DNA of 64,000 nt from Lepiota brunneoincarnata (lineage: Eukaryota > Basidiomycota > Agaricomycetes > Agaricales > Agaricaceae), in assembly GCA_023014365.1 (NCBI GenBank), contig JAEBUN010000016.1:1-64000 (forward strand), given 5' to 3'. This document shows, piece after piece, positions 1-64,000 of this stretch. Made by a program: the position numbers and the translations under genes. Position 1 is the first letter of the stretch; the number at the start of each line of letters is the position of its first letter. The notes under the pieces are model-generated. The model worked only from the letters and a program-made list of their open reading frames with translations. It ran no database searches and was not told the origin of the DNA.

Positions 1-450
1 ACTTGGCTGTTCTACTGGTCGTGCGCAGTCCTGACCATGATGCACATCCTGGGTGATGGCATCCTAGCGTTATTTATATTACAATGAGTCAGTACTCTCG
101 CTACTGCTGTGCGATGTTCCATCGCTTTCCTCTGACTCATAATCTCCTTCTCCCGATTGTATCTCCATGGAGTCTTCTCCATTCTCGTTCTCCATTCTCT
201 CGGTGCTTCCATCCGTATCGGAGGTTGGATCGGTTGATCCATGGTTATCTTCCTCGTCCTCGGGGTATTCCAATATATCCTCCAAGGTGATCTCCATTCC
301 TGCTTCTCTCGCCAGGTCCTGCATGGCGGTGTAGTATTCCCCTTCCTCGTCTTCGTATTCTTGTGCCGTAGTTGGTCTGTAGTCTCCTGTACCCATCTTG
401 TAAAGTCGAACAGTAATTCTTGTTCCTCTCGGTCTGGACTGTTCATAACA
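1..450 (-). repeat. 3' LTR of Gypsy-1 copy A (partial)
   Basis: Matches 7549-7999 almost base for base; the only difference I saw is one missing C near 365. It ends at 450 with TAACA on the plus strand (TGTTA in element orientation). Immediately beyond, at 451-462, is the polypurine tract (element sense AAGGGGATAA), which marks this as the 3' LTR. Confidence 0.93.
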
Positions 451-492
451 TTATCCCCTTCGTAAGGTCTGATGTCCTCATCAGACATATCC

Positions 493-1710
493 TCAGTATA
501 GTCCGACAGGCTCTCCTGTAATGTTTGATTCGGCGATGGGGTCCCAGTCGAAGTATGGGTCGGGTTCTGGGGAGTCGCTTCGGTAGCTTGGTGGTCTGGG
601 GATGGCGGGGTCTTGGGTGAGGTCGATGACGATGGGTTCTCTGGAGTGAATGGTGGCGGGTGTGCCGAAGGATCGATTCAGGAAGTCGGTGGCTTCCACT
701 AGCAGATGTGGTGGTGGCGTTGGTGGTCGGAACGACGATGGGGGCATTTTGAATTCGGGTGCGGAGGGGTCTGGCTGAAGGCGGGGCGCTGTTCGGTGCT
801 TGCAACAATGTGTCGAATATTGTTGTTTGTGGTTTCGCGTGTGAGGGATCGAGCTCTGCTTGGTATTCCTCGTGGGCGGCGATACAGGCCAGGTACCATA
901 CTTGCGGGTTGATGCTGGTAAGGGTTTCTCTCGCAGTGCTTCTCGTAATGGCCTGGGGCAATCTTTCGACAATATCGACATTGGTAGCGCGGGCATCCTG
1001 CTTTGATATGGCCGAATCGACGGCAGCAATTGCAGCGAGTTCGGGTGGTGGATAAGTGAGTGGTGGTAGTCCCGATGGGGGCGTCATTAGAAGCAGATAT
1101 AGCTTGTACAACACTTGATGGTTGGTTATTCGTATCCACCATGGGAGGGTTGGAAGGTTGGGTGGTGGTCCCGATAGGTAGGATAGGGCGGTCCTGACTT
1201 CCGCTTCCATTGCTCGGGCTTGGGATCGGACTCTCGAACGGGAATTCAGTGAGAGCGGTTGATAGCATGGCAGAAATGGTATTGCGGTCCTGTTCCTCTG
1301 TTGCGCTAGAAAGAATAGTGGCGCATAGTTTTTCGAATTCTGTTGCTCGGTCGTGGACGAGGCGCTTGTGATACAGAAGAGCAGTAAATGTCTTCCAGCA
1401 GGTGTCGACCAGGGGGTACCATCGCTGGACTGCGTTTAAGACGGGTTCCGGTAATATGAAAGGGAACTTCGTGTAGAAGGATGGATCGTATCTCGGGTTG
1501 GTTGGAGGGAAGGAAGGTATGCCGGATGATATAAGGACTGTTGGTCCTGTCTGGTTGGTTGTCAACGGTATTGGTGGCAGGGTTAGGTTGGCTATTTCCT
1601 TCGACGCGGTTCGCCAGGGATATGATTCTTTCCCGGATGAGAAGGCGTCCATCGTTGTCTGGCTCTGGGAGGTCTGGAGTGGTTGCTCGAGTGTTGGGTG
1701 GTTGGGTCAT
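493..1710 (-). pseudogene. Post-integrase zinc-knuckle ORF of copy A (frame-broken)
   Basis: This lies between pol and the 3' LTR. One frame (1652 to 699) encodes a CX2CX4HX4C knuckle followed by a CX2CX6HX4C knuckle (CRYCRKIAPGHYEKHC). Another frame (1029 to 493) carries IDLTQD and then SNITGEPVG just before its stop. Element D has the same two motifs at the C-terminus of its zinc-knuckle ORF in one frame. Relative to copies B and C, A has extra bases in short C-runs (near 1417, and two more downstream) that split the reading frame. The likely role is an accessory nucleic-acid-binding protein, inferred only from the knuckles. Confidence 0.6.
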
Positions 1711-4700
1711 TGGTGGGGTTGTCTAGTTTGTGGGCCCTTTTATATTCTTCAATGACTTCCTTGGCGTTCTCCAGGTTTGCTTCTGGCTCCCAGGAATCCT
1801 CGGTGGGAAGGTATCCTTTCCATCTGACTAGGAATTGATACTTGTTCCGGAATTTTCTGTGGCGCAGTATTGACTCGACCTCGTATTCTTCTTCTCCATT
1901 TACAAGGTCGGGTGGTGGGGCTGTGTTGTATTCCCCATGTGTGTCGTTCTCTTCTGCAGGCATTAGGAGGCTCGCATGAAACTTGTTGTGGATCTTCCAT
2001 TTGATGGGTAATTTTAGTTCGTAGGTAACAGGTCCGAGTTTTCTTGTTATGGTGAAGGGACCTTCTCGGCGTTGGGCCAGTTTCTTTGAGGCGTACTGAA
2101 TTGGGAGGTTGCGGTTGTCGAGCCAAACCTTCTGTCCAACTTTTAGATTGATATCTGGCCGGTTATATCTTGCAGCCATTTTTAGTCTGGCTTGTTCATG
2201 CGCAGCTTGGGCTTCTTGGCGTATCTTGGCGAGGTATTTAAACTTCTCTCCTATTGCTGGAATGTTCGTTGGCTCCTCGGAGGTTGGAAATCCTTTGGGC
2301 TTGATCCATAGAGGAGTTCAAATGGGGTATGTTGGTGTTCAGCGTGTGTTTTCGAGTTGTGGACATATTCCAGGAGTGGGAGTGCCTTTACCCATTTGTT
2401 CGGGTTCGATGAGCAATAGATGCCAAGGTAGAGTTCTATTTCTTGATTGAATCGCTCTGTTTGTCCGTCTGTCTGGGGGTGGTAGGCGGAGTAGAGAGTG
2501 CTTGTTCGATTCCGAGTTGTTTGTAGAATTCTTTCATGGATTTGGCAGCGAATCTGGGGTCGCGATCACTGAGAACTTTCTCGGGAAGGCCAAATCTAGA
2601 GAATAGCCGTTTGATAAGAATTTCGGCGATCTTGTCCGCATTGGCTGTTTTCGCAGTGGGTTCTAGAATTATCCCCTTCGTAAGCTGGTCGACCACGACC
2701 AGTATAGAATCATGGGGTCCGTCCGGGGGTAGGTCTGTGATAAGATCCATCGAGATGTTCGAGAATGGACGGGTAGAACGGGGTCCAGGGATAGGTTGAA
2801 GCGGTGGTTTTAGGGGGGTGGCGATTGATCTTGTATTGTTGGCAAGCGCCACATCCTTTGACGTAGTTTTTGACAAATGATCGCATCCCGGGCCAGTAGG
2901 CGTATTCCTGGAGTTTTCTAGTTGTTTCTGCGATTCCAGGGTGTCCTGCGGTAGGTGAGTCATGTACTCTTTGCAGTAAGCGGCGTCTGAGGTGTAGATC
3001 TTGTGGTATAAATAGCTTTCCTTGAATGCGTGGGTGTCCTGAGTCGTCTTCTTGGGCGATGTCGGTCTGTTTCTTCTTCTTCCACAGCTCTTTTATTTCC
3101 TTTTTAGTGTTTTCGTCGATAATGTGGATATGTTGTGGCTGTTCTGGGGTGAAGAATTTGTCGGGGAGTGCAACGACCTGTTTGTTGTCTCTTGTCTTGG
3201 GTTCATGATCGGGTCGTCTGGAAAGGGCATCTGCTGGTCCGTTTTTCTTTCCAGGGATATGTCGGATTTCGATGTCAAATCGTTGCATGTAGGCAATCCA
3301 TCGGGCTTGTCTTCTGCTGAGGTCTTCAGGTTTTCTCCAGCGGCGAAGGTTGTCGTGATCTGACCATACGATGGTCTTGTGTGATGATCCTTCTATGTGG
3401 TGACGCCATTCTTTGAGTGCTCGGATAATGGCGAAGAGTTCCTGTTCGGAGCAATGATAGTTGCGTTCGGCTGGTGAGAATCCTTTCGAGAAGTATGCGA
3501 CTGGGTGTTTAACTCCATTGTTGTCGCGTTGAAGTAGGATTGCTCCTGATGCAAATAGTGATGCGTCGCATTCGATTTCGAAGGGTTTGTCTCGGTCGGG
3601 GACCATTAGTACCGGTTCGCTTTGGAATTTCCTCTTGAGAGTATCGAAGGCGTTCTGGCATTCTTCTGTCCATTCGAATTTCTTGGTTTTGGACATTAGG
3701 GCATTGAGAGGTTTTGCCCATGTGGCGTATTGGTGTATGAATTTTCGATAGAAGTTGCAAAATCCTATGAATTTTCGTACGTCGCGTGGGGTAGTTGGTG
3801 TTGGCCATTCAGCGATGCCTTTGAGCTTTGCTGGGTCCATCGAAACTGAGTCGGGAGTGATAATAACTCCTAGATATTCGAGTCGTTGTCGTTCGAATTC
3901 GCATTTCTCGGTTTTGAGGTATAGATCATTGTCCTTGAGTATCTTGAGTACTTTTCTTGTGAGGCGTCGAAGTTCTTGTTTTGTTTTTGCGTGAATGAGG
4001 ATGTCGTCCATGTAAACAATTACTCCTCCATTGTCGATGAGTTTTCGGAATAATGAGTCCATCATGGTTTGGAATGTTGCTGGGGAGTTACACATTCCAA
4101 AGAACATAACCGTGGGTTCGAATAATCCTCGGGGTGTCCTGAAGGCTCCTTTCCATTCATCTCCTTTGCGTATGCGGATGTTGTTGTATCCTGCTCGTAC
4201 GTCGAGTTTGGTAAAGTATTTTGATCCTCGGAGTTTGTCGAGAATATGAGAGATGAGGGGGAGGTTGTATGCATTTTTGACGGTATGCTCGTTGAGGTAC
4301 CTGTAGTCTTGACAGGGGCGTAGTTTTCCGTCTTTCTTTCCTACAAAGAAGAAAGGTGATGCCATTGGCGATTCGGATGGTCGAATGTATCCCTTTTGAA
4401 GGTTTTCTTCTAGGAACGTGTCGAGTTCCTTTTCTTCATTGAGGGAGAGTCGGTAGGACTTCATGGCAATTGGTTTGAATGATTCCTTGAGTTCAATTTT
4501 GTGATCCCATGGTCGTTGTGGGGGGAATCGTTCGGCTTGTTTCTTGCTAAATACTGGGAGGTATTCGTGAAATTCCGTGGGTACGACTTTTCTTGGGTCG
4601 TCGTTTTTCTTTTCTCCGTGTTGTACGGCGAGGAATTGTGATGCGGAGGCTTTGAAGTTGATTTCTTCGAAGCTTGTGGGCTCTAGTGTGGAGATGTGGT

Positions 4701-5088
4701 TGAGTTGATCGTTGTAGATCCAATCGGGTTCCATGGATTGGATGAGTTCTCGGAATATAGTGTTGTCCCAACGTTCGTTTCTCCAACGTAGTTGTTTGGC
4801 ATCCCAGTCGATGTCTGGGTTGTGTTCTGCAAGCCAAGGGAATCCAAGGATGAGTCTTGGACTTCCGAGGGAGACTACTTTTGGTTTGATCTCCATATTC
4901 TTCCCGTTAACCGTTAGGTTGAGGGTCGTGTAGTGGGTGGCTGTTCCATTTTCGTTAACAGATCCATCGGCATTTCGTACTTCGATGGGTCGATCGAGGG
5001 GTGTCGTTTTGAATGAGTGTTGTTTGACCATTCCGGGGTCAATGAAGTTTCCTGCTGCTCCTGAGTCGAGTAGGGCGAGTAGTTCCAC
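1592..5088 (-). pseudogene. Pol polyprotein of copy A: protease, RT, RNase H, integrase, chromodomain (frameshifted)
   Basis: The frame is open from 5088 to 2710 through the protease (LLALLDSGAAGN), reverse transcriptase (YMDD) and RNase H (CDAS, first catalytic Asp present) into the integrase zinc region. It breaks near 2812, where a C-run is one base longer than in copy B. The next open stretch (2963-2436) holds most of the integrase core and ends where two extra bases precede YHPQTDG-like sequence. A third break near 2300 is a C-run one base shorter. The last open stretch (2179-1592) contains the integrase C-terminus and chromodomain (VRWKGYLPTEDSWEP). Residue identity to copy B is very high apart from these breaks. 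Confidence 0.93.
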
Positions 5089-5249
5089 GCTTTCGGGTCC
5101 TTCCTTAGTGAATTTGTGTTTTCGGATTCGACAGGGTAGATGTATTACGCGTGCTGACGATTCCTGTAACTTTACAACATTAATATCATTTTGTGAATAG
5201 GAAAGGGAAGGAGGTCTTGGTGGAGGGCTAGACGTGGTGGCTAGTCTCC

Positions 5250-6374
5250 TTAGGCAAAATCCTTAACCAGAGGGGCATCTGGGTGGTTGGATTCATTTGC
5301 AAAATGTTCGTAGATGTCCTCGACTTCTTCGTCGGTTGCATCTTCTAGTATGTTGTATAGCGAGTTCTTTTTCCTGTAGCTTGCTTGTCTTCTTCTGGAT
5401 ATCGCATTTGACCGGTTTCTGGCATCCAAATTGCGGGGTAATTCGGATCGGCGATATATTGTCTTCTTGGTGGGGCATTCGCGGGCGAAGTGTCCAGTCT
5501 TGCGGCAGTTGAAGCATCTCCTTTCTTTGAGATCCTTTCTTTGGGCGTCCGTGAGGATTGCATTGAGGGCTTCGCGGGTGCGTTCTTGTACCAACTGGTG
5601 GAGTCTGTCTTCTTCGGTCTCCTCGTCTTCATCAGCTTCCTCGGCGAGTAGATCTGGCTCGTCCTCAAAGTCGAGGTTGTAGACTGCTTCGGCGAGTTGG
5701 TCAATATCCATTGCGTTAGGGTCTGTTGCTTGATAGGGCAGTGGGACACGGCGCGTAAAAGCATTTCTTTTCCCTTTAAATGGGCGAGTGCGCGAAGTCG
5801 TTGGAAACGAGGGAGTTCCTCGAGTTTGCATATAGTCGCGTTGAGTTTGTAGTATTTGATATGCTGTTCGAGCTTGCTTGAACCAGTCGCTGAGTTTGTT
5901 TCCTGGATTGAGGCTAATTGTCTTGATTGCGACGGGGCGATCCAGCCCGTTCTTGAAATAGTTGACCGCCGCCACTCCATCTCCAAGGTCGGCCTGATAG
6001 GCAAGTATCTGGAACTGGGATATGTAATCATCGATATATCGTCCATTCTGTTTGAGGTGGCGGATTCTGTCCATTGCATCGGCGGGGACATTGTTTGGGG
6101 CGAAGGATGTATCAAGTCCTTCGAGAAATTTCTTCCATGTCGGAAGGGTCTGGCTTCCATCAAGTTCTTTGTTTGATTCCAAGAATGCTCCTCTCCATGT
6201 TGCGGCGGGGCCGGTGGACATGTATGAAAGGGCGAATTGTATCTTGGTCTTGTCATCGGAAAAGGCTCCTGGCTTTGCATCGATGTATAGTTGTACTGCA
6301 TCCTTCCAGAGGCGGAAGTAGTCGGTCTCTCCATTAAAGGTTGGGGGTGTATTGATTTTTGCGGAGGAGGCCAT
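5250..6374 (-). CDS. gag: Gag of copy A (374 aa)
   Basis: An intact Gag starts MASSAKINTPPTFNGE, with a capsid-like region (FRLWKDAVQLYIDAK, TWRGAF) and a single CCHC knuckle (CFNCRKTGHFAREC) near the C-terminus. It ends with the same GCC-TAA stop as copy B. It differs from the B Gag at only about four residues. Pol follows in a different frame, as in B. Gag forms the virus-like particle and packages element RNA; this comes from the family, while the motifs are seen here. Confidence 0.92.
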   Translation of the reverse strand: MASSAKINTPPTFNGETDYFRLWKDAVQLYIDAKPGAFSDDKTKIQFALSYMSTGPAATWRGAFLESNKELDGSQTLPTWKKFLEGLDTSFAPNNVPADAMDRIRHLKQNGRYIDDYISQFQILAYQADLGDGVAAVNYFKNGLDRPVAIKTISLNPGNKLSDWFKQARTAYQILQTQRDYMQTRGTPSFPTTSRTRPFKGKRNAFTRRVPLPYQATDPNAMDIDQLAEAVYNLDFEDEPDLLAEEADEDEETEEDRLHQLVQERTREALNAILTDAQRKDLKERRCFNCRKTGHFARECPTKKTIYRRSELPRNLDARNRSNAISRRRQASYRKKNSLYNILEDATDEEVEDIYEHFANESNHPDAPLVKDFA

Positions 6375-7301
6375 ATTGTTAATGTCAGAGGTTGTGGATT
6401 CCTCGTCGGAAGTGTGAATAGACCCGGTAGTGGGGCTAACTTCGGATGGTTCGGATTGTACAGGGGAACTGGATCGAGGCGGTGAGTGTACCGGTGATCC
6501 AAGTGGTGATGTGAGGGGTGAGAATGTTCTTGGGGGTTTCTGTTGCGAAGTGTTGTCGCTAGTTCTTGTACTTGTTGAGGGTTGAGGACCGGAGGATGGG
6601 GTAGATGTTCTATGAATCGGCTCCCCGAGCTTTGAGCGGGTAGAGGTGGCAGTTCTTTCAGGTGGTGGTTGTTTAGGTAGGGATTGAAGAACTGATGCTG
6701 GGGGTGCTGGGTATCCTGGGTCTTCTGTTCGACGTTGAACTCTCTCGGTAGGTTGTGTAGGGTACGGTGCGGAACCAGAGGGTGAACGAGTGAGGGGTAT
6801 AGGTTTTGTTTTCTTTTTAGGGTCCGTGGTGGAGGGGGTGTGAAGTCGGGTTCGGAGTCGGTTGTCGACCAGTCAGAACTGTTGGATTCTTCGTAGTCGG
6901 TGGCAAGGGGGTCGTTTCGGTTTGTAGACAGGGTGAAGAGGGAAGAAGTCGAAGGTGAAGGTGAGGGTGAATAAACAACGCTTGCGGGTGCGTTATCCCA
7001 ATCGACGCTTGAAGGTGCGGATGACCTGTATACAACGCTTACGGGTGCGTTATCCCAATCAACACTTAAAGGTGTGGATGACCTATCAACGCTTTCGGTG
7101 CGTCTGACCAAGGGTGCAGAGGGTATGGTGGCCTGCTCTACGGGGGTGTATCACCGGACAGCGACAAGGCGTGTCGTCAGATACGGTTGGCACTCGGATA
7201 GCGATAAAGCGTATCGTCTGCCGGTGTGGAAGGGTAGCGACAAGGCGTACCGATACCACGGGGTGTACGATGGAGGTTGTCCAAAGGAAGCTTTAATCTA
7301 A

Positions 7302-7999
7302 TGTTATGATCCGTGCTCCTTCTGTATCCGAGGATAACTGGAGACGGCCTTCAATCACTCTACAAGGTGTCCGAGACGGTTGGCCTTATAGAGCTTAGTG
7401 GATCGCGCTCAATGAGATAACGAGGGAAGACGCCAAGTTAAGGCAGAGAGGTAAACGACCGCTGTTAACAAGATTAAAGCTTGAGGCTTTAATCTCTACT
7501 TGTACAGGCCTTATATACCTATGAGATGCTATATACTCGTTATAGGTTACTTGGCTGTTCTACTGGTCGTGCGCAGTCCTGACCATGATGCACATCCTGG
7601 GTGATGGCATCCTAGCGTTATTTATATTACAATGAGTCAGTACTCTCGCTACTGCTGTGCGATGTTCCATCGCTTTCCTCTGACTCATAATCTCCTTCTC
7701 CCGATTGTATCTCCATGGAGTCTTCTCCATTCTCGTTCTCCATTCTCTCGGTGCTTCCATCCGTATCGGAGGTTGGATCGGTTGATCCATGGTTATCTTC
7801 CTCGTCCTCGGGGTATTCCAATATATCCTCCAAGGTGATCTCCATTCCTGCTTCTCTCGCCAGGTCCTGCATGGCGGTGTAGTATTCCCCTTCCTCGTCT
7901 TCGTATTCTTGTGCCCGTAGTTGGTCTGTAGTCTCCTGTACCCATCTTGTAAAGTCGAACAGTAATTCTTGTTCCTCTCGGTCTGGACTGTTCATAACA
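7302..7999 (-). repeat. 5' LTR of Gypsy-1 copy A (698 bp)
   Basis: TGTTATGA...TCATAACA termini (plus-strand reading), exactly 698 bases, the same length as both LTRs of copy B. It contains an open frame of about 122 codons (7995-7627 minus) encoding an acidic peptide, and a TATA-like ATATAAATA in the element's sense orientation. Right flank bases 8000-8004 (CCATC) are the expected target duplication; the partner lies outside the window. Confidence 0.95.
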
Positions 8000-8000
8000 C

Positions 8001-8831
8001 CATCCCCAAACAGATGGTTCCACAGAACGATACAATCAAGAAATCGAGACCTATCTTGCCATATACTGCACCAGGAATCCCCTTGACTGGTCAGAAACCC
8101 TCCCTATTGCCGAATTCGCACATAACTCCAAAATACATGCCTCGAGGCAAAAATCCCCATTTGAACTAATCATGGGATACAACCCCCCACCGATGCCCAC
8201 GGTAATGGAAACATCGAACTTTCCATCAGTAGACGAACGCATCAGACTCCTTGATGATGCCAGAAAAGAAGCACACGCGGCACATCAACTCTCCGCCGAC
8301 ATTATGAAACAAAGAACCAGAAGAACTGTCAAACCCCTTGAAACACGTCAAAAAGTATGGCTAGAAGCCAAGAACCTCAAACTTCCCTTCATATCCAACA
8401 AAATATCCCCAAAACGACTAGGACCCTTCCTTATCACAGAAGTCCTATCACCACTCACCTACAAACTAAAACTTCCGATCAAATGGAAGATACATCCAAT
8501 ATTCCACAGAAATCTTCTAACCCCATATACTGAAACAGAAGCATACGGATCTCATCCGACTCCACCACCACCAGACATCATCAATGAAGAAGAAGAATAC
8601 GAAATAGAAGCCATTCTAAACCACCGACAACATCGTGGAAAATTCCAATACTACGTCAAATGGAAAGGATACTCCCACACAGAGAATGAATGGATCACCG
8701 ATGAAACGCTTCATGAAAACGCCAAAGAATACTTGACCGAGTATAAAGAAGCTCATGGAATTCTCCAGAAAGAACAGGAACCCACCAGAACCAGCCAAAG
8801 ACAACTTCGCTCCCACAACAAACATACTTAA
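8001..8831 (+). CDS. Pol C-terminus of copy D: integrase end and chromodomain (5'-truncated by copy A)
   Basis: An open frame begins exactly at the copy A junction with HPQTDGSTERYNQEIETYLA. The E of STERYNQE is the third residue of the integrase DDE triad. It continues through the integrase C-terminal region (KVWLEAKNLKLPF, GPFLITEVLSPLTYKL) to a chromodomain at about 8600-8760 (YEIEAILNHR, YYVKWKGYSHTENEW). No internal stops occur, so this part of D was intact when A inserted. Chromodomains in such chromoviruses are thought to steer integration toward marked chromatin. Confidence 0.9.
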   Translation, partial: HPQTDGSTERYNQEIETYLAIYCTRNPLDWSETLPIAEFAHNSKIHASRQKSPFELIMGYNPPPMPTVMETSNFPSVDERIRLLDDARKEAHAAHQLSADIMKQRTRRTVKPLETRQKVWLEAKNLKLPFISNKISPKRLGPFLITEVLSPLTYKLKLPIKWKIHPIFHRNLLTPYTETEAYGSHPTPPPPDIINEEEEYEIEAILNHRQHRGKFQYYVKWKGYSHTENEWITDETLHENAKEYLTEYKEAHGILQKEQEPTRTSQRQLRSHNKHT

Positions 8832-8833
8832 AG

Positions 8834-9958
8834 ATGCCCATGAACCTCGACCTCACTCGCCCCCAAACTACTCCCCCTTTTTCAACAACACCTTCACCAA
8901 CCTCCTCATCATCCTCCGTCGTTATCATAAACAATGCAAGCGTCGAACATACAACACTTCAAACAACTCCCGTTCCGGCCCCGTCTCCCTACACCCCCTC
9001 TCACACCTTCGCCGCAACATACGCCTCCCCTAGGGACGAAACCCCTGACCCCAATGACACCCCAGAACCAACAGCCGCCCCAGCTGCCTCCCTTAGATAC
9101 CATACAGCTGGAGTACGATCATATGGACCAGATCACCCTTCTGACGGAGATCTGCGCGAGGCTGCCACCGACGGAGCCTTTACGATTAAATTGGAACACA
9201 CTCCAATTTCAGAATACGACCGACAACTCTGGTACGACTATACCCACCACGTACGACAGACTAAGGCTCTCGCTACTGCGTACAATACGCAACGTGCCTG
9301 GGCAGAATCACTCGAGCGACTTCTCCGCTCAAGATCGAGCCTCATGTCCGAGGTGTCGAAGAACCTACCCAAACGAAATGAGGTACATACCTCGCAGCCC
9401 CCCACCACAACCATCCCCACCACTACCACGACGACCACTGCCGCTATCATCACCACCGCCTCCAGCAAGGGAAGAAAGCCCACCAGTATCAGAAATCCCT
9501 TCAGACTTCTCACCCCCACCAAGGACACCACCCACACCGTCACCAGTAACAACGTCCCGATTCGGAACTCCCCCAATCCCATTCACCAGCGAACCAACCC
9601 CCGAACCACCGACAGATCGGTCTGCATCCAATGCAGACACACAGGACACTGGGCCATGGATTGCCCCCAATTTGCCTGCCTTGGATGTAAACAATACGCC
9701 CCAGGACACTACTCATACGATTGCATCAAATACAGATGCCCCCATTGCGCCGTCTTCCAACCGCGCCATAAACGGACCGAATGCCCAAGTCGAAAGACTC
9801 GACACGCCCCCTACTCCAGAAATCCTACAACCCGTCCCTCGACCACTCCCACAACTCACCATCGATACATCGACCTCACCCACGACGATTATTACGAGGA
9901 ATGCTACGATGACGTGGCCAAATCAAACATCACAGGAGAACCATGTGGTTCCTTCTGA
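8834..9958 (+). CDS. Post-integrase zinc-knuckle protein of copy D (374 aa)
   Basis: It starts two bases after the pol stop in another frame. The N-terminal half is Ser/Thr/Pro-rich. A predicted helical stretch (YDRQLWYDYTHHVRQTKA) precedes three zinc knuckles: a canonical CX2CX4HX4C (CIQCRHTGHWAMDC), then two CX2CX6HX4C (CLGCKQYAPGHYSYDC and CPHCAVFQPRHKRTEC). The C-terminus carries IDLTHD and ends with AKSNITGEPCGSF. There is no signal peptide or membrane segment, so it does not look like an envelope protein. Gypsy-1 copies have recognisable counterparts. Function is unknown; RNA or DNA binding is inferred from the knuckles. Confidence 0.6.
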   Translation: MPMNLDLTRPQTTPPFSTTPSPTSSSSSVVIINNASVEHTTLQTTPVPAPSPYTPSHTFAATYASPRDETPDPNDTPEPTAAPAASLRYHTAGVRSYGPDHPSDGDLREAATDGAFTIKLEHTPISEYDRQLWYDYTHHVRQTKALATAYNTQRAWAESLERLLRSRSSLMSEVSKNLPKRNEVHTSQPPTTTIPTTTTTTTAAIITTASSKGRKPTSIRNPFRLLTPTKDTTHTVTSNNVPIRNSPNPIHQRTNPRTTDRSVCIQCRHTGHWAMDCPQFACLGCKQYAPGHYSYDCIKYRCPHCAVFQPRHKRTECPSRKTRHAPYSRNPTTRPSTTPTTHHRYIDLTHDDYYEECYDDVAKSNITGEPCGSF

Positions 9959-10202
9959 AACAAACCAACTCACCCCACCAGAAGAAAGAATCGAAAGTCC
10001 CCACTTCAGACGCCTTCTCTATGATATCTTTTACCCAGGACAGCCCCCATCCCCAGAAACCGCCACCGCACTCGATCTTCACAGAACTCCCACTCCTACC
10101 TTCTCCCCCGTCATTCCCCCCAGACCAGACTCCACCGATTTACCCCAGATCGATTACTATGAACCAAACTACTTAACCGAATACCCGGAAGAAGGAAACT
10201 AA
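8934..10202 (+). CDS. Second overlapping ORF of copy D (422 aa), coding status uncertain
   Basis: This stop-free frame overlaps nearly all of the zinc-knuckle ORF and continues to just before the 3' LTR. It is Pro/Thr-rich with one more protein-like C-terminal region (PHFRRLLYDIFYPGQPP, LPQIDYYEPNYLTEYPEE). Gypsy-1 has an ORF in the equivalent position that runs to the polypurine tract and into the LTR. The region is rich in A and C and poor in T on this strand, which lowers stop-codon frequency. Chance openness is therefore a real alternative. Confidence 0.3.
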   Translation: MQASNIQHFKQLPFRPRLPTPPLTPSPQHTPPLGTKPLTPMTPQNQQPPQLPPLDTIQLEYDHMDQITLLTEICARLPPTEPLRLNWNTLQFQNTTDNSGTTIPTTYDRLRLSLLRTIRNVPGQNHSSDFSAQDRASCPRCRRTYPNEMRYIPRSPPPQPSPPLPRRPLPLSSPPPPAREESPPVSEIPSDFSPPPRTPPTPSPVTTSRFGTPPIPFTSEPTPEPPTDRSASNADTQDTGPWIAPNLPALDVNNTPQDTTHTIASNTDAPIAPSSNRAINGPNAQVERLDTPPTPEILQPVPRPLPQLTIDTSTSPTTIITRNATMTWPNQTSQENHVVPSETNQLTPPEERIESPHFRRLLYDIFYPGQPPSPETATALDLHRTPTPTFSPVIPPRPDSTDLPQIDYYEPNYLTEYPEEGN

Positions 10203-10239
10203 CGAGTTGTATGGAAAACAACTCTAGGAACGGATCTAA

Positions 10240-10625
10240 TGTTATCAGAAACCACATCAGAAGGACAGTTAATTTTAGCTCATATTCCCATGTCACTATG
10301 AAACTATCAGTAGTGTACATCAGAAGGACTATTCTTAGTATATGCCTCATGTTTTCTTATCTCTGACTCATAGCTACCCTGGTCTGGACTACTATAGTAG
10401 GAGCACAGCCACACTTAGAAGTATATAAGGATACAGTACAATACCTTGTATCCTTATCTTAGTGTTATACAGTTCTTGCCTCCTATACCTCTTTGCCTCT
10501 AAACCGGCTGGACTATAGTGCTCCGTCGTCTCTAAGTCACGCTTAGTAGGACAAGACCAAGTCTGTATAGACATCTTGCCACGAACGCCGTGCTACTCAA
10601 GAGCGAACCCCTAACCCGGGTAACA
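10240..10625 (+). repeat. 3' LTR of Gypsy-2 copy D (386 bp)
   Basis: It begins TGTTATCAG and ends GGGTAACA and is closely similar along its length to the solo LTR at 24819-25201. It contains a TATA-like TATATAAGG near 10421. Copy C gag sequence resumes directly after it, so this edge is the D/C junction. Confidence 0.88.
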
Positions 10626-11071
10626 CACGCCCTTGCTCATTTAAAGGGAAAAGAAATGCTTTTACGCACCATGTCCCACTCCCCTATCAAGCGACAGACC
10701 CTAATGCAATGGATATTGACCAACTTGCCAAAGTGGTCTACAACCTCGACTTTGAGGAAGAGCCAGATCTACTCACTAAGGAAGCTGATGAAGACAAGGA
10801 AACTGAAGAAGACAGACTCCACCAGTTGGTACAGGAGTGCACCCGCAAAGCCCTCAATGCAATCCTCACAGATGCCCAGAGAAGGGATCTCAAGGAGAAG
10901 AGATGCTTCAACTGCTGCAAGACTGGACACTTCATCTGTGAATGCCCCACCAAGAAGACCATATATTGCCAATCCGAATTACCCCACAATTTGGATGCCA
11001 GAAACCAGTCAAATGCGATATCCAGAAGAAGACAAGCAAGTTATAGGAAAAAGAACTCCCTATATAACATA

Positions 11072-11280
11072 CAGTAAGGGACAAAACCCTTCCAATGATT
11101 TTTATACTTCAACAAATATGTTAATAACTGCCTACCTACTAAAGGTAAAACCTTCATATTTTAATTGGGAATACCTATATGGCTCATGTATCATCCTGCC
11201 AAATATCATTACGTCATATGCCATTTTGGGAAGTCAGTGAATTAAACAATCATTTAAGGTCATTGGAAGGGTTTTGTCCA
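11072..11280. repeat. Left terminal inverted repeat of Tc1-like copy 1
   Basis: This is an imperfect inverted match to 12464-12674. The repeat is itself bounded by a short inverted motif: it opens with GGGACAAAACCCTTCCAATGA and closes with the reverse complement of nearly the same motif near 11256-11280. Each arm can therefore fold on itself. Confidence 0.85.
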
Positions 11281-11419
11281 TCTTTACTCTAATCACATGA
11301 TTTTGTTTATTACAGCCAACTAATTGCAAATAAATGTCATGTGACTGGTTGGAATAATGTATAAATATAGCTGCTCACTTCCCTAGCTCACACCACCCCC
11401 CCAACCTTATTTTGCTATC

Positions 11420-12436
11420 ATGCAATCCCTCTCTATGACTCAATGCAACCATATTCTTTCCCTTTTGGACAAAGGCCACTCTGCTACCCATATTGCTTCT
11501 ACCACTGGTCTTGGCCTCAGCACTATATCTTGTCTTTGCTCCAAACATCATTCAACACTTTCAAAGTCACTTGGTGGCTGCCCAACCAAGCTTTCTGTTG
11601 GCAATATCAAATATACCACTCATATTATCACATCCTGCAAGGCTGAAAATGCCTCCCAAATTACCAGAACCCTTTGTACTGTCATTGACCAACCTCTATC
11701 ATCCAAAACAGTTTGCAGAGCACTCAAAAAAGCTGGAATGAAGGCTGTAGTCAAGTGGAAAAGGCCTAAACTCTCTGTTATACACAAGAGGAAAAGATTG
11801 GAGTGGGCAGAGGCACATGCAGACTGGACTCTGGAAGACTGGAAGAGGGTGGTTTGGTCAGATGAGACCAAAATCAATCGCTTAGGGTCAGATGGCAGGG
11901 TTTGGGTCTGGAAAAGAGCAGGGGAGAGGCTTAGTGATAGGCTGGTGCAGGGAACCACAAAGTTTAGAGGAGGTTCCATTATGGTATGGGGCTGTATGCT
12001 GTGGGAAGGTCCAGGGTTGGCAGCCAAGATTAATGGTAAGATGGATGGTGATCTATTTGTCACCATTTTGGAGGATGAACTCAAGGGGAGCCTGGAGTGG
12101 TATGACAAAGAGGTGGAGGATATTGTCTTTCAACAAGATAATGATCCCAAACATAGGTGCACCAAGGCTCAAAAATGGTTCAAAGCAGCTGAAATGGAGG
12201 TTATGGTGTGGCCCCCACAATCTCCAGACCTTAATCCAATTGAACATTTGTGGACTTACCTTAAAATCAAGTTAGGGGAGTATGACACTCCACCTCAGGG
12301 GATGGAAGAATTATGGGATAGGACACAAAAGGAATGGGATCAGATTCCAGCAGAAGTATGTCAGAATCTGATAGAGAGTATGCCTGATAGGGTTCAGGCT
12401 GTCTTGGATGCCAGGGGAGGGTATACAAAGTACTAA
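11420..12436 (+). CDS. Tc1/mariner-family DD34E transposase (338 aa)
   Basis: The N-terminus is a helix-turn-helix type DNA-binding region (NHILSLLDKGHSATHIASTT then a second HTH around residues 60-110). The catalytic DDE triad is D in VWSDETKINRLG (about residue 152), D in QQDNDPKH, and E in SPDLNPIEHLW. The spacing between the last two is exactly 34 residues, the Tc1 (DD34E) hallmark. Length is normal for the family. It excises and inserts the element at TA dinucleotides. No internal stops or frameshifts appear, so it may still be active. The downstream flank contains no other gene. Confidence 0.95.
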   Translation: MQSLSMTQCNHILSLLDKGHSATHIASTTGLGLSTISCLCSKHHSTLSKSLGGCPTKLSVGNIKYTTHIITSCKAENASQITRTLCTVIDQPLSSKTVCRALKKAGMKAVVKWKRPKLSVIHKRKRLEWAEAHADWTLEDWKRVVWSDETKINRLGSDGRVWVWKRAGERLSDRLVQGTTKFRGGSIMVWGCMLWEGPGLAAKINGKMDGDLFVTILEDELKGSLEWYDKEVEDIVFQQDNDPKHRCTKAQKWFKAAEMEVMVWPPQSPDLNPIEHLWTYLKIKLGEYDTPPQGMEELWDRTQKEWDQIPAEVCQNLIESMPDRVQAVLDARGGYTKY

Positions 12437-12463
12437 AAGTGTAATTATTGGTAATTTCTTAGA

Positions 12464-12674
12464 GATGGACAAAACCCTTCCAATGATCTTAAATGATTGT
12501 TTAATTCACTGACTTCCCAAAATGGCATATGATGTAATGATATTTGGCAGGATGATATATGAGTCATATAGGTATTCCCAATTAAAATATGAAGGTTTCA
12601 TCCTTAGTAGGTGGGCAGTTATTAACATATTTGTTGAAGTATAGAAATCATTGGAAGGGTTTTGTCCCTTACTG
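12464..12674. repeat. Right terminal inverted repeat of Tc1-like copy 1
   Basis: Inverted partner of 11072-11280, with the same self-inverted bounding motif. It ends CCCTTACTG followed by the TA target duplicate. Confidence 0.85.
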
Positions 12675-12840
12675 TACTAGAAGATGCAACCAATGAAGAA
12701 GTTGAGGACATTTACAAACATTTTGCAAATGAATCCAACCACCCAGACACCCCTCTGGTTAAGGATTTTGCCTCAGGAGACTAGCCACCACATCTAGCCC
12801 TCCACAAAGACCCTCTTCCTTTCATTATCCACACAATGAT

Positions 12841-14626
12841 ATTAATGTTGTAAAACTACAGGAATTGTCAGTATGCATAATACATCTACCCTGCCAAATC
12901 CGAAAACACAAAATCACTAAGGAAGGACCCAAAAGCATGGAACTACTTGCCCTACTCAACTCAGGAGCAGCAGGAAATTTCATCGACCCTGGAATGGTCA
13001 GACAACACTCATTCAAGACAGTACCCCTTGATCAACCCATTGAAGTACGAAATGCCAATGGATCCATTAACAAAAATGGGACAGCCACCCATTATACAAT
13101 CCTCAACCTAATGGTTAACAGAAAGGATATGGAGATCAAACCAAAAGTAGTCTCCCTTGGAAGCCCAAGACTCATCCTTGGATTCCCTTGGCTCGCAGAA
13201 CACAACCCAGACATCGACTGGGATGCCAAACAATTACACTGGAGAAACGAATGTTGGGACAACACTATCTACCGAGAGCTCATCCAATCTATGGAACCTA
13301 ATTGGATCTATAATGACCAACTCAACCACATCTCCACCCTCAAGCCTACCAGCTTCAAAGAAATCAACTTCAAAGCCTCAGCATCACAATTTCTTGCTGT
13401 ACAACATGGAGAAAAGAAGAATGATGACCCAAGAAAAGTCGTACCCACAGAATTCCACAAATACCTCCCAGTATTCAGCAAGAAACAAGCTGAACAATTC
13501 CCCCCACAATGACCATGGGATCACAAGATTGAACTCAAGGAATCATTCAAACCAATCGCCATAAAATCCTACCGACTCTCCCTTAACAAAGAAAAGGAAC
13601 TTGACACATTTCTTGAGGAAAATCTTCAGAAAGGATACATTTGACCATTTAAGTCACCAATGGCCTCACCTTTCTTCTTTGTAGGAAAGAAAGACAGAAA
13701 GCTATGCCCCTGTCAAGATTACAGGTACCTCAACAAACACACTTTCAAGAGCGCATACAACCTTCCCCTCATCTCACATATTCTCGATAAACTCTGAGGA
13801 TCAAGATACTTTACCAAACTCAACGTACGAGCAGGATACAACAACATCTGTATACGCAAAGGAGATGAATGGAAAGGAGCTTTCAGAACACCCTGAGGAT
13901 TATTCGAACCTATGGTCATATTTTTTGGAATGTGCAACTCCCCAGCAACCTTCCAAACTATGATGGACTCACTATTCCGAAAACTCATTGATAATGGAGG
14001 AGTAATCGTTTACATGGACGACATCCTCATTCATGCAAAAACAAAACAAGAACTCCAACGTCTTACAAGAGAAGTACTCAAGATACTTAAAGACAACGAT
14101 CTATACCTCAAGACCAAAAAATGCAAATTCGAATGCCAATGACTTGAATATCTAGGAGTTATCATCACTCCGGACTCAGTCTCAATGGACCCAGCAAAGC
14201 TCAAAGGCATTGCTGAGTGGCCAACACCAACTACCCCACGCAATGTACACAAATTCATAGGATTTTGCAACTTCTACTGGAAGTTTATACATCAATACGC
14301 CACATGGGCTAAACCCCTCAATGCTCTAATGTCTAAAACCAAGAAATTTGAATGGACAGAAGAATGCCAAAATGCCTTTGACACCCTCAAGAGAAAATTT
14401 CAAAGTGAACCAGTACTAATGGTACCAGACCAAGACAAACCTTTCAAAATCGAATGTGACACATCATTATTTGCATCAGGAGCAGTCCTCCTTCAACGTG
14501 ATAATAATGGAGTTAAACACCCGGTCACATACTTCTCAAAAGGACTCTCACCAGCCGAATGCAACTATCATTGCTCTGAACAAGAACTCTTTGCCATAAT
14601 CTGAGCACTCAAGGAATGGCGCTACC
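12841..14626 (+). pseudogene. Pol 5' half of copy C: protease and reverse transcriptase with multiple TGA stops
   Basis: Recognisable protease (LLALLNSGAAGNFID, where the catalytic Asp of DSG is replaced by Asn) and reverse transcriptase (YMDD at about 14013). In-frame TGA stops occur at 13510, 13642, 13795, 13894, 14140 and 14602. At each, copy B has CGA (Arg), so all six are C to T at a CpG. Copy B interrupts the gene at 14627, and RNase H resumes at 22874. Confidence 0.92.
14622..14626. repeat. Target-site duplication (left) of copy B
   Basis: CTACC directly before the 5' LTR, repeated at 22869-22873 directly after the 3' LTR. Removing copy B rejoins copy C RNase H sequence in register with the homologous stretch of copy B. 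Confidence 0.95.
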
Positions 14627-15324
14627 TGTTATGAACAGTCCAGACCGGGAGGAACAAGAACTATTGTTTGACTTTACAAGATGGGTACAGGAGACTACAG
14701 ACCAATTACGGGCACAAGAATACGAAGACGAGGAAGGGGAATATTACACCGCCATGCAGGACCTGGCAAGAGAAGCAGGAATGGAGATAACCTTGGAGGA
14801 TATATTGGAATACCCCAAGGACGAAGAAGATAACCATGGATCAACCGATCCAACCTCCGATACGGATGGAAGCACTGAGAGAATGGAGAGCGAGAACGGA
14901 GAGGACTCCATGGAGATACAATCGGGAGAAGGAGATTATGAGTCAGAAGAAAGCGATGGAACATCGCACAGCAGTAGCGGGAGTACTGACTCATTGTAAT
15001 ATAAATAACGCTAGGATGCCATCAGCCAGGATGTGCATCATGGTCAGGACTACGCACGACCAGTAGAACAGCCAAGTAACCTATAACGAGTATATAGCAC
15101 CTCATAGGTATATAAGGCCTGTACAAGTAGAGATTAAAGCCTCAAGCTTTAATCTTGTTAACAGCGGTCGTTTACCTCTCTGCCTTAACTTGGCGTCTTC
15201 CCTCGTTATCTCATTGAGCGCGATCCACTAAGCTCTATAAGGCCAACCATCTCGGACACCTTGTAGAGTGATTGAAGGCCGTCTCCAGTTATCCTCGGAT
15301 ACAGAAGGAGCACGGATCATAACA
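14627..15324 (+). repeat. 5' LTR of copy B (698 bp)
   Basis: It runs TGTTATGAACAG to ATCATAACA. It includes an ORF starting at ATG 14631 (to 14999) for an acidic peptide of about 122 residues, a TATA-like ATATAAATA just after that ORF (about 14999-15007), and a second TATATAAGG near 15112. These probably mark the U3 promoter region. Confidence 0.96.
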
Positions 15325-15514
15325 TTAGATTAAAGCTTCCTTTGGACAACCTCCATTGTACACCCCGTGGTATCGGTACGCCTCGTCGCTACCCTTCCAC
15401 ACCGGCAGACGATACGCTTTATCGCTATCCGAGTGCCAACCGTATCTGACGACACGCCTTGTCGCTGTCTGGTGATACACCCCCGTAGAGCAGGCCACCA
15501 TACCCTCTGCACCC

Positions 15515-17281
15515 TTGGTCAGACGCACCGAAAGCGTTGATAGGTCATCCACACCTTTAAGTGTTGATTGGGATAACGCACCCGTAAGCGTTGTATACAG
15601 GTCATCCACACCTTCAAGCGTCGATTGGGATAACGCACCCGCAAGCGTTGTTTATTCACCCTCACCTTCACCTTCGACTTCTTCCCTCTTCACCCTGTCT
15701 ACAAACCGAAACGACCCCCTTGCCACCGACTACGAAGAATCCAACAGTTCTGACTGGTCGACAACCGACTCCGAGCCCGACTTCACACCCCCTCCACCAC
15801 GGACCCTAAAAAGAAAACAAAACCAATACCCCTCACTCGTTCACCCTCTGGTTCCGCACCATACCCTACACAACCTACCGAGAGAGTTCAACGTCGAACA
15901 GAAGACCCAGGATACCCAGCACCCCCAGCATCAGTTCTTCAATCCCTACCTAAACAACCACCACCTGAAAGAACTGCCACCTCTACCCGCTCAAAGCTCG
16001 GGGAGCCGATTCATAGAACATCTACCCCATCCTCCGGTCCTCAACCCTCAACAAGTACAAGAACTAGCGACAACACTTTGCAACAGAAACCCCCAAGAAC
16101 ATTCTCACCCCTCACATCACCACTTGGATCACCGGTACACTCACCGCCTCGATCCAGTTCCCCTGTACAATCTGAACCATCCGAAGTTAGCCCCACTACC
16201 GGGTCTATTCACACTTCCGACGAGGAATCCACAACCTCTGACATTAACAATATGGCCTCCTCTGCAAAAATTAACACACCCCCAACCTTTAATGGAGAGA
16301 CCGACTACTTCCGCCTCTGGAAGGATGCAGTACAACTATACATCGATGCAAAGCCAGGAGCCTTTTCCGATGACAAGACCAAGATACAATTCGCCCTTTC
16401 ATACATGTCCACCGGCCCCGCCACAACATGGAGAGGAGCATTCTTGGAATCAAACAAAGAACTTGATGGAAGCCAGACCCTTCCGACATGGAAGAAATTT
16501 CTCGAAGGACTCGATACATCCTTCGCCCCAAACAATGTCCCCGCCGATGCAATGGACAGAATCCGCCACCTCAAACAGAATGGACGATATATCGATGATT
16601 ACATATCCCAGTTCCAGATACTTGCCTATCAGGCCGACCTTGGAGATGGAGTGGCGGCGGTCAACTATTTCAAGAACGGGCTGGATCGCCCCGTCGCAAT
16701 CAAGACAATTAGCCTCAATCCAGGAAACAAACTCAGCGACTGGTTCAAGCAAGCTCGAACAGCATATCAAATACTACAAACTCAACGCGACTATATGCAA
16801 ACTCGAGGAACTCCCTCGTTTCCAACGACTTCGCGCACTCGCCCATTTAAAGGGAAAAGAAATGCTTTTACGCGCCGTGTCCCACTGCCCTATCAAGCAA
16901 CAGACCCTAACGCAATGGATATTGACCAACTCGCTGAAGCAGTCTACAACCTCGACTTTGAGGATGAGCCAGATCTACTCGCCGAGGAAGCTGATGAAGA
17001 CGAGGAGACCGAAGAAGACAGACTCCACCAGTTGGTACAAGAACGCACCCGCGAAGCCCTCAATGCAATCCTCACGGACGCCCAAAGAAAGGATCTCAAA
17101 GAAAAGAGATGCTTCAACTGCCGCAAGACTGGACACTTCGCCCGCGAATGCCCCACCAAGAAGACAATATATCGCCGATCCGAATTACCCCACAATTTGG
17201 ATGCCAGAAACCGGTCAAATGCGATATCCAGAAGAAGACAAGCAAGCTACAGGAAAAAGAACTTGCTATACAACATACTAG
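15515..17281 (+). CDS. Leader ORF upstream of and overlapping gag in copy B (588 aa), uncertain
   Basis: This is the first long ATG-initiated frame after the 5' LTR. Its N-terminus is built from a repeated segment (SSVDWDNAP-SVVY) matching the DNA tandem repeat, then an acidic Ser/Asp stretch (YEESNSSDWSTTDSEPD). From about 16252 it overlaps Gag in another frame. The same ORF, 588 codons, is open in copy A. The gag frame is open without an ATG from about 15751, so the leader could be joined to Gag by frameshifting or splicing. The part overlapping gag looks like a low-complexity shadow. Confidence 0.3.
   Translation: MVRRTESVDRSSTPLSVDWDNAPVSVVYRSSTPSSVDWDNAPASVVYSPSPSPSTSSLFTLSTNRNDPLATDYEESNSSDWSTTDSEPDFTPPPPRTLKRKQNQYPSLVHPLVPHHTLHNLPREFNVEQKTQDTQHPQHQFFNPYLNNHHLKELPPLPAQSSGSRFIEHLPHPPVLNPQQVQELATTLCNRNPQEHSHPSHHHLDHRYTHRLDPVPLYNLNHPKLAPLPGLFTLPTRNPQPLTLTIWPPLQKLTHPQPLMERPTTSASGRMQYNYTSMQSQEPFPMTRPRYNSPFHTCPPAPPQHGEEHSWNQTKNLMEARPFRHGRNFSKDSIHPSPQTMSPPMQWTESATSNRMDDISMITYPSSRYLPIRPTLEMEWRRSTISRTGWIAPSQSRQLASIQETNSATGSSKLEQHIKYYKLNATICKLEELPRFQRLRALAHLKGKEMLLRAVSHCPIKQQTLTQWILTNSLKQSTTSTLRMSQIYSPRKLMKTRRPKKTDSTSWYKNAPAKPSMQSSRTPKERISKKRDASTAARLDTSPANAPPRRQYIADPNYPTIWMPETGQMRYPEEDKQATGKRTCYTTY
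15544..15655 (+). repeat. Tandem repeat of about 57 bp in the copy B leader
   Basis: Two head-to-tail units, each starting GTCATCCACACCTT and containing GATTGGGATAACGCACCCG followed by AAGCGTTGT. The reverse-complement pair is present in copy A near 6965-7085. It lies between the 5' LTR and gag. Confidence 0.85.
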
Positions 17282-17376
17282 AAGATGCAACCGACGAAGA
17301 AGTCGAGGACATCTACGAACATTTTGCAAATGAATCCAACCACCCAGATGCCCCTCTGGTAAAGGATTTTGCCTAA
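16252..17376 (+). CDS. gag: Gag of copy B (374 aa)
   Basis: ATG 16252 is chosen because it gives MASSAKINTPP as in copy A; the same frame is open further upstream but without ATG. The capsid-like domain spans about residues 10-170 (FRLWKDAVQLYIDAKPG, LPTWKKFLEGLDTSFAP). An acidic linker follows, and then one CCHC knuckle (CFNCRKTGHFAREC, nucleotides 17110-17151). The stop is TAA 17374-17376. Pol lies in the -1 frame, which opens just before the gag stop (from about 17334), so pol is probably made by -1 frameshifting. I did not find a textbook slippery heptamer. Confidence 0.92.
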   Translation: MASSAKINTPPTFNGETDYFRLWKDAVQLYIDAKPGAFSDDKTKIQFALSYMSTGPATTWRGAFLESNKELDGSQTLPTWKKFLEGLDTSFAPNNVPADAMDRIRHLKQNGRYIDDYISQFQILAYQADLGDGVAAVNYFKNGLDRPVAIKTISLNPGNKLSDWFKQARTAYQILQTQRDYMQTRGTPSFPTTSRTRPFKGKRNAFTRRVPLPYQATDPNAMDIDQLAEAVYNLDFEDEPDLLAEEADEDEETEEDRLHQLVQERTREALNAILTDAQRKDLKEKRCFNCRKTGHFARECPTKKTIYRRSELPHNLDARNRSNAISRRRQASYRKKNLLYNILEDATDEEVEDIYEHFANESNHPDAPLVKDFA

Positions 17377-17537
17377 GGAGACTAGCCACCACGTCTAGCC
17401 CTCCACAAAGACCTCCTTCCCTTTCCTATTCACAAAATGATATTAATGTTGTAAAGTTACAGGAATCGTCAGCACGCGTAATACATCTACCCTGTCGAAT
17501 CCGAAAACACAAGTTCACTAAGGAAGGACCCAAAAGT

Positions 17538-20500
17538 GTGGAACTACTCGCCCTACTCGACTCAGGAGCAGCAGGAAACTTCATTGACCCCGGAATGGTC
17601 AAACAACATTCATTCAAAACAACACCCCTCGATCGACCCATCGAAGTACGAAATGCCGATGGATCTGTTAACGAAAATGGAACAGCCACCCACTACACAA
17701 CCCTCAACCTAACGGTTAATGGGAAGAATATGGAGATCAAACCAAAAGTAGTCTCCCTCGGAAGCCCAAGACTCATCCTTGGATTCCCTTGGCTTGCAGA
17801 ACACAACCCAGACATCGACTGGGATGCCAAGCAATTACGCTGGAGAAACGAACGTTGGGACAACACTATATTCCGAGAACTCATCCAATCCATGGAACCC
17901 GATTGGATCTACAACGACCAACTCAACCACATCTCCACACTAGAGCCCACAAGCTTCGAAGAAATCAACTTCAAAGCCTCCGCATCACAATTCCTCGCCG
18001 TACAACACAGAGAAAAGAAAAACGACGACCCAAGAAAAGTCGTACCCACGGAATTCCACGAATACCTCCCAGTATTTAGCAAGAAACAAGCCGAACGATT
18101 CCCCCCACAACGACCATGGGATCACAAAATTGAACTCAAGGAATCATTCAAACCAATTGCCATAAAGTCCTACCGACTCTCCCTCAATGAAGAAAAGGAA
18201 CTCGACACGTTCCTAGAAGAAAACCTTCAAAAGGGATACATTCGACCATCCAAATCGCCAATGGCATCACCCTTCTTCTTTGTAGGAAAGAAAGACGGAA
18301 AACTACGCCCCTGTCAAGACTACAGGTACCTCAACGAGCATACCGTCAAAAATGCATACAACCTCCCCCTCATCTCTCATATTCTCGACAAACTCCGAGG
18401 ATCAAAATACTTTACCAAACTCGACGTACGAGCAGGATACAACAACATCCGCATACGCAAAGGAGATGAATGGAAAGGAGCCTTCAGGACACCCCGAGGA
18501 TTATTCGAACCCACGGTTATGTTCTTTGGAATGTGTAACTCCCCAGCAACATTCCAAACCATGATGGACTCATTATTCCGAAAACTCATCGACAATGGAG
18601 GAGTAATCGTTTACATGGACGACATCCTCATTCACGCAAAAACAAAACAAGAACTTCGACGCCTCACAAGAGAAGTACTCAAGATACTCAAGGACAACGA
18701 TCTATACCTCAAAACCGAGAAATGCGAATTCGAACGACAACGACTCGAATATCTAGGAGTTATTATCACTCCCGACTCAGTTTCAATGGACCCAGCAAAG
18801 CTCAAAGGCATCGCTGAATGGCCAACACCAACTACCCCGCGCGACGTACGAAAATTCATAGGATTTTGCAACTTCTATCGAAAATTCATACACCAATACG
18901 CCACATGGGCAAAACCTCTCAATGCCCTAATGTCCAAAACCAAGAAATTCGAATGGACAGAAGAATGCCAGAACACCTTCGATACTCTCAAGAGAAAATT
19001 CCAAAGCGAACCGGTATTAATGGTCCCCGACCGAGACAAACCCTTCGAAATCAAATGCAACGCATCACTATTTGCATCAGGAGCAGTCCTACTTCAACGC
19101 GACAACAATGGAGTTAAACACCCAGTCGCATACTTCTCAAAAGGATTCTCACCAGCCGAACGCAACTATCATTGCTCCGAACAGGAACTCTTCGCCATTA
19201 TCCGAGCACTCAAAGAATGGCGCCACCATATAAAAGGATCATCACACAAGACCATCGTATGGTCAGATCACGACAACCTTCGCCGCTGGAGAAAACCTGA
19301 AGACCTCAGCAGAAGACAAGCCCGATGGATTGCCTACATGCAACGATTTGACATCAAAATCCGACATATCCCTGGAAAGAAAAATGGACCAGCAGATGCC
19401 CTTTCCAGACGACCCGATCATGAACCCAAGACAAGAGACAACAAACAGGTCGTTGCACTCCCTGACAAATTCTTCACCTCAGAACAGCCACGACATATCC
19501 ATATTATCGACGAAAATACTAAACAGGAAATAAAAGAGCTGTGGAAGAAAAAGAAACAGACCGACATCGCCCAAGAAGATGACTCAGGACACCCACGTGT
19601 TCAAGGAAAACTATTTATACCACAAGATTTACACCTTAGACGCCGCTTACTGCAAAGAGTACACGACTCACCCACCGCAGGACACCCTGGAATCGCAGAA
19701 ACAACTAGAAAACTCCAGGAATACGCCTACTGGCCCGGGATGCGATCATTTGTCAAAAACTACGTCAAAGGATGTGGTGCCTGCCAACAATACAAGATCA
19801 ATCGACACCCCCTAAAACCACCGCTTCAACCTATCCCTGGACCCCGTTCTACCCGTCCATTCTCGAACATCTCGATGGATCTTATCACAGACCTACCCCC
19901 GGACGGACCCCATGATTCTATACTGGTCGTGGTCGACCAGCTTACGAAGGGGATAATTCTAGAACCTACTGCGAAAACCGCCAATGCGGACAAGATTGCC
20001 GAAATTCTGATCAAACGGCTATTCTCTAGATTTGGCCTTCCCGAGAAAGTTCTCAGTGATCGCGACCCCAGATTCGCTGCCAAATCCATGAAAGAATTCT
20101 ACAAACAACTCGGAATCGAACAAGCACTCTCTACCGCCTACCACCCCCAGACAGACGGACAAACAGAGCGATTCAATCAAGAAATAGAACTCTACCTTGG
20201 CATCTATTGCTCATCGAACCCGAACAAATGGGTAAAGGCACTCCCACTCCTGGAATATGTCCACAACTCGAAAACACACGCCGAACACCAACATACCCCA
20301 TTTGAACTCCTCTATGGATCAAGCCCCAAAGGATTTCCGACCTCCGAGGAGCCAACGAACATTCCAGCAATAGGAGAGAAGTTTAAATACCTCGCCAAGA
20401 TACGCCAAGAAGCCCAAGCTGCGCATGAACAAACCAGACTAAAAATGGCTGCAAGATATAACCGGCCAGATATCAATCTAAAAGTTGGACAGAAGGTTTG

Positions 20501-21032
20501 GCTCGACAACCGCAACCTCCCAATTCAGTACGCCTCAAAGAAACTGGCCCAACGCCGAGAAGGTCCCTTCACCATAACAAGAAAACTCGGACCTGTAACC
20601 TACGAACTAAAATTACCCATCAAATGGAAGATCCACAACAAGTTTCATGCGAGCCTCCTAATGCCTGCAGAAGAGAACGACACGCATGGGGAATACAACA
20701 CAGCCCCACCACCCGACCTTGTAAATGGAGAAGAAGAATACGAGGTCGAGTCAATACTGCGCCACAGAAAATTCCGGAACAAGTATCAATTCCTAGTCAG
20801 ATGGAAAGGATACCTTCCCACCGAGGATTCCTGGGAGCCAGAAGCAAACCTGGAGAACGCCAAAGAAGTCATTGAAGAATATAAAAGGGCCCACAAATTA
20901 GACAACCCCACCAATGACCCAACCACCCAACACTCGAGCAACCACTCCAGACCTCCCAGAGCCAGACAACGATGGACGCCTTCTCATCCGGGAAAGAATC
21001 ATATCCCTGGCGAACCGCGTCGAAGGAAATAG
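17538..21032 (+). CDS. pol: Pol of copy B: protease, RT, RNase H, integrase, chromodomain (1,164 aa from 17538)
   Basis: A single open frame, extending upstream to about 17334. Protease: LLALLDSGAAGNFID at residues 3-17. Reverse transcriptase: [18 protein letters not shown] near residue 246 and YMDD at 359-362. RNase H: residue 508 is Asn in CNAS where copies A and C have CDAS or CDTS; Glu (SEQELF) and Asp (WSDHDN) are present. Integrase: HHCC zinc region from His709 (HDSPTAGH ... CGACQQYK) and catalytic Asp781, Asp841, Glu877 (DD35E). Chromodomain: about 1065-1118 (VRWKGYLPTEDSWEP). The frame is intact, but the RNase H substitution suggests B may be unable to complete reverse transcription alone. 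Confidence 0.95.
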   Translation: MELLALLDSGAAGNFIDPGMVKQHSFKTTPLDRPIEVRNADGSVNENGTATHYTTLNLTVNGKNMEIKPKVVSLGSPRLILGFPWLAEHNPDIDWDAKQLRWRNERWDNTIFRELIQSMEPDWIYNDQLNHISTLEPTSFEEINFKASASQFLAVQHREKKNDDPRKVVPTEFHEYLPVFSKKQAERFPPQRPWDHKIELKESFKPIAIKSYRLSLNEEKELDTFLEENLQKGYIRPSKSPMASPFFFVGKKDGKLRPCQDYRYLNEHTVKNAYNLPLISHILDKLRGSKYFTKLDVRAGYNNIRIRKGDEWKGAFRTPRGLFEPTVMFFGMCNSPATFQTMMDSLFRKLIDNGGVIVYMDDILIHAKTKQELRRLTREVLKILKDNDLYLKTEKCEFERQRLEYLGVIITPDSVSMDPAKLKGIAEWPTPTTPRDVRKFIGFCNFYRKFIHQYATWAKPLNALMSKTKKFEWTEECQNTFDTLKRKFQSEPVLMVPDRDKPFEIKCNASLFASGAVLLQRDNNGVKHPVAYFSKGFSPAERNYHCSEQELFAIIRALKEWRHHIKGSSHKTIVWSDHDNLRRWRKPEDLSRRQARWIAYMQRFDIKIRHIPGKKNGPADALSRRPDHEPKTRDNKQVVALPDKFFTSEQPRHIHIIDENTKQEIKELWKKKKQTDIAQEDDSGHPRVQGKLFIPQDLHLRRRLLQRVHDSPTAGHPGIAETTRKLQEYAYWPGMRSFVKNYVKGCGACQQYKINRHPLKPPLQPIPGPRSTRPFSNISMDLITDLPPDGPHDSILVVVDQLTKGIILEPTAKTANADKIAEILIKRLFSRFGLPEKVLSDRDPRFAAKSMKEFYKQLGIEQALSTAYHPQTDGQTERFNQEIELYLGIYCSSNPNKWVKALPLLEYVHNSKTHAEHQHTPFELLYGSSPKGFPTSEEPTNIPAIGEKFKYLAKIRQEAQAAHEQTRLKMAARYNRPDINLKVGQKVWLDNRNLPIQYASKKLAQRREGPFTITRKLGPVTYELKLPIKWKIHNKFHASLLMPAEENDTHGEYNTAPPPDLVNGEEEYEVESILRHRKFRNKYQFLVRWKGYLPTEDSWEPEANLENAKEVIEEYKRAHKLDNPTNDPTTQHSSNHSRPPRARQRWTPSHPGKNHIPGEPRRRK

Positions 21033-22128
21033 CCAACCTAACCCTGCCACCGATACTGCTGATGACCAACCAGACAGGACCAACAGTCCTTATATCATCC
21101 GGCATACCTTCCTTCCCTCCAACCAACCCGAGATACAATCCATCCTTTTACACGAAGTTCCCTTTCATATTACCGGAACCCGTCTTAAACGCAGTCCAGC
21201 GATGGTACCCCTGGTCGACACCTGCTGGAAGACATTTACTGCTCTTCTGTATCACAAGCGCCTCGTCCACGACCGAGCAACAGAATTCGAAAAACTATGC
21301 GCCACTATTCTTTCTAGCGCAACAGAGGAACAGGACCGCAACACCATTTCTGCCATGCTATCAACCGCTCTCACCGAATTCCCGTTTGAGAGTCCGATCC
21401 CAAGCCCGAGCAATGGAAGCGGAAGTCAGGACTGCCCTATCCTACCTATCGGGACCACCACCCAACCTTCCAACCCTCCCATGGTGGATACGAGTAACCA
21501 ACCATCAAGTGTTGTACAAGCTATATCTGCTTCTAATGACGCCCCCATCGGGACTACCACCACTCACTTATCCACCACCCGAACTCGCTGCAATTGCTGC
21601 TGTCGATTCGGCCATATCAAAGCAGGATGCCCGCGCTACCAATGTTGATATTGTCGAAAGATTGCCCCAGGCCATTACGAGAAGCACTGCGAGAGAAACC
21701 CTTACCAGCATCAACCCGCAAGTATGGTACCTGGCCTGTATCGCCGCCCACGAGGAATACCAAGCAGAGCTCGATCCCTCACACGCGAAACCACAAACAA
21801 CAATATTCGACACATTGTTGCAAGCACCGAGCAGCGCCCCGCTTCAGCCAGACCCCTCCGCACCCGAATTCAAAATGCCCCCGTCGTCATTCCGGCCACC
21901 AACGCCACCACCACATCTGCTAGTGGAAGCCACCGACTTCCTGAATCAATCCTTCGGCACACCCACCACCATTCACTCCAGAGAACCCATCGTCATCGAC
22001 CTCACCCAAGACCCGCCATCCCCAGACCACCAAGCTACCGAAGCGACTCCCCAGAACCCGACCCATACTTTGACTGGGACCCCATCGCCGAATCAAACAT
22101 TACAGGAGAGCCTGTCGGACTATACTGA
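20914..22128 (+). pseudogene. Post-integrase zinc-knuckle ORF of copy B (one internal TGA)
   Basis: Starts at ATG 20914, overlapping the pol 3' end by 119 bases. It encodes a CX2CX4HX4C knuckle (CNCCCRFGHIKAGC), reaches a TGA at about 21646-21648 where copy A has CGA, and continues open through the second knuckle (YCRKIAPGHYEKHC) to end in DPYFDWDPIAESNITGEP at 22128. The C-terminal SNITGEPxG is shared with element D. The same region is open in a second frame (20972-22543). Confidence 0.55.
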
Positions 22129-22543
22129 GGATATGTCTGATGAGGACATCAGACCTTACGAAGGGGATAATGTTATGAACAGTCCAGACCGGGAGGAACA
22201 AGAACTATTGTTCGACTTTACAAGATGGGTACAGGAGACTACAGACCAATTACGGGCACAAGAATACGAAGACGAGGAAGGGGAATATTACACCGCCATG
22301 CAGGACCTGGCAAGAGAAGCAGGAATGGAGATAACCTTGGAGGATATATTGGAATACCCCAAGGACGAAGAAGATAACCATGGATCAACCGATCCAACCT
22401 CCGATACGGATGGAAGCACTGAGAGAATGGAGAGCGAGAACGGAGAGGACTCCATGGAGATACAATCGGGAGAAGGAGATTATGAGTCAGAAGAAAGCGA
22501 TGGAACATCGCACAGCAGTAGCGGGAGTACTGACTCATTGTAA
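20972..22543 (+). CDS. Second post-integrase ORF of copy B running into the 3' LTR (523 aa)
   Basis: A stop-free frame of 523 codons overlaps both the pol end and the zinc-knuckle ORF, crosses the polypurine tract and ends inside the 3' LTR at 22543. The last third is strongly acidic (EYEDEEGEYYTAMQDLAREA, GDYESEESDG). The LTR-encoded part is open in all A and B LTRs. In copy A the upstream part is broken by a one-base C-run difference. A separately expressed LTR ORF from ATG 22175 is an alternative. Protein expression is unproven. Confidence 0.4.
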   Translation: MDAFSSGKESYPWRTASKEIANLTLPPILLMTNQTGPTVLISSGIPSFPPTNPRYNPSFYTKFPFILPEPVLNAVQRWYPWSTPAGRHLLLFCITSASSTTEQQNSKNYAPLFFLAQQRNRTATPFLPCYQPLSPNSRLRVRSQARAMEAEVRTALSYLSGPPPNLPTLPWWIRVTNHQVLYKLYLLLMTPPSGLPPLTYPPPELAAIAAVDSAISKQDARATNVDIVERLPQAITRSTARETLTSINPQVWYLACIAAHEEYQAELDPSHAKPQTTIFDTLLQAPSSAPLQPDPSAPEFKMPPSSFRPPTPPPHLLVEATDFLNQSFGTPTTIHSREPIVIDLTQDPPSPDHQATEATPQNPTHTLTGTPSPNQTLQESLSDYTEDMSDEDIRPYEGDNVMNSPDREEQELLFDFTRWVQETTDQLRAQEYEDEEGEYYTAMQDLAREAGMEITLEDILEYPKDEEDNHGSTDPTSDTDGSTERMESENGEDSMEIQSGEGDYESEESDGTSHSSSGSTDSL

Positions 22544-22868
22544 TATAAATAACGCTAAGATGCCATCAGCCAGGATGTGCATCATGGTCAGGACTGCGCA
22601 CGACCAGTAGAACAGCCAAGTAACCTATAACGAGTATATAGCACCTCATAGGTATATAAGGCCTGTACAAGTAGAGATTAAAGCCTCAAGCTTTAATCTT
22701 GTTAACAGCGGTCGTTTACCTCTCTGCCTTAACTTGGCATCTTCCCTCGTTATCTCATTGAGCGCGATCCACTAAGCTCTATAAGGCCAACCATCTCGGA
22801 CACCTTGTAGAGTGATTGAAGGCCGTCTCCAGTTATCCTCGGATACAGAAGGAGCACGGATCATAACA
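22171..22868 (+). repeat. 3' LTR of copy B (698 bp)
   Basis: Directly follows the polypurine tract (AAGGGGATAA). Same termini and length as the 5' LTR, with only a few substitutions. CTACC follows at 22869-22873. Confidence 0.96.
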
Positions 22869-22873
22869 CTACC
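22869..22873. repeat. Target-site duplication (right) of copy B
   Basis: CTACC, matching 14622-14626. Confidence 0.95.
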
Positions 22874-24613
22874 ACATAGAAGGATCATCTCACAAGACCA
22901 TTGTATGGTCAGATCACGATAACCTTCACCACTGGAGAAAACCCGAGGATCTCAGTAGAAGACAAGCTTGATGGATCGCCTACATGCAACGATTTGACAT
23001 CAAAATCTGGCACATCCCTGGAAAGAAAAATGGACCAGCAGATGCTCTCTTGAGACAACCTGACCATGAACCAAAGATAAAAGACAACAAACAGATTGTT
23101 GCCCTACCCAATAAATTCTTCACCCCAGAACGATCACAGCACATCCGTATTATTGATGAAACTACAAAGCACAAAATAAAGGAGCTGTGGAAGAAGAAGA
23201 AACAAACTGACATTGCCCAAGAAGATGACTCAGGACACCTATGTGTTCATGGAAAGCTATTTATACCTCAAGATCTACATCTCAGATGCCACCTACTGCA
23301 ACGAGTACATGACTCACCAACCGCAGGACACCCAGGAATCGCAGAAACCACTAGAAAACTCCAGGAGTATGCCTATTGGCCCAGGATGCGATCATTTGTC
23401 AAGAACTATGTCCAAGGATGTGGTGCTTGCCAACAATACAAGATCAATTGCCACCCCCTGAAGCCACCACTTCAACCTATCCCTGGATCCCATTCTACCT
23501 GTCCATTCTCAAATATCTCGATGGATCTTATCACAGACCTACCCCCAGATGGACCCCATGATTCTATACTGGTCATGGTCAACCAGCTTATGAAGGGGAT
23601 AATTCTAGAACCTACTGTGAAAACTGCCAACGTGGACAAGATTGCCGAAATTCTTATCAAATGGCTATTCTCTAGATTTGGCCTTCCTGAAAAGGTTTTC
23701 AGCGATCGCGACCCCAGATTTGCTGCCAAATCCATGAAGGAATTCTACAAACAACTTGGAATTGAACAAGCACTCTCTACCACCTACCACCCACAGACAG
23801 ATGGACAAACAGAGCGATTCAACCAAGAAATAGAACTACACCTTGGCATCTATTGCTCATCAAACCCAAACAAATGGGCAAAGGCACTTCCACTCTTGGA
23901 ATCACAACTCGAAGACACATGCTGAATGCCAACATACCCCACTTGAACTCCTCTATGGATCAACCCCCAAAGGATTTCCGACCTCTGAGGAGCCAACAAA
24001 CATTCCAGCAGTAGGAGAGAAGTTTAAATACCTTGCCAAGATACGCCAAGAAGCTCAAGCTGCGCATGAACAAGCCAGACTAAAAATGGCTGCAAGATAT
24101 AACTGGCCAGATATCAATCTGAAAGTTGGACAAAAGGTTTGGCTAGACAACCACAACCTCCCAATTCAGTACGCCTTGAAGAAACTGGCCCAACGCTGAG
24201 AAGGTCCCTTCACCATAACAAGAAAACTTGGACCTGTTACCTATGAGCTAAAATTACCCATCAAATGGAAAATCCACAACAAGTTTCATGCAAGCCTCCT
24301 AATGCCTGCAGAAGAGAACGACACACATGGGGAATACAACACAGCCCCGCCTCCTGACCTTGTCAATAGAGAAGAAGAATACGAGGTCAAGTCAATACTG
24401 CGCCACAGAAGATTCTGGAACAAGTATCAATTCCTAGTCAGATGGAAAGGATACCTTCCCACTGAGGACTCCTGGGAGCCAGAAGCAAACCTGGAGAACA
24501 CCAAGGAAATCATTGAAGAATATAAAAAGGCCCACAAGCTAGACAGCCCCACCAATGACCCAACCACCCAACACTCGAGCAACCACTCCAGACCTCCCAG
24601 AGCCAGACAATGA
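22874..24613 (+). pseudogene. Pol 3' half of copy C: RNase H end, integrase, chromodomain (decayed)
   Basis: It resumes at the RNase H C-terminus (SHKTIVWSDHDNL-like) and runs through the integrase zinc region (CGACQQYK), catalytic core (SMDLITDLP, FSDRDPRF, QTERFNQE) and chromodomain (VRWKGYLPTEDSWEP). Defects are TGA at 22969-22971 and 24197-24199 (both CGA in copy B) and a 5-base deletion near 23902 that shifts the frame after PLLE. The first Asp of the triad and flanking motifs are still readable. Confidence 0.92.
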
Positions 24614-24818
24614 TGGATGCCTTTTCATCCAGGAAAGAATCATATCCCTGGTGAACCGCATCACAGGAAATAGCCAACCTGGCCCTGCCACCAATACCAT
24701 TGACAACCAACCAGACAGGACCAACAGTCCTTACATCATCTGGCATACCTTCCTTCCCTCCAATCAACCTGAAATACAATCCATCCTTCTACATGTTCCC
24801 TTTCATATTACTGGAACC

Positions 24819-25201
24819 TGTTATCAAAAGTCTTATCAGAAGGACAGTTACTTTGAACTACATTCCCATGTCACCATGAAACCATCAGTAGTGTACATCA
24901 GAAGGACTATTATTACCATATGCCTCATGTTTCTTATCTCTGACTCATAGTTACCTTGGTCCGGACTATTATAGTAGGAGTACAGCCACACTTAGAAGTA
25001 TATAAGGATACAGTACAATACCTTGTATCCTTATCTTAGTGTTATAAAGTTCTTGCCTCCTATACCTCTTTGCCATAATCGGCTGGACTTATAGTGCTCC
25101 GTCGTCTCCAAGTCATGCTCAGTAGGACAGGACCAAGTCTGTATAGACATCCTGTATTGAACCCTGTGCTACTCAAGAGCAAACCCTTAACCCAGGTAAC
25201 A
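24819..25201 (+). repeat. Solo LTR of the Gypsy-2 family (383 bp) inside copy C
   Basis: TGTTATCA...GGTAACA, flanked by a perfect 5-base duplication GAACC (24814-24818 and 25202-25206), and closely similar to the copy D LTR (10240-10625). The lack of internal sequence indicates LTR-LTR recombination after insertion. Confidence 0.93.
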
Positions 25202-25206
25202 GAACC

Positions 25207-26111
25207 CATCTTAAATGCAGTCCAGCAATGGTACCCCTGGTCGACACCTGCTGGAAGATATTTACTGCTCTTCTGTATCACAAGTGCCTCATCTACGACC
25301 GAACAACAGAATTCCAAGAACTATGCACCACTATTCTTTCTAGCACAACAGAGGAACAGGACCACGCTACCATTTCTGCCATGTTATCAACCGCTCTCAC
25401 CAAATTCCCATTCGAGAGTCCAATCCCAAGCCCAAACAATGGAAGTGGAAGTCAGGACCACCCTATCCTATCTATTGGGACCACCACCCAACCTCCCAAC
25501 CCTCCCATGGTGGATACAAATAACCAACCACCAAGTGCTATACAAGTTATATCTGCTTCTAATGATACCCCCACTGGGACTACCACCAACCACCTATCCA
25601 ACACCAGAACTCGCTGCAATTGCTGCCATCGATACGGCCATATCAAAGCAGGATGCCTGCACTACCAATATCAATATTGCCAAAAGATTGCCCCCAGCCA
25701 TTACAAGAAGCACTGTGAAAGAAATCCTTACCAACATCAACTTGCAAGTATGGTACCTGGCCTGTATTGCTGCCCATGAGGAATACCAAGCAGAGCTCGA
25801 TCCCTCACATGCAAAACCACAAACAACAATATTTGACACATTATTGCAAACACTGAGCAGCACCCCACCTCAGCCAGACCCCTCCGCACCCAAATTCAAG
25901 GTGCCCCCGTTATCATTCCGGCCACCAACACCACCACCACATCTACTGGTAGAAGCCACCAATTTTCTGAATTGGTCCTTCAACACACCTGTCACCACTT
26001 GCTCCAGGGAACCCCTTGTCATCGACCTCACCCAAGACCTGCCATCCCCAGGCCACTGAGTTATTGAAGCGACTCTCCAGAACCCAACCCCTACTATGAC
26101 TGGGACCCCGT
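25207..26111 (+). pseudogene. Post-integrase region of copy C
   Basis: Aligned with 21190-22080 of copy B. The zinc-knuckle frame is still visible (CNCCHRYGHIKAGC, then YCQKIAPSHYKKHC), but a Cys of the second knuckle region and several other residues have changed. One frame (25094-26059) remains open for 321 codons and ends with IDLTQDLPSPGH. E1 interrupts the sequence at 26112. Confidence 0.8.
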
Positions 26112-27978
26112 TGAAATGCGGATTACTTTACGAGATTGAAAACGAAGTTCGTTAACAGGTTCGCTAATTCCAACTTTATAAGTTCGTGGGGGAGAGGTTG
26201 TCACAGATCTCCAGAAATATATTCAATTCTAGTGTTTTTAGGGTTTTGGTACGTTATTCTCTTAGTCTCCAACTAGACAGACAGTTGTTCTATCTGAATA
26301 CAATGGGAACTTTTGATGGTCGTTGCTATATAATATGTTAACTAATATCTTCACGATTCGATAAGTCAGGCGAAACGCAAGCTTTCGCAATCAGTGAACC
26401 TCCGTAGACCTAGCAGACAATGTGTTCTAACAGGCCCTAGCGTACTACGTCCTTTTCTCTTGACAATACTGTAAATTTACACTACCCAGTGAGACAGGCT
26501 TTTGACAAGCTCCTGCAGTAAGTGTCTTTAAGCTAGTAGGCCTAGCGGACGGCGTTATCTAACGGGCCCTAGCGCACTACAGCTTCTGAATAAGGCAATA
26601 AAACTTTTATACCACTCAGCGAGACAGGCTTCTAGCGAGCTCCTGCAGTAAGTATCTTTAAACTAGATAGACCTAGTGGACAGCGTTTTCAACGGGCCCT
26701 AGCGTACTATGTTCGCTTCTCAATTAAACAGCTCTACAATTCAATGGTATACTTCTGAGGCAAGGCCTCTAAGAGGAACCCAAAGAAACGGAAGTCAGTG
26801 AACTTTTCTACTTAAGAACCGAAGAGGCATAGCAACTCGTATTCAGTTCTCGAGTCAAGCAGAAGGGTCTGTCAATATCTCAATCGTTTCAAAGGGTCTG
26901 GTTTTAAAGAGTATAACTCTTTAAGTCTCTGGTGGTCTTATGACCAAAGAAAATCGTGTAAAATTGCTTTATATTCTTATCCTAATCAACCATACAATCA
27001 GGGGGGGAAATAGGCAAGCGGTTTCTTGCCTCCCATGTAATTTACAGACGAGTTTTTATAACAATATACAATTAACTTATGGGTATACCTGAAACAAGCC
27101 TTCAGCTTCATCATTTTATTGTCTCCTCATCATTTAGGAGCATCATTCTAGGAGTTCCGATATCAGCGACATCAATTTGCTCTCAGGGACTTGCTCCCTA
27201 GGTGCCTGGCTATTTATATCACAGCCAGCCGGGTTAGCAAGTTTCCTCGCTAACGTTTATCTATTGGTTTTTATTTTATTCTTGGACTCTCCACACCTGA
27301 GCTTTTCAACCCTAATGTTCTAAAGTCCACTTCCATAGTCTTCAGGTAGTAGACTAACACTAGAATTAATTAGCTTATTCTATTCTTATCAATCTTCATT
27401 TTCTAGTTCATCATTTCTGATCTCTTTTTGTTTCTATGAGGGGGCATCCTTCCCTGAGTACCCTCGGGGATACCCCCATTTGATCCCTTAGGTTTCAATA
27501 TCATCAGAACCGTTTCAAGGGGACATTCTTGTCAGGGCATTCAGCTAATCCCTACATTCTTTTGTCAAGATTCACTCCCGGACCTGTTATTATGACTAGG
27601 TACCATCCGGATGACATAGGTGTTGCGACTCGTCCGCTTTCTAGGGCAGAGGCGAAGAAATGGGTCTTTTTGTGCAGTCATGAGTATCTTAACTAATATC
27701 TTAGTTAACACGGTATCGGATACAATGCTCGGGTACATTCATACCAGAGTCATTCTTCCATAGCCTTGTCACCCATAAGTTAGTTAACATCACTTTTACT
27801 TGTCTGGGTGTTCTGGTTCTGTTTCTGAGATGTCCGCCTTCACATATTTTAGATAGTATTCTAAATCTCTCGCACCCAGTGTCTGACCATGGCCATATAC
27901 TGATATTATTCAGTAACGGAGAGTTAGTTACTTTATTAGCTAGTGATTTCACAAATGAAATGATTTTGCGGCGCAACA
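26112..27978. mobile_element. E1: 1.87-kb non-coding inserted element (possibly a long solo LTR)
   Basis: It begins TGAAATGCGG, ends GCGCAACA, and interrupts copy C at GGGACCCCGT|CGCC with CCGT duplicated on both sides. The last 780 bases are closely repeated at 28726-29510 (E2). I find no ORF resembling a transposase. TG...CA ends and a short duplication fit a large solo LTR, but the internal region of such an element is not in the window. No class assignment is certain. Confidence 0.7.
26405..26712. repeat. Tandem repeat with a period of about 132 bp inside E1
   Basis: Three diverged units share TAG-CCTAG-GGAC followed by GGCCCTAGCG-ACTA at about 26405, 26537 and 26668. The first two full units also share GAGACAGGCTT and GAGCTCCTGCAGTAAGT. 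Confidence 0.8.
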
Positions 27979-28067
27979 CCGTCGCCGAATCAAACATCAC
28001 AGGAGAGCCTGTCAGACTATACTGAGGATATGTCTGATGAGGACATCAGACCTTACAAAGGGGATAA

Positions 28068-28725
28068 TGTTATGAATAGTCCGGATCGAGAAGAACAGGA
28101 ACAACTATTCAACTTTACAAGATGGGTACAGGAAACAATATTACAACACCATGCAGGACCTGGCGAGAGAAGCAGGAATGGAGATAACTCTGGAGGATAT
28201 TCTGGAATACCCCAAGGACAAAGAAGACAGCCATGGATTGACCAATCCAACCTCCGATATGGATGGAAGCACCGAGAGAGTGGAGAGCAAGAATGGAGGA
28301 GATTCCATGGAGATAGAATCGGGAGAAGGAAACTATGAGTCAGAGGAAAGCGATGGAACATTGCACAGCAGTAAGAACAAGGACACTGACTCATTGTAAT
28401 ATAAATAACAGTAGGATGCCATCACCTAGGATGCGCATCATGGTCAAGACTGCGGATGACCAGTAGAACAGCCCAACTACCTATAACAAGTATATAGTGT
28501 CTCATAGGTATATAAGGCCTGTACAAGTAGAGATTAAAGCCTTAAGCTTTAATCTTGTTAACAGTGGTCATTAACCCTCTCTGCCTTAACTTGGCATGTT
28601 CCCTCATTATCTCATTGAGTGCAATCCACTAAGCTCTGCAAGGCCAACCGTCTTGGACACCTTGTAGAGTGATTGAAGGCCATCTCCAGTTATCCTTGGA
28701 TACAGAAGGAGCACAGATCATAACA
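28068..28725 (+). repeat. 3' LTR of copy C (658 bp, with deletions)
   Basis: It follows the polypurine tract AAAGGGGATAA and runs TGTTATGAATAG to ATCATAACA. It is about 40 bases shorter than the 698-base LTRs, with a deletion in the ORF region near 28135. The next bases, CTAGG (28726-28730), are the start of resumed E2 sequence. Confidence 0.93.
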
Positions 28726-29510
28726 CTAGGTGCCTGGTTATTTATATCACAGCCAGTTGGGTTAGCAAGTTTACTCACTAACTCTTATCTAAGGGTTTTT
28801 ATCTTTTTCTTGGATTCTCCACACCCGGGTTCTCAACCCTAATGTCCTAAAAGTTCACTTCCATAGCCTTCAGGCAGTAAACTAATAGTAGAATTTAATT
28901 AGCTTGTTTCATTCTTATCAATCTCTATTTTCTAGTCTATCATTTCTGGTCTCTTTTGTTACTATGAAGGAGCATCCGTGCCTGAGTACCCTCTTGGATA
29001 CCCCCATCTGATCTTTTATCTTTCAATACCATCAGAGCTGTTCCAAGGGGACATTCTTGTCAGGGCATTAGCTAATCCCTTCATGCTTTTGTCAAGATTT
29101 ACTTCCGGACCTGTTATTATGACTAGGTATCATCCGGATGACATAGGTGTTGCAACTCATACATATGCTTTCTAGGGCAGAGGCAAGGAAATGGGTCTTT
29201 TGTGCAGTCATGAGTATCTTAACTAATATCTTAGTTAACACAGTATCGGATACAATGCTTGGGTACATTCATACCAGAGTCATTCTTCCATAGCCTTATC
29301 ACTAATAAGTTAGTTAACATCACTTTTACTTGTCTGGGTGTTCTGGTTCTGTTTCTGAGATGTCTGCCTTCACATATTTTAGATAGTATTCTAAATCTCT
29401 TGCACCCAGTGTCTGACCATGGCCATATACTAATATTATTTGGTAACGGAGAGTTAGTTACTTTATTAGCTAGTGATTTCACAAATGAAATGATTTTGTG
29501 GCGCAACACT
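28726..29510. mobile_element. E2: right-hand part of a second E element, host of copy C
   Basis: Collinear with the last 780 bases of E1 (27198-27978), ending with the same GGCGCAACA. It starts at CTAGG, exactly where copy C ends, so copy C inserted into this E element and the left part lies beyond the window. No coding content is recognised. Confidence 0.8.
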
Positions 29511-29787
29511 GGAGTATACTCAATAGGCTATGTAGAGTCCTGAATCCTTCCAGAGAGCATTCTGATAGCTTGGTTCACTAAGCTTAGTGATAATGAACTG
29601 GTTTGAACACTTCCGAGGCTTGAATATCCTCAAATCGGTCGAACTGGCTACTATGGGACATAGTACCAATCCTCTATAGAGTACTTTAATGATATAGCCA
29701 ATGCTTCTATGTAGAGAATTGTCCTGAAGTACAGAATTCATGTATAGGCATGAAATTGGCATATCAGCATCACCATCCTCCCAGATA
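29511..29787. other. Unassigned stretch between E2 and Tc1-like copy 2
   Basis: AT-rich single-copy-looking sequence. I see no gene or repeat in it. It probably represents the original flank of E2. Confidence 0.5.
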
Positions 29788-30118
29788 CAGTAAGGGATAA
29801 AACCCTTCCAATGATTTTTATACTTCAACAAATATGTTAATAACTGCCCACCTACTAAGGATGAAACCTTCATATTTTAATTGGGAATACCTATATGACT
29901 CATATATCATCCTGCCAAATATCATTACATCATATGCCATTTTGGGAAGTCAGTGAATTAAACAATCATTTAAGGTCATTGGAAGGGTTTTGTCCATCTC
30001 TAAGAAATCACCAATAATTACACTTTTAGTACTTTGTATACCCTCCCCTGGCATCCAAGACAGCCTGAACCCTATCAGGCATACTCTCTATCAGATTCTG
30101 ACACACTTCTGCTGGAAT

Positions 30119-31623
30119 CTAATCCCATTCCTTTTGTGTCCTATCCCATAATTCTTCCATCCCCTGAGGTGGAGTGTCATACTCCCCTAACTTGATTTTA
30201 AGGTAAGTCCACAAATGTTCAATTGGATTAAGGTCTGGAGATTGTGGAGGCCACACCATAACCTCCATTTCAGCTGCTTTGAACCATTTTTGAGCCTTGG
30301 TGCACCTATGTTTGGGATCATTATCTTGTTGAAAGACAATATCCTCCACCTCTTTGTCATACCACTCCAGGCTCCCCTTGAGTTCATCCTCCAAAATGGT
30401 GACAAATAGATCACCATCCATCTTACCATTAATCTTGGCTGCCAACCCTGGACCTTCCCACAGCATACAGCCCCATACCATAATGGAACCTCCTCTAAAC
30501 TTTGTGGTTCCCTGCACCAGCCTATCACTAAGCCTCTCCCCTGCTCTTTTCCAGACCCAAAACCTGCCATCTGACCCTAAGTGATTGATTTTGGTCTCAT
30601 CTGACCAAACCACCCTCTTCCAGTCTTCCAGAGTCCAGTCTGCATGTGCCTCTGCCCACTCCAATCTTTTCCTCTTGTGTATAACTGTTATGATACATCC
30701 TTACTTTGACCTACGCCTTGGACTTCTTATGCCAAAAGTCTTTAGTTGTAATATACTAAAGCATTATGAATATCTTTTTCTTCTGTACTTTGTTTTGTTT
30801 CTTTATTATGTAACCATTTTCACTTTGATCTGTTACATAATATTTTCTCAATTTGTTATCATTTCTCATACTCTTAACTATTAATAGATAACTATGTATA
30901 GATAGTTATACTTAGATAGTTAAACATAGTTCATCCAGACTTCTTTACTTCTTTCACTCTTCTTTTGCTTCTTCCACACTTCTTTTGCTTCTCCCATACT
31001 TCTTTGATGATGTATTAATAGTAACTCTGAACAATATATAAGACCTCCAGTCAACCAAGAGAAACTCTTAAGTTTCTACTTGGTTATCTGGTGGAGATTT
31101 ACCTACTTGCTTGAACTCTTAAGTTGTCCTCTTATAAGCCTTATTCTCTAAGTTAGTGAGGAATACCTTGAGAGCTTGCAAAGAGTCTCTTCGAGTGATT
31201 GTTGACTTGGGTGAAGTTAACGATACACTCAACACCAGTTGCACTTTTGAGCATGAAGACTGGCATCACTATAACAATAACAGAGAGTTTAGGCCTTTTC
31301 TGCTTGACTACAGCCTTCATTCCAGCTTTTTTGAGTGCTCTGCAAACTGTTTTGGATGATAGAGGTTGGTCAATGACAGTATGAAGGGTTCTGGTGATTT
31401 GGGAGGCATTTTCAGCCTTGCGGGATGTGATAAGATGAGTGGCATATTTGATATTGCCAACAGAAAGCTTGGTTGGGCAGCCACCAAGTGACTTTGAAAG
31501 TGTTGAACAATGTTTGGAGCAAAGATGAGATATAGTGTTGAGGCCAAGACCAGTGGTAGAAGCAATATGGATAGCAGAGTGGCCTTTGTCCAAAAGGGAA
31601 AGAATATGGTTGCATTGAGTCAT
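30119..31623 (-). pseudogene. Tc1-like transposase of copy 2, disrupted
   Basis: The N-terminal part reads from ATG 31623 (MTQCNHILSLLDKGHSA). The upstream start used in copy 1 is followed at once by TGA here. The frame runs to about 31282, where a solo LTR is inserted after KLSVI. The C-terminal part (30680 down to 30119) retains SDETKINHLG, QQDNDPKH and SPDLNPIEHLW, and ends early where a CAG codon has become TAG (after KEWD). It is not functional. Confidence 0.93.
30686..31276. repeat. Solo LTR of a third family (591 bp) inside Tc1-like copy 2
   Basis: TGTTATGATAC...CTATAACA ends with a 5-base duplication ATAAC at 30681-30685 and 31277-31281. It contains a TATA-like TATATAAG near 31035. 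It differs in sequence from the two Gypsy LTRs above. Confidence 0.9.
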
Positions 31624-31988
31624 AGAGAGGGATCACATGTTAGCAAAATGAGGTTGGGGGGGTGGTGTGAGCTAGGGAAGTGAGCAGCTATATTTATACA
31701 TTATTCCAACCAGTCACATGACATTTATTTGCAATTAGTTGGCTGTAATAAACAAAATCATGTGATTAGAGTAAAGATGGACAAAACCCTTCCAATGACC
31801 TTAAATAATTGTTTAATTCACTGACTTCCCAAAATGGCATATGACGTAATGATATTTGGCAGGATAATACATGAGCCATATAGGTATTCCCAATCATAAT
31901 ATGAAGGTTTCACCTCTAGTAGGTGGGCAATTATTGACATATTTGTTGAAGTATAAAAATCATTGGAAGGGTTTTGTCCCTTACTGTA

Positions 31989-32287
31989 ACACCCCACTCA
32001 AGCTGCCTCCCCTTGTCTTGGAGGTCAACATGTTGCCAGGGGAGTGGAACCCACTATGGAATTAAGTAGTATAAAATGCAAATTCAAACCACAAGGGTAT
32101 GCACAGCATGGTCATATTGCCAAGGCTTCATATCCACAACTCTCTTCCAAAATTTGGTCAGATCATCCAAACTACATGCCACAGGCAATGCCTCAAGGCC
32201 CAACATTGGTGATCTATTCCCCCATATCGGAAATTGTCCTGCACTCCCCTTGACACCTGATCACCAGCTGGTATGCAAGAGTAGGAA
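31989..32287. other. Unassigned sequence right of Tc1-like copy 2
   Basis: No convincing ORF or repeat partner within the window. It separates the transposon from the truncated NACHT gene and may contain the breakpoint that removed that gene's 3' part. Confidence 0.4.
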
Positions 32288-32791
32288 TTACATGATCAGG
32301 TGACCTTTCTCTGTGCAACGTTCTGCAAAAGTCTGAGCAACTGCTGATTTACCAACACCTGCAGGGCCAGACAGCCATATCATATCCCATTGGCAATGTA
32401 GGTTGAGTAACCATGACTTGAGAATATTTCCAATTTGCTGACAAGTTCCTGGATGACATTGGGGAGGTGGGTACCGGGTCTTTGAATCGAGTATGGCTGC
32501 TGGGACAGTGTGAGGGAGAAGAACCTGGAGAACTAAAGTAGTTGTGAGTGGGGATGATTGTTTGTACAAGCATAGAATTGAGGATGAACCTGTGATCCCA
32601 GCTAAAAATTTGATGTTGGTGACATGCTTGCCATTATTGACTATATTTGGGTGGTTGACTACAGAATGGCTGGCACCAGCGGAAGGGCCCATGTGTAACA
32701 AAATCATTCCATGGCTCCCCTTCCAGATCATTCCCAGATGAAATACTATAGCTGCCTTGATTCCCGGCTTGACCAGTCCCTGGTAATCCAT
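32288..32791 (-). pseudogene. Truncated NACHT-domain NTPase (NLR-like) N-terminal fragment
   Basis: The minus-strand frame contains a low-complexity segment (VVNHPNIVNNGKHVTNIKF), the RYPPPQCHPGT linker common in basidiomycete NACHT proteins, and a complete Walker A P-loop (MIWLSGPAGVGKSAVAQTF) at about residues 138-156. It stops 12 residues later (TEKGHLIM), before Walker B and any repeat domain. Full proteins of this type are usually several times longer. It is therefore a 3'-truncated remnant, probably cut by rearrangement in the transposon-rich flank. Such STAND NTPases are linked to nonself recognition in fungi; that role is by family, not shown here. Confidence 0.7.
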
Positions 32792-34639
32792 GTTAAATTA
32801 GAGGTTAATTAATCAGATCTGAGAAACCTACCAGGTCAAGGCACATAATCGTTGGCACATATCAGTAAATAAGACCTTTCATTATCGAAGTTCTCTGTCC
32901 CATCAGTCTCAATAAGTATCCATATGCATCATAGGAGGATAATGACCATACTGGAAAGAGTTGTCTTCAGGAGCAATTTGTCCACTTGACCACCTGATCC
33001 ATCTGCATACTGAGTCAGTAAGCTTGAGGATGGTCAATGACCACCAAGCACCCCTCTCCTCATCACTCCAATGTGTGACCCAAATGTGTCAACTGTCATG
33101 CATGCCTTGCCTCCAAAAATCATGTCTTGCACTGTGAGGCATCCAGGTAACATAAAATATAAATTATAAATTATGAGCAATGTAGAATGATGGAACTCGA
33201 TACTGCGTAGGCTGGGAGAGAGGGGCAGGGCTCTCTTCAAGCCCTGTTGACCCTGGGTGGTGAGGTCAAGGAGGAAGCACAGTTGGGTCACCCAGAACCA
33301 TACACCTCTCAACTGCACCTGTATCAAGTCCAGTGGTGAGGAAACAGGGGAAGTAAGGATTATTGACAAACATACTGTAGTGACTACAACAAGCTATAAC
33401 ATTCTTTTTTAATATATATATATATATAAGAGCTCACCTCAGCATCATGCAAATATATCATGAACAGCTGAGGCTCACTATTGTTCTTTGCATTTTGTCT
33501 GTTGTGGAACAATGTAAACTGTATAGTTGGAGAAGCAGAACACTGGAATAAGGAAGTTAGTAAGTATTCCAGTGGGCATTGCTACTGTCTACCTTTTGTG
33601 GTAGTTAGAATGAATTGAACAAAGAATAAAGTGAAGGTAAATTGTGATTAGTTTGAGGCTTTGGCCATTGCACCTCACCAACAAGGATGTAAGAAGGGTA
33701 AGGGTGGGTGGGTTTTGAAAAGGATGCTAGATATTGCATGGTATCCACACGAAATTGAAGGCTGGCAAGTGAGGGAGGAGGGTATCTACTGCAAAGGTAA
33801 AGTTTCGTGTACTAACTCACGAGTGGTGTGACCATGTCACATGTCTGCCTCGCGCAAGAATCACCCTCTGGCTCATGCCTCGCCAGATGCCCCACAGACT
33901 CGCTGAAAATACAGGCATCGCGATCATCGATATAGACCCACCCAAGCATCTTTGGACATTAGTGTTCCTGTAGCCGAGCACTGAGGTTGGGGCCAGGGGC
34001 GTGCTCATTAACACTATGTGGTAACTACCCAGCTTTAACCTTGTGTACGCTCCCGCTCGGCGCCTCGGTAAAGAGTCAATAGATTGAAATAGTTCAATGT
34101 TTGACCAGAACTTCGGATGACCTCACCTGCAGACAAAACTTCAAGGTTCTCCACGTAGTAACGCATTCCGGAAATTTACGACGGGGGCAAGTGCTCATCC
34201 ATGTAAAGTTCTCTTTCAGCGGTGGCAAAGGTGTCAAATTGTAGGGCCGAAAGTCTCTGTGTTATTAATGTCCCTGTGAGCTTGGAATTTGCGCGGCGGA
34301 TATTGAGGATCAAACGGGTCCCCTGTTGCAAGACCAAAAAAATAAATCGAACACTTAGGCTCTCGGCTCGTTCGTTTATTGGCAGTGGAGCTTGGCTTAC
34401 GCAAAAGTGGTATTGGAGTAAGAGCCACCTGGAAGAGGTGCGTGTGTGTGTAGGCTCATCAGCTTCTCCGGACGTCGAGAGAGGTGGAGAGGATGGCTGA
34501 GCTTACATGCCCCAATTTATTTTACCCAATGAAGACTCTGGTCTGGCCGATGAGATGCATCCTAGACAATTGATTGCTGTTTGTATAATCAGCGGTGAGT
34601 GCGGAAATTGTTGTTGGGACCTTACCAAATATTCTAAGT
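32792..34639. other. Gene-poor interval
   Basis: I see short ORFs only, none with recognisable motifs or convincing splice partners. It includes a TA microsatellite at 33412-33428. Confidence 0.5.
33412..33428. repeat. TA dinucleotide microsatellite
   Basis: About eight TA units following a T-run. Confidence 0.9.
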
Positions 34640-35470
34640 TATTATGACAAATCTCAGTCGTAGTATCCTGCAAGATTTGAAGCACCACTCACGGGCCAAC
34701 TCGCATCAACATCCCATCGCGATAAAACACATACAATACTGGTGTAAGGCGCCGCATTTGTGTGATTGCTAACCAGGATGACATCTTCTGGTCTTTGACG
34801 GCCTGGTATAGCTTGATCGCTAGGAGAATGAGCTCGATGTCTGATGGGATATTTTGTTTCGGGAATGTTCTTCGATCGGGAGATATGATGCTCACCTGTG
34901 GTAATCAATCTCATGGTCCTATGCGAGTGGTTAACGAAAATGTAGCGACAGAATTGAAGTATATAACACTGACCAGAAGACGAGCAATGCCTTGGCGTAA
35001 AGTGCTCTCAAACTAGAATCTGGATAGTTTTTGTAACAGCCTGATGAAAGAGGACCTGAAGTCGTCCTAGGCGTAGGCTGATACCTGTGTTCGATGGAGA
35101 TATAAGTGACAAAGACGAGAATACCGCACTGCAAGTGCTTCAGTCAGTGTGCCGTGTGTGTAGCAAAGGTGTGGACATGGCACTACCGAGATCTCGACTA
35201 GGACATTGGGGGCGGCGAGCTCAGTGCGTAATCGGGTCGTAGAATAGCATGGGTGCGTACTGATCAGCATTGAAAAAAGTGCAATTCTGACTGGAATTAT
35301 AGGTCGTCATCTGAACCGAGTAATGGATGAAATGACTAAGATGCCTACTTTTCAATCCGTTGGCATACAGCGCACGTATCCTGAGAACCACCAGGCTCTT
35401 CATGGTGGCAGTATAAATAACATCCACCACACTACCCGGTGGGACTATCATCAGGACGTACCACACTTTA
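34640..35470 (-). pseudogene. Possible remnant of a multi-pass membrane protein of the fungal DUF6533 type
   Basis: Minus-strand pieces read in order like this large basidiomycete family. A hydrophobic segment leads into VVLRIRALYAN (about 35390-35350). GCYKNYPDS and ALLVFWS come next, followed by a GTCAGT donor and an acceptor near 34893. The last piece is IELILLAIKLYQAVKDQK with RLTPVLYVFYRDGMLM (about 34890-34640). I could not connect the pieces with convincing introns, and stops intervene, so it is probably broken. Substrate and function are unknown. Confidence 0.35.
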
Positions 35471-37574
35471 AGCTTTAAATACTCACAGTCCAGTCACCCA
35501 CTCCGAGACAAGACACCTGGGCTTGATCAGCTCCACCGTCTCCAGTTTATGGAACGCATGTATTTACCCCTAAGATGAGATGGTACTTGTCAGTTCCAGA
35601 TCTCAATGTAGGGCGGAAATAGCCAGATCTTTTTAGCTCACTGGTCGAGTGGTATTGGGGGAAATGGAGCCTAAGAAACCAAATTTAGCATTGGAGTTGA
35701 AAGAGAAAATCATTGAACTAACTGTAAAGTAATGCCCTGGAATAATTTACAGGTTATTCCATGGGTGAGCTGCGGCGGACTGGAATGGACCTACGCGAAA
35801 TAGAGAATTCCCAATACCTTTATTGAGAGGTAAATGGTCGTTGTCATCGACCGCGGTTTAGGACCCCTGTTTACTAGGTTAGGATGGGACTGAAGCTTTC
35901 GGACTGAAAGATCGAAGCGTTACCAATATATATGTTCCGAAATCTAGGAAGATGACTTGAGCGATTGTTAATGGTCTTCGAGGTTTGGCTTCCACCATAC
36001 CTCTCTATCGAAAACCAAGAGTGAATCGTAGATAAATATTGTTGTTCCTGCGACTTACCAGAGAGTCAGTTTTTGTCAAAGTGTCCGGTATAGCGGTGGT
36101 ACGTACCCGCAAGATAACCCGCAACTCGTGCTGATTGGAGAACAACAATGCTCTCAGCATCCGACTCGGACATGTTGGGGTGATGGGATAGAAAGGGAGG
36201 GGGTACCAATGAAAGGTATAGTAACACCTTGCCTCAGGTTCCCATTAAATATGCCGACAGAGCAAGGGGGAGATTACAGTTATCTCTCTCTTGTGGCCCC
36301 GCATTGCATCGCTCCCACCAGGCTTGATGCATAAGAAGACTCATTGGTATTCTGGACCAAAATCATGATCGGACCCATCAATCGGAGGGTTTGATCACAG
36401 ATGTGTGTTGATATTGGTGTTGGAGTGGGGAGTGTTAGCCGTTTTATTTTCCGCCCGGCTAGCACCGCGGCTTGGGCTTTCTTGTAAAACCAGGGAGGAT
36501 GGGTCATCGTATGGGCTCGATTTAAAAGAGCTGGGGGCTTGATAGATTCATGGACCTCTTTTTAAAATAGCCTTCACTCCAACGAATGAATTACCAAGGA
36601 TTATCTGTGGTGGACCAGGGTAGAGGCTGATCAAATAGGAGATGGGTGTTATTGAGAAAAGAAAGGATACCCTTCTCAGGCACGGAAGGCGGTCCTATAA
36701 AAAGGTGTTTCCTTTTAAATGAGGTGCGGAGGTTGAATACCATCTCGAGATGATCCCTTCGGTTAATATATACTACGTAGTATCAAGCCGCCCAAACACC
36801 ATCATTTCCCACTTCATTTGTGTTGCAGTCATAACGAGTCTGATATCACAATGTCCGCTTCCTTCCGAATGAGCTTGTGAGGATTCCATCCTAGCAAAGT
36901 GCCATTCTAGGAGAAGCTGGCACGTTTACCAGGCATCGTCATAGGCGGTTATTTTTTTGGGGGTGAAGTTGGATCCTTATTGCAAGTACACGAAGCAGGG
37001 TGAGGATGGTGATAGGGTAAACAAAGACAGATGAGAATCATCCGCGCTTACAACACGTGGTGGCTGTGTTATGTTTGACCAGAACCGCATCCCGCTCCAG
37101 TCGACAAGCCACAAGTGACAGAACGCCATAAACATGACTTCTCCACACCCATATGGACCAACACCAGGGCAATCCAGCCGATTGGTGGCGGGGGTCGAAG
37201 CAAACACTCCGAGCCGGGGGGAAAGTTGCCAGTGTCTTCGTTATCTCAACCACAGGATACGATTGGACCAGAAAAGAAACTTGACGCACGATTAGGGAGA
37301 AGACTCCCGAGTAGAAGCCCGTGTGCATGTGGTGACGTTTGGCCGCCGTGGGCTCTTGGACACATGGGCCAACCGGCACGCGTTTCGATTCCCGCTTTTG
37401 CAGATTACAAGATGATTCTTATTCAGCGAAGAGAATATACGATACAAGCATCGAGGAGAAAAATATATAAAAAATGTACAGACACAAAGGCTGACTCATC
37501 CGGAGGCAGAGGGGGGTAACACCGTGGCAGGTGGTCCAGAAGTATCATAAAAAGACAGTGAGAGCAGATACCAC
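35471..37574. other. Gene-poor interval upstream of the Swi3/Rsc8 3' end
   Basis: No supported gene. There is a promoter-like stretch at about 36765-36850 (TATA-like TTAATATATAC, then ATG 36851), but the ORF closes after ten codons. Confidence 0.5.
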
Positions 37575-39760
37575 TCAACTCAGCTGTAGGGTCTGCGCAT
37601 CTAGCACTGGACCCCCATCACCCTCCAACTGACCAGGCTGCACCTCACCCACAACCGTTCCCTGGCCTGTACTCCCTAATGTGGAATTGGATGCCATTGC
37701 CACCGTGCTTTGCGAAAATCCCGTACTACCGACACCTGCTTGCTGATGCCGAGCAATCTCTCCTCTAACTGTATCCAACATTTTCTTGAGCCCCAAACGC
37801 TCATTCACCAGGGCCACTCTTGCGCTTTCCAAATTTTTCCTCTCTTCTTCGAGGATCTCTTCGAGCTCCTCAAACTGTGACATTTTGAGTTCAAGCTTCG
37901 TGAGCGTGAGTTTGATGAGCGTGGCAAGTGTGTTCCGAATTTGTGTATCCTCCGCCACGGCGAGGGAAGATGCAGCTTTGGCAGAAGCTGAGAGTGCGAG
38001 GTGGGCAGCGCGTTGAACTTTGGAGTGAGGGAAAGTTTGAGTTGGTGTTGATTTGTTGTTATTCTGCGGCGAGTTGGTCGCCGCTTCTCCGCTTGCTTGT
38101 TGGTCGACGGACATGGCTTCTTGTGTTGTCGGGGAGGTGTCTTTGTGAGCAGGTATATCTTCATCCATCTTGTCGTCGCCCTTTTTTTCGCCATCTCCAA
38201 CCTGCTTGCCCTCCGAAGTCTCCTTCTTTCCGCCATCACCGTCTGCGAGCTCGTGTAGTGCCGTTTTCGCGGCCTCAGCGGCAACACCCGGACTCACGAC
38301 TCCAGCGAGGAAGGCAACGACGCTCATGACAGGGTTGTCGGCTTGATCGAACGGAATGCGACCGAATCTCAGCGGTCCTATCGAGCCCTCCGTTTGGAGG
38401 TAGGGATCCTCGATGGGGAGTTCGAGGAATTTGCGAATGCACTGCTGGGCAGTCCGTGTACCAACATGCTCCTCAATCTTGGACCAGTCATCATCATACA
38501 TCTCTACGCCCTCGAGCAACGACAGCACCTCCTGATCTGTCCAGTCATCAGTGTTTGCTCCGGCAACACCGGGGGGAGTGGAGGTCAATTTGACAAAATC
38601 GCCAGAAAACAAGCTGGAAGGAAAACGACCGTCAAGATAACAGGGAGCGCATATCTCGAGCTTTTTGTCTTTAAGGCAGTGGTAGCGGACAAGGGAGCAA
38701 TCGGCACCGCATGTGTCACAGGTATGGGTTTGGGTTGGGAGAGAGCTATTGGCACCGTTGGCCAGGGCTGTCGCTTCGCTAGTGGAGAGGGAGCGGGATG
38801 CCTTTGATGTGGTCTGGTAAATAGAAGAACGAAGTTCGAGAGAGGCGGGGGTAGCAGAGAGAACTTTGCCGTTTGTGGCAGCTACGTGGGCGGTACCGGC
38901 ATTGGCGTTGGGGATGGTGGGTCGTGTTCCTGGGTGGAGGGATTGGAGACCGCGTGGGGTATCGAGAATAACGCGGAAGTGGCCTGTGAAAGGAGGAGCG
39001 AGCGCTGCTGGTCGTTGTTCGGGGTCAATCTGGGCAGTGGCGTTGAATGCCATTCGAGAAAAAGGGTGCATGAGCAGTACGCTACCTGGTAGTTGATGAG
39101 ACCCCACTGCTCCAAAAACGCATGAACGCGCATAATGGCGCATACGTCTCCAGCGAGATTGCGACGACAGGCGGTGACGGTAAGGTATTCGGTAGGGCGG
39201 AGGCGGTAGGTGTTGATCATAAAATCACGGTAGTCTTTGTATATCGAGGGTGTCTTGGACCTATTGCGGGAGTTGAAGAACTCAGGGAGAGCTCTGCGTT
39301 CGACGGGGTGGATTTTGGACATGTCGAACCAAGCAGAGTAGCTGGGGATGATGACTTCGTGCGTCTGCGCAGCGAGGTACTTTCTTGCCTGCTCCTCCAA
39401 GCGTTGGCGCGTAGCCTCGAACTGGGCGGGGTCCTCATCATCATTTTCGTCTGCTGAGTCTCCGTCCTCTTCCCCTCCGTCAGCCATGGACACGTCGCCA
39501 GGCTCATCTTCCTCGCCGTCCTTCAGCTGTCGCACCTTAGGAACGGAAGCCTGGGGTTGGTTGTCGTCGTGGGCGGCGTTGTCTGGCGGTAGATTCGCAA
39601 TGTCATTGGACTGTATTGGATCTTGTTCTCCGCGCTTGCCAGGTGCGTTTTCTGGGTCTACGGGAGTTGCGCCGTGGTTCTGAGGAGGAACAGCAAGTTT
39701 TATGCGTTTTGAGTCCGAGTTGGGTGGGATTGCAGAGCCTGCACGTTTTGGAGAGTCCAT
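37575..39760 (-). CDS. RSC8: SWI/SNF or RSC chromatin-remodelling subunit, Swi3/Rsc8 family (709 aa, two exons)
   Basis: Exons are 39760-39086 and 39029-37575, with one 56-base intron joining LINYQ to [16 protein letters not shown], the usual sequence across this junction in the family. ATG 39760 gives MDSPKRAGS; an upstream non-ATG extension was not used. Domains: acidic N-terminus, SWIRM (about 130-225, [22 protein letters not shown]), ZZ-type zinc finger (329-362, CDTCGADC...ICAPCYLDG), SANT (386-436, [22 protein letters not shown]), and a C-terminal coiled coil (about 590-648). Length is typical. It is a nuclear scaffold subunit of an ATP-dependent remodeller. Symbol assignment between SWI3 and RSC8 is by similarity of layout only. 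Confidence 0.93.
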
Positions 39761-39843
39761 CGTTGCTCTTTTCGTGTTTTTTGTCACAAACAACAGCTCT
39801 TGCTCTGGTGACTACAAATACATACAAATACTCCATCCCACTA
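39761..39843. promoter_or_regulatory. Divergent promoter shared by RSC8-like gene and HEM14
   Basis: Only 83 bases separate the two start codons, which point away from each other. The sequence must contain both 5' untranslated regions or promoters that extend into the coding sequences. No TATA box is obvious. Confidence 0.7.
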
Positions 39844-41557
39844 ATGCACTCCATTGCTGTCCTCGGCGGTGGGCTCACAGGGCTCTCCGCCGCATGGAAC
39901 CTCTCCCATCGCTTTCCTGCAGCACAGATCCTGCTATTTGAGAAATCAAAGCGTCTCGGCGGATGGCCTCAAACTGAACGCATCACTCTACCCCACGATC
40001 ACACTGTACTGCTCGAGGGAGGCCCACGGACACTGCGGCCAAAAGGCGCGGCTGTCCTCGAGCTGGTTAGTCTCTGGAGCTCTGCAAGGGGAGGAACTTG
40101 ACTAGGAGCGCTCTAGATAAGGAACCTTGGCCTGGAGAACGACTTGATTACCGTTGCCAAGACATCTCCTGCCGCAAGGAAGCGATACATATATGTCCCT
40201 CCTGGCGAGCTTCCTGGTGTCTCAGGCCTCAACGTCGTCGGGCCTGACCTCTCTTCTCCTGTTATGAGGAAATTCCTCTGGCCACTGCTCTGTGCACCCC
40301 TCCGTCTTGTTACCCAGAAAAATACAAGAGATGGCAAGGATGAGAGTATCCATTCTTTTGCTTCTCGTATCATTGGCGAAGACATGGCTAGAATCGTTGC
40401 GAGTGCTATTGCACATGGCGTCTATGCTGCAGATTCACGCCAGCTTAGCGCACATGCGACTCTGCCGTTCTGGTCTCCCCGAGATGCTAACAGGGTCCTC
40501 ACGGACCCACATTCCACGGCCGAAGCTGACGCTCTACAGCCTTACCCAAATATCGGGAACCTGGGCGAAACAATGGGAGGCGTCGCCGTCTACTCATTCA
40601 GGTCCGGAATGGAGACGCTGACTCATGCACTAGAGCAGCATCTCAGCAAGCGATCAAACGTACAAATACTTCGCGAGAGTCCTGTCCTCAGTCTCCTCAT
40701 GAAGAAGAATCGCTCATTCGAGGTATACTATCTCGCCTATATTCACGACATCCAACTAACTCATTCTCTAGCTAACCTACCTCAGTCCTCACGTCAACAG
40801 CGCCTCCCTATCAACCGCGACACCAACATATGTGGTGTCCGCCATCCCCCTCCCTGCCCTCCACCGCATAACTCACCAGCTCCGCACCGACACCAATCCT
40901 CCTCCCACCTCCCACGTCCTTACCTCTCTTCCCTCCATCCCACATCTCACTACCAATACTGCCTCAACCGTCCACGTCCTCAACCTCGTCTTCCCCACCC
41001 CGCCCTCAAAGATTCACCCACCGGGTTTTGGATACCTCATCCCACGACCAAAAAATGGTTACCCGAGTGAAGCAAGCGAAGCCCAACCAGGGATACTGGG
41101 CACCGTCTTTGACTCTTGCAGCCTCTCGCAACAAGATGTCCCCGAAATGTCCACAGACGAATTTTACGAACACGGTACACACACAAAAATAACCATCATG
41201 CTCGGTGGACCCTATCCGCTCCTTATCCCCCCTTCCGCACCTGCTTCTCCATCACCCCTTCCAGGGGGTGGGATAGAGATCCCGCCTTATGTACGCATCA
41301 TCATCGGCCATATTTCCATGCACCTCGGGAGAGATCTTCCCGATCCGGTATACTGGCGTGTATGGAAGAACGAAAATTGTATCCCTACATATGGACCGGG
41401 ACATCAGGCGCGAATGCGGGAGGTGAGAGAGGTGTTGAGAAAGAGCGTGCCTGAGGGATGGGGCGACCGTATTGAGGTTGTCGGTGCTGGTGTGGGAGGT
41501 GTGAGTGTATCGGATTGTGTGTTGGGGGGTAGGAATGCTGGGTTGAGGTGGCTTTGA
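39844..41557 (+). CDS. HEM14: Protoporphyrinogen oxidase (537 aa, three exons)
   Basis: Exons are 39844-40065, 40117-40722 and 40772-41557, separated by introns of 51 and 49 bases with GT-AG ends and joined in frame (LEL|IRNLGLEND and RSFE|LTYLSPHV). The N-terminus has the FAD dinucleotide fold (VLGGGLTGLSAAWNL, residues 6-20) followed by LFEKSKRLGGWPQTE. The C-terminus has GVGGVSVSDCVLGGRNAGL, the typical end of this family, where GVG and the following helix contact FAD. Length matches fungal enzymes. It oxidises protoporphyrinogen IX to protoporphyrin IX in heme synthesis, at the mitochondrial inner membrane. No clear targeting peptide precedes the FAD fold, as is common in this family. Confidence 0.93.
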
Positions 41558-42499
41558 GCGGAAGGGACCCCAGCTAGGGATCAGTTGTGCACCCTGAGTC
41601 ACTGCAAACTCATGGTTTATACTTAGCCTCTGCTAGATCCACCATTGTCCTCCTAAATACAATACACGTGAGCCAGTAGGGAACGTGCTTTCTGCTGTCA
41701 AAGCAAAAATTCAGGCTGATGAAAACTCTGGCAACGGCCCTGCAAACAACACTCCGCCGCTTCTTAGCATCCGGCGAGCGACGGCCGCTCTCAGGACACA
41801 TCTCCATAGCTGTGGGTTTTTTCTCATGCCTGGTTCGTTTTGCATCGTGTCTTAATCTCCCCTTTTTCAGGGAAATATCTAGAATGCTACTCGAATGAAA
41901 ATGAAAATAAACATCCGATTCGCCTGCGTCATGTCATGGTACACGAACTCCGTTTGGAATGTCCGGATGGAATGGAGTGATCTACGATGGGATCAGAAGC
42001 GACAATGTAGTACCCCCCACCACCAATCAGGCGTAGCAAAGGAAGACCCTTGCCGTGTTTCGACTTGACGTTGTGACAGGTGGTGCCACAATTGGTGTTG
42101 TGTTTGTATTGAGCACGCTCTCCCGAGGAAAAATTCAAGACTTCAAGGCGGTAGTACAAAACATGGCAGTGTCTCCGCAATGAGTTATTCCTTCCTCACG
42201 CCCCAGCTGGATAGGTAGGAAATTCTCTGCCAGCAACGTGATATACAGACTTCTGGCGGTCCCCTGCATAGTGGCCACAATTGCAGCATTGTGTATTTTG
42301 TTTTTTCTGAAAATTCAATCCGCCTAAATCCCTGAGGTTCACTGAGCCTGGAGCAGCAGAAGAGGGGCCCTAGAAGTTCTCGGAATCACTGTTGTTGTGC
42401 GCCTGCCCCACAGACGGTGGGGCACCGGGAGCATTGCTGTGCATGCCCACACCAGACCTCGTAGCAAATACTCAGACCCTTGGTATCACTGGCGCCCCT
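41558..42499. other. Intergenic
   Basis: 3' flank of HEM14. A motif near 42340 (CCTGGAGCAGCAGA) recurs in related form near 43820, so this belongs to a locally duplicated area. No gene seen. Confidence 0.5.
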
Positions 42500-43390
42500 C
42501 CGGTCCTTCTATCCTTCTAGACACATTCCATCAAATTCTACAGCCCTTACCGAATACAGGGAGCCTGGGAATCACAGGGTTGGAGTTCAGATTGTTGAGA
42601 TCTCTCAGGGTGCATCGAGCCATTCGCGACGAACGACCCGATGCATGAAGAGGGATCGCCCATCCGAGCATACTATACCCACAGTGTTCAACCTGCCCAA
42701 GTCCCTATCCACTGCGACGCCAGCGTACGGGACCTATGTCCTTCGCATTCCCACCTTGCATACTTGCCAGCTCTGCACTGATCCCAACCCCTCTCCCACC
42801 TTCTCTCTGTCCCTCAGCTCACCATCGACATGACCTCCGCGTCCTTGCTAATTTCATTCTAAAACCAAAGAGGTGGAGGCAAGCGAAGCCCAGTCAGGGA
42901 CCTTCTAAATCAATCCATGCAATCTCTCGACCCCCAAAAACCGCCGTCATCCTCAATGGACCCCACCCACTCTTCATTCACCTTTCCACACGGTGTCAGA
43001 TCTGCACTCACCCGTCCCCTGCCCTACCCAAAAAGTGGGGCCTGAGATTCTACCTTGCGTGCGGCACAATCCTCGGGTTAGATCTCCATGTGCTTTGCAA
43101 GGGACCTTCCGGATCCTCATGGCGTATACGGAAGAACGCAAATGAGCCCCAAAGTTTTTTTTTTTTTTTTTTGGGGGGGGGCCTGTGGGATACGGCGGCC
43201 ATACCAGAAGACCATAAAAAGATCAAGTGAGGCATCACCGCATCATATCACTGCATGTCAAGGATATTATCAGAGGAAGCAAGGATTACATCAAGGCGGT
43301 GTGAGTATGTCAAAATGTGTGTTATCAGGAGTCGCTGGGTTGCCGGTGGAAGGGGACCGTTGTCAGGCGCCAGATGTTCTGTGCCGGATC
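42500..43390 (+). pseudogene. Decayed partial duplicate of HEM14
   Basis: Collinear with HEM14 from within exon 2 to beyond the stop. CATTCCATCAAATTCTACAG near 42526 pairs with the segment around 40510. AAGCGAAGCCCAGTCAGGG near 42880 pairs with 41072. The stretch around 42950 pairs with MLGGPYPLLI. RDLPDPHGVYGRTQ (about 43100) pairs with RDLPDPVYWRVWKNE. GGVSMSKCVLSG (about 43295) pairs with GGVSVSDCVLGG. Many indels and a T18/G9 run destroy the frame. Similarity continues a little into the 3' flank. Confidence 0.75.
43155..43181. repeat. T18-G9 homopolymer run inside the HEM14 pseudogene
   Basis: Eighteen T followed by nine G. Confidence 0.95.
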
Positions 43391-44586
43391 GCCGCCGAAT
43401 CTGTTACTGTTTCCAAAAATCTAAATGTAGCACGCAGTCGTCGCGATTCGCGAAACCCCTCGGTGTCGCAATCAAAAATCCTTCTGCGTGTTGATTGGCG
43501 GCTGTCGACCTGGGCTGGCGAGCGATAGCCAATGCATGGTTTGTATGTCATACCAACTTCCCCCGCGAGAATTTAAAGGTTTATACCTGTGCGACTCGCG
43601 CCTCACAGAAGCTACAGAGTAGTCTAGTTTGGAGCATTTATCATGAAAAGGATAAATGCAGTATGGTAAGATACTGACCACGGAAATGACTGTCACGGCA
43701 CATATGTTTGTCTCTTTCTAAAGATTCAATCCCGTCCACGGCGGAGGAGTGAGTGATGAGGAGAGCGGAGGGGTTTCAAAGGGTCCAACCTCCAGAGCTG
43801 TCTGGTAGAACTTGCTACAAAGCCTGGAGCAGCGGATGGAGATCTTAGAAGATCCCGGAACCAACCTCTGTGCCCTTGCCCCGTACGCCGGGAGGTTGAA
43901 CTAACAATGAGCCATAGGAAGTGCTGTGGCGCGTATACGCAGCCGAGGGATTCTGTAGAATGCGCATAGCGGCCCCGACAAATCCGAGATCCTCCTTCAC
44001 ATCCGTGTTTAGGCCGCCTAAATCCACTGTAACTCCAACATATGTGACCTCCCTTTCCCAGCCGTGCACGGCAGCCACGTTGGAGGGCCATTGTTACGGT
44101 CAGAAAGGCAAATGAAGCCGGGCACCGCTCCGCTGCATGTCAAGGGTGTCAAGTAGAAACCGTGTGGATCACAACACCCTTTCTAGACGTGTACCTATCG
44201 AACCATAGATCGGGATCCCGCGCTTTACCGTTCTGAAGATTCAGTTGGGTCTACAAGAAACCCTCCCGCTTCCAAGTTCATGCTGAGGAGGAAAGACCAG
44301 TGGCCCCAGATGGAAATTCAGCCCCACCCAACGTCATGCTCTACACCATTTTGTGTGCTACCTACAACCTTGAGGACACCCGTAGCCTGGTGCAGGAGCA
44401 CTTCGATCATCCTGTCAAGCATCAGCGCAATATTCTTTATATTTAGCACAGAAGTGTTTGTTCAATATCTCCTCATAATTTATCTCAGATATATGGCGCA
44501 CAAGTTCTGATATGGTTAGCAAAACCCGAAGACCGGATAGCTGGCTTGGGTCGTGGGTTTTGTTCCCTGAAATATCAAGGTTTCTC
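43391..44586. other. Intergenic
   Basis: No supported gene. The 43800-43960 part resembles 42330-42400 weakly. Confidence 0.4.
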
Positions 44587-44596
44587 ATATAAAAGC
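44587..44596 (+). promoter_or_regulatory. TATA-like box upstream of the divergent micro-peptide gene
   Basis: CATATAAAAG lies about 85 bases before ATG 44674, a normal distance for a fungal TATA box plus leader. Confidence 0.45.
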
Positions 44597-44673
44597 CAAC
44601 AGACAATGCGAGGCTTAAATTCATCACCCCCAACTTGATCTCTTCCCCTCACACCTGTCAACAGACCAAAAAT

Positions 44674-44914
44674 ATGGGCCGGTTAGTTTTGAAATTCTCT
44701 TCAGATACACTTTTCCTTACTCTCTCTCTCTCTTTACAATGGAAGAGGACTCGAGGGTGCCGCTTATTACACCCCAACGAGTGGTGCCACCGCTGCAGGG
44801 GCGGGGACCCCAAACCGAGTGCCGAAAGCAATCCAGTGTGGAGAGCAAACAAAAGCTGCTCATATAGCACCCGTCATCCCCTCCACTAATCCAGACACCG
44901 CGAGACAATCATAA
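44674..44914 (+). CDS. Divergent member of the micro-peptide family (58 aa, two exons, tentative)
   Basis: Exon 1 is ATGGGCCG (44674-44681), followed by a GTTAGT donor. A 64-base intron has a pyrimidine-rich end and an AG at 44744-44745, and exon 2 spans 44746-44914. The spliced N-terminus MGRGLEGAAYYTPTSGAT aligns by spacing with the copy at 60034-60221 (MGHALQGGGINNPQGGGAT). The conserved K-G-P...SK end is not present; the frame continues into unrelated residues. First-exon size, splice layout and TATA position are the main support. Confidence 0.4.
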
Positions 44915-45267
44915 CACCCACGCGCTCCGAACTCCCCCTCCACGGAAGACGCACGAAACGCGACCCACCGACACGCGTGATGACGTCCTCCAAGCGGCAG
45001 ATCGCGTACGGGATTTTCTTTTCTTTTTCTCTCGTTTCTCTCCTCCCTTTCATAGTAAACCAATATGCTACTTAATTTCCATCCGAAATTTCGTAGCTAC
45101 CTTACTTTCCTTTCTCCTTGCGTTCCAAACTGTCTTTCCCCATCCAAAACCTTCACCTCGTAGTATAAAAACTAGCTAGAAAAATGTGTGACGAGGTAGC
45201 GAAATACAGCCCCCCTCTCGTCTACTAGCTGTCTGAGTCTTTGACCCTATCTCTCTCTCTTGCTCTT

Positions 45268-45302
<35 letters not shown>

Positions 45303-46109
45303 TGGATCGAAGCCTCGGGTCCCTCTACAAGTAACATCAGCTTCAGGTTTAACTTCAATTACGGTGAATCACACTTGATCTCATGCTTGTTGTTAGCCCT
45401 TGGGGTAAATTGATCGAGAAATATGGCGCCCATAGCCATTGCTATCGACTACAGATGTAGTTTGTCAACATAACCCATTCACCTTGTGACAGTCCTCCCT
45501 CAGCACGGGCCAAGGACAATCGAACACGGTCCCACACAGCTAAGCCAGCGGGGTGGTCCTTACCCTCTGCCATAAAAGCAACAAACTGCCCGTTGTAGAC
45601 GGTTGCGATTTTTGAGGTTCAATCAAGTGCTGCACCACCACATTCTACCATCGGACCCAATACCCTGCAGACTTGTCTGGACATCAGGAAGCTGGATGAG
45701 GATACAGGAGGTGTAACCATTTACTCACAGCGTGCTGATCGTGCAAAATGATGCTTATGTCTCCGCCCAAACATGCAGTTCATTGTGCTATGCCCGGACC
45801 CTGCTCCATCATCTCGACTCGCGAACCTACTGTCCACGTCTTCCATCTCTTCCACCCCATCCTGAACCACCCTTCTAGTTCGGGGTACCGCCTACACTGA
45901 CCGAAGGGCGGTGTCCCCAGGGAAGCAACGAGTTTCCCTTGGAGTACTATGTGCCGACAAATTTGACAAGTAGGGGACAAAAAAAAAAGCTTGCCTTCTT
46001 TCCATTGCATTCTATGTCACCCATGGAATTGCCGGTGTGCCTGTTGCAATTGATGTCTACAACATGTTGGGTGTCCAATTGCTCATGGTTTTTCTAGAAT
46101 CATGGGTTG
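44915..46109. other. Intergenic with CT microsatellite
   Basis: No supported gene. It contains the CT-rich tract at 45249-45298. Confidence 0.5.
45249..45298. repeat. CT-rich microsatellite
   Basis: Nearly pure CT over about 50 bases with two TTGCT interruptions. Confidence 0.92.
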
Positions 46110-46300
46110 GCACGTATTTCCATGGTAACCTCTCTTACACTCCTTCTCATCCTGTCATCCTGTCCGCACTCCCCTCTACTGTTTGATCCATTCGGACTGG
46201 GAACCAAATGACCACACATTCCGTGCGAACAGACGTACTCCTGGAAATGGTGAGCAATGCTCCAGGCACCAACGTGTAAGCATTGGTACTGGCCCATGTT
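46110..46300 (+). pseudogene. Possible relic of the micro-peptide gene (intron region)
   Basis: Starting at CCATGG (46118), the stretch TTCTCATCCTGTCATCCTG, then CACTCCCCTCTACTG and ATTCGGACTGGGAACC, aligns in order with the intron of the copy at 53970-54196 (TTCTCATCCCGTACACC, then CCCCCCTCCCCCC and TACTCGGACTGGGAACA). The second exon is not readable. If related, it is a dead copy. Confidence 0.35.
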
Positions 46301-47007
46301 TGAGTATTATGCATGGGCAACTTCGGGCGCTGTTGAGTATTACGATGACTGTGGCAGTAGTGTGACGCTAATCTATGCAGGTGCGCGTGCAAGAAATCAC
46401 TAGATCATTCTTAAATTTGTCATGCCTCCCTCTTCAAAAGCATCTGGGGGCGTACGCACACCCAGCATTTACCTTGTGGTTTGGTGAGTTCCACTCGATC
46501 TTATGTTCGTCATTGGGATAAATTGATTTCCCTAGAATTCGGAAGTAGAGCGTCCGGTCGACTTGTGGATATAGCTTGGCAGCACACACCACCCATCTTG
46601 GCACGGTCCTGGACCCCAAGTTCCCCAAATTAATATTGGTTTGCTCAAGCTCAGCACGTGTTGTGGTATTTCTTCCGCGATTTGACATTCAGTAATCCTC
46701 ATGAACGAAGAACTAGCTGTCGAAAATAAGCGACCCTTGGCTCGGATTTGAATAGAATCGTAAATGAATTGATGAATTGCAGACCCCATCTTCCCACTGT
46801 CACTCGCATGACATAACAGCCCCCGCGCCTTCAGCACCACATCGAACATCAAAATGATTAGCTACACTACACCAGGAGTACTGCATTGTGAGCACGCATA
46901 GTCCGCACGTTTATATATTCAACGGGCCTGCTTCACAGTCAACTCGCCCTCTCACCACCACCGCCGTCTCGCACCTTCCATTTTCCTTAAAATCTTCGAC
47001 TTCCATT

Positions 47008-47304
47008 ATGTCCACCAGCTCACCAACGCTGCAAGCCCCCAACATGCTCTCTGCCAGCAGTGTCGGTGACACTCAACTGAGCTCCACAGCGGACCACTCC
47101 CGACCCCCCACACCACCTGGAGAACTTCAAAAGGAGACTGAGAAGCCTGTTGCTAACCCAGGACCCAAGGACCTTAGCAGTCCCGCTGAGGCTGGCGCTA
47201 GTCTCTCTCCACCGATAGATGGGATTACACCTGTTGTAACGAAGAATGATGTCGATGCTGAAGGTTGGCCTTGTTTTCCACGACTTGCAAGGGTTCCTCG
47301 CTGA
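47008..47304 (+). CDS. Hypothetical small protein or 5' exon
   Basis: ATG 47008 (MSTSSPTLQAPNMLSASS) follows a pyrimidine-rich, leader-like stretch. The first part is Ser/Pro/Thr-rich (DHSRPPTPPGEL) with a segment ending PVVTKNDVDAEG. A GTTGGC at 47264 could be a splice donor leading to exons nearer 47300-47500 (for example MSAEVVYFVEPGLFSVRVDML before a GTAAGT at 47490), but I could not assemble a continuous gene. No recognisable domain. An upstream in-frame ATG at 46888 lies in the putative leader. Confidence 0.35.
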   Translation: MSTSSPTLQAPNMLSASSVGDTQLSSTADHSRPPTPPGELQKETEKPVANPGPKDLSSPAEAGASLSPPIDGITPVVTKNDVDAEGWPCFPRLARVPR

Positions 47305-48719
47305 TGAAGTGGCAGGGATGGCACTATGCCAGCAGGGGAAGCACGAGTACCGTACTCGTCATGGAGTTATGGGGATTTTAATGGCAGTGGTACGGAGTCC
47401 AACATGGCATCCATCCTTCTCGAATGTCTGCTGAAGTGGTCTACTTTGTTGAACCAGGCCTGTTTTCCGTGCGGGTTGATATGCTTATTGTAAGTTCATG
47501 GGGTTCGTGACGCCGGATGTTTTGCTAATCATTTTCGCACAGTAGGGACAAGGAGGATGTCTGCATCAGGTGTGGCACCCGGGCGTAAGAAGGCACTCTG
47601 TACTTTATGCTCTTTGAACTTGGTACTTGACTCTTAGCACTTTTGATTTCTGTTAAACGGACGTATTAATGACACAATTGACTAACGACTTTTCAACATG
47701 CTACCAGTGCGAATGTTTCAAAGATATGAGCCTTCGCTTCTCCGGTCTCGATCAAACGTCCACCGCAACCTCCAGCTACTCACGATATATCGCTAAGGAA
47801 CAGTGCCCTGGGCAGCTTCGTGTCTCGGCAAACGCATTACTCAACACTTCCTTCTAACCCCCGGCACACCACAGTATTATTCATCACCTAGTAACAGCCG
47901 GATCTGGTCTGGGTGTCGCCAGTATGGTGCGCGAGCCGGTGGGTGCAGATCAAGTGGGATTCCAGTCACAGAAAGTAGGGCCCTACTCTTGAACGCGACT
48001 TTCGAAGCGGCTTGAATAGCTTCGCTCTCTTCCACATGCCTCTGCCGGGCGAGCTCCTTGGATTGGCATGGGGGAATTAACCCTTCCCCCTCCCCCCTTA
48101 AGTGGTGGCGCAAGTTGGGATGACTGATATAACACTCGTAGTGCAGAGCAGGCAAGATGTCAACTACGGTCCCGAGCCATGGGAACAGAGACCCACATGG
48201 GCAATCGCCAATCGCCGCATGTATCCTGGAGAACATTGTCTCTCTGTCAAACTCCTGAACTAGGAATGTTGGACGGCTCGCCCACATGCGATCCCCCAAC
48301 ACCTAATCTTGGTCTGTTCAAGTTGAACAGGACCCGAGCAACGGGCTTCATGCACGCTATCCAGCTTGCAGGAGAGACATACCACCCCACAGATATGTTA
48401 CCTACTCGAGACGATTACACCAGACTGACAAGATTATGACCAATCAGAAGCTCAGCTAGGCTTGGTTAGATAACTCTCGGACAACCAACCGCAATCTGAG
48501 AGGCCCCTAGATACCGTCAAATGATGTTGCCCTCGGTCGCATCGGATGTCGTCAACGATACGACTGGTATAAGGGCTTCAGGAAATTCCAGTCATCGTTC
48601 AAGGGTGAAAACATATACCCATGCAACTGCCCGGTACCAGATTCCCTCTTCAACTGAATGAGCTCGGATGGCAATAAGCGCCGCTCTTATCGCGATCTTG
48701 TCTTATAAGTCGGAAGGAC
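47305..48719. other. Intergenic or unrecognised exons
   Basis: It contains possible splice signals (GTAAGT 47490, CACAG 47543) but no product I can name. The remainder is without signal. Confidence 0.3.
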
Positions 48720-49200
48720 GGCATGAGCACTCATTGCGATAATGCCATAATCGCACCGGTGCCAACACCTGCCAGCACCCGTCAACCGATGTACTTACGG
48801 GACCATTTCAGGTACATAACCATGTTTATGCCAGCAGTCCTATGAATGAAGTTGAATACAAGTTGGTCCACGCCGCTGACAGGATATGTCATTGGATACA
48901 GCAAATGGACTACGCGACCGCCGCCTTGGGTGCAACCAAAATCCGAGTCCCCTAGATAACACGGCTATATCGAAGCATTGTGGTGATTCAACAACCTCAG
49001 TAAACCCACATCCTCCTGGCGTTGAGAACCCTGAACGGAATATGTTGAACCGTAGAATGCGAGAAGTATAAACGGAAAACCAACCGGGAGTGCGCTCGCG
49101 GTTCAAATGTGCGGAAAGAGGATAACTATGAGATAATAGTATCACGGGGACTACGGTGGAACCACCATTGTTGGATAAATATGGAAATGTTTGCAACTGT
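48720..49200. repeat. Segmental duplicate block, left copy
   Basis: Collinear with 52730-53110: GGCATGAGCACTC..., CCGATGTACTTA..., AACATTG or GCATTG...GGTGATTCAACA and CCCACATCCTCCT occur in the same order with substitutions and indels. The block precedes micro-peptide gene 1 here and micro-peptide gene 2 there. Confidence 0.75.
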
Positions 49201-49457
49201 CCATCAATCCATCATCGGCTCACTTCCCTGATCTATTTATGGATGACATTAGCAACTCACCTCAGGAGTTAATCTTTAAGGGGCGTACCTCCCCAGCGTT
49301 GGTATATCATTTGCGGGGTGTAAGGAATACAGCTCTATAAGAACTGCACGCCATCTGAGCGCAAACAAATCCCCATCCCATTTAGACCCTAAGCTTCGTT
49401 TACTTCGCTCCTATCCCCGCTGCCCGTTGTCTCATACCACTTTCCGCAATTACATTC

Positions 49458-49679
49458 ATGGGCCCGTGAGTCGTTTTCTTTTTGACATCTCTCAGTAAAT
49501 TTCCTCATCCCGTGCACCATGTTGCCTCTCCCTCCGCTGAACTCGATCTACTCGGACCTGGAACACTTGGAAGTGGAGCCGAGAGTTCCGGTTTTTTAAT
49601 ACCTCCTCGCGAAGATGCTCCTGCTGTCAAGGGCCCGAACAAACCTCGCCCAGGTCCCAGGCCAGCCGGTAGCAAGTAA
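49458..49679 (+). CDS. Micro-peptide gene 1 (33 aa, two exons)
   Basis: Exon 1 is ATGGGCCC (49458-49465). A GTGAGT donor and a 120-base intron lead to exon 2 (49586-49679, TAA stop). The spliced product starts MGPSGFLIPPREDAP and ends VKGPNKPRPGPRPAGSK. It has no cysteine, no signal peptide and no CaaX box. Its 5' leader (AATACAGCTCTATAAGAACTG to ATTACATTC before the ATG) is strongly similar to that of gene 2, 4.5 kb away. The intron, exon 2 and 3' flank (CCATACCTAGA) are also shared. Function unknown. Confidence 0.7.
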
Positions 49680-50040
49680 CCACACCGGCATGCACGAATA
49701 GAGGGCGGTACCACAACACAGAGGAAACGAAAACCTGTCATTGATACGTAGATCGTTTGCAGTTTTTGATGATGGTCATGATGCCTTCTTTCCCCTCCCC
49801 ATTTTCGTGGCGCTTCGACTTTTCTTTTCTTTTTCACTCCTTGATGTTCCACCCTATCTCTTGGTAGAAGACATCCATGGGCCAAGGGCTTCTTTATAAC
49901 TGGTATACTCCATACCTAGATGTTGTGTACCCAATTCTTTAAAACTATCTGTACGTAGATACCGTCATCATCCGTGCACTTCTACGTCACAACTCGACAA
50001 TTTTCTACGGTTTTTAATGCCTTTGAGAACTTGAGTACCT

Positions 50041-50462
50041 TATCGCGGGAAGGGGTGGTTGCGTAAATGAGTAAGGGTGTTTACCCAGACGTCTCGAAGT
50101 ATCAAGTTTTTCGCACCACTAAACAAGGAACAGGGGGATTCTCTGGTATGAGCATGGTGCTCAGCGTCAAGACCTAGTCAAATGACCCATACCATTGTCT
50201 GCTGTGTCCATAGATTCGGGTGTGGATTGGTTTCCAGAATCCCTAGCAATCCACCATTGTTCGCGAAAGTTTTGCTACCAATCACCTCCCCGATTGAATC
50301 CAAGAAAGGCAAATTTTGCGCCGATTGGTGTGCCCACAATGACTTGAATGTGTGTCCACCTTCCTTGAATAGCAGTTCGGAGATCCAGGTGAAAAGCAAT
50401 CCACTCTAAAATAGAAAGGTGTCGTTGGTTTTTTCCCACAATAGCACTCACTGTCAGATTTC
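50041..50462. repeat. Duplicate of the Clp1-like gene's upstream region, without the gene
   Basis: Collinear and roughly 90% identical over the best 200 bases with 58134-58553. It covers ATTGGTGTGCCCACAATG, GTGTGTCCACCTTCCTT and GGTTTTTTCCCACAATAGC. Similarity stops just before the TATA box of the Clp1-like gene, and no Clp1-like coding sequence follows. A minus-strand ORF is open in both copies, but its substitutions change many residues, so it is probably not a protein gene. Confidence 0.85.
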
Positions 50463-50649
50463 CGTTGTGGTTTATTATAGTTCTTTGATTAAGTCCACAA
50501 TGGCCTATGATGTTACCAAATTCCCGGATGAGTATGCTTCCCAAAATAAATCATGATTAAGAAATCAATTGGTCAGGGCTTCTACACAAGTGTAAGGGAA
50601 TTCTCAACATCATACTCCATCATGGACTTGATGGATGGCAGTAAAACTG

Positions 50650-51060
50650 AAGCAGTTTTTAGACGTTGGGGTCCACCGGTCTGGTGCCACTGCCAATATA
50701 CATCCGAATCGGAATATTCCTGCTGTCCAGCACTTATTTGTCATCCCGATCTCACACAAGAGTATGGTGTGTTCTTCAAGGCCAATCCGAACATTCCTGT
50801 TACCGTGGCAGACGTTATGTGGTTTTCGATGATCAGAAGATAGGACATAGGGCGATTTAAGATTCACTTCGCGCGATTGATTTTTGGCATGTAGTGCAGT
50901 CAACAGCAAGCCGACTATGCTCTTACCAAGTTCCAATGCTACAGAACTGGTTGTTTAAATCGTTGGTAATGAGAAGCTCTTAAGCAAGGGTGGGATGATC
51001 CCTTTTCCATGTACGTGTAGCGCGAGAGTAACAATGTTCTCTGAGCCTTACATTTTGCGC
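50650..51060. repeat. Locally repeated non-coding block
   Basis: The segment with CATCCGAATCGGAATATTCC, TGTCCAGCACTTATTTGTCAT and GAGTATGGT...CCGAACATTCC recurs with divergence at 54940-55140 and in part at 51620-51740. The neighbouring 51280-51490 recurs at 55240-55420. No coding frame is preserved. Confidence 0.65.
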
Positions 51061-52416
51061 ATCTGGAAACCATGGAGGATTGGAACAAATCCAGGGCCGA
51101 ATGCAATCGTAGAAATGCAGTATCGTCATTGCTGAATCACATGAAAGTCAGGAGGTCGGCCGAAGTCAGTGGGGTTTTCACCTCGACCGCTACCAGTGAT
51201 GGTAGGCAGACAAGGCGGGTTGGAGGTGCAGGGATAACCTGGGGACCGTGGGATACTCGGAGACTTGGGAACGTGTGATGAACCCCATGTGGTATAGTTG
51301 CCGCTCCCCCGGTTCATTAGTAATGTCCTGCGCACCTGTAAACTTCTGGTTTATATTCTACCGATATCGGAACTGGCACTTCATCACACAGAACAAACAA
51401 ATCAAGAGCATCCGTCTATCCAATGAATTCTCCTGGGTATATACACCTTTCTGGAATTCAAGGAGCTCTATGGCCAGTCAATGTTGACTGTCACCATGAA
51501 TTTCATTCATCATGGTGATGCTTTCAGTTGTCAGTCATCCGAGAAGGGGTAATAAGTACCGGGGTCAAGCCCAGAGCGCGCCGAGAAATATTTGGGGGAC
51601 TGGGCATTGAGACTCAGTGGAGCATTCGCCCATTACTATGATTACTATGGTGGACGTTATGTGCTTTTGGATGATTAAAAGGTAGGAGATAGAGAGATTT
51701 GGGATTGGATTCGCTTCGCATAATTGAATGTTGGAGTAAAATGCGGTCAGCAAGAAGCCAAGCATGCTCGTCCGTGGTCTTACCAAGTTCCGGTGCCACG
51801 GAGCTGGTTGCTTATAGGACCAAAAATTTTAGTAACAAGGAGCCCTCAAGCAAAGGCAACAGGATCCTTGTTGCATGTATGTAGTGCGAGAGTAACGAGC
51901 CTTATGCTTCATGCATGTGGAAATTGTGGCCTGAAGGAGTTAGGACAAATCCAGGTCTGAGAACCCTTATAGAAATGCAGTATCGTTATTGCTGAGCCAC
52001 ATGAAAGTCGGGAGGTCGGCCGGAGCCGGTGGAGATCGCAGAGACTATGAGGAATTTGTTATGAACCCCACATGCCTGGTTTAGCTGTCGCTAGCAGTGT
52101 CCCGCACATCTGTAAACTCCTAATTACACCATACGGAAACCAACTGCACACTAATGCATCGGAATCGGTCACTTCATCACCCGACGTCAAACAGGTCAAA
52201 AATTTTCATCTCTCAACATTTCATGATATCTTAGTGAGCATCGGGATTGGGCATCGTGACAGCATCTAGTCATTATGTACAGTGCAAATCCAAGTAATCT
52301 CAGCGGTGAATTCAAGGATGAAACTTGGACCACAGTCAGGAGATACATCAAGCAGATTGAGGCAGTAGGAAACGACATAGCTAATCATCAGATTATCTCT
52401 CCTTAACCCGAATATT
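51061..52416. other. Repeat-rich interval without a gene
   Basis: It holds diverged copies of stretches also found at 55230-56150, for example GATATATACACCTTTCTGGAA with AGCTCTATGGCCAGTCAATG, and GAGACTCAGTGG. No gene is supported. Confidence 0.5.
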
Positions 52417-52690
52417 CTTTCCCTTAGAAAGAAGAGGGGTGCTGGAGCAGAGCCTAGGCACAACGTCAGGTCAATCGACCAAGGGAGTATGTCCAACTTA
52501 CTTACCTCGCCGTTCACATACCAATTCGAGACAAGCAATAATACAGTGTCCCCGCATCGAATCTCATTCCACCACTTTTGTTCGCAAAGGATTCAAACCG
52601 ATATACTCGGGGGGCCAGAATCGTAGAATTACCAAGGGGATTCGAAATTCCTGGAGCTGCCATCTTTGTTACGTGAAAGATCCTGTCCCT
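52417..52690 (-). pseudogene. Decayed 3' fragment of a short-chain dehydrogenase gene
   Basis: Minus strand, homologous to exons 6-7 and flanking introns of the intact gene at 56177-57455. It shows MAAPGISNPLGNSTI, RVYRFESFANKSGGMRFDAGTL, a damaged SNWYVNGE stretch and the GGGTGCTGGAGCAGAG terminal exon region. A frameshift near 52535 and loss of the DGG donor context break it, and the upstream exons are missing. Confidence 0.85.
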
Positions 52691-52729
52691 GACTTTCCAG
52701 AATGGAGCGGCGTACCCTCTATTGGGGAC

Positions 52730-53110
52730 GGCATGAGCACTCGTTATGACCCCATAATCGCCAGCGTCTGTCAACCGATGTACTTAACGGTTATTTCAGA
52801 TGACCTTGTTTATGCCCAGTCTTATCAATGAAGCTATAACTAAAATTTGAGTCTTCTAGAAAACATTGTCATGTTGAAGCATTGCGGTAATTCAACAGCC
52901 GAGGTAACCCACATCCTCCTAGTATTGAGAACCCTGAGTAGAATGTATTGACCTGTAAGGATGCAATAGAACATGCGTGTACGATTTTTTGCAGGACCTT
53001 AGGGCTGTACTTATAAAGGAAAAGCCAACCGGGAATGCATTCGTAGCCCTTGAGATCCACAAATTACCGACAGGTGGTTGCGGGCGTTCCCGTGTTCGGG
53101 GTTTGTATAT
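52730..53110. repeat. Segmental duplicate block, right copy
   Basis: Partner of 48720-49200. It begins directly after the dehydrogenase fragment, placing the boundary of a roughly 4-kb tandem unit here. Confidence 0.75.
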
Positions 53111-53969
53111 AAATAGTCGCAAACATACCGTGTCCAGGCGTTTCGCCAATATTCCTGTGTTTTAATCATGACGGTCCTTGTATGTGTAAACTCCCACGCG
53201 TCTGGAAGCAATGATGACCAGGCCGTAGCCCCGCTCGCCAGGATAACAGTCTCTGAGGACCAATGCTCTCTAGCAACTATTTCTCTCATCTCACATTAAT
53301 AATTGGCCCAGGGTCCTACATCTCGTCATGATTGCATGGGGACTATGCGTGCGCCCGAACCGCACATGTTCGGAGGAAGATCTCCTGCACTTGGCTCATC
53401 GCCCCCCTCGCGTGTATCTCGCAATGATGCGTTAATCCACGTGTGCCTTGGATTTTTGCGATAGTGCGGTTCTCATCTTCTCCACTTGCACCTGTCACCT
53501 ATTTCCGATTCCGCGACAATCATTTTACCATTGAAGCCACACAGCACTAGCCTCCTGGCTGCGGTTGAAGAATTCCATCTCTCGAAATGAGCCTCATTTT
53601 CTTCTACTTCTGCAGCAATGGTAGTCACCTCCACCGTTGGGACCCGTGTAATGCTATTACATTTCCGACTCTTCCACTGTGACTGTGTCACGTCCACGGT
53701 CATAATCTACACTCACGTTTGAATCCGATTCCTATCACCGGCAGCAGTATTTGACGGGGGGGTTGGACTCAAGCTATATATAGTCGAGGGATTCGACGTT
53801 CTCATCCTTTCCTGCTATTTGGGACACACCCAATGAATACAGCTCTTTAAGAACTGCACGCTACTATCCCACTTCAACCACACATAAACAGACGCACTCT
53901 CTAAGCTTCACTTGCGTCGCTCTCATTCCTGCTTTCCGTTGCCTCACACCGCTTTCTGCAATTACATTC

Positions 53970-54196
53970 ATGGGCCGGTGAGTCGTTTTCTTTTTGGCAT
54001 CTCTCGGGAAATTTTCTCATCCCGTACACCCTGTTGCCCCCCTCCCCCCACCTTGAACTCAATTTACTCGGACTGGGAACACTATGGAAGTGGAAACCAA
54101 AGTTCGGGTATTTTAATACCTGCTCGTGAAGATGCTCCCGTGGTCAAAGGCCCGAACAAGCCTCGCCCAGGTCCCAGTTCAGCTGACAGCAAGTGA
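53970..54196 (+). CDS. Micro-peptide gene 2 (33 aa, two exons)
   Basis: Exon 1 is ATGGGCCG (53970-53977), intron 53978-54102 (125 bases, GTGAGT...AAAG), exon 2 54103-54196 (TGA stop). The product starts MGRSGILIPAREDAP and ends VKGPNKPRPGPSSADSK, with the same length and layout as gene 1. It is preceded by a TATATATAG stretch near 53776 and by the same leader as gene 1. Relative to gene 1, several second-exon changes keep the residue (for example AAG/AAA Lys and AAA/AAG Lys), which suggests protein-level constraint, though the sample is small. Confidence 0.7.
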
Positions 54197-56176
54197 CCGC
54201 ACCAGCGCGCAAGGGTGCAGAGCTGTACCACAGTGCAAAGGAAACGAAAATTGCCTGTATGTCATACTCATGATGTCTGAATCGTTTGTAGTGTCTGATG
54301 GACATGGTGCTCCCGTCTGTGACTTAGAGGCTACAGGGCCTCATATATATGCACCATGATGACAACATGCGCACCCTCGGCCAATTTCCCATTCCGGCAG
54401 ATCTCTCTTATTTCTCTACTTTCGTGCTTCTACTTTGTTTTTGTTTTTTTGTTTTGTTTTTCCATTGCTTGATGCTCTATACTATTTGTTGGCAGAGGAC
54501 CTCTCTGGGCAGAGGGCTTCTTCATAATCACTGCACCCCATACCTAGACTTTTCCCACCCAATTCCAAATCTTTGAAATTAGCCGCACGCAGATCTCGAT
54601 CGCCTCGTATGAGAGCTCGGGTACATCTATATCAACACCCGGCTATATTCTATGCTTTTAATGCCTTTGAGAACTTGAGCACATGGGGTAGCTAGACAGC
54701 TTAGATTAACGAGAGTGTGAGTGATGTCGAACGGTAGGAGATGGAGCTCACGGCCAAGGGTTAAGTTGGCCGAGTGTGACAATTGCTGTCTTGTGCTGGC
54801 CTTATTAGAAACTGGCTGCCAACTAGCCGTCCTGACTCCCGAGAAGAACTGATCTCTCGCCTTGGGGTTATCAGACCCTAAGTCGGATACACAGTTGCAT
54901 CCCACACGATATACTACCTTGATGTCACGCACGTCAAGGCCTGGTCTCACTGCCGATTTGCATCCGTGCCAAAATACCTCTGCTGTCCAACATTCATTTG
55001 CCATTCGGATCTCATTTGAGAGTATGGTCCTTCATGGCCGATCCAAACATTCCCACTACGATGGCTGACGTTACACAGTTTTAGGTGATCCGAAGTTAGG
55101 ACCTAGGGAGATTCGGGATTCACTTCGCCGTAATTGAAATTTGGCATTTCGGGGTGCTCGGAGACTGTGAGGAACGTGTTAACAGTGCTATGAACCCTGT
55201 ATGCCTTGTATAGTAGTTGCCCTCCCGTTGGCGACGTCCCGCGCATCTGTAAATTTCTAATATCATTGTCCCGAGACCAACGGCGCATTAATGCATCGGA
55301 ACCGGTCACTTCATCGCACGGGACCAGAGGAGTCGAGAATTTTCATCTATCTCCTTGGATATATACACCTTTCTGGAAGCCAGGGAGCTCTATGACCAGT
55401 CAATGGTCATAATTTACATTTCAAGCAACTCAGGGTGCTAAAAATCCAGCTGATCCAATCGTAGATATGCTGCGTGCAGATCCCAACGAGTGAGTAGAGG
55501 TAGTGTCTTGATTCTTAAATCACCACTCATCCAAGGCCAGACTTGACCCTCCCGCGGGTGAATCCGTGGCCCCACATGCATTTCCATGAGATATTTCCCA
55601 TACATCATGCGTCCTTTCCGACTTCGTTTTCGCTGTCATGGAGCTACCAGCCGATCTAACGCTATCTAACACCGTCTCAGAGCCACGGAATCTCGGCGTG
55701 GCTCCCAAAGTCAATGATTGAGGAACCCGCCGCATAACCTGAACATCATGTCAATACACCCCCGCGGACAGGGCGGTCGAGAGGAGACTTTTTTTTTTTG
55801 CACATGTTGAGCGGCGAGTTTGACATGGTCCATTTTTCTAGATATGGCGAAACTCCGTCCAAACTCCTCGCGGTGAGTTTCAATTGCCGGTCAGCTGAGA
55901 AAGGGCAAAAGGTACTGTGGTCCAGCTCAGAGAACGCCGCGAAATCATTTGAGGGACTGGGAATTGAGACTCGGTGGGATATATCAGTGAACATCGGGAT
56001 TGGGCATCACAGCAGTATCCGACCCATGCATACAATATGAATCTGAATAGTTGGGATGTACGTCAGGAGTGAGTTCAAGGGTGAAACTTAGATTGCAGCT
56101 CGGAGATACTTCGAGTCGTAAAGCACAAAGTAGCTAATCATCGATTGATCTTTCCTTTGCCCGAATATTCTTCCCC
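54197..56176. other. Intergenic, repeat-derived
   Basis: It contains the 3' flank shared with gene 1 and the blocks listed above (54940-55140, 55240-55420, 55900-56150). No gene is supported. Confidence 0.5.
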
Positions 56177-57455
56177 TCAGAAAGAAGATGGGTGCCGGAG
56201 CAGAGTCTGTACACAAGAACGTCAGGTCAGTTTACCAAGGGAGTATGTCCAGATTACTTACCCCACCGTCAATCAGGACCGTCTCGCCATTCACATACCA
56301 ATTCGAGACAAGGAATAGTGCTAGTGTCCCCATGTCGAATCTCGTTCCACCACTTTTGTTCGCAGGCGATTCAAATCCGTATACCCGGGAGATCGGGATC
56401 GTAGAAATACCGAGGGCATTTGAGGTTCCTGGAGCTGCCATCTTTGTTGTGTTGAAGGGTTTGTCCTCTGTTGTCGGAACGAAAAGCGGCATACCTCTGT
56501 AGGGAATAGGCCCGGAGCGATACCATTAACCCTGATCCCAAGCGGGAGTAACTCGTGGGCTAAGGCGGCCGTTCCGAGCCCGATCGCGGACTTGGAGAAG
56601 ATGTAAGGGAAGGAAAATCCCCCAGTCGCAGCATCCTAGAGGCAACAATTAGGGCCCACAAAAATCTCGCACATCACCAAACACACCTTTGTCCATCCAT
56701 TCATGCTACTCGTCATTACTACTTGAGGTGCGAACTCTCTCCCCCCATTCATACGGTTCGCTGCACTTCCTGAGATCTTCCACTTCTCGAGTAATGGCAA
56801 GAAGGCGATGGTAAGCCAGTATGGTCCTACCGCATTCACTTTGTACACGTCCGAAAAGCTATCTTCGGGGATGTTATCAAAGAGTGCCTCAACAAAATCT
56901 TTCGCGGTTGGGTTTGGAGTTGATAGTTCAGGCCGCTTGAATTGACCAGCCATAATCCCGGCATTGTTGAACAGGACTGTGATACCATTTTCTTCGAGGG
57001 AAGATATGTGAGCGGCCAACCGAGCTGCTTCCGACTGTATTGCCTCGTAGTGTTAGCATACGGATACTTAATTAGGACTTGCAAGCAACTAACCTTTTTG
57101 CCGACATCCCCGACAATACCATGCAAATGACCCATTTGCGGTGAAGCGCCTTCATTGTAAGCTTTGGTCACCCTATCTCAAGATCGGTTATTCGGCCGGA
57201 ACAGTTGTGTAACACGAATCCTACCTGTCAATACGCTCGTGGTTGATATCAATAATATACACTTTTGCTCCATTTGCTGCGAGGGTCGAGCTTATCATGA
57301 GCCCGATGCCCTGCGAACACTCATAATAGACAATTGCTGAGAATAAAGACGAAGGGACTTACAGAAGCCCCCCCAGTGACAACGGCAACCACACCTCGTA
57401 AATCGAATAGACTCTGGGCAGTCAAACCCTCAAGGACATTTCGAGCGTCAGTCAT
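56177..57455 (-). CDS. NAD(P)-dependent short-chain dehydrogenase/reductase (318 aa, seven exons)
   Basis: Exons: 57455-57363, 57310-57225, 57172-57094, 57034-56687, 56635-56495, 56441-56262 and 56206-56177. The six introns are 46-59 bases with GT-AG ends, and all phases agree. Motifs: TGGASGIG nucleotide-binding loop (27-34, split by intron 1), NNAG (109-112), Ser195/196 (MTSS), catalytic Tyr213-x3-Lys217 (PYIFSK), and NGIAPGLFPTEM. The end YVNGETVLIDGGTLLRHPSSF is typical of fungal classical SDRs. Length is normal and all key residues are present. Substrate cannot be told from sequence. A dead partial copy lies at 52417-52690. Confidence 0.9.
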
Positions 57456-58133
57456 ATTGGTGGGGTCTGCAACAAGTGATTGAGATGCTGAGTATTTATC
57501 CACCCACTCCGCATTGATTTGTCAATAGACCACTCCATTATGGTAAAAACATACCCATCGCGTCATTCTAACGGTCACACGATTAGTCACATGATTGGCT
57601 CGCTCATGTTGGTGCCACGTGCTTGCCATTTGCTGGCCCGTTCTTGTTGGTCTCTCTCTGGGAACTGGCGACTAAGGAAAACTCGCGCGCAATTTATCTG
57701 GCTACTTTTCTCGTTGGCGGCGACCGTTGCCTTCCACCAAACATTCCATTCTACTTATACTAGCCCGCAATGCACCTTGCCTTGCAAATATCATTGGAAC
57801 CGCTCTCCAATACGCCATGAAAGCGTGCTTTGACGCAGTCTCATGTGGTGGACTCGTGGTTGAGGTTGATGGAATAGACGGCAGGGTCCAGTCATGCATC
57901 GCTGAGGGGTGCAGTGATACCGGTTCACTGACGGAGGCAATGCGAATGGTCAGATAAGTTGAACAGCGCAATGCCTTTCGTTAATGCTGAGCGTCTTTCT
58001 GTGAGCGCTCGAGGATGACCTCATCTTTGAATGCGACAAAGTCGTGGGGTGTTAGTAATTGGTGGGTGATAGAAGGAGTACATTGATTAAGTTGTAGTTT
58101 TCGTGTTCTCCGGAGAAGTAACTTGTACCTTAC
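57456..58133. other. Intergenic between the divergent SDR and Clp1-like genes
   Basis: The two genes point away from each other. Short ORFs here lack motifs. Confidence 0.5.
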
Positions 58134-58562
58134 CGCGGGAATAGGGTGGTTGCGTAAACGAGCAAGAGTGTTTACCTGGACGCCTCGAGGTATCGAATTC
58201 TTTGTGCCACTGAACAAGGGACAAGGGATTTCCTGGTTTGAACATGCTCGAATGACTCGTAACATTGTCCACCGTGTCCAATCTGCCATGGTCGCGAGGA
58301 CATGGATTCAAGTGTGGATTGGTTTCCAAGATCCCTGATAAGGCACCATTGTCCGTGAAAGTTTTGTTACCAATCACTTCCCCGATTGAAGCCAAGAAAG
58401 GCAAATTTTGCGCCGATTGGTGTGCCCACAATGGTCCGAATGTGTGTCCACCTTCCTTAAATGGCAGCTCTGAGATCCAGGCGAAAAGCAATCCGCCTTA
58501 AAATGGAAAAGTGTCGGTGGTTTTTTCCCACAATAGCGCTCATTGTCAAATCTGTATATAAC
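58134..58562 (+). promoter_or_regulatory. Upstream region and TATA box of the Clp1-like gene
   Basis: A TATATAA (58555-58561) lies about 97 bases before ATG 58657. The 420 bases before it are duplicated at 50041-50462 with high identity, although neighbouring duplicated blocks are much more decayed. Confidence 0.6.
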
Positions 58563-58656
58563 CAACCCCGCCCCGAGTCCCAATTTCCTTATCGCCCTCC
58601 CAGCGACTTAGCAGGCCTTCCCAACAGCAAGACTCCTCCACTACACATTCACCAAC

Positions 58657-59578
58657 ATGTTTTCCCGCCGCCAAGGAACCTCCCGCCCCGGTGCCTCCAC
58701 CTGTGGACTTGGTCAGCGCCGTCGCACAAGACGGGTTTCAAACAACGGGTGCTTCGCACCACTGGTGACCCGGCTTGCCGCCAAACACAAGCTTCAGGTC
58801 GTTTCTCGTCGTCGCGTCCCATTATCCAATATCATCACCAACAAAGCTGCTCCGTCTCAAACCCTGGAGTCCACGCTTGGACCTGAGCAGCCAATGTCCT
58901 ACCCCATTCTCCCGTTTCCCTCCACCCAGCGCGTCTGCGATGAATATCTTCGCGAGAAGCTAGCTCTCTTCAAGGACAGGTGTGTTCTATTCAAACTTGT
59001 TGATCGTGCCCATGATCTTACCCTACGACTTTAGCATGTATGCTGGCCTTCGCAATGTTCGCTACGCGAACGCGCCACAGCGCTCCGGCTTCCTTCCGAG
59101 GGAGCTCCAGATTATCATGGACGACCGCGTCGACGCCGTTCCCCCGACACACATATTTGCTGTTCACGCCGCACAAACTACCCCCAGCGCAACCAAGCGC
59201 AACGTGACACTCTATCCCGCCCACGAGATCGTCCTCTCCGCACACTGCGCCAACCTACCCAAGCTGCCAGAGTCTACCTCTGAATCTACCATTCCCGTCG
59301 TCCCCCTTGCGCTCCCTTCGCCCCAGATGTACCCTTACCTCCAGACCTACCTCTACTCCAAGGATCTCTCGAGACTCGAAAACACCCTCTTGCCAACTCC
59401 GCTACCGCTCGACGCTAGCATACTCATGAGACAGCTTTTAGCAACCTGGGGCCTTTGGGCGAATGCGTGCGCTCTAGGCGTTGTGGATGCTCCTCTGTAC
59501 GAGATGATTGACCGTGTTTGGTCGAGAATTCGACAATCGATTCATACGGCCCGGTCATCATCACGGTCATCGAACTAG
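58657..59578 (+). CDS. Clp1-like (clampless1 family) protein, 288 aa, two exons
   Basis: Exons 58657-58979 and 59035-59578; intron of 55 bases (GTGTGT...TTTAG), joined in frame as LFKDS-MYAGLRNVRY. The N-terminus is basic (MFSRRQGTSRPG, GQRRRTRR). The middle and C-terminal parts hold hydrophobic blocks I associate with basidiomycete Clp1 proteins: TLYPAHEIVLSAHCANLP (about 166-183), VVPLALPSPQMYPYLQTYLY and a closing WGLWANACALGVVDAPLYEMI. In Coprinopsis, Clp1 is needed for clamp development downstream of the A mating-type genes. Assignment is from memory of the family pattern, not a search; at 288 residues it is shorter than the Coprinopsis protein. Confidence 0.6.
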
Positions 59579-60033
59579 ATCTTGTGGGAAGCGCCCCTAC
59601 ATTCGGGGTATTAGAATAGAAATTCCAAACGATAATAAGATATGACTATGTAGATGTTAATAACTACGCATACATATGTAGTTTTATGTTCGCATTTTGC
59701 AACACAATCCAGGTTGGATATACTTGCCCCTATTGAACGTCTGAATTCGTGAACTGTCAAAGCAAATATCCATATGTTCATGGCACTGCCGAACCTCAAT
59801 GTGATCGGTCATTTTCTATAACATTCAAATTTTACCTACGGCATAGCACAGAACTTTCCAGAACATGAACAAAAGGAGAAAAAGACAAAGACCCCCCGGG
59901 TCTATAATTAGGCAGTGACATTTATGTGTTATACCAATGCGAGAAGTAAAGAGTAGCTAGAAGTCGGTGTTGTGTCCGCCGTCAACAGGACGTACGGCAT
60001 CCCACCATGCTGTTGCTGCTGCTACCGCGCCGG
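59579..60033. other. Intergenic between convergent genes
   Basis: AT-rich 3' flanks of the Clp1-like gene and micro-peptide gene 3. No gene seen. Confidence 0.5.
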
Positions 60034-60221
60034 TCATTTGCTACCAGCTGGTTTGGGACCTGGGCCTGGGTTGCGTGGGCCTTTGATGGTGGTAGCGCCG
60101 CCACCCTGGGGGTTGTTTATACCCCCACCTTGAAGTGCGCTGTGACGGAAAGCCAACAGGAAGAAATATATATGAGGAGAGGATTTTCGCGTCATTGATG
60201 TAGTGGTACATACTGGCCCAT
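60034..60221 (-). CDS. Micro-peptide gene 3 (37 aa, two exons)
   Basis: Minus strand. Exon 1 is ATGGGCCA (60221-60214), intron 60213-60140 (74 bases, GTATGT...CACAG), exon 2 60139-60034 (TGA). The product starts MGHALQGGGINNPQGGG and ends IKGPRNPGPGPKPAGSK. It shares exon layout and C-terminal motif with genes 1 and 2, but the leader, intron and N-terminal half are unrelated at DNA level. It is therefore an old paralog with a conserved tail rather than a recent duplicate. Unlike them it is Gly-rich. Confidence 0.7.
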
Positions 60222-62658
60222 TACTATGAACGTGACAAATGCGCATGAGCGGCCTAGGGTACTGGAGACATGTTTTGCGACTCACTGCTTTAGGGTGACG
60301 TGGAATGGGGCGAGTAAGCTTGTCTAAGGGAACAGATCGGGTGGCGGAAATACTGGTAATATAGGTCAATAGCTGGTTTGAAAACTCGCACTCCCAGAAA
60401 GACGGACACAGAAGAGCTACCGTTTAACTCGTAGGGCTGAAATCGGAGGTGTGGACGCCGACAATGAGAAAGGGACAATGAGAAGGAACTCGATGGTGGG
60501 TTATAACTGGAGAGACATGGTACCAACCTATATAAACGAGTCCGAACGCAGCACATCTCCATGAAAGTGAACAAGCCAAATTGTACACATCTCGGTAATG
60601 AATCTGGGAAGCAATGATGAACATTCACCGTTATATTTTTGGGAATCAGGCTTTGTGACAATGTATGGCATCCCTCACAAGGGATGGTGCTGTAACACGA
60701 GCCATTTATCACTGCGGAGATTATCAAGAACGTGAATCACGCAATGAGTCATGACCCAGTCTCAGTGAGTGCGTCGGAGATTGTTGGAGAGCGGCGGTCA
60801 GCGTGACTGTGTCGGAGATGTCCAACACTCGAGAAGTCATGCAAACAATGGTTGACACAGTTTAGTACGGCCCGGCGTCTGACGGGGTCAGCCGCATTGG
60901 TGTAGGCAGTCCTCTTGGGGTGGGCTTGGTTCGTACGGGAATCATCGAACCCGCACACCGAAGAACTGTCCAACTCGGGTTCATGAAGTTGGATGCATTC
61001 CGACTTGGTTCAGATACCACCACTCTTCCACGCCACCCACTGACCCACCAATCAAGATCCCCAAATAACACAGATCGAGTTTCATCTCGTTGATGTTGGT
61101 GCGCGGCCCCGATGGTTTTTCGTTTTAGGGTCCCTTGGTGTGGGTACCTCGGCCAAGAGTAGTAAGTACGGACCACATACACGATCACCAGGGACATGCG
61201 GATAAGAAAGAATGGAAAGAAGCTGATATTTCTCGACAATGATTGACTGGTTGTGGGACACAACAATTCCCCGCTGGGATAGTTGGAAATGGTAGACCCG
61301 ACAATGGCGAGCAGAGTGAACAGAATCCCCAAAAGATGTGACTTCTTGACAGTCACGTGATTGCATAGATCGCCTCGTCATCGCCTCGTCTGCACGTCGC
61401 CTGACTGTCAATAGCAACTACGATGGCCGGTTCCTGTCTTCTTATGTCTAAAATCTTGTCATGCGAAGGGGTGGGATTATGGTATCAATTCTAAGGATTC
61501 CTACTTGTCACCTGTTCTATTCGCTGTATCTCACTTGAATAATTACAGTCGGTGCCCTTCAGACTCCGATGTTCACCCCCGTTCCTTTACAGTGAGGTGT
61601 ACGCTTATTCCCTGCTATTGATAGCCATTGGAACCTTGTTGCATGGGATTCAGCCTTAGTTCAAACAAGGTTATCTGTTGTATAGTGTACAAGCATTGGG
61701 GTTGCAACGCACTCTCAATACTACCCTTCGAGGAGGGTTACAGCATTGATCTACACCCCGGAAGTCAATCATATGATAACAGTAACAATGGAGTAACAAT
61801 GGAATGAACCCAAGGCTACCCCTTGCAACGTGAGATTCATCATACTATAACTGATATATATGATGAATACTGCCTTAGAATGATCATCACAGGCTAGCTG
61901 CGAGAATCAAACCGCCATAATTCTCAGCCCATCGTAACCCCCCGTAACAACACCAAACCACTCGAAAGTACTCTGGATAGGTTATTGATCTTGGTTAACC
62001 GTGGTACAACCGAGATGGTGGGCTAGCTGTTGATTCCAAATAGTTCGTGAGTACATAAGCATCTATCACAAGCACATCAGTTATCCACAATCTTATATAT
62101 ATACCTTATCAAAAGGTCAAAGATCAGTATCAGGTAGAACAAATGGTGGGGATGCTATTCGCAAAACGCTGAAACCGGACAAGTTCCAAACACTAGAGGT
62201 GTGGCTCCACCGCGTGTCCATATGCCACCATAAATCAAAATGCACGGGAAATGAAGAAAGCGCAGCTTAATTTCTCCTTTCTTGCCCATGCCAACACAAG
62301 GAAAAAACCGCAGCATACTTATCGGATCATGTTAAATATTGAGCCGTACTAGCTTCCCAACACAATGTCACGGAGGGCGACCACCCCACTGAACTTCAAA
62401 CTCCCATCTCTAGGGATTGGCAGTACCGCAGCCCACGCCTCTTGAGCCAGTTGAGCCAGGACTCCGGATAGGTGAACAAGTCCCACTCATTTGCATTGGT
62501 TCACAAATGGGTCTGAGCTCAAAATACGGATAGCAGTATTCGCAGACACTGTCGAGTAAGAACATACATTAGCGGCGGAGGCTGGCTTTCTTTGATCCAT
62601 GATCTCAGAAGTTGGACCGGGGGGGGAGTTGAACACGACATTCACAAATGCGAGATAT
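60222..62658. other. Gene-poor interval
   Basis: No supported gene. One open stretch (61356-60862 minus) with hydrophobic segments was considered and not accepted. Confidence 0.45.
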
Positions 62659-63018
62659 TCAGGCTGAGAGTAAGAAATACATAGCAAAATCGTAAAAGCT
62701 GAACGAGCGAGAGTGAACCATATTTACATACCATGTTCTTTCTGAAGGGTGAAAAGCCAAGTTAGTCGGCAAAGTGATCGAATATATTCCTTCCTTCGAG
62801 TTATATACGACGTATGCGCACGCGGACACTGCTGACAACCGCCGTCTGGGATCCTGGCCTGGGATTCTCGGGCCTTTGACAACGGTGGCGTCGCTGTATG
62901 GAGGATTTGTGACACCTGCAGCTTGAGCCCCGCTTCATGGTGGTAAATGCGCCGCAACAGGAGGGCATCGTTCCAGAGGTTCGACGGATGAAAAATCCAA
63001 AAGGAACGCACCGTCCAT
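62659..63018 (-). CDS. Micro-peptide gene 4, divergent or extended (87 aa by simple reading)
   Basis: Exon 1 is ATGGACG (63018-63012), donor GTGCGT, intron 63011-62916 (96 bases, ending CTGCAG), exon 2 from 62915. The product starts MDGVTNPPYSDATVVKGP, then RIPGQDP, matching the INNP...ATTIKGPRNPGPGP part of gene 3. After this the sequence no longer encodes the AGSK end, and the frame runs on to TGA 62659-62661 with unrelated residues. Either the end has decayed or another intron exists. Confidence 0.5.

Positions 63019-64000
<982 letters not shown>

Follow-up and report, generated by a model that had tools for sequence, protein, structure and literature searches.

Gene models

Three intact genes encoding very short predicted proteins (g1, g2 and g3) and one degenerate copy (g4) lie in the window, the 64-kb stretch of DNA analysed here (C10:1-64000), which comes from an Agaricaceae-like fungus. 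An earlier note had located them, and the tiny first exon, the GTRNGT donor and the shared C-terminal tail that it described are present at the positions it gave. The first coding exon of g1 (49458..49465, plus strand; 8 nt, ATGGGCCC, donor GTGAGT) is separated by a predicted phase-2 intron of 108 nt (49466..49573, ending in TGGAAG, with the acceptor picked by homology to g5, described below) from exon 2 (49574..49679), to give the predicted 37-aa product MGPGAESSGFLIPPREDAPAVKGPNKPRPGPRPAGSK. g2, on the same strand, is composed of an 8-nt first coding exon (53970..53977, ATGGGCCG, donor GTGAGT), a predicted intron of 113 nt (53978..54090) and exon 2 (54091..54196), and its predicted product is MGRGNQSSGILIPAREDAPVVKGPNKPRPGPSSADSK, also of 37 aa. 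g3 is encoded on the minus strand by an 8-nt first coding exon (60214..60221, ATGGGCCA, donor GTATGT) and exon 2 (60034..60139), flanking a predicted intron of 74 nt that ends in TCACAG (60140..60213); the predicted product is MGHALQGGGINNPQGGGATTIKGPRNPGPGPKPAGSK (37 aa). The first exon was originally given as 7-8 bases, and the lower figure applies only to g4.

The g4 copy (62659..63018, minus strand; predicted product of 89 aa) had been described as divergent. It is indeed homologous to the others, but it is degenerate: its first exon, ATGGACG (63012-63018, donor GTGCGT), has 7 nt and is one base short, and the homology of the tail ends after KGPRIPG. Its 90-nt intron (62922-63011) keeps the frame.

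Two further copies are present outside the window on the same contig, C10. g5 (C10:66,982-66,745, with a predicted intron at C10:66905-66974) is intact and its 55-aa product carries a C-terminal extension, while g6 (C10 from 104,808) has lost its start codon, exon 1 reading GTCGCTCC with the donor GTATGT, so two of the six copies, g4 and g6, appear decayed. An 8-nt first coding exon followed by a GTRNGT donor is common to g1, g2, g3 and g5; in 80 kb, both strands counted, ATGGNNNN is immediately followed by GTRNGT at six sites, of which four are these genes.

For g1 and g2 the TGGAAG acceptor, giving 37 aa, was preferred over the acceptor that gives the 33-residue products proposed earlier, because the N-terminus of g1 (MGPGAESSG) then matches that of g5 (MAPGAQGGG) across the exon junction, which the P-G-A-[QE] match spans. 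The g1 and g2 acceptors are AAG with few pyrimidines upstream. None of the branch-point patterns tried was found in g2, g5 or g6, and in g1 they occur only far upstream.

Copies and local duplication

The region exists in a second version on contig C29, which is approximately 99% identical and lacks g6. Searches of the 55.6-Mb genome did not find the family outside the C10 region and C29. With three family queries, 6, 10 and 5 matches at E<=10 were obtained among the best candidates scored, and those listed all fall within C10 49-105 kb (one 55-kb stretch) or its C29 counterpart, a concentration that goes beyond chance. At C10:103028-103174 a profile gave a weak match (E 0.22), which we did not count as another member of the family.

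The segment with g1 (49322..49733, plus strand) is 78% identical to the one with g2 (53832..54250, plus strand). They form a tandem segmental duplication that also includes part of a dehydrogenase-like gene (Pfam adh_short match, below the cut-off), and since both genes sit in it, the resemblance of g1 to g2 taken by itself is weak evidence of conservation.

A dispersed transposon was rejected as the source of the motif: with DNA of the g2 and g3 regions as queries, matches were confined to C10 and C29, except that the first 109 nt of the g2-region query, a stretch ending approximately 160 nt upstream of the g2 ATG, also match C47. A genome-wide DNA pattern for the tail gave one match, on C25; the pattern was too narrow and missed true copies.

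Homology searches

No Pfam-A match at E<=10 was obtained for five proteins (g1, g2, g3, g5 and part of g6), and three PDB sequence matches (E 0.51-1.7) were judged to be due to chance; no known protein family was thus found in these collections that would explain the motif. A protein database search with the family alignment returned no candidate sharing three words and a second one returned four candidates, none at E<=10; the database includes agaric proteins, but few genes of 37 aa are ever annotated and a candidate had to share three exact 5-residue words, which makes this a weak null. The conservation discussed below is therefore conservation among paralogues, as no homologue was found outside the genome. 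A plasmid collection gave no match and was uninformative, and a 5.8S rRNA search meant to place the organism found nothing. Nothing on the family was found in the literature by a text search limited to four tail strings. The description of the family as new accordingly holds for these four strings and for the two protein searches, from which a 37-aa gene, usually unannotated, could easily escape.

Selection on the coding sequence

Comparison of the paralogous sequences supports selection at the protein level. When codon columns were permuted in an alignment of g1, g2, g3 and g5, from which three g5 codons were dropped, the observed amino-acid similarity was reached in 0 of 20,000 permutations and the identity count in 1 of 20,000. 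Differences at the first, second and third codon positions of the g1/g2/g3/g5 alignment numbered 68, 72 and 112. Synonymous change exceeded non-synonymous change in all six pairs (pN/pS of 0.37-0.85 across the coding sequence), and this excess gave a one-sided Fisher p<0.05 in five of them, the exception being g2-g3 (p=0.30), in tests that used rounded counts and non-independent pairs. Between C10 and C29 no difference was found in the 510 bp of coding sequence of g1, g2, g3 and g5, with g4 left out, whereas approximately 3 were expected (P=0.047). The paralogue comparison, including that of synonymous with non-synonymous changes, thus speaks for the proposal of the earlier note that this is a two-exon family of tiny proteins with a tail conserved as protein.

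Purely protein-level constraint does not explain the conservation of the g1 and g2 introns, which was unexpected. The predicted intron differs between these genes at 15 of 108 positions as against 56 of 190 in the flanks (p=0.003), and its divergence does not exceed that of the coding sequence (20 of 114). The copies could be short non-coding transcripts or regulatory DNA in which the open frame is incidental, a reading to which the g1/g2 intron and 5' end, more conserved than the flanks, the decay of two copies and the tiny size of the products all lend something. We consider it unlikely in view of the codon-column permutation and the synonymous excess. Moreover, nothing in positions 40,000-64,000 reached the Rfam gathering threshold, and no convincing RNA structure was seen in the introns of g1, g2 and g3: compared with shuffled sequence, folding was worse for g1 and g2 (z of 1.7 and 1.1) and only modestly better for g3 (z of -1.4).

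It could also be argued that the tail terminates longer proteins, unspliced or spliced otherwise, and that the 8-nt exon is a coincidence. In some copies the frame around exon 2, measured from stop to stop, is long (102 codons in g2, 129 in g3, 136 in g4 and 175 in g6, with 69 in g1 and 58 in g5). An unspliced long frame was rejected, however, because the 5-nt difference in intron length between g1 and g2 breaks the frame and stops occur within the intron frame of g5. The recurrence of ATGGNNNN with a GTRNGT donor at an equivalent position in four of the copies also argues against longer proteins, which makes this explanation improbable.

Predicted products

Three parts can be told apart in the predicted products. 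The head, M-[GA]-x-x-x-[QE]-[SG]-[SG]-G-[IF], is only loosely conserved; next come a conserved Pro and a variable block of seven residues, and then a conserved 17-residue tail, [VI]-K-G-P-[NR]-x-x-x-P-[GD]-P-x-x-A-[GD]-S-K. The Pro, at position 13 (16 in g5), precedes [VI]KGP by exactly 8 residues in all five copies compared; g6, not among them, has Gly at this position as judged by eye. The N-terminal half of g3, previously regarded as unrelated, in fact shares G9, P13 and A18 with g1 and g2 and QGGGI with g5.

This layout brings to mind the MSDIN or cycloamanide precursors of agarics. According to PMC5159998, these are likewise 33-37 aa long, lack a signal peptide, are encoded by clustered paralogues and consist of a 10-aa leader, a core of 6-10 aa preceded by a conserved Pro and a conserved 17-aa follower. 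The present genes might encode ribosomal precursors of Pro-cut, perhaps cyclic, peptides, working like MSDIN without being members of that family, in which the head would be a leader ending in the conserved Pro, the 7-residue block the core and the tail a follower, with cuts made by a prolyl oligopeptidase. The 37-aa products of g1-g3 without signal peptide, the constant spacing of Pro, the conserved tail, the local clustering and two divergent loci with an S9 oligopeptidase N-domain (S9_N) in the genome (C14 and C35) are in line with such a precursor.

For the leader the picture is mixed, since a conserved Pro is present, at position 13 or 16 (Gly in g6), but leader length differs from the 10 aa of MSDIN and the head does not start with the residues that give MSDIN its name. 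Several other details fit poorly. Products of 55 aa (g5) and 89 aa (g4) exceed the MSDIN range. MSDIN cores end in Pro; here the blocks (PREDAPA, AREDAPV, QGGGATT, PYSDATV and RSSTTGV) are mostly polar or Gly/Ser/Thr-rich, and only those of g1 and g2, two of five, have a Pro near the end, one residue before it, while g3, g4 and g5 have none. The pN/pS of the block (0.35-1.12) is not clearly above 1. The MSDIN follower has two spaced Leu, a usual terminal Cys and a predicted helix, whereas the tails of g1, g2, g3 and g5 are Gly/Pro-rich without Leu or Cys and no helix was reported in the structural model. The MSDIN intron interrupts the fourth codon from the end, and the one predicted here follows the eighth coding base. 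Finally, a specialised oligopeptidase B acts on MSDIN precursors; the two candidate oligopeptidase loci here, assigned to S9_N, are on other contigs. A precursor role is improbable, and still less can be said for a new agaric class of ribosomal precursors distinct from MSDIN, in which the conserved Pro would release a 7-residue core from a Gly/Pro follower and the gene would be split just after the start codon.

Secreted signals, pheromone-like or Kex2-processed, would suit small, clustered, paralogous genes but are very improbable, as sequence checks of all four products (g1, g2, g3 and g5) found no hydrophobic stretch (maximal 15-residue hydropathy 0.54), no dibasic site of the kind used by Kex2 and no CaaX end like that of basidiomycete pheromone precursors, the C-terminal residues being SK in g1-g3 and AE in g5. 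None of the four shows a myristoylation pattern. The absence of a signal peptide, cysteine and CaaX box claimed earlier is in agreement with this, except that the C-terminal extension of g5 contains a cysteine.

Proposed nature of the family

That these loci constitute a protein-coding gene family is probable; the copies, their shared layout and protein-level selection on them are supported. Among specific explanations we favour, at about even confidence, a family of disordered microproteins, restricted to one lineage, that would have expanded through local duplications within a single contig and whose 17-residue tail would serve as a docking motif. Each gene would give a short mRNA with a first coding exon of 8 nt (ATG and 5 nt) and a phase-2 intron, and we infer that splicing and translation yield a basic, Gly/Pro-rich, disordered microprotein of 37 residues (g1-g3) or 55 residues (g5), which would remain in the cytosol or nucleus. 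The tail could then act as a short linear motif that binds a partner protein, the variable block serving as a spacer. This docking role is a guess based on disorder and conservation, no partner domain being indicated. The AlphaFold2 model has a pTM of 0.16 and no reported secondary structure, though DSSP gave no output at all for it, and the mean pLDDT of its last ten residues is 82, so the modelled tail is not featureless.

Orphan (lineage-restricted) microprotein families consist of very short, disordered proteins with no detected homologue, encoded by locally duplicated genes. The present family resembles them in all these respects, its searches having returned no homologue, and differs in its conserved 8-nt first exon and in the Pro-x7-[VI]KGP layout kept in five of six copies. 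Genes with microexons (exons of <=15 nt) are, according to PMC8831610, often missed in annotation due to the shortness of these exons; in every intact copy here, unlike in such genes, the tiny exon is the one with the start codon. If expressed, this would be a gene family with its start codon in an 8-nt exon, and annotation pipelines missing tiny exons would for that reason overlook both the family and any relatives in other mushrooms. The conserved tail provides a search probe for such genes.

Copies of the family and their distribution

The window corresponds to positions 1-64,000 of contig C10; the family spans 49-63 kb of it and extends past the window end. The four loci proposed in the earlier note were borne out exactly: g1 (49458-49679) and g2 (53970-54196) on the plus strand, g3 (60221-60034) and the apparently decayed g4 (63018-62659) on the minus strand. 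A whole-genome search of the assembly (55.6 Mb, 95 contigs) added two copies on the same contig, C10: g5 (C10:66,982-66,745, minus) and g6 (plus, from about C10:104,808), which also looks decayed. Three query proteins compared with the whole genome at E<=10 gave at least 6, 10 and 5 matches, these being lower bounds because the best candidates alone were scored, and every listed match fell on C10 or C29. The latter contig carries a second version of the g1-g5 stretch, about 99 % identical to C10 over 30 kb and stopping before g6; it is the alternative haplotype or else an overlap left unmerged. A local profile made from g1-g5 was run on the six frames of C10:1-124,000; it recovered g1-g5 by construction and picked up g6 (E 0.0009), followed by a match of E 0.22. 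This last match, a weak family-like frame near g6 (C10:103028-103174; GGIVHPSSTVAGGTRVKGPKPKR), is perhaps a vestige or the end of another gene.

Conservation of the products

The predicted products are MGPGAESSGFLIPPREDAPAVKGPNKPRPGPRPAGSK (g1), MGRGNQSSGILIPAREDAPVVKGPNKPRPGPSSADSK (g2), MGHALQGGGINNPQGGGATTIKGPRNPGPGPKPAGSK (g3) and MAPGAQGGGILSANTPRSSTTGVVKGPRSVGPDPKMAGSKGKHPCMSNTAMWGAE (g5), and their comparison shows that the N-terminal half of g3 is, contrary to the earlier suggestion, not unrelated to the others. A Pro precedes the [VI]KGP motif of the tail by exactly eight residues in five of the six copies (g1-g5); by eye, g6 has Gly.

Conservation as protein, proposed earlier for the tail, was supported over the coding sequence of g1, g2, g3 and g5 by permutation and by the excess of synonymous changes. 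When nucleotide columns of the 37 aligned codons were permuted (three g5 codons dropped), the observed BLOSUM similarity of 564 was equalled in none of 20,000 permutations (null mean 280, sd 57) and the amino-acid identity count was reached by one in 20,000. Pairwise differences at codon positions 1, 2 and 3 numbered 68, 72 and 112. Over the coding sequence pN/pS was 0.37-0.85 in all six pairs, and the synonymous excess was significant at 0.05 in five of them (rounded counts, non-independent pairs), the g2-g3 pair falling short. Between C10 and C29 the 510 bp of coding sequence of these genes showed zero differences vs about three expected (P=0.047); the degenerate g4, with 2 differences in its 660-bp stretch, was excluded from this count.

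Predicted exon-intron structure

In g1, g2, g3 and g5 the start ATGGNNNN is followed directly by GTGAGT, GTGAGT, GTATGT and GTACGT, respectively. The combination ATGGNNNN-GTRNGT occurs six times in 80 kb of C10 on both strands, four of the occurrences being these genes. At the equivalent place g6 reads GTCGCTCC|GTATGT, hence it has lost its start codon. By eye, a possible extra intron starting GTGAGTCG was seen immediately before the tiny exon in g3 (window 60224-60285, minus) and g6 (C10:104737-104794).

For g1 and g2 two predicted acceptors preserve the frame of the tail, giving 37 or 33 aa. The longer version is preferred since it aligns MGPGAESSG of g1 with MAPGAQGGG of g5, a match that takes in the Pro codon interrupted by the predicted intron. 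The gene models are weak in two respects: the predicted g1 and g2 acceptors are AAG with few pyrimidines before them, and the branch-point patterns tried did not occur in g2, g5 or g6 and in g1 lay far upstream only. A stop-to-stop frame upstream of exon 2 is not conserved, because the predicted introns of g1 and g2 differ in length by 5 nt and that of g5 contains in-frame stops.

g1 and g2 sit in a tandem segmental duplication that also holds part of a dehydrogenase-like gene. Their predicted introns differ at 15/108 sites vs 56/190 in the flanks (p=0.003), the coding sequence (20/114) being similar to the intron. Change is lowest at window 49440-49519 against about 53952-54031, with 8 differences in 80 columns, fewer than in the flanks; this segment runs from the final part of the 5' UTR, across the 8-nt exon with the start codon, over the donor and into the early part of the predicted intron. 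A splicing or expression element could account for the low divergence, as could gene conversion. Folding of the predicted introns gave no convincing RNA structure, and Rfam gave nothing at its thresholds for the family region. The intron conservation, the duplication, the g2-g3 result and the decayed state of g4 and g6 count against a simple reading.

The short-chain dehydrogenase-like gene lies at window 56063-57500 (minus) and scores 19.7 bits with Pfam adh_short, below the cut-off of 26.6; a partial copy of one of its ends lies at 52300-52670, and the two were duplicated together with g2 and g1.

Likely nature of the products

A Pfam search matched no family for five products (g1, g2, g3, g5 and part of g6), sequence comparison with PDB gave no convincing relative and two protein-database searches with the family returned no homologue. 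An AlphaFold2 model of the 40-residue exon-2 frame of g1, built with two paralogues, had no secondary structure reported (DSSP gave nothing), a mean pLDDT of 67.9 and a pTM of 0.16, with confidence climbing towards the C terminus, where the last ten residues average 82. All four intact products are basic (pI 10.0-11.3), contain 29-46 % Gly+Pro and show no hydrophobic stretch, dibasic site or myristoylation pattern. On these grounds the reading we favour is a disordered microprotein that stays inside the cell; judging from its conservation and the disorder, the tail would dock on a partner protein, and the results point to no particular class of partner. Orphan microprotein families are already known, and the present one seems to be an addition to them. 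Its recurring 8-nt start exon and its Pro-to-tail spacing make it worth following up.

Precursors working like MSDIN, in which a Pro-terminated head would precede seven variable residues and a tail of 17, are an unlikely account of the family. MSDIN precursors are described as 33-37 aa long with a 10-aa leader, a core of 6-10 aa and a 17-aa follower (PMC5159998), processed by a specialised oligopeptidase acting at two Pro residues (PMC5159998; PMC6408872 on Lepiota). The family recalls this layout, and two divergent loci of the genome match the S9 (prolyl) oligopeptidase N-domain (C14:2796714-2798243 and C35:13610-15155). However, Pro near the core end is lacking in three of five copies, the middle blocks are mostly polar, the tails are devoid of Leu and Cys and the predicted intron lies at the opposite end of the gene from the MSDIN intron; the family was therefore not assigned to MSDIN. 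The disordered microprotein remains the reading that we prefer.

Genomic setting

A SWIRM-domain (RSC8/Ssr2-like) gene frame at 37.6-39.1 kb has its three best protein matches in Macrolepiota (71 % identity), Leucocoprinus (67 %) and Agaricus (68 %), so the source is most likely a member of the Agaricaceae. A 430-bp segment is present in two copies of 80 % identity (window 50028-50459 and 58120-58551), the second immediately upstream of a gene predicted at 58.66-59.58 kb, neither of whose two frames matches Pfam. Retroelement-like frames, judged by eye, crowd the first third of the window. At 11387-12436 and 30119-31632 lie a transposase frame, which we take to be Tc1/mariner-like, and opposite-strand pieces related to it.
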